Positions 1-36,523 of a DNA stretch of 36,523 nucleotides are shown here, one piece after another. The notes beneath the pieces are model-generated. The model saw only the letters and a program-made list of their open reading frames with translations, was not told where the DNA came from and made no database searches. Position numbers and translations under genes: made by a program. Source of the DNA: a virus; the IMG/VR virus record IMGVR_UViG_3300022698_000050, positions 1 to 36,523 of that record. One strand, given 5' to 3'. How positions within the stretch are numbered: the stretch's first letter is position 1; each line of letters starts with the position of its first letter.

Positions 1-303
1 TTTACGGTAGAAGTTTTCAGCTAACTCAATAGCTTTCATTTCCAGTTTTGATATGTTAGATGGGTAGAGCCTAACTGGTACTTTCTCAGTTTTGTTTTTA
101 GACAGCACAACGTATCTGCGTTCGCCAGCTAATAATTTAAACTTGCCATTGTCTAAAGGGACTACTGCAAGAGGAGAAATTAGTCCTCGTTCATGCATAG
201 ACTTTTCCATCTCTTGTAAGTCTCCCATGTCCTGTCGAGCACGATCATCTACGACTATTGACTCGATGTTTACCATAGCTACTTTACCTACTTCGATGCT
301 CAT
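1..303 (-). CDS. ParB/Spo0J-like N-terminal domain protein (C-terminus cut by window edge)
   Basis: The first 101 residues are readable; the reading frame is open to the window edge, so the C-terminus is missing. The start ATG at 303 follows a good AGGAG site. The sequence has the ParB N-terminal domain layout: an RxxxD/GLIxPL stretch (about residues 40-46), the nucleotide-binding GERRY motif (60-64), and ELAENFYRK (93-101), equivalent to the ENxxR box. In plasmid and chromosome ParB proteins this domain binds CTP and spreads from palindromic parS sites. In phages the fold is also found in nucleases and DNA-modification proteins. The DNA-binding and dimerisation regions are outside the window, so a partition role cannot be confirmed. 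It is the last readable gene of the leftward operon. Confidence 0.75.
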   Translation of the reverse strand, partial: MSIEVGKVAMVNIESIVVDDRARQDMGDLQEMEKSMHERGLISPLAVVPLDNGKFKLLAGERRYVVLSKNKTEKVPVRLYPSNISKLEMKAIELAENFYRK

Positions 304-305
304 AG

Positions 306-518
306 TTACTCCTCTCCTAATTGTTTAAGTAGTTCAGCCGCTTGCTCAGCGGACAGTTTAGGGGTTGACGTAGCTTTTGCTTTCTTGATTGTTTTAGATG
401 CTTTGCGAGACTTGACAGGTACTCGCCGTGACAAGCGGATTTGACGTAAGCGTTCTATGGCTTCGTCAGACCCCATGTCTAAGATAGATGTGTAGTCTAG
501 GTCTTTTAATTGACTCAT
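306..518 (-). CDS. small basic protein of unknown function
   Basis: A 70-residue protein, not recognised. The middle (about residues 28-52) is rich in Lys, Arg, Ser and Thr and is probably disordered or nucleic-acid binding. The C-terminus (53-70) looks like an amphipathic helix (AEQAAELLKQLGEE). The ATG overlaps the stop of the upstream gene by 4 nt and has an AGGAG site, so the two are translationally coupled. It lies directly upstream of the ParB-like gene. No function can be assigned. Confidence 0.6.
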   Translation of the reverse strand: MSQLKDLDYTSILDMGSDEAIERLRQIRLSRRVPVKSRKASKTIKKAKATSTPKLSAEQAAELLKQLGEE

Positions 519-730
519 TTTGATTCTCCTAACTTCTTCCGAGATGAGTATTTGTTGTCTAAGAGAGAAGTAACATAGTTTTCAGTAAGCACTAGTTTCT
601 CTCTTTGATAGATCATGTAGAGTCTTCTAGCTTTCTTCAAGTGGTCATGGCATAAGAGTAGACGATAAGGTTTGAAGAAACTAGAGACAGCCACTACACT
701 ATTACCGCAGCCTTCAACTTCACATATCAT
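515..730 (-). CDS. small putative zinc-finger protein
   Basis: A 71-residue protein. Cys3 and Cys8 near the N-terminus plus a Cys27-x2-His30 pair could form one zinc site. The rest is basic and helical. A clear AAAGGA site precedes the ATG, and both ends overlap the neighbouring genes by 4 nt, consistent with one operon. Small zinc proteins of this type are common in phage early regions and may bind DNA or host proteins. The specific role is unknown. Confidence 0.6.
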   Translation of the reverse strand: MICEVEGCGNSVVAVSSFFKPYRLLLCHDHLKKARRLYMIYQREKLVLTENYVTSLLDNKYSSRKKLGESK

Positions 731-978
731 TTCTCTATCCTTTTCTTAGCCCTAGCCATTGAGGGTAATATGTCACTTGGCTTGACAGCTTCATCGAGTA
801 TAGCGCCAATGACTATATGTCCATGTTCTTGGATAAGGTCTAACAAGTCATTTAAGATAGGAGCCATGATAGCTTTGCGAACTCCATAGTTTGTTAGAAG
901 CTTATCAGCCCTTGCCTTCAGTTCCTCAGATATCTCAAATGAGAATCTAGGAACGTACTCGTAGTCGGCCTTAGACAT
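727..978 (-). CDS. hypothetical protein, possible ribbon-helix-helix-like N-terminus
   Basis: The preferred start is the ATG at 978, because AGGAGA lies at the right distance. An upstream in-frame ATG at 1029 would overlap the preceding gene by about 40 nt. The product is 83 residues. The N-terminal segment PRFSFEISEELKARADKLL is a short beta strand followed by a helix, as in ribbon-helix-helix or plasmid-addiction antitoxin-like folds, followed by a helical region. A DNA-binding role is possible but unproven. Confidence 0.55.
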   Translation of the reverse strand: MSKADYEYVPRFSFEISEELKARADKLLTNYGVRKAIMAPILNDLLDLIQEHGHIVIGAILDEAVKPSDILPSMARAKKRIEK

Positions 979-988
979 AGTTAATCTC

Positions 989-2317
989 CTATTTCCATTT
1001 AGTAGTTGGAGTGATGACTGCTTTGTCAACTCTATATTTGAGTGGTAAGAGGATTCGGATTAAGTTTGATATCTCATCTTCGATGTTCTCTGTTGGGACA
1101 TATCCTAAGGCGGTTAACTTGTCACGGCTAGGTGAGTAGTGATGATCTTCAACTTCGTACCTAGGATTGTTTATTTCTTCGACAAACACATTAAGTTTGT
1201 GATCATTGACTGCTTTATCATAGACCATGAAGGCCAAGTCTTTTATTCGATAGACTGATTCGAACTGATTAAATGTCCTATATTCGCCCTTCTCAGGTGG
1301 ATTGTCTATAGCTATTTGTAAGCATTGAAGTGAATCTTTGAGTGGCAAGAACGAACGGGCCTGTCTTCCGCCACCATAGATTGACAATGGATAGTTGCAT
1401 ATTGCTTGGACACAGAATCTATTGATTGCAGTTCCGAAGTATTGGTCATAGTCGAAGCGAGTAATTGTTATGTCATCTGTGTTTTCAGTATTAAGACCGA
1501 ACACTACACCTTGCATTATATCAGTGGAACGCAAGCCCCAGTTGCGGCAAGCAAAGTCTATGTTGTAAGTGTCTTGGACTTTGCTGACGTGATAGAATGA
1601 ACCAGGCTGACGAGGGAATAGGAGACCGGCCATAGGACAGGTTGGATTTTCTAATTGCTCATGAGGAGAATGACTATCTATGGAATGATAGATGCAATCT
1701 TTCTTCAGGCACATCTTAGGAATGTCCCCTTCAGGTATGTCACAGTTAGGTGTACCATACTCACCCATCGTACCGAGTTTAATCAAGTGTGCATCAGGAC
1801 AGTTTTCATACATAGCCCAGAGTAAAGCTAACGTTCCGCAGACGTTGTTAAGTTGAGTCTGCAAAGATTCTCTGGCACTCTTCATTGACCAAGGAGCTGA
1901 CGGCTGTTCGGCCAAATGAACTATGGTATCAGGCTTGAGGAATTTAAGTACGCGGTTTAATAGATAGTAATCATGTAGGTTGAAACAAGCAACTGCGTCT
2001 ATGAAATTAGAATGTGATCTGAGGTAACGTTCTCTTTCTGTAAAGCCTTTGATTGGAGTCAGGGATTGGGTTATCTTTCTGCGGAATAAGTTGTCTAGCC
2101 CACACACTTCATAATTGTTAGAGCTGTTTAATAGCTTGGCTGCAAGTGACCAACCTATGTAGCCGTCGATTCCTAAGATTAAAACTCGATGCTTCTTTTG
2201 CTCTTTTAATTGTGCCATTCCAGGGTTTACCTTTTCTCCACAATAAATACAGCACATATTTTTATCTACTTGAATTGCCTCTCCTGGGTAGCTTATATGA
2301 CAGTGATTGCAAGTCAT
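989..2317 (-). CDS. UDP-sulfoquinovose synthase-like NAD-dependent epimerase/dehydratase with N-terminal zinc ribbon
   Basis: A 442-residue protein. The start at 2317 is preferred over 2332 because AAAGGA sits 6 nt upstream. Residues 3-26 hold a CxxC...CxxC zinc ribbon not found in standard family members. From residue 44 the sequence is an extended short-chain dehydrogenase: GIDGYIG (49-55) is the NAD-binding turn. HLAEQPSAPWSM, KLGTMGEYGTP (Thr183, Glu186) and FYHVSK (Tyr242, Lys246) match the diagnostic motifs of SQD1/SqdB, as do RFDYD..FGTA.NRFCVQA and NPR.E.E.H.Y. The known family reaction joins sulfite to UDP-glucose to give UDP-sulfoquinovose, used for sulfolipid or, in Sulfolobus (Agl3), for glycoprotein glycans. 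In a phage it more plausibly supplies a sugar for virion or cell-surface modification (inference). Substrate specificity is not provable from sequence. Confidence 0.85.
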   Translation of the reverse strand: MTCNHCHISYPGEAIQVDKNMCCIYCGEKVNPGMAQLKEQKKHRVLILGIDGYIGWSLAAKLLNSSNNYEVCGLDNLFRRKITQSLTPIKGFTERERYLRSHSNFIDAVACFNLHDYYLLNRVLKFLKPDTIVHLAEQPSAPWSMKSARESLQTQLNNVCGTLALLWAMYENCPDAHLIKLGTMGEYGTPNCDIPEGDIPKMCLKKDCIYHSIDSHSPHEQLENPTCPMAGLLFPRQPGSFYHVSKVQDTYNIDFACRNWGLRSTDIMQGVVFGLNTENTDDITITRFDYDQYFGTAINRFCVQAICNYPLSIYGGGRQARSFLPLKDSLQCLQIAIDNPPEKGEYRTFNQFESVYRIKDLAFMVYDKAVNDHKLNVFVEEINNPRYEVEDHHYSPSRDKLTALGYVPTENIEDEISNLIRILLPLKYRVDKAVITPTTKWK

Positions 2318-2335
2318 TTTAGATCCTTTCATAGA

Positions 2336-2354
2336 TAATTAAATAATTTAATTA
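2336..2354. repeat. palindromic repeat, copy 1 (diverged)
   Basis: The core TTAAATAATTTAA of the dispersed 23-bp palindrome, with AT-only outer arms. It lies between the DUF5662 gene and the sulfoquinovose-synthase-like gene, just upstream of the latter's ribosome site. Confidence 0.5.
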
Positions 2355-2379
2355 ACTTAAAATATCTACTAGTTATTAT

Positions 2380-2832
2380 TTAGCTTTTGAGAATTATAGC
2401 AATTTTCATATCTGTGTCTGGATGAATTATAAATTTGTCCTTGTTTTCGTTATAATATTCTTGGGCGGTCCCTCCAAACTTACGGCTCATACCACGCCAA
2501 TCGGCTACCATTTGTTTGATATACTTGAACGGCATTGGTAGGGGGATGATTTCATCCTTGCGGGTTACACTTACCCAATAGTTCCAATGGTGCTTATTGC
2601 GTTTTTGGTGGAGCAACCAACCCTTTTGAAAATTAGAATCACTCTCATCTGACCGGCTGTAATTATTGGCCCTATTTTTAGATTGAAAAAATTTTGCATA
2701 TGGGATAAATTCTGACGGTCTAAACTTGGACAGGTCATGGGTAAGCGCGTGTAAATACATACTCATTTTACAACACTCTATGCCAACATTTATTTTGTGT
2801 CTAATGACATATTTAAAGTATCGCCAGTACAT
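2380..2832 (-). CDS. DUF5662 family protein
   Basis: A 150-residue protein resembling the phage DUF5662 family. The evidence is the conserved pattern His32-Asp33-LSKF, EFxPYAKFF, GWLxHQxRNKHHWxYW (His75, His81, His82) and LPMPxKYxxxMVADW. The spaced His/Asp residues look like metal ligands, and the pattern recalls HD-type hydrolases, but no activity is established for the family. The ATG is preceded by an unusually strong ribosome site, AGAAGGAGATATAC, 14 nt identical to the phage T7 gene 10 leader. It sits between a palindromic repeat and a tRNA-like relic, apart from the tight operon on its right. Confidence 0.75.
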   Translation of the reverse strand: MYWRYFKYVIRHKINVGIECCKMSMYLHALTHDLSKFRPSEFIPYAKFFQSKNRANNYSRSDESDSNFQKGWLLHQKRNKHHWNYWVSVTRKDEIIPLPMPFKYIKQMVADWRGMSRKFGGTAQEYYNENKDKFIIHPDTDMKIAIILKS

Positions 2833-2850
2833 TAAGTATATCTCCTTCTA

Positions 2851-2979
2851 CTTAGTCCTGAAGTTACTTGCGTCTACCAATGGCAAGCCTTCCATATCCC
2901 CACCCGCCCCTCTACCTAACAGAGTCTTTCATCTGGTTTGTAGTCGTCATTAAGGCTTGCCAATTCCGCCACTCCCTCC
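2851..2979 (-). other. tRNA-Leu-like relic interrupted by an inverted-repeat insert
   Basis: This gap carries two pieces of a bacterial tRNA-Leu on the minus strand. Positions 2979-2958 read as an acceptor/D-arm start (GTGGCGGAATTGGCA). Positions 2880-2851 read as the D-loop to anticodon region (TTGGTAGACGC, then AACTTCAGG with a CAG anticodon position). Between them lies about 80 nt bounded by the inverted repeat TGGCAAGCCTT (2881-2891) and AAGGCTTGCCA (2952-2962). No T-arm, variable arm or matching 3' acceptor is visible and the anticodon stem does not pair, so it is not a working tRNA as written. Confidence 0.4.
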
Positions 2980-2987
2980 AAGTTACA

Positions 2988-3404
2988 TTATTTAGGCATT
3001 ACGTATTTCTTGACCGTGTTGCTATCGCCGTACTGATCACTCTTGCGAATGCCAAGAATGACCCATCCCTCGAGTCCTGGAAGGTCGTCTTCCCAGGAGA
3101 ACGGCCGAGAAATATCAAGACCGAATGCCTGAGTAAATTGCTTGAAGCTAAACAGAGAACGCTGAAAGGATTTAGCGTCAAGCTTGGTTTTATCCAGCTC
3201 CCACATGAAGTCGGAGAACTCAATCACCATAGGATCATCAGGTACATCGAAGACTACTGAGTGCCACACGCAGTCGTTCTTGTCACTGACGCCGCTATTA
3301 ACTTTGATAATGCGGGCCTTGACTTCTGTTCCGGCCGGAAGGATTTTAGGTTCTGGTGCGTCCTTAATCTCATTTTCTAGTTCGCTGTAGTCGCTAAGAG
3401 TCAT
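2988..3404 (-). CDS. DUF669-like phage protein (replication/recombination accessory)
   Basis: From the ATG at 3404 (AAAGGAGC with 8-9 nt spacing) the product is 138 residues. KILPAGTEVKARIIKV and the following beta-rich region resemble DUF669-type phage proteins, which are usually found beside Sak4/RecA-like ATPases, as here two genes away. They are thought to bind single-stranded DNA or assist recombination, but this member's identity is tentative. The frame stays open upstream to an ATG at 3518, which lies only 2 nt after AAGGAGG. That would add a 38-residue helical N-terminus (FEKWVAFCNSNRKQPQLKE), so the longer start is a real alternative. Confidence 0.6.
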   Translation of the reverse strand: MTLSDYSELENEIKDAPEPKILPAGTEVKARIIKVNSGVSDKNDCVWHSVVFDVPDDPMVIEFSDFMWELDKTKLDAKSFQRSLFSFKQFTQAFGLDISRPFSWEDDLPGLEGWVILGIRKSDQYGDSNTVKKYVMPK

Positions 3405-3525
3405 TTTCAAAAGCTCCTTTAATTGAGGTTGTTTACGATTGGAGTTGCAGAATGCAACCCACTTTTCAAAACTCATTCCCTTGTAGTACATTAACATTGC
3501 TTTGGTAATTCCAGGCATCACCTCC

Positions 3526-3918
3526 TTAATCAATCTCCTGATGAATAGTTTCGTCAATCAGAAGTGGTTCATCACTAATTGAATCATCAGGATTTATCCA
3601 CTTCTTACGCTTGACTTGGAAAGTGGTACGTTGACGCTTACCGTCGCATTCAGTGAATCCATCTTTTTCCTGAATGTCTGTTTTTTCTTCCTCAATGAGG
3701 ATAGAAGCATCACGGAAGCTTATAACATCAGTGAAGATAGCTCTTTGTTTATTATCAGCTTCGTAGAATCTCAAAGCCATAGGCATCTTGAGAGTTCTAC
3801 CAGATGTTGAATTAGATCCTCTTGCAGCAGGACCGAAAGTTACTTTCCATTCTTCAGGAACAGTAACACGAACACGAGTTTTGTCTTCCTTCTCAATGAT
3901 GTAAGTTTTGTTAGACAT
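3526..3918 (-). CDS. hypothetical phage protein in recombination cluster
   Basis: A 130-residue protein of unknown family. It starts with a short beta segment (YIIEKEDKTRVRVTVPEEWKV), has a Gly/Ser linker near residues 31-42 and a central acidic stretch (EEEKTDIQEKDG). The C-terminal part is charged. AGGAGG is ideally placed before the ATG. It lies 9 nt downstream of the Sak4-like ATPase gene and just ahead of the DUF669-like gene, so a role in DNA replication or recombination is likely by context only. Confidence 0.55.
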   Translation of the reverse strand: MSNKTYIIEKEDKTRVRVTVPEEWKVTFGPAARGSNSTSGRTLKMPMALRFYEADNKQRAIFTDVISFRDASILIEEEKTDIQEKDGFTECDGKRQRTTFQVKRKKWINPDDSISDEPLLIDETIHQEID

Positions 3919-3927
3919 TGTTTCCTC

Positions 3928-4749
3928 CTATTTAAACACCAGTTTAGGTTTATCTTCCCAAGGCAATCCTATTTTCTTAAGCAAAGAACGAATGTTAGCT
4001 TCTTCCTTAGCCTTGAGTCTACCGTCACCTTTGAGCCGTGACCTAGCCACGAACTGTCCTTGGGATTCGATTAGCAAGTGCCGCTGAAGTCCGGCTGAGG
4101 TTTCAGTTCCTTGGAGTACGTAGAGTTCATCGAACTGCAAAGGAATAGTTACCATCGCCTGACCAGTGGTGAAGAAGCGATAGTAGATTTTCTTAATATC
4201 ACTTCCCTCCTTAGTCTGACCAATGACTTCCTCAAACTGACGCAGGTGTCCAGTTAAAACAAAGTCACATGGTAGGTTCATTAGTTTCTTGATATAGTTA
4301 ATCATTAAAGTTTTTTGTGGAGTGTAGTCACGATTCCACTTAGGCGCTTCACCTGCGTGATTAGCTTTACCAAGCTGATAGTTCATCACTGCATCACCCC
4401 AGGTACTGGCACTGTCAAGTGCATAAGTCCCGAACATTTCAAAGTAGCCAGTCTTAAGGCGAATGTCTACAGTCTTCATCCATTCTCCGAAGACTTTAGG
4501 ATCGTAGGGATCTTCTCTTTCCCACTGAGTATCAGCGACGATATCACCTCGTTCGATCCACTTTCGTAGACACTTAGTTCCACCTGGGTCAAATGAGTCA
4601 ACATGGACAGGGAATCTGGCTGTTGAAAGAAGGAAAGATTTTCCTGAGCCGCTTTCGCCAGTAACAAGAGCTGAGAATCGCTTTTGCAATCTGTCTTGAT
4701 TGTAATAGTCAGTGACCCTTTTGAGTTCTGCTTTGGCGTCATAAGACAT
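3928..4749 (-). CDS. Sak4/RecA-like AAA ATPase (phage single-strand annealing or recombinase type)
   Basis: A 273-residue P-loop ATPase. Walker A is GESGSGKS (residues 31-38). A Walker-B-like strand YALDSAST lies at 109-116, and a sensor-like LTGHLRQ follows near 165. The arrangement and length fit the phage nucleotide-binding family (AAA_24, including Sak4-type recombinases), which acts in phage DNA recombination with single-strand-binding partners. The neighbours support this: a RecB/Cas4-like nuclease upstream and a DUF669-like protein downstream. The intact P-loop argues for activity. The exact subfamily was not checked by alignment. Confidence 0.75.
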   Translation of the reverse strand: MSYDAKAELKRVTDYYNQDRLQKRFSALVTGESGSGKSFLLSTARFPVHVDSFDPGGTKCLRKWIERGDIVADTQWEREDPYDPKVFGEWMKTVDIRLKTGYFEMFGTYALDSASTWGDAVMNYQLGKANHAGEAPKWNRDYTPQKTLMINYIKKLMNLPCDFVLTGHLRQFEEVIGQTKEGSDIKKIYYRFFTTGQAMVTIPLQFDELYVLQGTETSAGLQRHLLIESQGQFVARSRLKGDGRLKAKEEANIRSLLKKIGLPWEDKPKLVFK

Positions 4750-4754
4750 TTCCT

Positions 4755-5087
4755 TTATTCTCCTTTAATGTAGATTTGCTCTAGCACCTTGCCAACTGCG
4801 TCAGGAATAGACTTGATTAACATCTTATTCCACGCACGAGGTTGATCTCCAGATATGTCTTTTAGTTCCTTTATCACCTCCCCTATAGGTACTCCGTGGC
4901 GCAGAGCTAGTGAAGTAAGGCGGCCAGTTACTTCTGCTTTAGCCATGATAGAAGCACCACTCTTTCCTATCGTACAGAAGACCTCAACTGGCTCACCTTC
5001 GTATTCGGTTATAGTTATGTACAACTGGCCGTGGCCTGTAGGTACTTTGACAGTTCTTGATGGAAGTGTGTCAGGTCTGTTTTTCAT
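4755..5087 (-). CDS. stand-alone TSCPD domain protein
   Basis: A 110-residue protein made almost entirely of the TSCPD domain. The visible pattern is TGHGQLYITI (17-26), EVFCTIGKSGA (35-45), TSLALRHGVP (58-67) and VIKELKDI (70-77). This domain normally forms the C-terminal tail of class II ribonucleotide reductases (NrdJ) or occurs alone beside them. No reductase catalytic subunit is in this window, so it may serve an enzyme elsewhere in the genome or act alone. The Shine-Dalgarno site (GGGAG) is somewhat far from the ATG, and the gene overlaps the small zinc protein upstream by 17 nt. Confidence 0.75.
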   Translation of the reverse strand: MKNRPDTLPSRTVKVPTGHGQLYITITEYEGEPVEVFCTIGKSGASIMAKAEVTGRLTSLALRHGVPIGEVIKELKDISGDQPRAWNKMLIKSIPDAVGKVLEQIYIKGE

Positions 5088-5235
5088 TCTTTTTTTCCAT
5101 CTCCCTTAGAATAGCTCTGTGATGTGCAACTTCGATCTCAAACTCCCATCTACAGTGGTCACAGCATACAGGTGGATAGGTTCCTGCATTAATATGACTT
5201 CCACACATTATGCACTCAGTATCTACATCGTCCAT
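5071..5235 (-). CDS. small zinc-finger protein (54 aa)
   Basis: A short gene in the gap between the nuclease and the TSCPD gene. AAGGA sits 6 nt before the ATG at 5235. The 54-residue product has CIMC (8-11) and CCDHC (24-28), a plausible four-Cys zinc knuckle, followed by a charged helix. It overlaps both neighbours by 13-17 nt, as expected for a coupled operon gene. Function unknown; a DNA-processing accessory is a guess from context. Confidence 0.6.
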   Translation of the reverse strand: MDDVDTECIMCGSHINAGTYPPVCCDHCRWEFEIEVAHHRAILREMEKKNEKQT

Positions 5236-6203
5236 TCTAGGTCCTTCTTATAAGTGGTTTCCATTTCACTTGGGTTCCAATGCTCTACACGAAAGCCTAG
5301 TGGAGGTTCAGCACAGCGTGCTAATGGATTAGGCCAGGACTGACAGTAGTCATGGAACTGGCATCCCCAGAACTCGGTACATGAGGTATCGTTCAAAGGG
5401 AATGCCATCATCACTGTGTCCTCTTCCTTACAATGCATTAGCCTGTCCATTTCTCTTTCGAGTTCTGAGTAGAGCTCATTGACAGTCCATAGCCAGACAT
5501 TCATTTGACTAGGTGGCTTGAATGCAGGGACTCGAAGAAAGTTAACATGATAACCTGCTTCACGAGCCTTGGAGCCACGCTTTAGGTACTCAAAGCCTGT
5601 GCCACAGAACTCAACGCCCAAGACTTGCTCAATAGGATACATGCAATATAAGCAATGAGTGTAAGTTCCATTCTGCAGACCGAGTTGAAACTTCTCACTC
5701 CACTGACGATTAAAAGATCCTTTCTTCGACTTGTGATCCCAAGAAAACACTTTACCGTCTTCCTTTTGAGCAAGCACTGAATCCATGCGGTAGTAGAGTT
5801 TGCGACCGTCTGGTGAGATAGGCACTGTTCCAGAAGTTTCGGTGTATAGAACTTGGTTATGTTCTAAATCACCTTGACGCTCAGTAGCGAATTTATTCAG
5901 AGCTACTAACACTGCAAATGGATCTTTTGGAATATAGAGCTCATCAGTTTCTTCTGGAAACTCCTTACGATAGTGCTCTTCAAAAGCATTGTGAGCTTCA
6001 AATACTTTGTCATAGCCGTGGAGGAGTTGATACTCACGAGCTATGTGCCAACACTCACCGAAGTACAGGTCATGAGCAGGAACATCACGTCTCCACCCAA
6101 GAACATACTCGAAGAAGAACTTACGTCTGCATCGTTCAAAGGTGTCGAGTTTAGATGAGTCCACAATAGACCAGGTTGGTTCTTCTTTTAGTGGAAAAGG
6201 CAT
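5223..6203 (-). CDS. RecB/Cas4-family PD-(D/E)XK nuclease with Fe-S cysteines
   Basis: A 326-residue protein. SSKLDTFERCRRKFFFEYVLGW (residues 16-37) is the typical start of the RecB-like nuclease family. The active site is visible as Asp141 (YRMDSV) and Asp156-His-Lys158 (WDHKSKKG), followed by the QxxxY-type helix near 173-181. Cys25 with Cys275, Cys281 and Cys287 gives the C...CxxxxxCxxxxxC set that binds a 4Fe-4S cluster in AddB, Cas4 and related nucleases. It probably resects or trims DNA ends with the Sak4-like ATPase encoded next. AAGGAG precedes the ATG. Confidence 0.8.
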   Translation of the reverse strand: MPFPLKEEPTWSIVDSSKLDTFERCRRKFFFEYVLGWRRDVPAHDLYFGECWHIAREYQLLHGYDKVFEAHNAFEEHYRKEFPEETDELYIPKDPFAVLVALNKFATERQGDLEHNQVLYTETSGTVPISPDGRKLYYRMDSVLAQKEDGKVFSWDHKSKKGSFNRQWSEKFQLGLQNGTYTHCLYCMYPIEQVLGVEFCGTGFEYLKRGSKAREAGYHVNFLRVPAFKPPSQMNVWLWTVNELYSELEREMDRLMHCKEEDTVMMAFPLNDTSCTEFWGCQFHDYCQSWPNPLARCAEPPLGFRVEHWNPSEMETTYKKDLEWTM

Positions 6204-6532
6204 TAGATTAACTCCTTCTGGCTGATGCGTGAGCGGATAGCAACCACAGACCGTGAATGATTCTTTGCAATCTGTGACAGTGCAGTTCTTACTTCCTGAA
6301 CGAGAAGTTCATCTTCCTCTGCAAGCCATCTCGTTCCAGTTTTTTCTAATGAAGTCTGAATTGTGCCAAAGAAGTTTCTACCTAGCTCGTTGATTCTTTC
6401 TAGTAGTTCATTATCATTTCTGTGCTGGTTCTTGAATCGAGTTCTTAGTTCTTCAACGACTACTTCTCTAGCCACAATTTTTACAAGGTGTGTGATTGAG
6501 TTTGTTTTCGGTCTTGTTAGATTTTTCTCCAT
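6203..6532 (-). CDS. Myb/SANT-like DNA-binding protein
   Basis: A 109-residue protein. The last 45 residues (TRWLAEEDELLVQEV...IAKNHSRSVVAIRSRI) match the bacterial/phage SANT-like helix-turn-helix pattern: a Trp, an acidic EED, then IA...R...AIRSR. The N-terminal half is a charged helix. It probably binds DNA; targets are unknown. AAAAGGAG precedes the ATG, and the stop touches the start of the nuclease gene, so the two are co-translated. Confidence 0.6.
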   Translation of the reverse strand: MEKNLTRPKTNSITHLVKIVAREVVVEELRTRFKNQHRNDNELLERINELGRNFFGTIQTSLEKTGTRWLAEEDELLVQEVRTALSQIAKNHSRSVVAIRSRISQKELI

Positions 6533-6538
6533 TTGCTT

Positions 6539-6742
6539 TTACTCCTTTTCCCACTTACCAGAAGATATAACTTCTTCTGGCTTTGAATAAGTTGACATCA
6601 TTACACAGTGATGGAAGAAGATTGCTTCGTCTTCTCTCATAGTAAGTGTTCCACAATTACCTCCGTTCATAAAGACTGTCACTCTAGTATGAGTTCCATT
6701 AGCTTCTATTGCTTTTAGATGAATTTTAGCTGGTAGGCTCAT
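6539..6742 (-). CDS. hypothetical protein
   Basis: A 67-residue protein, mainly beta-strand in character (IHLKAIEANGTHTRVTVFMNGG, with the second half beginning TLTMREDEAIFFHH). No family is recognised. A strong AAAAGGAG site lies before the ATG, and it is closely spaced with genes on both sides in the leftward operon. The GGNCGTLTMREDEA turn is typical of small phage beta-barrel proteins, but no function follows from that. Confidence 0.5.
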   Translation of the reverse strand: MSLPAKIHLKAIEANGTHTRVTVFMNGGNCGTLTMREDEAIFFHHCVMMSTYSKPEEVISSGKWEKE

Positions 6743-6747
6743 ATCTT

Positions 6748-6993
6748 TTACTCCTTTTCTAAGTAGTCTAAAACTATGTCTAGTTTAAAGTTAATTTCCT
6801 TAAGGAGATCAAGAGACTCAGATTCAGATTCAGGTTCAGACTCAACTTTATTGAACAAAGATTTAGGAATAAACTTGATGAACTTCCTACAGCTTATACA
6901 AGTAGCTTTCATATGAGGACCTACTTGTTCTATCTGAGCCTCTTGCGCCCCACAGTGAGGACAACTTAAACTTATTACATCGTTAAAGTTCAT
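6748..6993 (-). CDS. small zinc-ribbon protein
   Basis: Start at the ATG 6993, 7 nt after AGGA; a GTG two codons upstream is the alternative. The 81-residue product has CPHC and CISC pairs (about residues 11-14 and 32-35), a classic zinc ribbon. A Glu/Ser-rich linker (ESEPESESES) and a C-terminal helix follow. Such proteins often act as DNA- or RNA polymerase-binding accessories; no specific role is shown here. Confidence 0.6.
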   Translation of the reverse strand: MNFNDVISLSCPHCGAQEAQIEQVGPHMKATCISCRKFIKFIPKSLFNKVESEPESESESLDLLKEINFKLDIVLDYLEKE

Positions 6994-6995
6994 TG

Positions 6996-7172
6996 TCACT
7001 TCCTAAGCAAATGTTGATCGAGAAGTTCTTGGGTCATTCTAAGAACTCGTTCTTTTAACTCAATCACATACTTCTTTGATAGTAGTATTGAGTCACTAAC
7101 ACGTCCATCCATGGCTATGTGTAGCTCTAATACTTCCTTTCTCCACTTCCGAAGTGTTCTTTCTGTAATCAT
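6996..7172 (-). CDS. small helical basic protein (58 aa)
   Basis: A short gene filling part of the gap right of the zinc-ribbon gene. AAAGGAGG is placed 6 nt before the ATG at 7172. The 58-residue product (starting MITERTLRKWRKEVLEL) is helical and strongly basic with alternating Leu/Val, possibly a coiled coil. It ends 2 nt before the next gene. No family recognised. Confidence 0.6.
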   Translation of the reverse strand: MITERTLRKWRKEVLELHIAMDGRVSDSILLSKKYVIELKERVLRMTQELLDQHLLRK

Positions 7173-7184
7173 AGCTAACCTCCT

Positions 7185-7337
7185 TTACCAGTTTATAAGC
7201 ATTATGAAAAAGCCAAGACACATACTACCCGTCATATACTTACCTAAACAAGTGTAGCTTATCCCTAATGAAAGGGACAATAGTTCTAGTAAGTATATAA
7301 ATATCTTTATAAGTTCATCCATTAGCTGACTTTCCAT
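7185..7337 (-). CDS. small membrane protein (50 aa)
   Basis: An open frame of 50 residues with two hydrophobic stretches (IKIFIYLLELLSLSLGI and SMCLGFFIMLINW), consistent with one or two membrane spans. The ATG at 7337 lacks a clear ribosome site. An internal ATG at 7322 follows GGAAAG with 7-nt spacing and may be the true start. It lies directly downstream of palindromic repeat copy 2. It could be a superinfection-exclusion or other membrane effector, but this is speculative. Confidence 0.45.
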   Translation of the reverse strand: MESQLMDELIKIFIYLLELLSLSLGISYTCLGKYMTGSMCLGFFIMLINW

Positions 7338-7339
7338 AA

Positions 7340-7362
7340 GATCATTAAATTATTTAACGAAC
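7340..7362. repeat. palindromic repeat, copy 2
   Basis: Half-sites GATCATTAAAT and GTTCGTTAAAT around a central T. Located between the 97-aa gene and the small membrane-protein gene. Confidence 0.8.
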
Positions 7363-7367
7363 TGGAT

Positions 7368-7661
7368 TTAAAAAACTATGTTCCGTTCTATGTACACTCC
7401 TTGCTTGAACAGTAAGAGGTTTAACTTCTTATGCTTCACAGCAAACGTAGCACAGACAATCGAGTTAAGTACGTTAAGCGAACAGGGCACGATGAAGTCT
7501 TTGTCCCTAGAGTTTTTCAATACTTCATTCGCTTGTCTGTGCATATCGTTGATGTTGAAGCGATTTAGTCTACCTTCAGTAACAAAGACAATTTTACCGA
7601 AGTGTTCAGCCTCACTAAAATCATGAGCGCTTTTGTTTACTATATAGACTCTAGTCATCAT
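7368..7661 (-). CDS. hypothetical protein, Rossmann-like N-terminus
   Basis: A 97-residue protein. It begins with a beta strand (TRVYIVNKSAHDFSEAEHFGKIVFVTEG), as in proteins that bind nucleotides or proteins through an alpha/beta fold, and has a PCSLNVLNSIVCATFA segment in the middle. Homologous small phage proteins of similar start are known but uncharacterised. GAGG precedes the double ATG. It overlaps the upstream zinc-ribbon gene by 11 nt, and a palindromic repeat follows the stop. Confidence 0.5.
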   Translation of the reverse strand: MMTRVYIVNKSAHDFSEAEHFGKIVFVTEGRLNRFNINDMHRQANEVLKNSRDKDFIVPCSLNVLNSIVCATFAVKHKKLNLLLFKQGVYIERNIVF

Positions 7662-8028
7662 TGATAGCCTCGTCTAGATCTTTAAACTCCTGTTCCATTT
7701 TAGAGGATGGTAGTTGATTATCTCTTACCTGCGACAGTAAGTTGTTCGGTGCAGAACTTTTCTCGACTCTCTTGTGTTCCTTAGCTCGTCGATCAGGTTC
7801 GAACTCGAAGTCAGGTGAAGATGCACGTTTCACTTTGTCTTCAAACTGTTCATTCTCAATCTTGATCCGATCGACTGTAGGTACATTACTGTCTGTGATG
7901 TTAACTACGTTCTCAGCGTTACATTCATGAGGGTCGATTAGATCTACAATCACCTGACGATTTTTAAGTGACTTGCGACTCCACTTGAGCGGAGTGCCAC
8001 AGTTGCTACAGAAGAATTGCTTAGCCAT
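7651..8028 (-). CDS. zinc-ribbon protein with charged tail
   Basis: A 125-residue protein. CSNCGTPL at residues 7-14 and a later HEC at 34-36 form a likely zinc ribbon of the type that starts many phage structural or DNA-binding accessories. The remaining 85 residues are highly charged and probably disordered, ending in an acidic tail (DLDEAINDD). GGAGG precedes the ATG, and the ATG meets the stop of the HIRAN gene. Function unknown. Confidence 0.6.
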   Translation of the reverse strand: MAKQFFCSNCGTPLKWSRKSLKNRQVIVDLIDPHECNAENVVNITDSNVPTVDRIKIENEQFEDKVKRASSPDFEFEPDRRAKEHKRVEKSSAPNNLLSQVRDNQLPSSKMEQEFKDLDEAINDD

Positions 8029-8663
8029 TAATAGTCCTCCAATTCGCAGATGCCAACTTTAAGTTGGTTCCAAGGTTTAGCAGTAGGTTCTATTTCAGTT
8101 ACCACACAGATAGGTTCGTTGCCGTACTGTAGGAATGCAGCGATCTCGGCGCTTATCCTACCAGGCACATAGCCGATCATTACTTCCTTGTCACTTCCCT
8201 CGAACCACACAGCTGACTCATAATGCAGTTTGATTGCATTAGGATCGTATTTGTTCTGAGGTTCAGGCACCATCTGAATACGATCCCCTTCCATCACTTC
8301 ATCTATTACAAGCCTTAAGTTATGGTGCTGTACTCCTGCCACGTAGAATTCCCAACTGTCTTTTCCCATTTCTTTTCTCCTTTCTCTTTCTAGTAATAAG
8401 TTTTCATACAAAGGTGAAATTTCTTCAGGTTGATAGCCTTCCGATGTGATATAATCAAACTCATTATCGAAAGCAAGTTGAGCCATATCTCCTACAGGTA
8501 ATGAAAAACTTAGCATCCGATTTATAGTGGTTAGAGTTTTAACCTTTGCCATATGTTCTATCATTGATATAGTATTATACAAATGACTATCATCCATATC
8601 ACAGATACGTATCTTAGTTCCATTTTTCATAGACCACTTTTTAGTCTGTTTCCTGATGCTCAT
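8028..8663 (-). CDS. HIRAN-domain protein
   Basis: A 211-residue protein. The N-terminus (residues 8-40: WSMKNGTKIRICDMDDSHL) is a motif seen in phage proteins of this type. From about 105, FYVAGVQHHN, MVPEPQNKYDPNAIKLHY and IGYVPGRISAEIAAFL match the HIRAN domain. In HLTF/Rad5 that domain binds 3' ends of single-stranded DNA at stalled forks. Stand-alone HIRAN proteins are frequent in phages near replication genes. Its place next to DNA ligase supports a DNA-repair or end-recognition role. AGGAG lies before the ATG. Confidence 0.8.
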   Translation of the reverse strand: MSIRKQTKKWSMKNGTKIRICDMDDSHLYNTISMIEHMAKVKTLTTINRMLSFSLPVGDMAQLAFDNEFDYITSEGYQPEEISPLYENLLLERERRKEMGKDSWEFYVAGVQHHNLRLVIDEVMEGDRIQMVPEPQNKYDPNAIKLHYESAVWFEGSDKEVMIGYVPGRISAEIAAFLQYGNEPICVVTEIEPTAKPWNQLKVGICELEDY

Positions 8664-8685
8664 TATAGTTTCTCCTATAACTATT

Positions 8686-9525
8686 TTAACTAACTAATTC
8701 AGCATAAACAGGAAAGCGAGGTACCTTGTTCCCACTCGTGATATGCTGATACCCGACTCTGACTCGCATACCTGGTAGAATTCCTCTAATAGACCAAAGC
8801 TCTTCTCTGGCATCCCTGGAGAATCCAGTCCCAACACTGAATTTTGTACCATCGCCACTTGCACAGATGAGAGCACCGAGAGAACCTTTTGGGATTCCAT
8901 CTTTAGATATCTCCTCCTGCACACCTACTATTTCATAGATGTCTTCCTTTTTAGGTTTAAACTTCATCACAAGCGTACTACGTTTCCTAACATAAGGTGC
9001 TTCGAAGTGTCTAACAATAATACCTTCATATCCCAAGTTTATTAGCTTATCATAAACTTTCATTATATCGTCTAGTGATTCAGCTAACCAGAATGGAGAA
9101 ACTTTAACATTAGGATGGAAGTCCCTCAGCTTTGAAATTATCTTCAGTCGAACAGCGTTAGGCTCGTCACTTACACAGTCAAAGCAGTGGAAATTAATTG
9201 CTTCGTGGTAAGGACTAATGTTGATAGTTCGAGAAGTGATTGAGACTATTTCCTCAAAGCTCCATCCATGATGATAGAGTTCACCATCAAGTTCGTAAGG
9301 AACTGGACATTGCTTGAGAATTTTGTTCAAGTGAGGGACTGAAAAGATTACATTCTCTTCCGAAGAAAGCAACATGACTTCTCCATTGTCCAGTCTAATG
9401 ACCCTACATCTAACTCCATCAAATTTAGGCTGGACGATGTAAGGAGGATGCCATTTAGCAAGGCGCTTTTCTTCAAAAGGATAGCACTTCATTATCCCTT
9501 TCCACCGTTGCCAGTTGTTAGGCAT
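8686..9525 (-). CDS. ATP-dependent DNA ligase
   Basis: A 279-residue ligase of the small phage type. Motif I is KFDGVR with the adenylated Lys34. ELDGELY is motif III, EGIIVRH motif IV, and VMKFKPKK motif V. A C-terminal OB-like domain (LGALICASGDGTKFSVGTGF...MRVRVGYQHIT) completes it. It seals nicks in phage DNA after replication or recombination. All key motifs are present, so it should be active. A strong TAAGGAGG precedes the ATG at 9525, and the start overlaps the end of the upstream gene by 8 nt. Confidence 0.9.
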   Translation of the reverse strand: MPNNWQRWKGIMKCYPFEEKRLAKWHPPYIVQPKFDGVRCRVIRLDNGEVMLLSSEENVIFSVPHLNKILKQCPVPYELDGELYHHGWSFEEIVSITSRTINISPYHEAINFHCFDCVSDEPNAVRLKIISKLRDFHPNVKVSPFWLAESLDDIMKVYDKLINLGYEGIIVRHFEAPYVRKRSTLVMKFKPKKEDIYEIVGVQEEISKDGIPKGSLGALICASGDGTKFSVGTGFSRDAREELWSIRGILPGMRVRVGYQHITSGNKVPRFPVYAELVS

Positions 9526-9736
9526 TGTTAGATTCCTCCTTAAGATATTTTTTCCAAGCTTGGATAACGGAGTTTTTGAATCTAACTACATCATGTTCGT
9601 TGTCAAAGTGGATGCAAATACGTGGAGTGTTGTAGGATTCATAATCAGCATTTATTACAAAGGATGTATCACTGAAGTGTGCTCTTGCTTGAGGTCTGTC
9701 AGTGTGACTGAATAGAGTTACGTCGTAGAAATTCAT
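9518..9736 (-). CDS. hypothetical protein
   Basis: A 72-residue protein with two predicted beta stretches (NFYDVTLFSH, RICIHFDNE) and a C-terminal helix (VIQAWKKYLKEES). No family recognised. AAAAGGAG is well placed. It is the first gene after the terminator at 9796-9823, so it needs its own promoter or read-through; no good promoter was seen. Confidence 0.5.
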   Translation of the reverse strand: MNFYDVTLFSHTDRPQARAHFSDTSFVINADYESYNTPRICIHFDNEHDVVRFKNSVIQAWKKYLKEESNNA

Positions 9737-9795
9737 CTTTTTCTCCTTTTATTCCTTTTATTGTGCTAGACCGTACATTTTTTAGGATGAAAGAA

Positions 9796-9823
9796 GGTGC
9801 TATCGACCTAAGCCAATAGCACC
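9796..9823 (-). terminator. Rho-independent terminator-like hairpin
   Basis: A perfect 8-bp stem (GGTGCTAT / ATAGCACC) with a 12-nt loop, followed on the minus strand by the T-rich TTCTTTC. It lies just downstream of the 127-aa gene. Confidence 0.65.
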
Positions 9824-9856
9824 AACTTTCTCTTCCGCCAAGAAGAACTCCAGTTA

Positions 9857-10240
9857 TTATCCAGCCAACTCTCTCAACTGGGCAATAAGCTTTTTCTTCT
9901 CTTCCGGCGTTGCACTGGCGAACTTGGCTTTGAAAGCCGACTCGACATCTATTTTCCCACCAGTTTGTGCGACGCCTAATACTGCTCCACTAAGTCGAGA
10001 TTGAATCTCCTCAGGAGTTTCTCCTCTTTTCAACGCACTACGAATGTTGGCCTGCAGCGTGACACGCCAGTTGGCGAAGGCATTTGAGAGAATTGCCTCC
10101 GCATTAGACCATTTTTGAGCTTCTTCAAAAGTTTCTGGAAACGGAACCTCTACAGTGACCGGCCCGAGTTGAGCTTGCGTCACCTGTCCTTGTGCATCCT
10201 TTCTTTCAGGTACCTCTGCAGTTACTTGCTTCTTTTCCAT
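9857..10240 (-). CDS. 127-aa protein in its own promoter-terminator unit
   Basis: Not recognised. The N-terminus is charged and probably disordered, the middle (residues 34-70, with FEEAQKWSNAEAILSNAFANW) is helical, and the C-terminus is an amphipathic helix (PEEKKKLIAQLRELAG). AGGAGG precedes the ATG. The gene has a TTGACA-17-TATCGT promoter upstream and a hairpin terminator downstream. Its G/C-ending codon use is higher than its neighbours', which suggests strong, independent expression. It could be an abundant takeover or DNA-binding protein; that is inference from the regulation, not from a domain. Confidence 0.65.
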   Translation of the reverse strand: MEKKQVTAEVPERKDAQGQVTQAQLGPVTVEVPFPETFEEAQKWSNAEAILSNAFANWRVTLQANIRSALKRGETPEEIQSRLSGAVLGVAQTGGKIDVESAFKAKFASATPEEKKKLIAQLRELAG

Positions 10241-10296
10241 TTTACTACCTCCTATGGTGTTGGTTAGCGGCCGTTATTGGCCTTTGTTATTTTACC

Positions 10297-10325
10297 ACGA
10301 TAACAGAAGTTTAATTGTTTGTCAA
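10297..10325 (-). promoter_or_regulatory. sigma70-type promoter for the 127-aa gene
   Basis: On the minus strand TTGACA (10325-10320), a 17-nt spacer and TATCGT (10302-10297). It overlaps the 3' end of the upstream gene and points at the 127-aa gene. Confidence 0.65.
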
Positions 10326-10667
10326 CGTATTTTTTGGTGCATTTACATCCAGCATGTCAATGTACTTTTGACTAAATTTCCAGACTGATGCTTGCACATG
10401 GCCAGTTGGCACTCGCTTACCAGTGTCTTCGAACCAACCACTTTCAAGGCACTTCTTAACAACGTACTCGTTCTCACTCAAAGTTTTAACGAAGAATTCT
10501 CCCTCTTCTAACTCATGTGTGTGGTCTGATAAGTTGACACTTAATGTACATACTGGAAATCTAGGACTTTCGTAATCTGTTAAGACAACAGCTGGAACAT
10601 TATTAGTAGCATATATCTTAACTTCAATAGCCAGTTTGCCATACTTAGTTTCAACATAAGGTTTCAT
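10311..10667 (-). CDS. DUF4313-like protein
   Basis: A 118-residue beta-rich protein. The pattern KYGKLAIEVKIYATNN, then PVCTLSVNLSDHTHELEEGEFFVKTLSEN and a following FxxTGKRVPTGH, resembles the DUF4313 family found on phages and plasmids. No function is known for the family. AAAGGAGG precedes the ATG. The tail of the gene contains the -35 element of the downstream promoter. Confidence 0.5.
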   Translation of the reverse strand: MKPYVETKYGKLAIEVKIYATNNVPAVVLTDYESPRFPVCTLSVNLSDHTHELEEGEFFVKTLSENEYVVKKCLESGWFEDTGKRVPTGHVQASVWKFSQKYIDMLDVNAPKNTLTNN

Positions 10668-10680
10668 TAACTACCTCCTT

Positions 10681-10860
10681 TCAAATAGGTTTGAAAACAA
10701 CTTCTACCTCATTGCAAGGTTTGCCATCTTTCCTCGAAATAAACTGAGGAATGTAGATAACGAATGGCTTGTCACTACCAGGTCCCCATTCATACTCATA
10801 ACGATCACCACCTGATTTCTTAGCTGGCCTTGCGAGTTTAAAAATAAATACTTGTTCCAT
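10681..10860 (-). CDS. small hypothetical protein (59 aa)
   Basis: A short gene in the interval right of the DUF4313-like gene. GAAGGAG lies upstream of the ATG at 10860. The 59-residue product is beta-rich (QVFIFKLARP, then PFVIYIPQFISRKDGKP), basic at the N-terminus and without cysteine clusters. Spacing to both neighbours is a few nt, as in the rest of the operon. No family recognised. Confidence 0.55.
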   Translation of the reverse strand: MEQVFIFKLARPAKKSGGDRYEYEWGPGSDKPFVIYIPQFISRKDGKPCNEVEVVFKPI

Positions 10861-10865
10861 AGCTT

Positions 10866-11081
10866 TTACTCCTTCCTTTTAATGTAGTAGATTAGTACAG
10901 CCAAGTTAAGAAGATTCTGCAATTGAACTATCTTCAATTCATTCTCTGATATTAAGAATGGAGTCAAAGTTCCATCCTCGTTATCAGTGAAATGTAGAGG
11001 TACATTAAACTCTTTTGCAATAGTCTCTAATCTCTGTTTGATAGTTTGAAACTTATTTATTGTAAGTACTTCAAGTCTCAT
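10866..11081 (-). CDS. hypothetical protein
   Basis: A 71-residue protein with an N-terminal amphipathic helix, a central turn (FTDNEDGTLTPF) and a C-terminal hydrophobic helix (IVQLQNLLNLAVLIYYIKRKE) that may touch the membrane. An AAAGGAG site lies upstream at slightly long spacing. It follows palindromic repeat copy 3. Function unknown. Confidence 0.5.
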   Translation of the reverse strand: MRLEVLTINKFQTIKQRLETIAKEFNVPLHFTDNEDGTLTPFLISENELKIVQLQNLLNLAVLIYYIKRKE

Positions 11082-11106
11082 CTACTTAAATCTCCTTTTT
11101 TTAAAA

Positions 11107-11283
11107 TTAGTCCGTTAAATAATTTAACGAACTGTTAATAAAAACTTCTACTGCATAACTAGGATGAGAACAATGACTTTTGTCCCACCTATCTTCCTCC
11201 CAAGTAGCGCAACGCCATAGGAAGGCGCCACACCTATGGCACTGAGCTATAATGAATGGAGATGATTTGATTTCTTCTTCCAT
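11107..11283 (-). CDS. small zinc-finger-like protein whose C-terminus is encoded by the palindrome
   Basis: A 58-residue open frame starting at 11283, overlapping the upstream stop as TGATG, so translation is probably coupled. Cys15-x2-Cys18, Cys25 and Cys39/His41 could hold zinc (CHRCGAFLWRC...CSH). The last residues, SSLNNLTD and the stop, are encoded by palindromic repeat copy 3. This suggests the repeat replaced or extended the original gene end. Confidence 0.5.
   Translation of the reverse strand: MEEEIKSSPFIIAQCHRCGAFLWRCATWEEDRWDKSHCSHPSYAVEVFINSSLNYLTD
11110..11132. repeat. palindromic repeat, copy 3
   Basis: Half-sites GTCCGTTAAAT and GTTCGTTAAAT around a central A. It covers the 3' end of the 58-aa gene and lies upstream of the next gene. 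Confidence 0.85.
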
Positions 11284-11621
11284 CACTCTAACTCCCTTTC
11301 AGCCATAGCAATTAGCTCAGCAAGTTGTGATTTGCTAAGGGACTGCAATTGCTTAGCCATTGAAGATGGTTGTTTAGACTGTGATTTAGATGTGGGAACT
11401 CCTGCAGGTTTCAACACTTTCAAACGGCCGTCTTTCTCAGCACGTTCGAGGTCTAGCTTCTTATATTCCTTTTTTATTGCACTGTATTCCATTTCTAACT
11501 GTAAGGCCTTTTGTCTAGTCTCAAATATTTCTTTCTTGAGCCTAGCTAACTCACACCCAAGTTTTATTTTCTCGTCTGGGATGAGATAGGTGTTTTGATT
11601 ACTGAATGCTATCAGTTTCAT
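11283..11621 (-). CDS. coiled-coil hypothetical protein
   Basis: A 112-residue protein. Residues 15-70 form a strong heptad-like helix rich in Lys, Glu and Leu (LARLKKEIFETRQKALQLEMEY). A Ser/Gln/Lys linker and a C-terminal helix (SKSQLAELIAMAERELE) follow. GGAGGATAA immediately precedes the ATG. Probably a protein-interaction or oligomerisation module; no family recognised. Confidence 0.55.
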   Translation of the reverse strand: MKLIAFSNQNTYLIPDEKIKLGCELARLKKEIFETRQKALQLEMEYSAIKKEYKKLDLERAEKDGRLKVLKPAGVPTSKSQSKQPSSMAKQLQSLSKSQLAELIAMAERELE

Positions 11622-11762
11622 TTATCCTCCTAGTCCCACCAATAGAGATTTGACAAAGTAGGTCATTTCACTAACAAACTCCACAAACAGGTACCTAGCA
11701 CCCCATGCTTTGAAGATAAGGTACCAAAGGATCAGTGAAAGTAACCCGCCCCAGAAGAACAT
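11622..11762 (-). CDS. small membrane protein (46 aa)
   Basis: An open frame from the ATG at 11762 to a stop that abuts the next gene's start; its last codons GGA GGA supply that gene's ribosome site. The 46-residue product has a hydrophobic N-terminal span (FFWGGLLSLILWYLIF) and a second amphipathic segment. Membrane location is likely. It is placed among early genes, not the lysis genes, so holin function is unlikely. Confidence 0.5.
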   Translation of the reverse strand: MFFWGGLLSLILWYLIFKAWGARYLFVEFVSEMTYFVKSLLVGLGG

Positions 11763-11763
11763 T

Positions 11764-11961
11764 TTACCTAAGTCTCTTAGACTCATTTCTTCTCCTTTCA
11801 TTTAGATATTGTGCTATTTCCTCTTTACTATAAACATGAGGCTTGTTGCTCCTACCTCGGTGCTTAGTCCTCTGTTTTTTCTTAGGTAGAGGGCTACGAT
11901 AGATAGTTTCTAGTTTCTTTTTCAAGGACTCTATTTCGACTATCCAAGCACTCTCTTTCAT
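11764..11961 (-). CDS. small basic protein
   Basis: Start at 11961 (GGAAG upstream); the longer frame to 12012 would overlap the preceding gene by 35 nt. The 65-residue product has an N-terminal helix and a very basic centre (PKKKQRTKHRGRSNKP), then YSKEEIAQYLNERRR. It probably binds nucleic acid through the Lys/Arg patch. No family recognised. Confidence 0.5.
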   Translation of the reverse strand: MKESAWIVEIESLKKKLETIYRSPLPKKKQRTKHRGRSNKPHVYSKEEIAQYLNERRRNESKRLR

Positions 11962-11977
11962 AACTAAAGCTTCCTTT

Positions 11978-12160
11978 CTACATCCCCTTATAGTTAATTG
12001 TGTAGCGATCAATAGTCCGATCTGCTACAGTTTTTAAATAACTAGCCTCACTCTCATTGAACAACCTTCCAAATTCAAGTTCGACTAGCTCCCTAATGCA
12101 GTTGGTTATTGCTTTGGACATAGCTAACATGTCCTCTTGACGTTGGCTGAGTTTTTCCAT
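11978..12160 (-). CDS. small helical protein
   Basis: Start at 12160, preceded by AAAGGAGAAGAA; upstream in-frame codons lack a ribosome site. The 60-residue product (from MEKLSQRQEDMLAMSK) is wholly helical, with a NESEASYLKTVADR segment. Function unknown. It is separated from the upstream gene by two tandem hairpins. Confidence 0.5.
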   Translation of the reverse strand: MEKLSQRQEDMLAMSKAITNCIRELVELEFGRLFNESEASYLKTVADRTIDRYTINYKGM

Positions 12161-12191
12161 TTCTTCTCCTTTCGTTAAGTTAATTGAGTAC

Positions 12192-12236
12192 CTAGTCAAT
12201 GTCCGACTAGGCACTCTATAACCTAGCGATAGGTTA
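12192..12236. other. two tandem intergenic hairpins
   Basis: Stem 1 is CCTAGTC/GACTAGG (12192-12198 with 12206-12212). Stem 2 is AACCTA/TAGGTT with a GCGA loop (12221-12236). They follow the stop of the gene ending at 12242 on the minus strand. No U-run follows, so they may be RNA-processing or stability elements, not terminators. Confidence 0.45.
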
Positions 12237-12241
12237 GTGGG

Positions 12242-12454
12242 TTATATCTTCTTAAGACCCTTTCTAATGTGTTCATAGAATCCACTTGGAGCTGTGAAAT
12301 TCAATCTTACAATCCCTGCCTTTAAAGCATCCTCTATACTACCTTTAAAGGTAAGGACGGCACTAGCCAACTCATGATCTATCATTCTTAGTTCTTCCCT
12401 TAATTCATTTCTCTTCGTAATCAAATCTTGAATTTCTGCAGTGTTTAAATCCAT
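12242..12454 (-). CDS. small coiled-coil protein
   Basis: Start at 12454, with AAAGGAGTAAAAGCT upstream; the frame extends to 12484 without a better site. The 70-residue product has a coiled-coil N-terminus (IQDLITKRNELREELRMIDHE), then a short beta segment (GIVRLNFTAPSGFY) and a basic end. No family recognised. Confidence 0.5.
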   Translation of the reverse strand: MDLNTAEIQDLITKRNELREELRMIDHELASAVLTFKGSIEDALKAGIVRLNFTAPSGFYEHIRKGLKKI

Positions 12455-12467
12455 AGCTTTTACTCCT

Positions 12468-12656
12468 TTAGATTTCGTCTCCATAAATAACAGTTACAAT
12501 CTCAATAGCTTCATCTATATCCTCAACGATAGCCAACTTTACCTTCATAAGGTATTCTCTGGAAGTCATATGGCCTTCCAGATATGAATCTCTTAAACTA
12601 TTTAAGCTGTTGTAAAGTGTGTCGCTAATCTCTAAGTATTTTTTCTGTTTTGACAT
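12468..12656 (-). CDS. small acidic helical protein
   Basis: A 62-residue protein with AAAGGAAACCTT before the ATG. It is helical throughout, with an acidic C-terminus (IVEDIDEAIEIVTVIYGDE). It is the first gene after the promoter at 12713-12741, so it should be among the better expressed genes of this sub-operon. Function unknown. Confidence 0.55.
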   Translation of the reverse strand: MSKQKKYLEISDTLYNSLNSLRDSYLEGHMTSREYLMKVKLAIVEDIDEAIEIVTVIYGDEI

Positions 12657-12712
12657 AAGGTTTCCTTTCGTAGTTGAATGTTGTCGATGAATGAAACTTT
12701 GACCATGCCACC

Positions 12713-12741
12713 ACTATATCAAACATCCATGGCATTGTCAA
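12713..12741 (-). promoter_or_regulatory. consensus sigma70 promoter
   Basis: Minus strand: TTGACA (12741-12736), a 17-nt spacer and TATAGT (12718-12713). It is placed about 57 nt upstream of the ATG at 12656 and is the closest to consensus in the window. Confidence 0.8.
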
Positions 12742-12785
12742 CAAGTTTGATCCATTTACAGTTCAATTCATCTACGTTAGACCCA

Positions 12786-12808
12786 GACCATTAAATTATT
12801 TAACGATC
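12786..12808. repeat. palindromic repeat, copy 4
   Basis: Half-sites GACCATTAAAT and GATCGTTAAAT around a central T. It contains the stop codon of the 301-aa gene (KIVK-stop is read from it). Confidence 0.85.
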
Positions 12809-13701
12809 TTATTTTCCTTACCTAATCCACACATAGCATCTAATTGCTCATTGAGTAGTTTATCTTTCTCAGCTATCCGTTCATAGTCAGCATTAATCTC
12901 TTTATCAGTCTTACTCCTAATCATATCTTCATTAACCACCTTCTTAGGCCTACCGACTTTAGGTGCATTATCTAGCTCAATTTTCAACTTAGCCGCCGCA
13001 TTATCTCTAACCTCTTTCTCTTTAGCTTCCCTTTCAGCATTTAACTTCTTAACCATTTCACTAGTATCCTTAGCTTCTCTAGCTATAGGACTTTTATCTT
13101 TAATCTCATACTTTTCTGTCCTAGCTTTCTTCAAATAATCTTCAAGTCTAGCTTCTCTCTCTTCCATTGTTTCTTGTTTATCAACAACTTTCTCTTCACT
13201 CTTACTATCAGCTGGATCACCTTTATACTTTCCTGTAATAGGATCAAAGTACTTATCAAACCTACCACTCCCAAACCTACCTACTACATGGCGCATTAAA
13301 CTAATATCCTCATCTGTAACACTGTGAGCATTGTGCATTTTCTTATACTCAATAGGTGCATAGCTCTCAGGATCATCTCCTTCAGCTCTAAGACTTTCAA
13401 ATGCCTTTGCCATAGTAAGCTTGCGTTGATTCTTACTAATATGCATCTTCATCTGCCTAAGTCCCATGTACTGCAATACTCTATCAGCTTCTTCCACACT
13501 TTTACATCTAGCCTTAAACCCATCACTTCTATCAATAGCTGTCCACGCCATATCCACAGCGAAACCTACCAACTTACTAATGGTCGTAACATCTAATCCT
13601 GCATCAGTGAACCACACAGCTAAGTCAACCAACTTAACCACATCAACCCTAGCACTCACACTAATACTCCTTTCAACTTTCAACTCATTCCTACCTCTCA
13701 T
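12796..13701 (-). CDS. charged 301-aa hypothetical protein
   Basis: Residues 1-60 are mixed alpha/beta (SVSARVDVVKLVDLAVWFTDAGLDVTTISKLVGFAVD) and could form a small DNA-binding or dimerisation domain. Residues 60-135 include a KMHISKNQRKLTMAKAFESLR helix. From 165 on the protein is a long, highly charged coiled coil with a GRPKK basic motif near 255. The family was not recognised. GGAGGAAAG precedes the ATG. The gene has its own promoter (13869-13897) and a long leader, and is bracketed by two palindromic repeats (12786 and 13934). A role in replication initiation or regulation is possible from position only. Confidence 0.55.
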   Translation of the reverse strand: MRGRNELKVERSISVSARVDVVKLVDLAVWFTDAGLDVTTISKLVGFAVDMAWTAIDRSDGFKARCKSVEEADRVLQYMGLRQMKMHISKNQRKLTMAKAFESLRAEGDDPESYAPIEYKKMHNAHSVTDEDISLMRHVVGRFGSGRFDKYFDPITGKYKGDPADSKSEEKVVDKQETMEEREARLEDYLKKARTEKYEIKDKSPIAREAKDTSEMVKKLNAEREAKEKEVRDNAAAKLKIELDNAPKVGRPKKVVNEDMIRSKTDKEINADYERIAEKDKLLNEQLDAMCGLGKENKIVK

Positions 13702-13761
13702 AACTTTCCTCCTCTCTTAGCATTAACTTTATCTGTGTAATTGTCATTGTTTGCGTTCCCC

Positions 13762-13837
13762 ATGTACCCCTACCCCCTTGTAATGGAGCCTCTGTAAAAT
13801 ATTTTTTTCTAGTGTCATAGGTGGGGGGGGGGTACAT
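13762..13837. repeat. long inverted repeat with G10 tract in a leader region
   Basis: ATGTACCCCTACCCCC at 13762-13777 faces a G10 run followed by TACAT at 13823-13837. In the minus-strand transcript from the promoter at 13869-13897 this gives a C-rich/G-rich stem in the leader of the 301-aa gene. The G10 homopolymer is also prone to length error or slippage. Confidence 0.5.
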
Positions 13838-13868
13838 AGGCAACGTCAACAATTACATATTACAAATT

Positions 13869-13897
13869 ACAATATCAGAACTAACCATCAATGTCAA
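13869..13897 (-). promoter_or_regulatory. sigma70-type promoter for the 301-aa gene
   Basis: Minus strand: TTGACA (13897-13892), a 17-nt spacer and TATTGT (13874-13869). It would start a leader of roughly 160 nt before the ATG at 13701. Confidence 0.65.
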
Positions 13898-13923
13898 GGT
13901 AATATTCCGTGCATTTAGGTTGC

Positions 13924-13958
13924 TAGTCCATTAGATCGTTAAATTATTTAATGGACTA
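13924..13958. repeat. palindromic repeat, copy 5, inside a larger dyad
   Basis: The 23-bp palindrome is 13934-13956. An additional perfect 10-bp inverted repeat TAGTCCATTA (13924-13933) / TAATGGACTA (13949-13958) overlaps it, so two alternative cruciforms are possible. Confidence 0.8.
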
Positions 13959-13980
13959 ATGCCCTGACAACTATTCCATT

Positions 13981-14052
13981 GTCACTTCCCACTATGTAGT
14001 TGCAAATCTAATCATTTAAACTATTAACTACGTCACTTCCCACTATGTAGTT
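13981..14052. repeat. two 21-bp perfect direct repeats
   Basis: The unit starting GTCACTTCCCACTATGTAG occurs at 13981-14001 and 14032-14052, 51 bp apart. The second copy is flanked so that AACTAC...GTAGTT forms a dyad. The region between 13898 and 14066 has no gene. The repeats are candidates for operators, origin iterons or phage-specific promoters. Confidence 0.7.
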
Positions 14053-14066
14053 CGGAAACTATCAAC

Positions 14067-14109
14067 AAAAAAAACCTAGTTGATGGAATTAGAACATCCA
14101 CCAACTAGG
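14067..14109 (-). terminator. Rho-independent terminator
   Basis: Minus strand: CCTAGTTGGTGG pairs with a downstream CCATCAACTAGG (one wobble or mismatch region), followed by eight T. It closes the 123-aa gene unit. Confidence 0.85.
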
Positions 14110-14145
14110 TCATTATTAGGTGGGCTGATTAGTTTGGCGATTTAG

Positions 14146-14517
14146 TTATTTAGACAGCTTTTCTATCATTTCAGCGAACTTTGCCGGATCGTCGACCATT
14201 ACAGTTGCCAAGTTTTCTGGCATACCGGAATTGACAAGTTCGGCAATGCGTTCGGCCCTGGACTTGATTTTTTTGCCGACGTCGCTAGCCAATACAACCT
14301 GGCCGTTATAGTTAGCCGTGATTTCATCCGCGCTGAGCGTTCGCATAGGCCGTTGGATGGCTATCGTTCGATCACTCACTAGCCATTGTTTAATATCATT
14401 ATCGCTAGCCGTACTGAAATCGAACGTTACAACGGTTTGAACTTTATCGCCTGCGTGGTTTTTGGTTGAGAACGTATGCTGAACTTTTCCAATAAATTGA
14501 CCTAATTTATTAGCCAT
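14146..14517 (-). CDS. 123-aa protein, first leftward gene, own promoter and terminator
   Basis: The family is not recognised. The N-terminal half is beta-rich (LGQFIGKVQHTFSTKNHAGDKVQTVVTFDFS), followed by DNDIKQWLVSDRTIAIQRPMR and a helical C-terminus (KSRAERIAELVNSG). A TTGACA-17-TTTAAT promoter lies about 170 nt upstream and a strong terminator follows, so the gene forms its own strong early unit. Codon use is richer in C/G endings than in neighbours. The likely role is an abundant early protein that alters host functions or binds DNA, an inference from expression signals only. Confidence 0.7.
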   Translation of the reverse strand: MANKLGQFIGKVQHTFSTKNHAGDKVQTVVTFDFSTASDNDIKQWLVSDRTIAIQRPMRTLSADEITANYNGQVVLASDVGKKIKSRAERIAELVNSGMPENLATVMVDDPAKFAEMIEKLSK

Positions 14518-14686
14518 GATTTTTATCCTTTCATATCGCTAGGTTATGGCATTAGAAATTAGACCAAACTAACCACGCCCACCTTTTGCACGTTTCCGCA
14601 CCTAGTCGCCCGACGTCTATCCGCCGGATTAGATGCACGTACACCAAATTTTCAAAGAACGAAAAAAACACTCACAATGTAAAATC

Positions 14687-14715
14687 ATTAAATCATAGTT
14701 TTAATGAAATGTCAA
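14687..14715 (-). promoter_or_regulatory. strong sigma70 promoter, leftward
   Basis: Minus strand: TTGACA (14715-14710), a 17-nt spacer and TTTAAT (14692-14687). It drives the 123-aa gene. The stretch 14518-14686 shows no gene. Confidence 0.75.
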
Positions 14716-14836
14716 CAACTTTCGTAACCCATTGAAATCATTGAGGATTCTAGCTGTGCAATTCCGATGGGGGAGATTGAGCGTCAACTCCGCCCGGTTA
14801 CCCTCAACACATTTCTTACCAAAAAATAGAATAAAA

Positions 14837-14852
14837 TGTACAACTTCGTACA
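14837..14852. promoter_or_regulatory. short dyad, possible operator
   Basis: TGTAC-6-GTACA dyad between the divergent promoters. Nothing else is seen in 14716-14877. The assignment is speculative. Confidence 0.25.
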
Positions 14853-14877
14853 ATTACAAAAGAGGTAATGATGTTAA

Positions 14878-14900
14878 GATCGTTAAATAATTTAAAGGAC
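14878..14900. repeat. palindromic repeat, copy 6
   Basis: Left half GATCGTTAAAT; right half diverged (GTCCTTTAAAT read on the other strand); central A. Lies between the leftward and rightward promoters. Confidence 0.75.
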
Positions 14901-14990
14901 TAAATGCCGTCAACAGTGGGGATACTAACTACTCGTGGCCGTACAAAATTTCACAATTAGGCTCTGCAACTAAATGCACGAAAAATTACC

Positions 14991-15019
14991 TTGACAAACA
15001 AATTCCATTGTGTTAGACT
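14991..15019 (+). promoter_or_regulatory. sigma70-type rightward promoter for the late operon
   Basis: TTGACA (14991-14996), a 17-nt spacer and TAGACT (15014-15019), 35 nt before the TerS start. It is the only convincing rightward promoter in the window. Confidence 0.7.
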
Positions 15020-15053
15020 GCACTTGATAATCGAATATTGAAAGGACTAACTA

Positions 15054-15620
15054 ATGCCTGAACAAGCGCAAGCAACTAAAAAATCTCTATACGGTTTCGA
15101 GGTGAGAGAAGTTGATAATCGCCGAACTAATCGTGAAGGCTGCTATGACATCAAGCAACTCTGGCAACGTTCGCATGAGATTATTGGGCTTGCGCTTCAA
15201 GGAATGAAACAAGTTGAAATCGCCGAAGTCCTTAACATCAGTCCTGTGACTGTAAGTAATACACTCAACTCAACACTCGGCAGAGAAAAACTCTCTGACA
15301 TGCGCGAAGATAGAGATGAGCATTATAAGAAACTTTCTAAGCGCATTCAAGAGGTTGCTATGAAGGCGATTGAAACTTATGACAAAATCTTTGACAGCCC
15401 AAGCTATGATCCTCGGCTTAAGAAAGAAACAGCTGACACAGTCTTGTTAGACATTTCAGGGCTTAGAGCTCCTACCAAAATCCAGTCTGACCATCGATCA
15501 CTTAACCTAACTGCGACTGCGCAGGAAATTGAAGAGTTCAAGCGTCGAGGAATTGAAGCTGCTAGAGAAGCAGGTAAGTTAGTCATCTTAGACAATGTTG
15601 AACAGGAGGAGGTTGAATAA
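15054..15620 (+). CDS. terS: terminase small subunit
   Basis: A 188-residue protein. Residues 42-75 (EIIGLALQGMKQVEIAEVLNISPVTVSNTL) form a helix-turn-helix typical of small terminases, which bind the packaging site on phage DNA. A long charged helical oligomerisation region and an acidic C-terminus (NVEQEEVE) follow. AAAGGA lies 7 nt before the ATG. It is the first gene of the rightward operon. The large subunit lies 3.8 kb downstream, separated by lysis and sugar genes. A transcriptional regulator with the same fold is the main alternative. Confidence 0.7.
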   Translation: MPEQAQATKKSLYGFEVREVDNRRTNREGCYDIKQLWQRSHEIIGLALQGMKQVEIAEVLNISPVTVSNTLNSTLGREKLSDMREDRDEHYKKLSKRIQEVAMKAIETYDKIFDSPSYDPRLKKETADTVLLDISGLRAPTKIQSDHRSLNLTATAQEIEEFKRRGIEAAREAGKLVILDNVEQEEVE

Positions 15621-15622
15621 CT

Positions 15623-16030
15623 ATGAAAAGGCTCAAGCAATTTCAACTCGCATTACTGATAACTGTAATCATTGCTTCATTAGTTAGCTGTGCTGGCTTT
15701 AATAAAAGTTCTTATAGAGCCATGGGCACTATGGCTACCGCTTACGATGTAGCTATGAAAAGTGCAGCTGATTTGCACTCAAGGGGACTCATCTCAGATG
15801 CAGGCAAACAAGCTATAATTACTGAAGCTAGGAACTACTCAATAGCTCACAATAAAGCCATCGACGCCTTTCAGGCCTATCTAGCGGCTGAATCCCCTGA
15901 CGAGCAAGAACGCTTAAAACAACAGTATGTTGCAGCTGCTCGGGTAATGCTTAATTACTACTCAGCACTCCTAAACATCTTCAATCGTTATGGAGTTCTA
16001 GGTGGTGAGCAAGTACAGCCTTGGTTTTAA
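15623..16030 (+). CDS. phage lipoprotein (possible outer spanin-like lysis protein)
   Basis: A 135-residue protein with a signal peptide (KRLKQF, then LALLITVIIASLVSC) ending in a lipobox with Cys23, so it should be lipidated and anchored in a membrane after processing. The mature part is helical (YRAMGTMATAYDVAMKSAADLH). It starts the cluster with a holin-like gene and an M15 endolysin, which suggests a spanin or lysis accessory. It is longer than Rz1-type proteins and lacks their Pro-rich segment, so the role is tentative. AGGAGGAGG precedes the ATG by 9-10 nt. Confidence 0.65.
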   Translation: MKRLKQFQLALLITVIIASLVSCAGFNKSSYRAMGTMATAYDVAMKSAADLHSRGLISDAGKQAIITEARNYSIAHNKAIDAFQAYLAAESPDEQERLKQQYVAAARVMLNYYSALLNIFNRYGVLGGEQVQPWF

Positions 16031-16054
16031 CCACTAATAAGCAAGGAGGTTAGC

Positions 16055-16219
16055 ATGGACAAAACAGCTTTTATCGTCTTGACTTTAGTCGAACTTGTCC
16101 TCAAATACGGCCCTGACATAGCGCTTAAAATGGTAGCTGCTTGGGCACCTGAGAATCCAACAATTGAGGACTGGAACTCTCTTCGGGTTAAGGACCCTGA
16201 GGACTATTTCACTACATGA
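16055..16219 (+). CDS. small hypothetical protein in lysis cassette (54 aa)
   Basis: A 54-residue gene between the lipoprotein and holin-like genes. AAGGAGG lies 5 nt before the ATG at 16055. The N-terminal half is hydrophobic (AFIVLTLVELVLKYGPDIALKM), perhaps amphipathic or membrane associated. The C-terminus is polar (IEDWNSLRVKDPEDYF). It overlaps the next gene by 4 nt (ATGA). Unknown; possibly a lysis regulator. Confidence 0.6.
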   Translation: MDKTAFIVLTLVELVLKYGPDIALKMVAAWAPENPTIEDWNSLRVKDPEDYFTT

Positions 16220-16386
16220 TTCCTGACAACTTAATACCTTTAGTTTACTTAGTCGCTGTCGCCGCCATTGGAGGAGCTTTGCATTACTTGGGAGTCCCTC
16301 CAGAAATGAACGGGCTCATCGTGGGTGCAGGTCTAACTCGAGTTAAGATATCTTCCTCTCCGGCCAAGGAAGATTCTAAATTATGA
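16216..16386 (+). CDS. holin-like small membrane protein (56 aa)
   Basis: A 56-residue protein with a hydrophobic segment (LIPLVYLVAVAAIGGALHYL), a short loop, a second weak hydrophobic stretch (MNGLIVGAGL) and a polar, charged tail. The size, topology and position just upstream of the endolysin with ATGA overlaps at both ends fit a small holin. Holins form lesions in the inner membrane that release or activate the endolysin. Sequence identity to a named holin family is not visible. Confidence 0.55.
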   Translation: MIPDNLIPLVYLVAVAAIGGALHYLGVPPEMNGLIVGAGLTRVKISSSPAKEDSKL

Positions 16387-16739
16387 GTTGGAAGCACTTT
16401 ACTAAAGATGAGTTCACCTGCAGGTGCGGGTGTGGCGAGAATCTAATTTCTCCTCCTTTCATAGACCTCCTCGACCATGCTCGCACCTTAGCAGGAATCC
16501 CTTTTATTATTAACTCTGGCTATCGCTGTGAGAAGCATAATAAGGAAATAAATAGCAAAAGCAATTCAGCTCATGTTAAAGGAGTAGCGGCTGATATTAG
16601 AGTTAACACAAGCTTTAAACGATACTTAATCTTAATGGCTTTGATTGAAACTGGATTTAATCGCATAGGAATTGCAAGCAACTTCATTCACGCTGATAGT
16701 TCTAAAGAACTAGTACAAAAAGTCATTTGGACTTATTAA
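16383..16739 (+). CDS. M15A-family peptidoglycan peptidase (endolysin)
   Basis: A 118-residue protein covering the peptidase M15A domain. The zinc ligands are His64 and Asp71 (SAHVKGVAAD) and His103 (FIHAD). SGYRC (45-49) is the usual preceding strand, and the N-terminal HFTKDEFTCRCGCG is also typical. These enzymes cut peptide cross-bridges in peptidoglycan and serve as phage endolysins. All catalytic residues are present. There is no signal peptide, so it depends on the holin-like neighbour for export. Confidence 0.88.
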   Translation: MSWKHFTKDEFTCRCGCGENLISPPFIDLLDHARTLAGIPFIINSGYRCEKHNKEINSKSNSAHVKGVAADIRVNTSFKRYLILMALIETGFNRIGIASNFIHADSSKELVQKVIWTY

Positions 16740-16740
16740 G

Positions 16741-17583
16741 ATGCTAAAGCCTATTGACATATTAGTCACTGGTGGCGCAGGGTTTATAGGTACTAATTTA
16801 CTAGAAACTCTTTGCCAAGGTAACTTTGAATTAGTATCTGTGGACTTGTATGAAAGCACATCTGTTAAACCTCTAAATATTGAACGAGTAGTGCTTGATG
16901 TAGCTATTTTAGTACCTCGAATTAACACTAAAAAAATAGTTCATTTAGCATCTGAAACAAATATTAGGGATTCAATAAGCAATCCACGAAAAGTATTCGA
17001 CCGCAACACTATGTCAATGCTTAATGTACTAGAATTAATACGTAAAGACTATGCAGATTCCCTAGTTTTTACCTCTTCAGCTAGCGCTCAAGAAGCACTT
17101 TCGCCTTATTTGGCTTCAAAAGTTGCATGTGAAGCGCTTTGTAAATCTTACTCTATATCTTACAACCTAGACATTAAGGTTTTAAAGTTGTCAAGTGTCT
17201 ATGGCCCTCACTCTATACACAAAAAGAGTGTAATTGCTCGCTTTATAAAGGCATGTTTTAACTATGAACCACTAATAATCTACGGGTCAGGCGCTCAAGC
17301 ACGTGATTTTATCTATGTTGACGACGTAGTCGATGCAATCTTGGATGACTACGAAGGTTTTGTGTCTACAGGAACTTTAACCACAGTTAAAACTTTAGCA
17401 GAAATGGTTAGTGAGCTATCATTAAAGTATTTAAACTACTCACCTGCAATAAAGCATGATAATCCTGTACTTGGAGAGGTTATTAATCCTACCCTTCACA
17501 CTGATTTTGAAGCTAAAACTGACCTATATAAAGGACTTGACTTAACTTTCCAATGGTATAGGAGCAATTATGCAACTAAATAA
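16741..17583 (+). CDS. NAD-dependent nucleotide-sugar epimerase/dehydratase
   Basis: A 280-residue extended short-chain dehydrogenase. TGGAGFIG (10-17) binds NAD. HLASETN (68-74), Ser112-114 and Tyr123-x3-Lys127 (YLASK) supply the active site. VYGP (153-156) and GSGAQARDFIYVDD (182-195) are standard for GalE/WbpP-like UDP-sugar epimerases. It is slightly shorter than the usual 310-340. It starts 1 nt after the endolysin stop and overlaps the methyltransferase gene by 14 nt. A likely role is making the activated sugar, perhaps UDP-GalNAc or UDP-Gal, used by the glycosyltransferase encoded 0.8 kb downstream (inference). Confidence 0.8.
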   Translation: MLKPIDILVTGGAGFIGTNLLETLCQGNFELVSVDLYESTSVKPLNIERVVLDVAILVPRINTKKIVHLASETNIRDSISNPRKVFDRNTMSMLNVLELIRKDYADSLVFTSSASAQEALSPYLASKVACEALCKSYSISYNLDIKVLKLSSVYGPHSIHKKSVIARFIKACFNYEPLIIYGSGAQARDFIYVDDVVDAILDDYEGFVSTGTLTTVKTLAEMVSELSLKYLNYSPAIKHDNPVLGEVINPTLHTDFEAKTDLYKGLDLTFQWYRSNYATK

Positions 17584-18208
17584 CTGGAATAAAGAAGAAG
17601 TTGACAGGGCCGAGACTATTTGGGGAGGCAAAGTTCCTCCTTACATCGACGACATGTTTGAGTTTGCTGTGAAAGGCATGTCAAGTTGGCTTGACTTAGG
17701 TTGTGGATTCGGAAGATTTTTAAATTATTTAACGGACTGTACAACCGATCCAGATTACATCGGCTATGACTCTTCTCCAGCCATGTGTAAGCGCATCAAA
17801 GACAAATTCCCACACTACTCACCGCGCATCTTTCAGCGGCCAATCACTACAAAATTTTCAGTAAACCAAGACTCCATCATATGCAGTGCTGTCTTAATCC
17901 ATATTACCTTAAAAGAACAGGATCAGGTTCTAAGTGCTATAAAAACCGCTAATCCTAAAAAAGCTACCTTCGACATTAACTCACCATCTGAGCAATGGCT
18001 TCTATCCGGCAAACACTTCGAGCGCCGAGTAAAAGGTGAGAACAATGTCTTCAGAATGACCTGGCAATCACACTATATTTTTACTAGAAAAGTAATAAAG
18101 CTATTCACTAATCACTCAATAACTACTAAATACTACCCTCTAAAGTTCAATCCAACTAGATACAGGGTATGCTATTTTTTGGAACGCTATGACAATACGG
18201 AAGCATGA
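17570..18208 (+). CDS. SAM-dependent methyltransferase
   Basis: A 212-residue class I methyltransferase. Motif I is LDLGCGFGR (41-49). An acidic Asp67 in YIGYDSSPAM binds the SAM ribose. A later IICSAVLIHI strand matches motif post-I/IV. The position in the sugar cassette suggests O- or N-methylation of a sugar, but DNA or protein substrates are not excluded. AGGAGCAATT precedes the ATG. Palindromic repeat copy 7 lies inside the coding sequence just after motif I and is translated as FLNYLTD. Confidence 0.7.
   Translation: MQLNNWNKEEVDRAETIWGGKVPPYIDDMFEFAVKGMSSWLDLGCGFGRFLNYLTDCTTDPDYIGYDSSPAMCKRIKDKFPHYSPRIFQRPITTKFSVNQDSIICSAVLIHITLKEQDQVLSAIKTANPKKATFDINSPSEQWLLSGKHFERRVKGENNVFRMTWQSHYIFTRKVIKLFTNHSITTKYYPLKFNPTRYRVCYFLERYDNTEA
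17715..17737. repeat. palindromic repeat, copy 7 (inside methyltransferase gene)
   Basis: Core TTAAATTATTTAA with the right half-site GTCCGTTAAAT intact and the left half diverged. It is translated in frame. Confidence 0.6.
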
Positions 18209-18425
18209 GCCAGTACCTATATCAGTAATGAGTGAGTCTCCAGGAGGTGATGGCGTAACTATATGCGAGATCTTACGTAAAATCTATTGGGCAACTAACA
18301 ACGAGCAAATTAAACTAAATTGTCGAATAGCTACTTCAATGGCTAAATCTATGTCAAAGCGGTTAAGGCATTATAAGGATGAAGCTAGTTATTCTGATAG
18401 CAGATTTTGGGATAGGAGGAAATAG
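18189..18425 (+). CDS. small hypothetical protein in sugar cassette
   Basis: A 78-residue protein overlapping the methyltransferase end by 20 nt. It is Met/Ser-rich at the start, then helical and basic (LNCRIATSMAKSMSKRLRHYKDEASYSDSRFWDRRK). A GGAACG site lies before the ATG. No family recognised. Its place between two carbohydrate-modification genes suggests a helper role, unproven. Confidence 0.5.
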   Translation: MTIRKHEPVPISVMSESPGGDGVTICEILRKIYWATNNEQIKLNCRIATSMAKSMSKRLRHYKDEASYSDSRFWDRRK

Positions 18426-18427
18426 AC

Positions 18428-19429
18428 TTGAAGCTATCAATTATCATCTCTAATCGCAATGACATAGTAATGCTCAATGTCACTTTGAACAATGCAATAG
18501 AAATGATGAAGACTGTAAAAGGTGATTGTGAAATAGTTATATGCGACAATAGTGATCCTAAATTCTATGAGCTAATGCCTATTGCTTATCCAGTAGGTTG
18601 GCTGAAGGAAGGTCTAGTCCGTGTTATCAGACAAGAACAACCAGGCTTTACAACTGCTAGGATGGCCGCAGCGGAAGCGGCTAAAGGCGAGTATATCTTC
18701 TGTGTGGATTCTCACGTTCTGTTTGGCCTTAACACTTTGCGTGATTCTATTGATTTCATGGAGCGTCATAGTGACAACGAGAATCTCGGCTTTGGCCATC
18801 CCCCTATTAGATGGGCTCATCAAGGTCCAGCTGCAATAAAACATACTTTGAAAGTAAGCGACAAAGGCCTCCCTAATGGAGGATGGGATAGGGCTTATAA
18901 TACTGAACGTAGAATGTATTGGAAGTTTATGCCATGGATTTGTCGACGTGAGTGGTTCCTTAACACACTCCAAGGCTATGGCACTCACGCTTGGCATCGC
19001 ATGTCTTGGGGCGGTGCTGAGGAAATGATGCAAGTTAAGTCCCTAATGCTTGGCTACGAGAATTGGGCGATACCTACTGATCCAGTAGCTCACATAGGGC
19101 CTTACACTCCAGAGGTAATTAAAACTGGCCAATACAAGTATCGAACCTATGGAGCGCATGGTAACTTTCCACACGGCTTTGGAGTCCTCTGTGCTCGATA
19201 CATAGTAGCCGGCCCTGACCTAGGTTATCGATTGTCTAAGTCAGCCGAAGCACAATTCACAGCTCGGCACAAGATTAAGATTGACGACTATTGGGACAAA
19301 GTAGCTGAGGTATCAAAGAAAGAATTCAACTGGTTAAACGAGCGTAAGAAGTACAGTTACCTAGAACTCATTAATGAAAAGCCTTGGGAACAGGATGATA
19401 CAAGAGCCTCAACAGACGCTGCAGCGTGA
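18428..19429 (+). CDS. GT-A glycosyltransferase with polypeptide-GalNAc-transferase-like motifs
   Basis: A 333-residue glycosyltransferase with a TTG start, 8 nt after AGGAGG. The GT-A Rossmann start (KLSIIISNRND, residues 2-12) and ICDNSD (38-43) bind the nucleotide. Instead of the common DxD, the metal site reads DSH (94-96). A later block gives WGGAEE (194-199), GYENWAIPT (209-217) and AHIG (221-224). DxH, WGGE and a downstream His are the signature layout of GT27 polypeptide GalNAc-transferases, although some GT2 enzymes share pieces. The gene is flanked by sugar-modifying enzymes, and the genome encodes several Thr/Pro-rich acceptor-like proteins. O-glycosylation of phage proteins is therefore a strong hypothesis; sugar and acceptor are not proven. 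Confidence 0.75.
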   Translation: MKLSIIISNRNDIVMLNVTLNNAIEMMKTVKGDCEIVICDNSDPKFYELMPIAYPVGWLKEGLVRVIRQEQPGFTTARMAAAEAAKGEYIFCVDSHVLFGLNTLRDSIDFMERHSDNENLGFGHPPIRWAHQGPAAIKHTLKVSDKGLPNGGWDRAYNTERRMYWKFMPWICRREWFLNTLQGYGTHAWHRMSWGGAEEMMQVKSLMLGYENWAIPTDPVAHIGPYTPEVIKTGQYKYRTYGAHGNFPHGFGVLCARYIVAGPDLGYRLSKSAEAQFTARHKIKIDDYWDKVAEVSKKEFNWLNERKKYSYLELINEKPWEQDDTRASTDAAA

Positions 19430-20960
19430 CCAGACATTAGATTCAATTCTGGCTCTTTGTAGTAATGATACTAGAATGGTCGCTAAGACATTCTTTCCAG
19501 AGCGCTTCTCCTTACCATTCGCCGAGAAAGTGCATGGAAAGATATTTGAACTAATCGACTCACCTCATAACAAAATAGCTATCGCCGCGCCTCGTGGTTG
19601 GGGAAAGACTTCAATCGTCGCTTTAGCTCTAATGGCTCGTTACATCCTGTTCCACCATACTAACTTCATCTGCTACATCAACAAGTCACATGATGCGGCT
19701 AGTCTACAGACTGAAAACTTAAGACGTGAACTTGTAACTAACAAGGACATTAAAAGATTCTTCGGTGACTTTCGGCATCGAGATGTTGATGCTAAGAAAG
19801 AGTTCGATGAGGTTTTTAGTAAAAAGGCGTGGGTTGCCTATGACACGCTCGTCTGGCCACGTGGAGCTGGACAACAAGTCCGCGGGGTTCTTTTCAAGAA
19901 TGACCGTCCAGGACTTATCGTCATAGATGACCTTGAAGACCCTGAGAAGATCGAGAATGATGAGATTCGTAAGGGCTGGCATCAGTGGCTGTACGCTGAC
20001 GTGATCAAAGCAGTTCCACGCCTTCATCGACATTGGAAGATAGTTTACATCGACACTCTAAAGCACGAAGACTCAACGCTTCAAAAGTTACTGGATTCAC
20101 CTGAGTGGAAAAGTGTACGGCTTGAAGCATGCGACGACAACTTTAAATCATCAGCCCCACACTTTATGTCAGATGAGGAGATTCAAAGTGAATGGCAAGA
20201 GCATGTTAACGCTGGACAAACAGACGTGTTTTTTCGCGAGCTACGAAACCTACCGATTTCCACCAAGGACTCCGCTTTTCGTCGCGAGTACTTTAACTAT
20301 TATAGCTTGCCACCTGAAAGATCAAAGACCGACAGTGATCTTTCCATCAGTGATGCAGATATACAAGTTGATACAGATATTGAAACAGTTGTATTGCTTG
20401 ATCCTGCAAAAACCGTCAAGATACACTCTGCGGAATCTGCTATTGTAGGTGTAGGCATAGACATTAATAGCGCTAGACTATACGTCAGAGACATAGTATC
20501 AGAGAAAATGTATCCTGATGAGATCTACAATGAACTCTTTGGAATGGCAATAAGACTAGATGCAAAAGTAATAGGTGTTGAAGAAACTTCGCTGAACGAG
20601 TTTATTAAGCAGCCTATAAAGAATGAAATGTTTAAGCGTGGAAAATTCTTTGAACTCGTCTGGCTAAAAACTCGAGGTGGGATGAAAAAGGAACTACGTG
20701 TTAAGGAACTAGTCCCTTATTATCGCCTTGGCTACATTTACCATAACGCTTCGTGTCAAGGAATTAATCGTCTGGAGCAACAACTCTTAATGTTTCCAAG
20801 ATCGAAGCTCTGGGATATAATGGATTGTTTTGCCTACATTATAGAAATGCTTGAGATGGGTGAAAGATATTTCAGTCCCACTGCTCCAAAAGGCGATCCT
20901 GAAGCAGAATTCAGGGAACTTGAATACGAGGAGCCTATGGAAAACTGGAGGGTGGCATGA
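19395..20960 (+). CDS. terL: terminase large subunit
   Basis: A 521-residue packaging motor from the ATG at 19395; an in-frame ATG at 19374 is the alternative. Walker A is APRGWGKT (65-72) and Walker B LIVIDDLED (174-182). The C-terminal RNase H-like nuclease shows Asp336 in LLDPAKT, an acidic residue in IGVEET (about 393) and Asp in WDIMDCFAYI (about 489). It cuts and pumps DNA into the prohead. It overlaps the glycosyltransferase gene by 35 nt and the next gene by 4 nt. Confidence 0.9.
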   Translation: MIQEPQQTLQRDQTLDSILALCSNDTRMVAKTFFPERFSLPFAEKVHGKIFELIDSPHNKIAIAAPRGWGKTSIVALALMARYILFHHTNFICYINKSHDAASLQTENLRRELVTNKDIKRFFGDFRHRDVDAKKEFDEVFSKKAWVAYDTLVWPRGAGQQVRGVLFKNDRPGLIVIDDLEDPEKIENDEIRKGWHQWLYADVIKAVPRLHRHWKIVYIDTLKHEDSTLQKLLDSPEWKSVRLEACDDNFKSSAPHFMSDEEIQSEWQEHVNAGQTDVFFRELRNLPISTKDSAFRREYFNYYSLPPERSKTDSDLSISDADIQVDTDIETVVLLDPAKTVKIHSAESAIVGVGIDINSARLYVRDIVSEKMYPDEIYNELFGMAIRLDAKVIGVEETSLNEFIKQPIKNEMFKRGKFFELVWLKTRGGMKKELRVKELVPYYRLGYIYHNASCQGINRLEQQLLMFPRSKLWDIMDCFAYIIEMLEMGERYFSPTAPKGDPEAEFRELEYEEPMENWRVA

Positions 20961-21340
20961 GTAATGAAAGGTTAATTGACCGTAGATCAGTATGTCAAGA
21001 ACATACAGCTACAATGAAGGAGATCTTTGAACAAGTTGACAAGCGCTTACCTATCTGGGCATTTTTAGCTGCGATATCTATAATTGGTGCAGCATTTGGA
21101 TTTGTAACTTACTTAAGCAATGACTCTATGGCAGGAGTTCATGCACGAATAACTTCACACATAACTTCAGCTGACAAAAACATGCTTGAGATAAAGTCAA
21201 CTATTAAAGAAATAAACTATACTTTAACTAGAATGCAGGTCAATCAAGCAGTTAACACTACCAATATCCAGGAAATGGCTAAGGATATGGAAGCAATTAA
21301 ACGAGATGGACACGAAAGGAATAAACATGAAGATCGTTAA
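20957..21340 (+). CDS. membrane-anchored coiled-coil protein
   Basis: A 127-residue protein with one membrane span (residues 33-53, IWAFLAAISIIGAAFGFVTYL) and a long C-terminal coiled-coil region. The topology resembles XhlA-type lysis accessories or inner-membrane spanins, but no family motif is clear. GGAGG precedes the ATG. It overlaps terL by 4 nt and the next gene by 14 nt. The lysis-type topology next to TerL recalls the placement of 18.5 in T7-like phages. Confidence 0.55.
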   Translation: MSNERLIDRRSVCQEHTATMKEIFEQVDKRLPIWAFLAAISIIGAAFGFVTYLSNDSMAGVHARITSHITSADKNMLEIKSTIKEINYTLTRMQVNQAVNTTNIQEMAKDMEAIKRDGHERNKHEDR

Positions 21341-21779
21341 AAAATTTAATTATCTATTTATCGTCCTAGCTGTGTTGATTCCATTAGTAGCTGGTGCAGC
21401 TTCTGTCAACAAAACTTTAACTTTTTCTTGGGAAGACCCTAACCCAGAAGGCCTTGTTGAGGGATGGTATCTTTACATTGCTGATGAAGATACACTTGAA
21501 GCTTATGCAAAAGTCATTGACACAGATGGTAATCCACTGGTTGTAACAAAGGATTCAACAACTATCGTTGATGGCTCTTATCAAGCCGCTAATCCTTTTG
21601 TAATTAGTGGTACATCTAACACAGTCGTAACTAAGTATTTCAAACTATCAGCCTATGCTACTGACGTTGAGACTGGCGATATTCTTGAATCTGAACTTAG
21701 TAATTCAGCTTCTCACTATTTCAAGATTCCGCTACTGCTTAACGCTCCAGTGCTGATTAAGGTAGAGGAAATCCAGTAA
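21327..21779 (+). CDS. secreted fibronectin-III-like protein
   Basis: Start at 21327 (AAAGGA, 6 nt). The 150-residue product has a signal peptide (KIVKKFNYLF, IVLAVLIPLVAGAAS; cleavage near residue 25), then a beta-sandwich resembling fibronectin type III (TLTFSWEDPNPEGLVEGWYLYI, ending with SELSNSASHYF). The start codons lie in palindromic repeat copy 8, which encodes KIVKKFNYL. A signal peptide is unexpected for a virion protein assembled in the cytoplasm, so it may be exported to the cell surface or have been acquired from the host. Confidence 0.6.
   Translation: MKIVKKFNYLFIVLAVLIPLVAGAASVNKTLTFSWEDPNPEGLVEGWYLYIADEDTLEAYAKVIDTDGNPLVVTKDSTTIVDGSYQAANPFVISGTSNTVVTKYFKLSAYATDVETGDILESELSNSASHYFKIPLLLNAPVLIKVEEIQ
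21332..21354. repeat. palindromic repeat, copy 8 (one core mismatch)
   Basis: GATCGTTAA-AAAATTTAATTATC arrangement: core TTAAAAAATTTAA, left half intact. It spans codons 3-9 of the secreted protein gene. Confidence 0.6.
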
Positions 21780-23413
21780 TGAAAAGAATACTATTTGTAA
21801 TACTAACAGTCTTATTAGTATCTACTAGTGCTTTTGCCACAGTAAACTATGTGGATGTTGCTGGGGGGAATGATACCACAGGAGATGGTTCAGCCGGGAA
21901 TCCCTATGCCACTATAGAAAAAGCTGACGATGGCCTGGGCGGAGGAGATGAAGTAAGGGTTGCTAAGACCGATCCAATAGCTTTGTCTGGAACCCTTACC
22001 TTTACAAATGGGTCTACCAGTATTTCCACCAGTGCAGATTTAACTGGTGAGCTTTCGGCAAATGATTTTATCGGGAAGGACGATGGCTGGGATGAAGGCT
22101 GGTGGAAGGTATCATCTGTCACGTCAGATACAATCACGCTAGAAAAGGAATATTGGGGAAGCTCTGAGACAACCTCAGCTTATGTGTCAGATCCTGTTGA
22201 GCTCTATGACCAAGATCTTTCTACAGCAACTGATGGTGATTCAGCTGTAAGCATGCTGAAAATAACTGGTGGGTGGAACCTGTCAACAGAAACAAGAACA
22301 GGTCTTACTCATCTTTGGATGGATGCAACTGCAGCATTCTTTGATAGGCAGTCAACTCAATATGTTGAGATAGCATATTTTGTTTTTCTGGATGCAGGTT
22401 ATCAAGGGCTTGCTGGTTCTGCATACCATCATTACACTCATCATATTTGTGAGTCTTCTTCTTATTGGTATGGTTCGGAGATAGGAAAGGAAGACTGTGT
22501 AATTGAGAATTATGTAGTAGCAGGGAATCAGAACTATGGGCTTATGCTCTCTCTTGATGAATCATTTAGGTGTAAGGTATCTGATTCCTATATATATTCC
22601 GTAGGTAGTGGCTCATCTGATTACGCACTTTATATAGCTTGTCATGGTCAGTATGGCATCATCTTTGATAATGTAAAGGTTTATAACGGCTACGTCAATT
22701 TAGGATTTGGTGCCTCGGTACAGGGGATCTATTTTAAAGACTGCGTTTTCGATACTACCCAGGTCTATGACTCCGTTTACGATGCTGGCTATACAACAGA
22801 AGCAACCTTTGTTGATTGCGAGTTTAAAAATGCAGTTGATGATGGATTTGGAGCTTATGCAACTGCTACTGGTAATTTTAGATTAATCAGACCTATCTTT
22901 TCTGGAAATGGTGGTGCTGATATAGAAATGCCTACAGGATACAATCAGAAACTATGCACCCCAACTGTGTTCGTTGAAGACTTTAACGGAACTGCAAACG
23001 ACGACAGAATGTATTTCATTGGAGGGATAGTCTATAAGGACAGTACCGATGCTCGTACCGGATACTGCCTAAAATTTGATCCAGATGCTCAAGACGGTGG
23101 GGATAATGACTTTGAAATGGTTTATAAGATTGGGACTGTGCAAATAGAAAGTGCGGCATCCGATCTTGATCTATCGTTTTACGCGAAAAAAGATGGCTCT
23201 TTTGATGGAACTTTGTATGCCTGGGCTGTTGTGAATGGAGTTGTGGTTACTGATATTAGCGAATTGTTTTCTCTTACAACTAGCTATGTAAAGCAAACTG
23301 TCACAGTAGATTCAGCTGATCTAACGGTGGGAAAGTTCGCGGAGCTTTGGGTTTCAGTTAATGGTTCGGCTGGCAATGCCTTTATAGATGATTTCGAGGC
23401 AGCTAATCAATAG
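21779..23413 (+). CDS. secreted right-handed beta-helix protein
   Basis: A 544-residue protein. A signal peptide (KRILFVILTVLLVSTSAFA) is followed by YVDVAGG..TTGDGSAGNPYATI, the usual start of DUF1565/pectate-lyase-like beta-helices. Residues 140-360 hold repeated short strands typical of a right-handed beta-helix. The C-terminal 150 residues look like a carbohydrate-binding jelly-roll (DLDLSFYAKKDGSFDGTLYA...AFIDDF). Phage beta-helix proteins often bind or cleave polysaccharide; no catalytic residues are identified. The signal peptide suggests export. It abuts the previous gene. Confidence 0.65.
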   Translation: MKRILFVILTVLLVSTSAFATVNYVDVAGGNDTTGDGSAGNPYATIEKADDGLGGGDEVRVAKTDPIALSGTLTFTNGSTSISTSADLTGELSANDFIGKDDGWDEGWWKVSSVTSDTITLEKEYWGSSETTSAYVSDPVELYDQDLSTATDGDSAVSMLKITGGWNLSTETRTGLTHLWMDATAAFFDRQSTQYVEIAYFVFLDAGYQGLAGSAYHHYTHHICESSSYWYGSEIGKEDCVIENYVVAGNQNYGLMLSLDESFRCKVSDSYIYSVGSGSSDYALYIACHGQYGIIFDNVKVYNGYVNLGFGASVQGIYFKDCVFDTTQVYDSVYDAGYTTEATFVDCEFKNAVDDGFGAYATATGNFRLIRPIFSGNGGADIEMPTGYNQKLCTPTVFVEDFNGTANDDRMYFIGGIVYKDSTDARTGYCLKFDPDAQDGGDNDFEMVYKIGTVQIESAASDLDLSFYAKKDGSFDGTLYAWAVVNGVVVTDISELFSLTTSYVKQTVTVDSADLTVGKFAELWVSVNGSAGNAFIDDFEAANQ

Positions 23414-23424
23414 CAGGCGTAAAA

Positions 23425-25218
23425 ATGTCTAACGATTTTGACACATGGAAAGACGGTGAACCTCTTGTAGGCCCAGGGAGTGATGGCTCTTTTGATACCT
23501 GGGAAGATGGGGAACCTATAGTTAGACTTGAAGAAGGTACTACAGCGGCACCAACGACTGCAGGAGGTACCACAAGTGCTCCAACTACTGCTCCTCCTAC
23601 TACGTTGGCTCCTACAACTGTTGTTCCCTCAACAGAGGCGCCAACGACAGCTGCCCCGACTACTTTAGCGCTGACAACTTTGGCTCCAACTACACTAGAG
23701 CCAACGACGTTAGCGCCTACTACTCTTGAACCTACTACGTTGGCGCCTACGACAGAAAGTCCGACTACAAGCGCTCCTACAACTATTGCACCTACTACTC
23801 TTGCACCTACAACTTTGTTAGGAGCTAATGATTTTTCTAGTTGTGTAAGATGTAGAGCTCTTTGGCAATTCGAATCTGGTGCACTACCAGATGATACACA
23901 AAGGACTAATGATCTAACAGCTAATGGTACACCAACTGCTGATACTACTAATTATAGAGAAGGCAGTCAATCTGTAACACTTGGCTTAGATCAATACTAT
24001 AAATTAGAGAATGCCAATGTAGATGGTATGCCAATGGAGTCTGGTGATACAGATAAGTTGGTAACTATCTGTGGTTGGGTTAGGTTGACAACTATTTCTG
24101 GTTGGCAGTTCTTCTTTGGTAAAAGCGATTATTGGTGGGCTAATCGGCAAGGTCTTGGTGTCGGAGCTAATAATGGAGCTGTCCATGTTCATTGGGGAAC
24201 CGGCGTCGGTGGCCAGGATTTCTCAGTTGGTAAGACACTTGTTGCTAATAGATGGTATCATATAGGTGTAAGAGCTGATGGAGTTAACAAAAGTGGTCAT
24301 ATTAGAATATGGGACGTTACATTAGGTACACTAACAACTCTTGATTTTTATCCTTTAGCTGAGATGGGGGTTGGGTCAGATAAATTTAGCCTTGGTCTTT
24401 GGGCTGATGGTTATGGTAGTGCTTACTATGGACAGGTAGATGAAGTAGTTGTTTTTGATGCTGAGTTAACTAATAATGAAATAGATGATATTAGAAATGG
24501 TCAGTATGGGGAAGTCTGCACAACACTAGCTCCAACAACTCTGGAGTCCACAACACTAGCGCCTACAACGCTTGAACCAACAACTTTAGCACCAACAACC
24601 TTAGCTGAGACGACTGTAGCACCCACAACTATATCTCCCTCAACTCCGACACCGAGTAGTGCTCCCCCCACTACCTTGGCTCCAACAACAGTTGCAGGGA
24701 CTACAGTCGCGCCAACTACGGCTGTTGTAACAACTGGCGCGCCTACTACTCTGGCTCCAACGACTGAGCCGTCGACTACTGTGTTGCCGACAACTGTAGC
24801 TCCAAGCACAGTTACGCCTACAACACTTGCTCCTAGCACGTTAGCGCCTACTACTGAAGCGCCGACGACTTTAGAACCAACAACTGAATCGCCGACTACA
24901 GTATCGGTAACGACAGTAGTCCCAACAACTTTAGAGCCGACAACTGAAGAACCAACAACAGTAGCTCCGACTACACTAGCTCCAACAACTATTGCACCAA
25001 CAACAGTTTTACCAACAACTTTAGCACCAACGACTGTAGGGCCATCTACAGTACCACCAACGACTTTGGCACCAACTACTTATGGCCCTTACGTCTGCAC
25101 ACATGAGTTACTATCTACAATTGTAGATGAAGATGAGTTACTATCTATAGTTGTAGGTGAAGGTGAATTGATGTCAACTGTAGTAGATGAAGATGAACTC
25201 TTATCTATAATTTGCTAG
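23425..25218 (+). CDS. mucin-like Thr/Pro-rich protein with LamG domain
   Basis: A 597-residue protein. Two FDTWxDGEPxV repeats (5-15, 23-33) are followed by a Thr/Pro/Ala tract (about 39-131). Then comes a LamG/concanavalin-like jelly-roll (about 137-362: LWQFESGALPDD, ICGWVRLT, GQVDEVVVFDAELT), a second longer tract (about 366-552), and four copies of an acidic ELLS(T/I)xV repeat (558-596). There is no signal peptide, so it is probably virion attached. LamG folds bind sugars. The tracts resemble mucin acceptor sequences. Synonymous codons vary along the tracts, pointing to protein-level conservation. Probably an adhesin or fibre. Confidence 0.7.
   Translation: MSNDFDTWKDGEPLVGPGSDGSFDTWEDGEPIVRLEEGTTAAPTTAGGTTSAPTTAPPTTLAPTTVVPSTEAPTTAAPTTLALTTLAPTTLEPTTLAPTTLEPTTLAPTTESPTTSAPTTIAPTTLAPTTLLGANDFSSCVRCRALWQFESGALPDDTQRTNDLTANGTPTADTTNYREGSQSVTLGLDQYYKLENANVDGMPMESGDTDKLVTICGWVRLTTISGWQFFFGKSDYWWANRQGLGVGANNGAVHVHWGTGVGGQDFSVGKTLVANRWYHIGVRADGVNKSGHIRIWDVTLGTLTTLDFYPLAEMGVGSDKFSLGLWADGYGSAYYGQVDEVVVFDAELTNNEIDDIRNGQYGEVCTTLAPTTLESTTLAPTTLEPTTLAPTTLAETTVAPTTISPSTPTPSSAPPTTLAPTTVAGTTVAPTTAVVTTGAPTTLAPTTEPSTTVLPTTVAPSTVTPTTLAPSTLAPTTEAPTTLEPTTESPTTVSVTTVVPTTLEPTTEEPTTVAPTTLAPTTIAPTTVLPTTLAPTTVGPSTVPPTTLAPTTYGPYVCTHELLSTIVDEDELLSIVVGEGELMSTVVDEDELLSIIC
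23536..23820 (+). repeat. APTT-type coding repeat, tract 1
   Basis: About 24 imperfect (T/A)PTT(x) units read in frame. Codon choice differs between units, so this is not a recent DNA expansion. Confidence 0.8.
24520..25080 (+). repeat. APTT-type coding repeat, tract 2
   Basis: About 45 imperfect four- to five-residue units rich in Thr, Pro and Ala, with mixed synonymous codons. Confidence 0.8.
25100..25215 (+). repeat. four ~30-bp tandem coding repeats
   Basis: The C-terminal units DEDELLSIVV-like are repeated four times with few changes at protein level. Confidence 0.7.
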
Positions 25219-25226
25219 GATTAAAA

Positions 25227-25538
25227 ATGAAGATATTTGCCTTTGACACAGTGAAATTGATACTTAATACAGGAAAAGATGTATCAACTTTTACTACTAA
25301 ACTAATCAAGTATCGTGATCCAGATGGTAATGAAGGTAGATGGGTAGCTGCTATTTGTCCATCTAGCAACTTAAAAATCCAAGCTACCATTCAATTTCCT
25401 AAATCTGGAAGGTGGAAAGTTCAAGCTTATGTGTGGAAGGCTGGTCCTGAATTCTATCATGGAATGTGGGCTGAGGTTAGAGTGTATCCAGCTTTGGCCA
25501 CAACGACTACAGTACCACCAACTACACCGGCGCCGTAA
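25227..25538 (+). CDS. small beta-sandwich protein with Thr/Pro tail
   Basis: Start at 25227, preceded by AGGATTAAAA. The 103-residue product is beta-rich (IFAFDTVKLILN, GRWVAAICPSS, GRWKVQAYVWKAGPEF), like an immunoglobulin-like or carbohydrate-binding module, and ends in TTTTVPPTTPAP, a short version of the tracts in the previous protein. It overlaps no gene and is followed directly by palindromic repeat copy 9. Probably a virion surface or adhesin component; unknown. Confidence 0.55.
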   Translation: MKIFAFDTVKLILNTGKDVSTFTTKLIKYRDPDGNEGRWVAAICPSSNLKIQATIQFPKSGRWKVQAYVWKAGPEFYHGMWAEVRVYPALATTTTVPPTTPAP

Positions 25539-25561
25539 GATCGTTAAATAATTTAATTATC
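25539..25561. repeat. palindromic repeat, copy 9
   Basis: Left half GATCGTTAAAT; right half GATAATTAAAT on the opposite strand; central A. Lies in the 38-nt gap before the portal gene. Confidence 0.85.
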
Positions 25562-25576
25562 TAATCGAGGTTCAAG

Positions 25577-27529
25577 ATGCCTTACATAGTACACGGTGAT
25601 CCTTCATCAGGTAGAGAAAATCAGTACGAGAAGTACAACTATGACTACGACTATCCAGATGGGCTTAATTTAAAGCCTGGTTCTGAGTTGCACAAGAAAC
25701 TTGTGTCAAGAATCTGGATACGTGCTAATGAGTCACGTACTGAAATGTCCAAGCGATTTGCATCTTGGCGTGAAATAGACAGAATATTAACTGTCTATAT
25801 TCTTACTAGCGATAAGGAAAAGGCTATTAAAAAGAAAGACTCTAGAAGGCCTATATCAATAGTATTTCCTTATACCTATTCTATGCTTGAGGCATTGCTA
25901 ACTTATATGTCAATGGCTTTCTTTCAAGACCCTATATTCCAATATGAGGGTGTTGAAGATGATGATACCATAGGTGCAATGTTGCTTGAACTTTTGATTA
26001 GAGTCCAGTGCATTAAAACTAAAGTTCCTCTTGCACTTCACACTATGTTCCGTGACTCTTTCGCATACGGAATAGGACCTGTATTACCTGGGTGGAAAAC
26101 TATTTGGGGCAAGAAACCTATAAAATCTTCAGTCGTTACTGAAGGTGAATTAGGTTCATCCTCTGCACAGTATACTAATTTTATAACTGATAAACTATTC
26201 TCAGGTAACGACTTAAGTAACATCGACCCTTATATGTGGCTACCTGATGTGTCTGTCTCTAGCGTCCACATTCAAGATGGTGAATTCGTAGGCTGGGTCG
26301 AACGAGATAATTATATGAACTTGCTATCTGAAGAACAGTCTGATGATACTATCTTCAATATGAAATATGTAAAGCATGCTAAAGATAGGCGCTCACAACT
26401 ATCACGTGATCAAAGTGATAGGGAAAAGAAGCAGGGCAAAAGCTCTAAAGAATTAAGGGGTGGTACAGAATCAACCAACCCTGTTGATACCATTAAGATG
26501 TACATTAAACTAATTCCAAAAGACTGGAAACTTGGTAATAGTGAGTATCCTGAAAAGTGGTTTTTTGCTCTAACATCTGATAGCGTAATCACTAGCTGTC
26601 ATAGAGCAGAACACAATCACGGAATGTTTCCAGCTGCTGTCGCATCCCCTGAGTTTGACGGATATTCAGCTACACCTATGGGAAGACTGGAAATACTTTA
26701 TGGTCTACAAAATACTCTTGATTTTCTTTTTAATAGCCATATTGCTAATGTTCGCAAATCTATTAACGACATGCTTGTTGTTGATCCTTATTTGGTAAAT
26801 ATAGCTGACTTAGAAGACCCTAAACCTGGTAAGTTAATTAGGTTGCGGCGACCTGCTTGGGGACACGGAGTTGATAAGGTTGTACAGCAACTAGCAGTCC
26901 AAGACATCACTCGAGCTAACATTGGTGATAGTGCTTATATCACTCAGTGGATGGATCGTATCTCAGGCGCTGACCAGTCGATGCAAGGTGCACTACGTCA
27001 AGGCGGACCTGAGCGATTAACTAAAGGTGAATTTCAAGGTACTCGTGGCTCAGCTATCAGCCGCTTACAGCGACTAGCAATGCTTGTTGGGATGCAAGTA
27101 ATGCAAGATGTAGGTTCAATGTTTGCTGTACATGCTCAGCAATATATGGATAGAACAGAGTCAGTAAGAATAACTGGACGTTACGAAGAACAACTCTTAG
27201 CTCAATTTGGTAAGAGACGAATCCCAGTATCTCCTAATGATCTGTCAATAAACTATGATGTGCTTGTAAGGGATGGCTCAATACCTGGAGGTAACTTCTC
27301 TGAGTCATGGATTACTTTATTCAACATCATAGCGGGTACACCTGAATTGCATCAACAGTTTGATATATTTAGAATCTTCACCTATATAGCACAGCAAATG
27401 GGTGCTAAGAATGTAGAGGATTTCAAACGACAGGCTTCTCAAACTAATGTCCAACAGATGCCTGATGAACAGGTGATGAACCAAGTTGATAGAGGAAACT
27501 TAGTACCATTAGGAGGTGGCGCTCAGTGA
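25577..27529 (+). CDS. portal protein
   Basis: A 650-residue protein placed after TerL and before the scaffold and capsid genes, the expected order. Features are the helix-rich N-terminus (KKLVSRIWIRANESRTEMSKRF), the central TMFRDSFAYGIGPVLPGWK stretch, and the helical ISRLQRLAMLVGMQVMQDVGS region typical of podovirus-type portals. The portal forms the dodecameric DNA gate at one capsid vertex. GAGG precedes the ATG, and the next gene starts with GTG inside its stop (GTGA). Confidence rests on size, order and general pattern. Confidence 0.75.
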   Translation: MPYIVHGDPSSGRENQYEKYNYDYDYPDGLNLKPGSELHKKLVSRIWIRANESRTEMSKRFASWREIDRILTVYILTSDKEKAIKKKDSRRPISIVFPYTYSMLEALLTYMSMAFFQDPIFQYEGVEDDDTIGAMLLELLIRVQCIKTKVPLALHTMFRDSFAYGIGPVLPGWKTIWGKKPIKSSVVTEGELGSSSAQYTNFITDKLFSGNDLSNIDPYMWLPDVSVSSVHIQDGEFVGWVERDNYMNLLSEEQSDDTIFNMKYVKHAKDRRSQLSRDQSDREKKQGKSSKELRGGTESTNPVDTIKMYIKLIPKDWKLGNSEYPEKWFFALTSDSVITSCHRAEHNHGMFPAAVASPEFDGYSATPMGRLEILYGLQNTLDFLFNSHIANVRKSINDMLVVDPYLVNIADLEDPKPGKLIRLRRPAWGHGVDKVVQQLAVQDITRANIGDSAYITQWMDRISGADQSMQGALRQGGPERLTKGEFQGTRGSAISRLQRLAMLVGMQVMQDVGSMFAVHAQQYMDRTESVRITGRYEEQLLAQFGKRRIPVSPNDLSINYDVLVRDGSIPGGNFSESWITLFNIIAGTPELHQQFDIFRIFTYIAQQMGAKNVEDFKRQASQTNVQQMPDEQVMNQVDRGNLVPLGGGAQ

Positions 27530-27831
27530 ATGATTTAGAAGAATTAAAAGTTTTGTCGGCAAGAGGTGACTTCGAAGCTTTCAAAGAATCTATGGTTTGG
27601 GCTGATATAAAGCATGAGTTAGAATCATGGAGAACTGGCTTCGAGCGTGAATTAGGATCATTGGTAGATAACTACGCAGGCAATAATCCTACAAGTGCAA
27701 CTATCTTAATGCACCTAGGAAACATTAATGGTAGGATTAAAGCAGTAGATTATTTCTTACAGTTGCCTGACATCTTAATGGAAATGACAGAAATGCAAAA
27801 GCAGGAACAAAAATTAACTGAGGAGGAATAG
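27526..27831 (+). CDS. small helical protein in head module
   Basis: A 101-residue protein with a GTG start, AGGAGG 9 nt upstream and a 4-nt overlap with the portal gene. It is fully helical with charged surfaces and a Glu/Gln-rich C-terminus. Similar small helical proteins lie between portal and scaffold in many phages; their function is usually unknown. Confidence 0.6.
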   Translation: MNDLEELKVLSARGDFEAFKESMVWADIKHELESWRTGFERELGSLVDNYAGNNPTSATILMHLGNINGRIKAVDYFLQLPDILMEMTEMQKQEQKLTEEE

Positions 27832-27833
27832 CT

Positions 27834-28688
27834 ATGCCAGTCGATGTAAAAGATGATGTTAGTGCTATGTTGGATGCTCTTGAGGGAAAAGTTGATCAGA
27901 CAGAACCACCCTCAACTGATGCACCTGAGCTAGAACCTGAACCTGAAGATGATGTTAGGACTGAAGCCCCAACAACTGATGAACCTGAACCTGAAGGTGA
28001 GGATGATCTAGCAGATGAACCTGAAACTGATGCTCCAGTAACTGATGCTCCTGATGATGCAGATGATCGTTTATCTAAAATCATGAGGGAGAACGCTGAG
28101 CTGAAACAAAAGATCGCTGATCTTGGCAAAGGGAAGGAGGTACATACTGAAGCACCTACTACCGATCTTCCTATTTCTGAGGAAGATTTTGTAGGTGGGC
28201 TAGACCTTGATGATCTGACTAGTGACCCTACAGAGCTAAACAAAGTCCTCAACACCATATATAAGAAAGCAGTTGAAACTGTCAGAGGTGAGTACAAAGA
28301 GTACGGCACCAAAACACTTCAGCAAATTCCTAGTATGGTTAATGAGACTATTTCAACTAAACAAGCTCTGCAGGAACTATCTAAAAACTTTTACGAGCAA
28401 AACAAAGACCTGAAACCTTGGTCTAAGACTGTTGGTGTAGTGTTTGATGAACTCATTGTTGAGAACTCTGACAAACCTTACGCTGAAGTCCTTGACCTTG
28501 TAGCTAAGGAAACTAGGGAAAGGATAGGTTTGAAGAAATCTCAGCACGTCAACAAAGACGACAACGGTGATTCGGACAAGCCTCCACCGCTCCATCGTAA
28601 GAAAGGACAACGTGTGAGGCCTAAACCATCTGAGCGGAAGGGCATCTCTAGCGAAATTGATGAGATGAACGAAGCTCTTAATCGATAG
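27834..28688 (+). CDS. scaffold-like head assembly protein with acidic Thr/Pro repeats
   Basis: A 284-residue acidic, helix-rich protein between portal and capsid genes, the usual place for a scaffold. The N-terminal 75 residues are low complexity (EPEPE and TEAPTTDEP units), followed by a coiled coil (DDRLSKIMRENAELKQKIADL), another TEAPTTDLP, and a helical C-terminal half ending in a basic patch (HRKKGQRVRPKPSERK) that could bind the capsid protein. The TEAPTT units echo the mucin tracts of other virion genes. GGAGGAATAG precedes the ATG. Confidence 0.7.
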   Translation: MPVDVKDDVSAMLDALEGKVDQTEPPSTDAPELEPEPEDDVRTEAPTTDEPEPEGEDDLADEPETDAPVTDAPDDADDRLSKIMRENAELKQKIADLGKGKEVHTEAPTTDLPISEEDFVGGLDLDDLTSDPTELNKVLNTIYKKAVETVRGEYKEYGTKTLQQIPSMVNETISTKQALQELSKNFYEQNKDLKPWSKTVGVVFDELIVENSDKPYAEVLDLVAKETRERIGLKKSQHVNKDDNGDSDKPPPLHRKKGQRVRPKPSERKGISSEIDEMNEALNR

Positions 28689-28699
28689 GAGGAATTAAA

Positions 28700-29140
28700 A
28701 TGAGTCTTGAAGACAGATTTGCTCAGCATGATAAGATCGTGGTTGACAAGTACCATGATCCTGCAGCTGACTACCAAATGACAGTGCGTGACTATGTGAT
28801 GCGTCCTGACTCGAGTGAAGGAGCTATCACTCTCACCTTGCCACCTGTGGCGGAAGCTAAAGGTCGATGGTACTCGATCATTTCTCGAGGTGGACCTGGA
28901 GTTACAATCCAGGACTATGACAATGATAGTGAGTGTTGGCTTGGTGACATTGTGCTTAATAACATCTGTGACCGTTGCCTGCTTTACAGTGATGGCTTGG
29001 CATGGCATGTTATGGCTAGTCCTGGTGAATGGCCTGGGTTTGATACTACTAAAGCACCTGGAACCACCACTCCGCCTAGTACTGCTGCCCCGACCACTGT
29101 AGCTTCAACCACTGTGGCTCCGACTACTGAGCAGGCTTAA
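28700..29140 (+). CDS. capsid decoration-like protein with mucin-like tail
   Basis: A 146-residue protein directly upstream of the capsid gene, the usual place for decoration proteins. Residues 1-112 form a compact beta-rich domain (EGAITLTLPPVAEAK, RWYSIISRGG, VTIQDYDNDSECWLGDIV, LLYSDGLAWHVM). Residues 115-144 are a Thr/Pro tail (TTTPPSTAAPTTVAS, TTVAPTTEQA). If it coats the capsid, the tail would be exposed and available for glycosylation. AGGAGG is ideally placed. The assignment as decoration rests on position and fold impression. Confidence 0.6.
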   Translation: MSLEDRFAQHDKIVVDKYHDPAADYQMTVRDYVMRPDSSEGAITLTLPPVAEAKGRWYSIISRGGPGVTIQDYDNDSECWLGDIVLNNICDRCLLYSDGLAWHVMASPGEWPGFDTTKAPGTTTPPSTAAPTTVASTTVAPTTEQA

Positions 29141-29169
29141 TAGTTAACCTTAACTTTAATTAATTAACA

Positions 29170-29192
29170 GTTCCTTAAATTATTTAACGAAC
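29170..29192. repeat. palindromic repeat, copy 10
   Basis: Half-sites GTTCCTTAAAT and GTTCGTTAAAT around a central T. Lies 23 nt before the capsid ATG, upstream of its ribosome site. Confidence 0.85.
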
Positions 29193-29214
29193 TTTGACAT
29201 AACGGAGGTTTAAA

Positions 29215-30510
29215 ATGTTTCTTGGAATGAGAGGCACTGGCGACTGGGTCGCCAATCAACGACCTGAAAATTGGAGAGAGCAGATTCTGTATCTGTATCC
29301 TAACGGAATGGCTCCGTTGACAGCTATCCTGTCGATGATTAGTTCTGAAATGACTGATGATCCACGCTTTCATTGGTGGACTCAGGAACAGAGCTCTGTG
29401 CAGGGTGCTGTTGGTGGAATCTGGACTGATGCAGCTCAGACTACTCCTTACGTAACTGGTGGTATTGCAGGTGATACTCTGTTTGTACAAGTCACCACGA
29501 CTCTAGCTAATCGCATTAGACAGGGCCACCAAATCTTGCTTCGTGATCAGTCTGACTATGCAGTGGATGTAGTGGGTAAAATCACTAACGTTACTCGTGG
29601 TGCACTTAACTCACTGCTCGCTGTTAAACTGCTTGAAGCTGATGATAACTCGACTACTCATGATCTAAGTGATTGTGACTACTTCAAGATCATCGGTAAC
29701 ATTAATCCTGAGGGTGGCGAGATGCCTGATGCCATCGCTCTGAACCCGACTGAGGTTTACAACTACACCCAGATTTTCCGTACACCTCTGTCTATCACTC
29801 GTACGGCGAAGAAGACTCGTCTGCGAACTGGCAATCAGTATCAGAAAGCCAAATCCGAAGCGTTGGAAATGCACTCATGGGAAATGGAGCTTGCATATCT
29901 CTGGGGCATTCGCTCATCCAACATCGGAGATAATGGCAAACCTGAGCGTACCACTATGGGCGTGATTAACTTCATTCGACAGTATGCCACGGCTAATTGT
30001 GACGACTATACGTTGAATGCTACTTACTCAGGTCAGACTTGGGCGGCAGGCGGTGAGAACTGGTTGAAAGCTATGCTTGAGCAAATCTTCCGTTACGGTG
30101 CAGATTCCAAACTGTGTCTGTGTGGTTCTGGTGCACTGCTCGGAATTGATGCTTTGGCAATGGCTGGAGGTCAGGTCCAACTGCAGCCGGCTCAGAAAGT
30201 CTACGGTATGCAGATTCGTGAGTGGCTGACTCCGTTCGGCTCCATCTACATGAAGACCCATCCGCTGTTCTCTTACGATGCTACTACTCGTAATATGATG
30301 GTTATTCTGGAACCGAAAGAAATGACTTATCGCTACATCGATGACACTATGTTCTTCGGTGAGAGCGAGTCCAAGTCTCACTCTGCTGGTTATGGTCAGC
30401 GACGGATTGATGGGCTTAATGAGGAGTTCCTCACTGAGTCTGGTCTTGAATTTGGACTGCCGCAGAAATGCGCTGTCCTCAACGGTGTCGGTCTTCCTAA
30501 TGCAGTGTAG
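29215..30510 (+). CDS. major capsid protein (DUF5309-like)
   Basis: A 431-residue protein resembling the DUF5309 phage head proteins. Marks are the N-terminal MAPLTAILSMISSE, FHWWTQEQ, a central NPTEVYNYTQIFRTPLSIT, and a C-terminal VILEPKEMTYRYIDDTMFF. It forms the icosahedral shell. GC-ending codon use is higher than in neighbours, as expected for the most abundant protein. GGAGG precedes the ATG. A strong terminator follows, and palindromic repeats lie on both sides, so the gene is an isolated unit within the operon. Confidence 0.85.
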   Translation: MFLGMRGTGDWVANQRPENWREQILYLYPNGMAPLTAILSMISSEMTDDPRFHWWTQEQSSVQGAVGGIWTDAAQTTPYVTGGIAGDTLFVQVTTTLANRIRQGHQILLRDQSDYAVDVVGKITNVTRGALNSLLAVKLLEADDNSTTHDLSDCDYFKIIGNINPEGGEMPDAIALNPTEVYNYTQIFRTPLSITRTAKKTRLRTGNQYQKAKSEALEMHSWEMELAYLWGIRSSNIGDNGKPERTTMGVINFIRQYATANCDDYTLNATYSGQTWAAGGENWLKAMLEQIFRYGADSKLCLCGSGALLGIDALAMAGGQVQLQPAQKVYGMQIREWLTPFGSIYMKTHPLFSYDATTRNMMVILEPKEMTYRYIDDTMFFGESESKSHSAGYGQRRIDGLNEEFLTESGLEFGLPQKCAVLNGVGLPNAV

Positions 30511-30532
30511 CTAACCTCCTCAGACCGACAAG

Positions 30533-30566
30533 CTGGGGGCGGTAATGGTGCCGCCTCCAGTTCTTT
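30533..30566 (+). terminator. terminator after the capsid gene
   Basis: GC-rich 10-bp stem (CTGGGGGCGG / CCGCCTCCAG, one wobble) with an 8-nt loop, followed by TTCTTT. It directly joins palindromic repeat copy 11. Confidence 0.75.
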
Positions 30567-30582
30567 AAATTATTTAATGATC
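30560..30582. repeat. palindromic repeat, copy 11
   Basis: Half-sites GTTCTTTAAAT and GATCATTAAAT around a central T; overlaps the 3' edge of the capsid terminator. Confidence 0.8.
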
Positions 30583-30593
30583 TGGAGCAAACA

Positions 30594-30782
30594 ATGCCTT
30601 GTATCAAGTCCTCTAACGGTAAATGGAGACTAGGTTCGAGCAAAGCTATGTACAAATCTAAAGCATCATGAGAGCGTGCATATGCTGCTTACCGTGCTAG
30701 TAAGCATTCATCTAAACCAAAGCATCATTCGGCTGCAGATGGTGAATTCTTAGAAAAACGTAGATCTAAGTTTGGAGCTTAA
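30594..30782 (+). pseudogene. small basic phage protein gene with an in-frame TGA
   Basis: With GGAG 6 nt before the ATG, the frame reads as 62 codons but has TGA at codon 26 (30669-30671). On both sides the reading looks coding and matches a common short phage pattern: IKSSNGKWRLGSSKAMYKSKAS, then ERAYAAYRASKHSS. The reading stays in frame and ends 1 nt before the next ATG. TGA is a normal stop elsewhere here (several TGA/ATGA overlaps). Options are stop-codon read-through, a true nonsense mutation, or a sequencing error. No alternative start for the second half was found. Confidence 0.55.
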
Positions 30783-30783
30783 A

Positions 30784-31497
30784 ATGAACCTACATCAAAT
30801 TAAAGATAGTTTCAGAACTCTGTCAGGTAGGTATGACTTAGTAGATGATGATGAAACTGGGATTGTCATTGAGTTGATTAACTCAGCTTCACGTTACCTT
30901 GATCGAATAACTCAACATCAAAAAGCTCCTGCATCACACTTTGAACTTGCTGCAGTTGATGCTTTCCATGTAGATATTCCATTTTGTAGAGCAATCAAAG
31001 AAGTTTGGATATCTTCAACTACTGCTCGTTGGCAACTTGAAAAGGCTCGGCTGCAAGATCTTATTCGTGATTACTTAGCTGGAGAAACTGTTGACTCAGG
31101 AGCGCCTGAATACTATTGTCCAGTGATCACTAGGAAAATTCCTGAGGATGCTGACCTTAGTACGTTTGCTAGCTACATGACCTACCTAGATACAAAAACA
31201 GATCTTGGCTATGACTATGATGCAATAGTTATCTTGCCACCTACAGACTCACAGATTCTGGTTGAGGTTAGAGGATTATTCTACAATGCACAGATGTCTG
31301 AGGATGATGATGAAAACTTTTGGTCAAAGATTCATCCATTCACTTTGCTCAAAGCTGCATTTAGAGAACTTGAAATCTTTAATCAAAATCAGAGTAAGAA
31401 AAAAGGATGGGATGAAGCTCTTGCTGAGGACATAGTTTCTATCAGCAAAGATCTTGTTGAAGAAGAAATCTCTGAAATAGATCAGATTAGTAACTAA
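30784..31497 (+). CDS. neck/adaptor-like head-tail protein
   Basis: A 237-residue protein starting at the ATG 30784 (GGAGC upstream). Downstream of the capsid gene, the ENFWSKIHPFTLLKAAFRELEIF stretch and a helical, acidic C-terminus are common in podovirus-type adaptor or head-completion proteins. The N-terminal helix (NLHQIKDSFRTLSGRYDLV) also fits. Function is assigned mainly by position. Confidence 0.6.
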   Translation: MNLHQIKDSFRTLSGRYDLVDDDETGIVIELINSASRYLDRITQHQKAPASHFELAAVDAFHVDIPFCRAIKEVWISSTTARWQLEKARLQDLIRDYLAGETVDSGAPEYYCPVITRKIPEDADLSTFASYMTYLDTKTDLGYDYDAIVILPPTDSQILVEVRGLFYNAQMSEDDDENFWSKIHPFTLLKAAFRELEIFNQNQSKKKGWDEALAEDIVSISKDLVEEEISEIDQISN

Positions 31498-31517
31498 TGT
31501 ATATCAAGAGAGAAACT

Positions 31518-31538
31518 AGAAGGTGACATGGACCTTCT
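31518..31538 (+). other. short intergenic hairpin
   Basis: Perfect stem AGAAGGT / ACCTTCT with a 7-nt loop in a 56-nt gap. No U-run follows, so termination is doubtful; it may affect RNA processing. Confidence 0.3.
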
Positions 31539-31553
31539 TGTCAGGAGACGAGA

Positions 31554-31892
31554 ATGACTAGTGAGGAAAGAGAAAGTATTATTAATGAAGCTGTTGAGCG
31601 CACTCTATTGATGATACCAGAAGTTGTTGGCAATCTAATAATGAACCATGCTGCTAAGATTAGAACTAGCAAAGTCTTCTATGAAAAGTATCCTGAGCTT
31701 AAGAGTCATAAGGAGTTAGTAGCTGCAGTGATTGAAGAGATTGATGATGCTAATATTGGTGACAACTTTGATCAAATAGTTGAAAGGGCCGTACCTGAGA
31801 TTAAACGTAAGATATCTCAACTTAAAAACTTAGATCTTAAAAAAGTGGAAAAGCCTAAACTCGATATACCTTTTGGTTCTGGAGAAATCTAA
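31554..31892 (+). CDS. hypothetical helical head-tail protein
   Basis: A 112-residue, mostly helical protein (ESIINEAVERTLLMIPEVVGNLI; HKELVAAVIEEIDDAN). This type of gene commonly follows the adaptor in related phages but has no known function. AGGAG precedes the ATG, and the stop overlaps the next start (TAATGG arrangement). Confidence 0.6.
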   Translation: MTSEERESIINEAVERTLLMIPEVVGNLIMNHAAKIRTSKVFYEKYPELKSHKELVAAVIEEIDDANIGDNFDQIVERAVPEIKRKISQLKNLDLKKVEKPKLDIPFGSGEI

Positions 31893-32392
31893 TGGCTGTT
31901 TTAAGAGACGGAACTTTTGATTTCAAGATTGGCTCTGAAGCGCTGAGCCGTGGACTTAGACCATCAAAACGAGTTCCACGTAATAGCAGGTTTCTAATAA
32001 CTTGTATCGGTGCTGTTGGAGTTGATAAGGTTCTTCAAGTCATTGACGATCTTGAGAATGATAGAATTGATACATCAGCTGTGATCACTGATGGATTTCC
32101 CTACCCACAGATCTTTATATTCACTAACACAATTCTAATCTGTGGAGAAACTGACATCTATGAATGTGATCCAGTTACATTGGCACTTACTCATGTAATA
32201 GGTCCTGTTGCTTCAGGTGAAATGTGGAGTGCAGTTGACTTCTTTAATTTCATTTACTTAACCAACAATCAAGTTTTAATATTAAGAAATCCAACAACTG
32301 AAACTTATGCACTTTCTACTGACTATCCTATTGCGAAAGCTGCTTGTAACTTTAATGGCCAGTTAATTCTTGGTAGTCCTACGGAGCCATAA
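31892..32392 (+). CDS. tail protein, N-terminal propeller-like half
   Basis: A 166-residue protein. It begins AVLRDGTFDFKIGSEALSRG, then has beta-rich units (FPYPQIFIFTNTILICGE; GEMWSAVDFFNFIYLTNN; CNFNGQLILGSP) like blades of a propeller-type phage tail protein. Length is short for such proteins, and it stops right after a CNFNGQ-type strand. The continuation looks to be encoded 2 kb downstream (see the 412-aa protein). GGAGAAATCTA precedes the ATG. Confidence 0.55.
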   Translation: MAVLRDGTFDFKIGSEALSRGLRPSKRVPRNSRFLITCIGAVGVDKVLQVIDDLENDRIDTSAVITDGFPYPQIFIFTNTILICGETDIYECDPVTLALTHVIGPVASGEMWSAVDFFNFIYLTNNQVLILRNPTTETYALSTDYPIAKAACNFNGQLILGSPTEP

Positions 32393-34005
32393 TGAGTTGG
32401 AAAGATGATAAAAATCTAGGCCCTTGGGTCTTTGCTGAGCAACCAGATAAATGGGGATATCTTAATAATCCTAGATGGATGCAAACACCTTCAGCGCCTA
32501 TCAACTATAGTGGCAATGAAAGTAATGAGCCACAAATCTGGACACCGGCTGGGTCAAGGCATGATGCTGAAGGTTCTAATCAACACTTTCCATGTGGGCA
32601 TTGGCATAAGCAAGGTGGAATGTCTCGTGACACTGTTCTTAATGAATCATTCTATCAGCAGTCAATAGATGTTCATCATGGAAGAATAGCAATGGCTGGA
32701 ATGATAGTTGATGCTCCTTATGGAATGGTCTGTGTTGAGCAACGAGTTGATGGGACTTGGTATTCGCTTGGCACATTAAGAAACATGACTCAATATGTTC
32801 AGCCTAATACTTTAAGAATCTCAAGCGATGATGGGTACATAGCTTACTATTCATCTTATTACTTAGACGATGATCCAGGATTTACCAACTACCTAGGCAT
32901 TGTTAAGTTTAGTAGAGACAACTGGCCCGTGGTATCAACTCCGTGGGTCAGTAACTTTGGCTCAGGAGTTCCTTACAGAGCTGATGATCAACAGTTCTAC
33001 AATGTAATGGATTGCTATGGTTCAAGGATTGCTTGTGCTGCTTTGCTATATCAGATTAATGGAGTTAACCATAACAAGTATCAAATCAAGGTATCAGAAA
33101 ACTCTGGTGATAACTGGGGAACTGAGTGGAATTTTCCTGATACTGTAGAACCTCTTGCTATTGGAAGTTACACAGATCGTGTCAATGTTAGAATGTCACA
33201 AGATGGATTAGTATGGGTTGCTTACCTTAGATCAGGTGGTCCTTTAGGCAATCATAATATTGAGTTATGGAAATCTAATGTGGCCGCAACTAGCTGGACA
33301 AAGATCTGGGAACGTAACTTTTATGCAGACTTGAATAATAGTGAAGCGCTAAGTCTGTTATTTGATATAGAGGATGAAGCAGCTGAGAAAATGTCTATAA
33401 GGCTAATAGGTGATGATGGTGCTAATTATCGTCATGTCTGTTATTATTCAACTAACTACGGAGTAGCCTTTAGCACTTACACAGACGTCTTTGCATACGG
33501 AGCTAGTCCTTATGCTAGAGGTACTGGTAATGGACAGTATGTAGTTGCCGGCTCCAGATCAAACCAAGATTTCTATCGAAGCACTGATGGATTTGATACT
33601 TATGGATTAGTCAATGTAGGATCTATTTTGACTGGCAGCTATGTCGATCAACAGAAACATCATGGAGAAATTGTCTACACTGAATGCGCAGAGAATTTTG
33701 GTGGAGCTGATCCTAATTTAATTAGCTTACTTTACTCAGATGATAATGGAGCTACTTGGAGAGTAATTCAAAGTCCATTTGAAATTGCTTACAGTGGATC
33801 ACCTACCACAATTCCTGGCTATCCAAATAGAGCTAGTAAACTAACTGGTAACGATGGAGGTTATATGCAGTCTATAGAAACAACTAATTTAATTACAGGT
33901 AGTGTTCAAGTTTGGAATTCACAGCCTCATATTATTAACACTTCACCAGGCTTATTCATAGGCAGACAACCTGTTGATATTTCTTACTTTACGTTCTACA
34001 ATTAG
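32392..34005 (+). CDS. sialidase-like Asp-box beta-propeller tail protein
   Basis: A 537-residue protein with repeated Asp-box-like motifs: SENSGDNWG, YSTNYGVAFS, RSTDGFDTY and SDDNGATWR. Such boxes mark sialidase/BNR propeller folds. The N-terminus (SWKDDKNLGPWVFAEQPDKWG) may attach to the tail. Catalytic residues of sialidases (Arg triad, Tyr) were not traced, so binding rather than cleavage is equally possible. It lies inside a tail module beside mucin-like proteins. CGGAG precedes the ATG. Confidence 0.6.
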   Translation: MSWKDDKNLGPWVFAEQPDKWGYLNNPRWMQTPSAPINYSGNESNEPQIWTPAGSRHDAEGSNQHFPCGHWHKQGGMSRDTVLNESFYQQSIDVHHGRIAMAGMIVDAPYGMVCVEQRVDGTWYSLGTLRNMTQYVQPNTLRISSDDGYIAYYSSYYLDDDPGFTNYLGIVKFSRDNWPVVSTPWVSNFGSGVPYRADDQQFYNVMDCYGSRIACAALLYQINGVNHNKYQIKVSENSGDNWGTEWNFPDTVEPLAIGSYTDRVNVRMSQDGLVWVAYLRSGGPLGNHNIELWKSNVAATSWTKIWERNFYADLNNSEALSLLFDIEDEAAEKMSIRLIGDDGANYRHVCYYSTNYGVAFSTYTDVFAYGASPYARGTGNGQYVVAGSRSNQDFYRSTDGFDTYGLVNVGSILTGSYVDQQKHHGEIVYTECAENFGGADPNLISLLYSDDNGATWRVIQSPFEIAYSGSPTTIPGYPNRASKLTGNDGGYMQSIETTNLITGSVQVWNSQPHIINTSPGLFIGRQPVDISYFTFYN

Positions 34006-34016
34006 GAGAATGAAAG

Positions 34017-34442
34017 ATGCCGAACGCAGCCCCAAATCACATTAAGTATTTACTTGCAACAGGTGCTATTGATTTCAGTAGCGATACGTTTCAGATCATC
34101 TTGATGCAATCAGGCTTTGTGTTTGATATAGATGATCATGAGGAGTATGCTGATGTAGCTGGTAATGAACTAGCTAACGGTAATGGCTATACTGTAGGAG
34201 GTGAAACACTTGCTGGTGTAGCTGTTACTGAAGATGACGTTGACGATAGGTGTGAAGTCACTTGGAACAATGTGACTTGGACAGCTGTCGGTGGCGCTAT
34301 CGGACCTGCCAGTGGTGCAATTATCTATGATGATACAGTAGCTAATGATCCTATTGTTGGGTACATAGATTTCTTAGCTGACTATACACAGCCAGATGGT
34401 GGAACAGCTACTGTCATTGCACCTGAGGTTAGAATTAGTTAA
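34017..34442 (+). CDS. conserved phage tail-region protein
   Basis: A 141-residue beta-rich protein (APNHIKYLLATGAIDFSSD; TFQIILMQSGFVFD; DDVDDRCEVTWNNVTWTAVGG; GAIIYDD). This pattern occurs widely in tailed phages as an uncharacterised tail/neck protein. AGGAGAATGAAAG precedes the ATG. Palindromic repeat copy 12 overlaps its stop region. Confidence 0.6.
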   Translation: MPNAAPNHIKYLLATGAIDFSSDTFQIILMQSGFVFDIDDHEEYADVAGNELANGNGYTVGGETLAGVAVTEDDVDDRCEVTWNNVTWTAVGGAIGPASGAIIYDDTVANDPIVGYIDFLADYTQPDGGTATVIAPEVRIS

Positions 34443-34460
34443 TTAAATTATTTAACGATC
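34438..34460. repeat. palindromic repeat, copy 12
   Basis: Right half-site GATCGTTAAAT intact, left half GTTAATTAAAT, central T. Between the 141-aa and mucin-tail genes. Confidence 0.8.
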
Positions 34461-34476
34461 TGTTGAGGATAGACTA

Positions 34477-35715
34477 ATGTCAACAGCACCGCCTACAACA
34501 GCTCCGCCTAGTACAGTAGCACCTACAACGGTAGCACCTACAACTTTGGCACCTACCACAGTCGCACCTACTACTGTACCTGACATTACCTTAACTGTTG
34601 ATCCAATAGAGATAATAGTAGCTCCACCTTATGCTGTTTGGCACTATTGGCCACCAGCTCCAGTCAATCCTGGATTGGACCAAGAGTATGACTTCGGAGA
34701 TATTCCAATAGAGCTTGACTTTACTGTTCTTGGAAGTCCTGGTAATGTAGGTATTGAAGTAAGTCCTATTGAAGTAGAGATTATTCCAGCTAGCGATGGA
34801 TTCACTTATGGTCGAGTAATTACTCCTGATCCAATTAACATAGTTATCTCCATACCTAGTATTGACGTCTTGCTTGATTATGAAGAATGTAACTGGGTAT
34901 GGTGGTCTAAGATTGGTGAGTTGGATTTTACCATAGATGAGAGCAATATAGCTGGAAAGCGTCCTATGGATTGGAGAGGATGTGTCTGGCATGTTGCTCG
35001 ACTTGGTGACAAGGTAGGAATCTATGGAGATAATGGAGTTAGTTTTATCAGGCCGAGCGGTATCCACTTTGGACTTGATACTATTTATCGCATAGGGCTA
35101 AAGAACAAAGGTGCTTTTGTTGATGGAGAGAAGTACCATTTCTTCATTGATAAGCTTAATCAGTTATGCCAAGTTGACAAGGCATTCAAGATTCTCGATT
35201 ACAAAGAGTTTCTGTCAACTATGAGTACCACTATTTTGTCGCTCGATGAAGAGCAAGAATTACTTTATATCACAGATGGCACTTATGGATATGTTTATAG
35301 TATTAAGGATGAAAGTTTCGGAACTGCTTCTGTGAATATAACTGGAATTGGTGCTCAGAATTCTCTACTTTATGTAACAAGTGATGGTGCAATAGATACG
35401 CCTAAGTTTGAAATCTGTACTGATATATATGACTTAGGTACACGCAAACCTAAGACAGTTCAACGAGTTGAACTTGGCACTGACGTTGGTGAGTTCTTGC
35501 ATGTGTCACTTGATTACAGAAATAACTATCGTGAAGAGTTTAAGCAGATAGGTTGGTTCATAGCTAATCACGATGGTAAAGCTTATCCTAAGTGTTATGG
35601 AGTTGAATTTCGCATTAGGGTCAAAGCATCTATTAGGGAATACTTGGAACTAGATTATATAAAAGTAAGAGGACATATTCATGGGTATTCGTACCTTGAT
35701 ACAGCAGAGGGGTAA
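34477..35715 (+). CDS. tail protein with N-terminal mucin tract and C-terminal propeller half
   Basis: A 412-residue protein. Residues 2-36 are a Thr/Pro tract (APTTVAPTTLAPTT units). About 37-140 has repeated PIEI/PINI beta segments. From about 150, NWVWWSKIGELDFT, MDWRGCVWHVARLGDKVGIYGDNGV and GLDTIYRIGLKNKGA form a distinct beta-propeller-like unit. This looks like the missing second half of the protein encoded at 31892-32392. GAGGATAGACTA precedes the ATG. Confidence 0.6.
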   Translation: MSTAPPTTAPPSTVAPTTVAPTTLAPTTVAPTTVPDITLTVDPIEIIVAPPYAVWHYWPPAPVNPGLDQEYDFGDIPIELDFTVLGSPGNVGIEVSPIEVEIIPASDGFTYGRVITPDPINIVISIPSIDVLLDYEECNWVWWSKIGELDFTIDESNIAGKRPMDWRGCVWHVARLGDKVGIYGDNGVSFIRPSGIHFGLDTIYRIGLKNKGAFVDGEKYHFFIDKLNQLCQVDKAFKILDYKEFLSTMSTTILSLDEEQELLYITDGTYGYVYSIKDESFGTASVNITGIGAQNSLLYVTSDGAIDTPKFEICTDIYDLGTRKPKTVQRVELGTDVGEFLHVSLDYRNNYREEFKQIGWFIANHDGKAYPKCYGVEFRIRVKASIREYLELDYIKVRGHIHGYSYLDTAEG

Positions 35716-35717
35716 TT

Positions 35718-36149
35718 ATGGCTATTCAAATAACTCCTGATCAAGTTCCTCAATTTTGGGAAGCTATAAAGTATGCTTCGGTAAGTGCTGATTATGTAGA
35801 AGAACCTTATCGTGAAAAGTATCTTACAAAATTACTTTATAGACTTCTATCAGGCAAAGCACAGTGTTTTGTTAGAATAGGTAAGGACCGCAAGCTTGAA
35901 GCCATAGCTATTACTGAAATTAAGATTGATGAAATCAGAGATGAGAACAGCTTGTTTATAGGTCTCGCTTATTCGTTTAAGAAAGTTGAAAAGGAATTCT
36001 GGATTCAAGATATAGAATCACTGAGGCAATTTGCTAAAAGAGAAAACTGTAAGATAATCACCGCTTGGGCTTCTAACGAAGTTTCTGAAGGTCTAGCTGA
36101 AAAGATAGGTCTTAAGAATAGGCTCAAGTCCTATGTAATGGAGGTGTAA
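35718..36149 (+). CDS. GNAT-like protein of tail region
   Basis: A 143-residue protein resembling phage acetyltransferase-like (GNAT-fold) tail-region proteins. The cues are IPDxW-like QVPQFWEAIKYASVSADYV, a central RKLEAIAITEIK strand and the C-terminal EGLAEKIGLKNRLKSYVMEV. The acetyl-CoA loop is not clear, so activity is uncertain. GAGGGG precedes the ATG. Confidence 0.55.
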   Translation: MAIQITPDQVPQFWEAIKYASVSADYVEEPYREKYLTKLLYRLLSGKAQCFVRIGKDRKLEAIAITEIKIDEIRDENSLFIGLAYSFKKVEKEFWIQDIESLRQFAKRENCKIITAWASNEVSEGLAEKIGLKNRLKSYVMEV

Positions 36150-36150
36150 T

Positions 36151-36402
36151 ATGGGAGGTGGTGGAGGTGGGGGTGATCAGAAGACTGAGGTACGCTATGC
36201 TGATTACGTAGAGAAAGCTCATAAAGACTTTCTAAACGTAATGAAAAGCAAGCGGAATGCAGTTATAGATGATTCACCTTACACAGGATTCACTGACATA
36301 TCGTATGAAGTTGGTTTCTTTGGAGCTGGCTATACCATTGCTAGCTTTCCATCTCTCTACGATATGCATAATATCCTGCTATGGGTGAGGTCCATAGCAT
36401 AA
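36151..36402 (+). CDS. Gly-rich structural protein, probably truncated
   Basis: An 83-residue protein beginning with a poly-Gly run (MGGGGGGGDQK) and RYADYVEKAHKDFLNVM, as in podovirus-type proteins located near the tail genes. Those proteins are usually much longer. Here the similarity appears to end at FPSLYDMHN and the frame stops after LLWVRSIA. Either it is a genuine short form or it is interrupted by a module junction or insertion. AGGTG precedes the ATG. Confidence 0.5.
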   Translation: MGGGGGGGDQKTEVRYADYVEKAHKDFLNVMKSKRNAVIDDSPYTGFTDISYEVGFFGAGYTIASFPSLYDMHNILLWVRSIA

Positions 36403-36508
36403 TCTTAGTATCACGAGAAAGATTATGTCGAAAAGCCTGTATCATCAGATATCCTTTAAACACTAAGTAAATGGCTATAAGACTCAGCCCAATTATTATC
36501 TCTATCAT
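36341..36508 (-). CDS. possible small membrane protein, antisense to the structural gene
   Basis: A 55-residue frame on the opposite strand from ATG 36508 to TAG 36341, overlapping the end of the Gly-rich gene. The product has a clear membrane segment (MIEIIIGLSLIAIYLVFKGYL) and a basic/aromatic end (AYRREMES). The ribosome site is weak (AAGTGA). It may mark the start of a leftward module beyond the window. Confidence 0.4.
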   Translation of the reverse strand: MIEIIIGLSLIAIYLVFKGYLMIQAFRHNLSRDTKIMLWTSPIAGYYAYRREMES

Positions 36509-36523
36509 ATGATCACTTTTTTG

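Follow-up and report, generated by a model that had tools for sequence, protein, structure and literature searches.

A phage-specific branch of the SQD1/Agl3 family

What use does a phage make of a protein of the UDP-sulfoquinovose-synthase family, and does its version of this protein use sulfite at all? The locus raising this question lies in a 36,523-base IMG/VR virus record (hereafter the window, i.e. the whole stretch of DNA analysed), whose viral nature shows in PHROGs matches to the terminase large subunit (TerL), the portal and the major head protein; its left end cuts a ParB/methylase gene, which makes the record a fragment. An intact open reading frame on the minus strand (989-2317) encodes P0001, a protein of 442 amino acids in which the original prediction had seen a phage homologue of SQD1/SqdB carrying an N-terminal CxxC/CxxC ribbon. 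The ribbon and the motifs quoted for the enzyme are all there (GTMGEYGTP, residues 182-190; FYHVSK, 241-246; NRFCVQA, 299-305), and the [ST]MG...YxxxK catalytic motif of the family is present, the alignment placing the GTMGEYGTP catalytic loop at 1748-1774 and the YxxxK catalytic pair, Y242 and K246, at 1580-1594, both on the minus strand. Residues 43-442 matched SQD1 with an E-value of 4.1e-90 in a phmmer search of PDB sequences. The NCBIfam model NF041015 matched P0001 with an E-value of 2.5e-122 and 408.5 bits, below its cut-off of 575 bits; this cut-off is not decisive, because a cyanobacterial SQD1-type protein (L122; 476 bits) and an alphaproteobacterial SqdB-like protein whose gene adjoins a glycosyltransferase gene (L004; 332 bits) score below it as well. 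The AlphaFold model of P0001 (mean pLDDT 84.9) aligned with SQD1 at a Z score of 51.7, with 43% identity and a deviation of 1.8 A across 374 residues; epimerases, the family ranking second, reached 33.6. A tree rooted on the long branches of five other SDR sugar enzymes, with Agl3 itself not among its rows, united the 38 family rows with 100/100 support and placed the 11 phage-type rows, also at 100/100, within a superclade of archaeal and bacterial relatives; an unrooted tree of 95 rows agreed. The presence of a UDP-sulfoquinovose-synthase homologue in a phage was therefore borne out by phmmer, fold prediction and the rooted tree, in which P0001 lies inside the SQD1-family clade and not among unrelated epimerases. 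Judged from sequence and model, P0001 represents a genuine branch of the SQD1/Agl3 family that is specific to phages.

Single-sequence searches of annotated phage records and of viral contigs found no relatives. An alignment query of IMG/VR retrieved at least 169 stretches encoding relatives of P0001; the best 80 of 169 were kept, and 44 of these (L009-L052) make up a phage-type family whose members have an insert with cysteines. The marks of this family are EQPSAP (with small variants), GTMGEYGTP and DIMQG, the insert ending in CPM-GL-FPR in most members. In P0001 the alignment delimits the insert to residues 200-231 (1625-1720, minus strand), with conserved C203 and C227, and another conserved cysteine, C192, lies just before it. 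Cys227 is invariant in 27 non-redundant phage-type rows, of which 26 have Cys192 and 22 have Cys203. These cysteines could possibly form a zinc site, in a region across which the AlphaFold model of P0001 is weak. Cellular relatives (the best 80 of at least 592 genome stretches) share at most 47% identity with P0001. Two further SQD1 homologues, likewise from phages (L069:3406-5598 and L071:6546-8687), carry a 334-residue intein-like insert inside the GTMGEYG/TP loop, with C at its start and GN/T at its end; inteins favour conserved sites.

The initial impression that such an enzyme is unexpected in a phage has been weakened, UDP-sulfoquinovose-synthase genes having already been published in 2020 from two Cariaco Basin viral contigs, for which a role in host N-glycosylation was proposed (PMC7785012). 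In the passages of PMC11806900 examined, sulfoquinovose appears just in a reference title. Within the open-licence literature we found no report of the phage-type subfamily, of its Arg-to-Pro change, or of the link with a glycosyltransferase and Pro-Thr-Thr (PTT) repeats described below. Relatives of P0001 are, as their sequences indicate, not a one-off: sulfosugar-synthase-like enzymes have a widespread phage-specific branch outside plants, cyanobacteria and archaea.

Proline in place of an essential arginine

Alanine mutants of Sulfolobus Agl3 at His95, Arg101, Met145, Tyr182 and Lys186 were inactive according to PMC4388408, whose primer table sets R101 in AEQ-R-SAP. Of the ten positions mutated in that work P0001 keeps nine, with the Ser found in SQD1 at one of these, and loses only R101, the aligned residue being Pro139 (1901-1903, minus strand). 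Proline stands here in P0001 and in 44/44 phage-type proteins, and arginine in SQD1, Agl3 and the aligned SqdB-like proteins. The same 44 proteins all keep His95, Met145, Glu147, Tyr148, Ser180, Tyr182 and Lys186 (Agl3 numbering), and at the Thr144 position 39 have Thr and five have Ser. Proline is common in cells too, being found at 50 of 80 genome loci (the best 80 of at least 592). Two archaeal MAGs (G066 and G071, of L089 and L101), out of eight genomes examined, have one Pro-type and one Arg-type copy each, the Pro-type copy scoring above the NCBI cut-off for UDP-sulfoquinovose synthase in both. The neighbours of cellular Pro-type genes, scanned as 54 of 95 neighbour proteins from the first 26 of the 50 Pro-type loci, were uninformative, being mostly housekeeping genes (Anaerolineae) with some epimerases.

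PAPS-reductase-family genes (PAPS_reduct, PF01507) were found in 0/29 phage records, which thus show no sign of supplying sulfite by that route. Because Arg101 is replaced by Pro and Agl3 R101A is inactive, sulfite use by the phage-type proteins is unproven; P0001 is a member of the family, but the activity of a UDP-sulfoquinovose synthase, EC 3.13.1.1, is equally unproven for it. The idea of a sulfonated-sugar enzyme thus survives the alignment of the sulfite site only in part, the essential Arg101 being missing and the other tested catalytic residues being kept. The conservation of this Arg-to-Pro change also leads us to ask whether many database-named UDP-sulfoquinovose synthases use sulfite at all.

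Origin of the N-terminal ribbon

The N-terminal zinc ribbon of P0001 occupies residues 1-33 (2219-2317, minus strand) with the pattern CxxC-x16-CxxC (C3xxC6...C23xxC26). It is in frame with the SQD1 part, and an AGGA at 2324-2327 (minus strand), 6 nt before the ATG at 2317, is a good ribosome-binding site; an alternative ATG at residue 34 would yield a ribbon-less protein but has a poorer one. A search for the same fused ribbon in other viruses came back empty, the open frame of each of the 80 best viral homologues lacking a double CxxC pair ahead of the Rossmann motif. A CxxC ribbon does occur at the start of the dCMP deaminase in 11 of the 38 deaminases encoded in related operons. When the ribbon of the window was searched against 995 operon ORFs, the sole other match was the L043 deaminase (E 2.6e-4), and a profile of seven deaminase ribbons scored the SQD1 protein of the window at E 1.8e-4 and one further ORF, less well, at 0.0056. 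These E-values are modest and position is the stronger argument: the dCMP deaminase gene, normally just upstream of the SQD1 gene, is absent from the window, and a DUF5662 gene stands in that place.

Given the deaminase-ribbon match, the missing deaminase and the lack of a ribbon in all 80 relatives, we regard the ribbon as a deletion-fusion relic, probably the gene-fusion remnant of a lost upstream dCMP deaminase, which would not be needed for catalysis. Its interpretation as a designed part of the enzyme is not supported, given the same absence from viral homologues and its resemblance to a remnant of the neighbouring deaminase. If SQD1 had instead gained a functional regulatory or partner-binding module, an intact, in-frame ribbon behind a good ribosome-binding site is what one would see; we nonetheless think this unlikely in view of the ribbon-less relatives, the single deaminase match, the absence of the deaminase from the window and a pLDDT below 50 for residues 1-36 in the AlphaFold model.

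The replication operon around SQD1

The surroundings of the gene were compared in 47 loci, i.e. 46 phage-type loci and the window, some of them near-copies and some incomplete. The usual order is exonuclease (33 loci), Sak4 (42), C2 (42), phrog_6802 (32), dCMP deaminase (38), SQD1, C4 (37), C7 (32), ParB/methylase (34), UDG-PolA (27) and primase (22), the SQD1 gene standing ahead of phrog_6802 instead in a few loci. In the window the comparison assigns, all on the minus strand, the exonuclease C6 (5223-6203), the Sak4-like recombinase C1 (3928-4749), the conserved gene C2, of no family (2988-3557), the DUF5662 protein (2380-2832), located where relatives have the phrog_6802 and dCMP deaminase genes, then, next after SQD1, the conserved gene C4 (727-1029), the conserved gene C7 (306-518) and the ParB domain of the ParB/N6-N4-methylase gene C5, cut by the record end (1-303). 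Two domain fusions were noted in this operon, that of a ParB N-terminal domain with an N6/N4 DNA methylase (C5; L013:3666-4982 and relatives, and 1-303 in the window) and that of a uracil-DNA-glycosylase domain with a family A DNA polymerase (C10; L021:11036-13552 and relatives). One SQD1-less record (G012) has an ORF that by eye resembles sugar nucleotidyltransferases between Sak4 and C2 (L254:3880-4554). In another record (G052), unlike in the main lineage, the SQD1 homologue lies between the major head protein gene and the next structural gene (L044:7998-9170); this record has two glycosyltransferase matches.

A glycosyltransferase and Pro-Thr-Thr proteins co-occur with SQD1

The remaining genes of interest are on the plus strand of the window. 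A nucleotide-sugar epimerase (16741-17583; Pfam Epimerase), found only with SQD1 among 24 phages compared, is followed by a SAM methyltransferase with the same counts (17570-18208) and by a GT-A glycosyltransferase (GT; 18428-19429), which lies about 16 kb from SQD1 and overlaps the start of TerL (19374-20960). Downstream are a structural-region protein with long, mucin-like APTTLAPTT repeats (23425-25218), the portal (25577-27529; PF23899), a protein with a Pro-Thr-Thr tail (28700-29140) adjoining the major head protein (29215-30510), and a structural-region protein with N-terminal Pro-Thr-Thr repeats (34477-35715). In nine of the ten records having both genes in one piece, the GT precedes TerL on the same strand within 5 kb; the two are separated by at most 58 bases or overlap in four records, the GT lies 1.3 to 4.9 kb before TerL in five, and it follows TerL in one.

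The model of the GT has a GT-A fold (pLDDT 64.5). A Foldseek search with this model returned GalNAc-Ts in 30 of the top 50 rows, SpsA being first; in structural alignment the Z score of GalNAc-T ties with those of many GT-A enzymes, and the profile search reached GalNAc-T only at E 1.1. The DSH, WGGAE and HIGPYT motifs of the protein are ones that we take to recall polypeptide GalNAc-transferases. The GT is no more than a candidate polypeptide GalNAc-transferase (GT27): this family recurs often among the fold hits without standing apart from the remaining GT-A enzymes.

Among 47 records examined of the 80 found by head protein, from which the shorter ones had been left out, SQD1 was present in 12. 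In the eleven SQD1-less operons read, no gene has taken the place of SQD1, unless one counts a 59-aa ORF in one of them and a 56-aa ORF in another; a twelfth region, that of G016, carries SQD1. Comparison of 13 SQD1-positive with 11 SQD1-negative records gave 9 vs 2 for the GT, 5 vs 0 for both the epimerase and the methyltransferase, 9 vs 1 for the family of the gene at 25212 and 10 vs 1 for Thr/Pro-rich ORFs, the p-values for the latter ranging from 9e-5 to 0.011 over five threshold settings. Among 46 records of at least 24 kb, the GT was found in 18/25 with and 3/21 without SQD1 (p 1.1e-4) and a PTTxxPTTxxPTT coding pattern in 15/25 and 0/21 (p 1.2e-5); for the 29 records comprising the window and those of at least 38 kb, the figures were 18/19 vs 2/10 and 13/19 vs 0/10, respectively, all these records being non-independent and some of them near-copies. 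The link of SQD1 with a glycosyltransferase and an epimerase suggested in the original prediction thus finds support in their co-occurrence across relatives.

On a core-gene tree SQD1 needs nine changes, at least eight of them on supported branches; within this one phage lineage it is an optional cassette with at least eight gains or losses. In independent pairs, PTT repeats changed the same way as SQD1 in 4.4 and the opposite way in 0.0, out of eight, and the GT in 5.7 and 0.6, respectively; phylogeny-corrected sign tests point in the same direction with a median p of 0.125, which is not significant. In the reverse test, on 40 of 80 listed PTT loci (contigs of at least 16 kb outside the lineage), SQD1 was found in 0/40 unrelated phage records, a count without positive control, and the GT in 4/40; PTT repeats therefore do not need SQD1. 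One SQD1-less relative (G010) has the GT, and one of its proteins, an 827-aa ORF (L301), bears a tail that is extremely rich in Thr.

Proposed function and alternatives

We tentatively propose, as a reading with a real though not prevailing chance of being right, that P0001 makes a C6-modified UDP-sugar which the GT-A glycosyltransferase of the phage transfers onto virion proteins. P0001 would bind UDP-glucose and NAD+, oxidise C4, remove the C6 hydroxyl and then add a nucleophile, either host-derived sulfite or another small one; the UDP-sugar so formed would be altered at C6 and probably anionic. From it the GT would pass the sugar on to virion proteins, most likely to their Thr/Pro-rich repeats. 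In favour of this proposal are the family membership of P0001 by homology, predicted fold and rooted tree, the nine Agl3 positions that it keeps, the intein-like inserts in the catalytic loop of two relatives, the location of the GT near TerL, the co-occurrence of the PTT structural proteins and the L044 SQD1 homologue in a structural module. Against it are the Pro at Arg101 together with the inactivity of R101A, corrected tests that do not fall below 0.05, the placement of SQD1 mostly with Sak4 (42/47 loci) in the replication operon and not beside the GT, the lack of PAPS-reductase genes and the existence of unrelated PTT phages without SQD1. It is tempting to speculate further that these phages are self-sufficient in making an anionic, mucin-like coat for the virion, in that a sulfosugar synthase of a new subtype, an enzyme resembling polypeptide glycosyltransferases and Pro-Thr-Thr acceptors are gained and lost together and place sulfonated sugars on virions, but we consider this fuller version rather doubtful.

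The observations on Arg101 also suit an enzyme that has been neofunctionalised, with Pro precluding sulfite addition and P0001 acting as a UDP-hexose 5,6- or 4,6-dehydratase or an epimerase that makes a neutral deoxy sugar, still for glycosylation. The invariant proline of the phage-type proteins, the archaeal genomes keeping both Pro-type and Arg-type copies as if their functions differed, and the absence of PAPS-reductase-family genes speak for this explanation, which we see as somewhat unlikely: Met145, Glu147 and the remaining catalytic residues tested are still in place, the Pro-type archaeal proteins pass the NCBI cut-off, though this gives them a name and not a tested activity, and R101A abolished Agl3 activity altogether, so that a pure dehydratase is not what one would expect from Pro by itself. 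A different target, glycans or sulfolipid of the host instead of the virion, would make SQD1 an auxiliary metabolic gene for host N-glycosylation or SQDG. This corresponds to the proposal of the 2020 report (PMC7785012), and an SQD1 gene in an early-type replication operon would suit host takeover; the reading is improbable in our judgement, since no glycosyltransferase adjoins SQD1 in the window, whereas in alphaproteobacterial relatives one follows it, and since the GT with which SQD1 co-occurs is close to TerL and the co-occurring PTT-repeat proteins belong to the structural region. Modification of phage DNA by the product is brought to mind by an operon conserved in 47 loci, with the gene lying among those for dCMP deaminase, ParB/N6-N4 methylase, UDG-polymerase and primase. 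We deem such a DNA role very improbable, as eleven SQD1-less relatives keep the operon without a replacement gene, no base-hydroxymethylating gene was noticed among the families examined, which were not searched for it specifically, and the L044 homologue sits in a structural module. Should virion glycosylation be the function, uncultured phages with their own version of SQD1, a sugar-attaching enzyme and acceptor-like virion proteins may wear an unusual sugar coat.

Comparison with known systems

P0001 shares with Arabidopsis SQD1 (PDB 1i24/1qrr/1i2b) the fold, the motifs of the NAD and UDP-glucose sites, the T/Y/K triad and GTMGEYGTP; it differs in the Pro for Arg101, in 20-odd extra residues with two conserved cysteines after DIPEG and in the N-terminal ribbon, which P0001 alone carries. 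Its likeness to Sulfolobus Agl3 lies in the mutated residues listed above and in the position of the phage clade, in one superclade with archaeal proteins that pass the NCBI model, S. acidocaldarius being among the control genomes that match it; R101 is again Pro in P0001, and this comparison is made with the Agl3 sequence itself absent from the trees. The Pro-type relatives from Anaerolineae, Desulfobacterota, Acidobacteria and archaea, which are the nearest cellular relatives among the matches listed, have E-x-P-SAP, DIMQG and IPEG in common with P0001 but are without the phage-type Cys insert. We know of no functional test of these cellular proteins. The Cariaco Basin phages of PMC7785012 comprise a Mu-like virus and a contig with a gene for a HIRAN domain, and the window has a HIRAN gene as well; they are likened to P0001 by gene name and not by sequence. 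For those phages host N-glycosylation was proposed; where the earlier guess was one of host alteration, our analysis offers a testable function, glycosylation of the virion.

Follow-up and report, generated by a model that had tools for sequence, protein, structure and literature searches.

Mucin-type O-glycosylation by enzymes of the GT27 fold is regarded as essentially an animal and protist trait. In GalNAc-T2, the Mn2+ ion is bound by Asp224, His226 and His359, Trp331 is catalytic, and Phe361, Phe280 and Trp282 hold Pro-x-Pro acceptors (PMC4432651). The snail GalNAc-T touches the 4- and 6-OH groups of GalNAc through Glu362 and Gly360, which correspond to Glu334 and Gly332 of GalNAc-T2; Gly308/309 are positioned at the N-acetyl group (PMC6994419). 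Among phages, glycosyltransferases of glycosylated mycobacteriophages are reported to decorate virion proteins (Freeman et al. 2023, as cited in PMC13313380). Archaeal protein N-glycans obtain their sulfoquinovose through the synthase Agl3 (PMC4388408), and a UDP-sulfoquinovose synthase has been described in a Mu-like Cariaco Basin virus (PMC7785012).

In this study, one 36.5 kb IMG/VR virus record from a tailed phage of uncultured bacteria (the window, meaning the whole stretch analysed) was examined. We believed, with a probability of about 0.7, that its glycosyltransferase is a phage polypeptide O-glycosyltransferase which decorates the Thr/Pro tails of the phage's own virion proteins, probably with a sugar other than GalNAc. 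Sequence, conservation, predicted fold and co-occurrence were observed or computed, and from these we infer the activity, the linkage, the donor and the modification of the tails in virions. The features of the window are listed in Table 1.

Table 1. Position and strand of the features considered in the window.
Feature	Position	Strand	Remark
UDP-sulfoquinovose-synthase-like SDR enzyme	989..2332	-	Thr145, Met146, Glu148, Tyr149, Tyr182, Lys186 kept
NAD-dependent nucleotide-sugar epimerase/dehydratase	16741..17583	+	relatives found only in enzyme-bearing contigs
SAM-dependent methyltransferase	17570..18208	+	relatives found only in enzyme-bearing contigs
GT-A glycosyltransferase	18428..19429	+	333 aa, GT27-like fold, no lectin domain
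D94-S95-H96 codons	18707..18715	+	predicted Mn2+ site; GalNAc-T2 D224-S-H226
W194-G-G-A-E-E199 codons	19007..19024	+	GalNAc-T2 W331-G-G-E334
A221-H222-I-G224 codons	19088..19099	+	H222 predicted third Mn2+ ligand; GalNAc-T2 H359
Terminase large subunit	19374..20960	+	phylogenetic anchor
Candidate acceptor, 597 aa	23425..25218	+	LamG-like domain flanked by two APTT arrays (41 PTT)
Candidate acceptor, small protein	25212..25538	+	TTTTVPPTTPAP tail; family seen only in enzyme-bearing contigs
Portal	25577..27529
Candidate acceptor, scaffold-like protein	27834..28688	+	TEAPTTDEP repeats
Candidate acceptor, small head protein	28700..29140	+	beside major capsid gene; tail TTKAPGTTTPPSTAAPTTVASTTVAPTTEQA
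Major capsid protein	29215..30510		3' of small head protein gene
Candidate acceptor, structural-region protein	34477..35715	+	APTT tract at N-terminus

The glycosyltransferase gene and its relatives

The glycosyltransferase ORF starts with TTG, and an AGGAGG box (18414-18419) lies 8 bases 5' of the start. The gene is located directly 5' of the terminase large subunit gene and 3' of the epimerase/dehydratase and methyltransferase genes. The listed terminase ORF overlaps its 3' end by 56 bases (19374-19429); the true terminase start is probably later, because the alignment of most terminase relatives begins only at residue 8-22. No transmembrane segment was found in the 333 aa of the glycosyltransferase, which indicates a soluble protein.

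The first-pass annotation had read DSH at residues 94-96, WGGAEE at 194-199 and AHIG at 221-224, and all three motifs are at these residues. About 60 relatives (29-85% identity) were found in IMG/VR scans, the majority in phages whose terminase is similar. In an alignment of 44 viral relatives, D94, H96, W194, G195, G196, H222 and G224 were invariant and S95 was kept in 43. Because of this invariance, the motifs cannot be attributed to chance. E199, the second acidic residue of WGGAEE, is variable. The consensus of the family reads WGG[GA][DE], and a second subfamily reads WGGGD(M/L) where the others read WGGAE. DSH had been described as standing in place of DxD. The motif is there, but it is no departure, as DxH is the normal state in GT27: DSH is literally present in the solved GalNAc-T2, T10 and PGANT9, and T4 has DCH.

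A tblastn search of annotated phage records with the glycosyltransferase gave no match, PHROGs has no family for it, and a search for papers on phage GT27 enzymes found none. Three bacterial matches from a genome contig search were rejected as relatives and are generic GT2 proteins. Four contigs (G042, G044, G046 and L053) carry a second glycosyltransferase copy in tandem (195-245 bits; 1687-2745 and 2768-3889 in L053), and the L053 copy has DSH and WGGGD. The second enzyme could add a second sugar or act on a different acceptor. Four relatives without the enzyme (G020, G021, G022 and G024) have a 700 aa GT2-containing protein instead (PF00535 E 1e-21 to 1e-26), and Thr tracts were present in none of them.

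Fold and active site compared with GT27

The annotation had compared the enzyme with mucin-type GalNAc-transferases, and profile searches answered in two ways. Pfam and NCBIfam recognised only a generic GT2 N-terminal half: PF00535 (Glycos_transf_2) matched residues 4-115 only, with 44.5 bits against a gathering score of 23.3, and did so in 19/19 members of an alignment of the family. By sequence alone, the enzyme can be placed in the GT2 clan only. The generic GT2 profile matched this half strongly, and the similarity ended at about residue 120. PF11397 (GT60, GlcNAc polypeptide transferase) gave no hit at E 1, and no positive control gave one either. A PDB profile search found GalNAc-T9, T10, T12, T3, T7, T4 and T1, with the T10 match extending to the distal His; chondroitin synthase, TarS and TarP were also among the best matches.

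An AlphaFold2 model was built without templates from 44 sequences (pLDDT 91.5, pTM 0.91); an earlier model from 6 sequences (pLDDT 49) was left out of the analysis. The 29 best PDB entries listed were all GT27 GalNAc-transferases (Z 24.2-26.3), which aligned over 269-283 residues at rmsd 2.6-3.3 and 14-19% identity and covered model residues 1-322. The best entry outside GT27 was a GT2 enzyme with Z 18.8 over 184 residues. Foldseek also ranked GT27 first (E about 1e-12). Therefore, with Z 24-26 against 18.8 for the next family, the predicted fold is a GT-A domain of GT27 topology and the metal site is GT27-like. The fold and catalytic residues proposed by the annotation are supported by the clear gap to other families, and by the residue mapping below.

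In its own numbering, the GalNAc-T2 PDB chain reads D224-S-H226, W331-G-G-E334, H359 and F361. In hhalign, W194 pairs with W331 and H222 with H359, in a weak alignment to the GT27 C-terminal half (E 0.0024, probability 12) for which both profiles were shallow. In both proteins, the His lies 28 positions beyond the Trp. The DxH, the gatekeeper Trp and the distal His are therefore all found, with D94/H96/W194/H222 corresponding to D224/H226/W331/H359. Glu334 aligns with A/G197 of the phage family and Ala307-Gly308-Gly309 with K166-[GF]167-M168 (K in 42/44), so the WGGE motif and the AGG sugar pocket (307-309) are absent. The Phe361 position (metal His + 2) is the invariant Gly224, and the acceptor groove is therefore not identical in detail; the 280/282 region was aligned without confidence. 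The C-terminal ricin-type lectin domain is also missing from the 333 aa protein, whose fold ends at about residue 322.

The mapping indicates that the catalytic machinery looks GT27-like and that the donor and acceptor details differ. Membership of GT27 itself did not hold on the lectin domain and the WGGE/AGG features. From sequence and model, we class these proteins as a GT27-like, GT2-clan family of putative viral polypeptide O-glycosyltransferases. The enzyme would be a cytosolic, Mn2+-dependent GT-A protein that uses a UDP-sugar to glycosylate the Thr side chain directly, probably with retention, as in GT27. D94, H96 and H222 would hold Mn2+-UDP and W194 would be the gatekeeper Trp, as in the GalNAc-transferase catalytic domain.

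An ordinary GT2-clan enzyme could act on host surface polysaccharide or lipid-carrier sugars, for receptor modification or superinfection exclusion, and the Thr tails would then be unrelated flexible linkers inherited in the lineage. The PF00535-only result in Pfam, the strong generic GT2 match of the N-terminal half, the chondroitin synthase, TarS and TarP matches and the few independent changes on the terminase tree (see below) agree with this explanation. We consider it unlikely, because the structural match over the whole domain clearly favours GT27, the GT2 similarity does not reach beyond about residue 120, the protein has no transmembrane segment, and the tails of orthologous head proteins vary together with the enzyme.

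Thr/Pro tails and their co-occurrence with the enzyme

The APTT tracts noted in the first pass are real: ORF 23425-25218 contains 26 APTT, and four other ORFs have shorter tracts. Five structural-region proteins of the window thus carry Thr/Pro tracts, and this region has the order portal, scaffold-like protein, small head protein and major capsid protein. Pro and Thr of the tracts are each encoded by all four codons. This indicates that the peptide is conserved rather than a DNA repeat, and it argues against fresh slippage copying. The peptide type in the small head protein is a PGTxxPTTxAPTT-like tail. Such tails, with the related APTT tracts on the five proteins, would be the acceptors.

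Terminase relatives were compared, and a genome was counted as lacking the enzyme when the upstream region was present and the enzyme absent. The Thr/Pro tail of the small head protein was found in 22/23 genomes with the enzyme and 0/6 without (Fisher 1.5e-5, kinship uncorrected). In all six enzyme-less genomes, this protein ends in unrelated Thr-poor sequence. The scaffold-like orthologues have STEAPSTEVP-type tracts in many or most enzyme-bearing genomes, with none in some of them, and are acidic or Lys-rich in enzyme-less genomes. Among contigs that extend 5 kb or more past the terminase on its downstream side, tracts (at least 20 Thr/Ser/Pro in 40 residues) were present in 19/22 with the enzyme versus 3/12 without (p 6e-4). 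The terminase tree shows at least two losses of the enzyme, each accompanied by loss of the tail. With only two independent joint losses, kinship stays a partial explanation and a sign test cannot reach significance.

The genome G013 (L163-L165) has the enzyme and a small head protein without a tail, and a poly-Thr protein gene adjoins its enzyme gene. This protein (41237-43717) has 827 aa with (T)10AGPTTTTT repeats, and the adjoining divergent glycosyltransferase (40080-41030) sits downstream of the terminase. A reverse scan from PTTLAPTT gave 15 further multi-match contigs without the enzyme, mostly fragments of 4-14 kb; the two largest, likewise without the enzyme, measure 24 and 28 kb and may come from other phages.

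The complete genome of Desulfofustis phage MD01 (OP947158.1) is the closest named one and has neither the enzyme, the synthase-like gene, a tract nor the tail protein. Identity is 46% for the terminase and 53% for the capsid, and its scaffold orthologue is acidic. MD01 is assigned to Desulfofustis sp. PB-SRB1, a sulfate reducer; CRISPR spacers were the basis for assigning its host to a Desulfofustis bacterium (PMC10370329). This hints that the window phages may infect similar bacteria, where sulfite is a metabolic intermediate.

Comparative genomics thus supports the annotation's proposal that Thr/Pro tracts of the same phage are the likely acceptor. Enzyme presence tracks Thr-rich tails on phage head proteins, and the enzyme therefore probably sugars the virus particle. 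Phages also encode DNA glycosyltransferases, and the gene adjoins the terminase, as might be expected if a phage DNA base or a small molecule were modified and the tails co-occurred by common ancestry. This is very improbable: no base-hydroxymethylation gene was recognised among the scanned window proteins, the structural matches are protein-modifying enzymes, and the tail co-variation would be left unexplained.

The synthase-like gene, the donor sugar and known systems

The synthase-like gene lies on the opposite strand, far from the glycosyltransferase gene. Its protein matched NF041015 (E 2.6e-122) and SQD1 (1i24, E 4e-90), with a score of 408.5 bits against the NF041015 equivalog cut-off of 575. 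The SDR catalytic residues Thr145, Tyr182 and Lys186 are intact in 19/19 phage synthase-like proteins, and Arg101 is replaced by Pro in all 19; in Agl3, R101A is inactivating (PMC4388408). The product may accordingly be UDP-sulfoquinovose or a related compound whose synthesis does not involve sulfite. No match was found by tblastn of the protein against annotated phage records. An N-terminal extension with CxxC..CxxC (CNHC, CIYC) sets the window copy apart from the 18 relatives compared, in which it is absent.

The gene was found in 19 enzyme-bearing contigs and in none of the enzyme-less contigs. We predicted, before the result was known, that tailed contigs ending before the enzyme locus would carry it, and 4/4 did (G069, G072, G080 and G081); in the same check it was absent from untailed contigs. 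The matches in G080 and G081 read through one in-frame TGA. Among contigs of at least 30 kb, the gene was present in 22/25 tailed versus 0/6 untailed (p 1e-4, kinship uncorrected), suggesting an unusual donor. The rebuilt sugar pocket and the co-occurrence of the synthase-like gene with the glycosyltransferase make UDP-GalNAc an improbable donor.

The UDP-GalNAc donor implied by the first reading was not sustained, as the GalNAc-contacting residues are replaced and the accompanying sugar-nucleotide gene resembles UDP-sulfoquinovose synthase. A true polypeptide GalNAc-transferase would use host UDP-GalNAc, or UDP-GalNAc made from UDP-GlcNAc by the neighbouring epimerase (16741-17583). The GT27 fold with DSH...W...H and the 4-epimerase-like SDR gene in the same cassette fit such an enzyme. 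We think it distinctly improbable, since K166-F/G167-M168 and A/G197 replace Ala307-Gly308-Gly309 and Glu334, residues located at GalNAc or touching it (PMC6994419), and since the epimerase is missing from many enzyme-bearing genomes, whereas the synthase-like gene is in most.

For the polypeptide O-glycosyltransferase that we prefer, one may speculate that the pocket, with its lysine and without Glu334, would favour a negatively charged sugar. A tentative and rather doubtful extension is that the capsid carries a sugar coat O-linked directly to Thr of mucin-like tails, the sugar being sulfoquinovose or a different 6-modified one derived from UDP-glucose, with the phage's own synthase-like enzyme as the donor source and the GT27-fold transferase attaching it. 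We know of no earlier description of such a protein modification.

A minimal viral GT27-like enzyme with genetically linked acceptor tails would offer an uncomplicated way of glycosylating Thr directly in bacteria. The enzyme/tail pair would serve as a metagenome marker of glycosylated virions, and it would point the way to an uncommon protein glycan, which may be sulfonated. The phage enzyme resembles GT27 (GalNAc-T2, T10 and PGANT9; PDB 2ffu, 2d7i and 6e4q) in the predicted fold of the whole catalytic domain (Z 24-26), the DxH metal site, the catalytic Trp and the distal His at the 28-residue spacing, and probably in Thr/Pro-rich acceptors. It differs in its low identity (14-19%), in the missing lectin domain, in the lack of the conserved Glu334, AGG and Phe361, and in being viral and cytosolic. 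With GT2 enzymes (K4CP chondroitin synthase 2z86, TarS 5tze and TarP 6h1j), it shares the clan and the N-terminal nucleotide-binding half, but the similarity ends near residue 120 and the structural match is Z 18.8 or less. With glycosylated mycobacteriophages, the comparison covers the reported decoration of virion proteins by phage-encoded glycosyltransferases. The 989-2332 protein has TMGEYGTPN and YxxxK in common with SQD1/Agl3 (PDB 1i24; PMC4388408) and departs from them at Arg101 and in its below-cut-off NCBIfam score. Compared with the N-glycan use of sulfoquinovose with Agl3, an O-linked use would be new.
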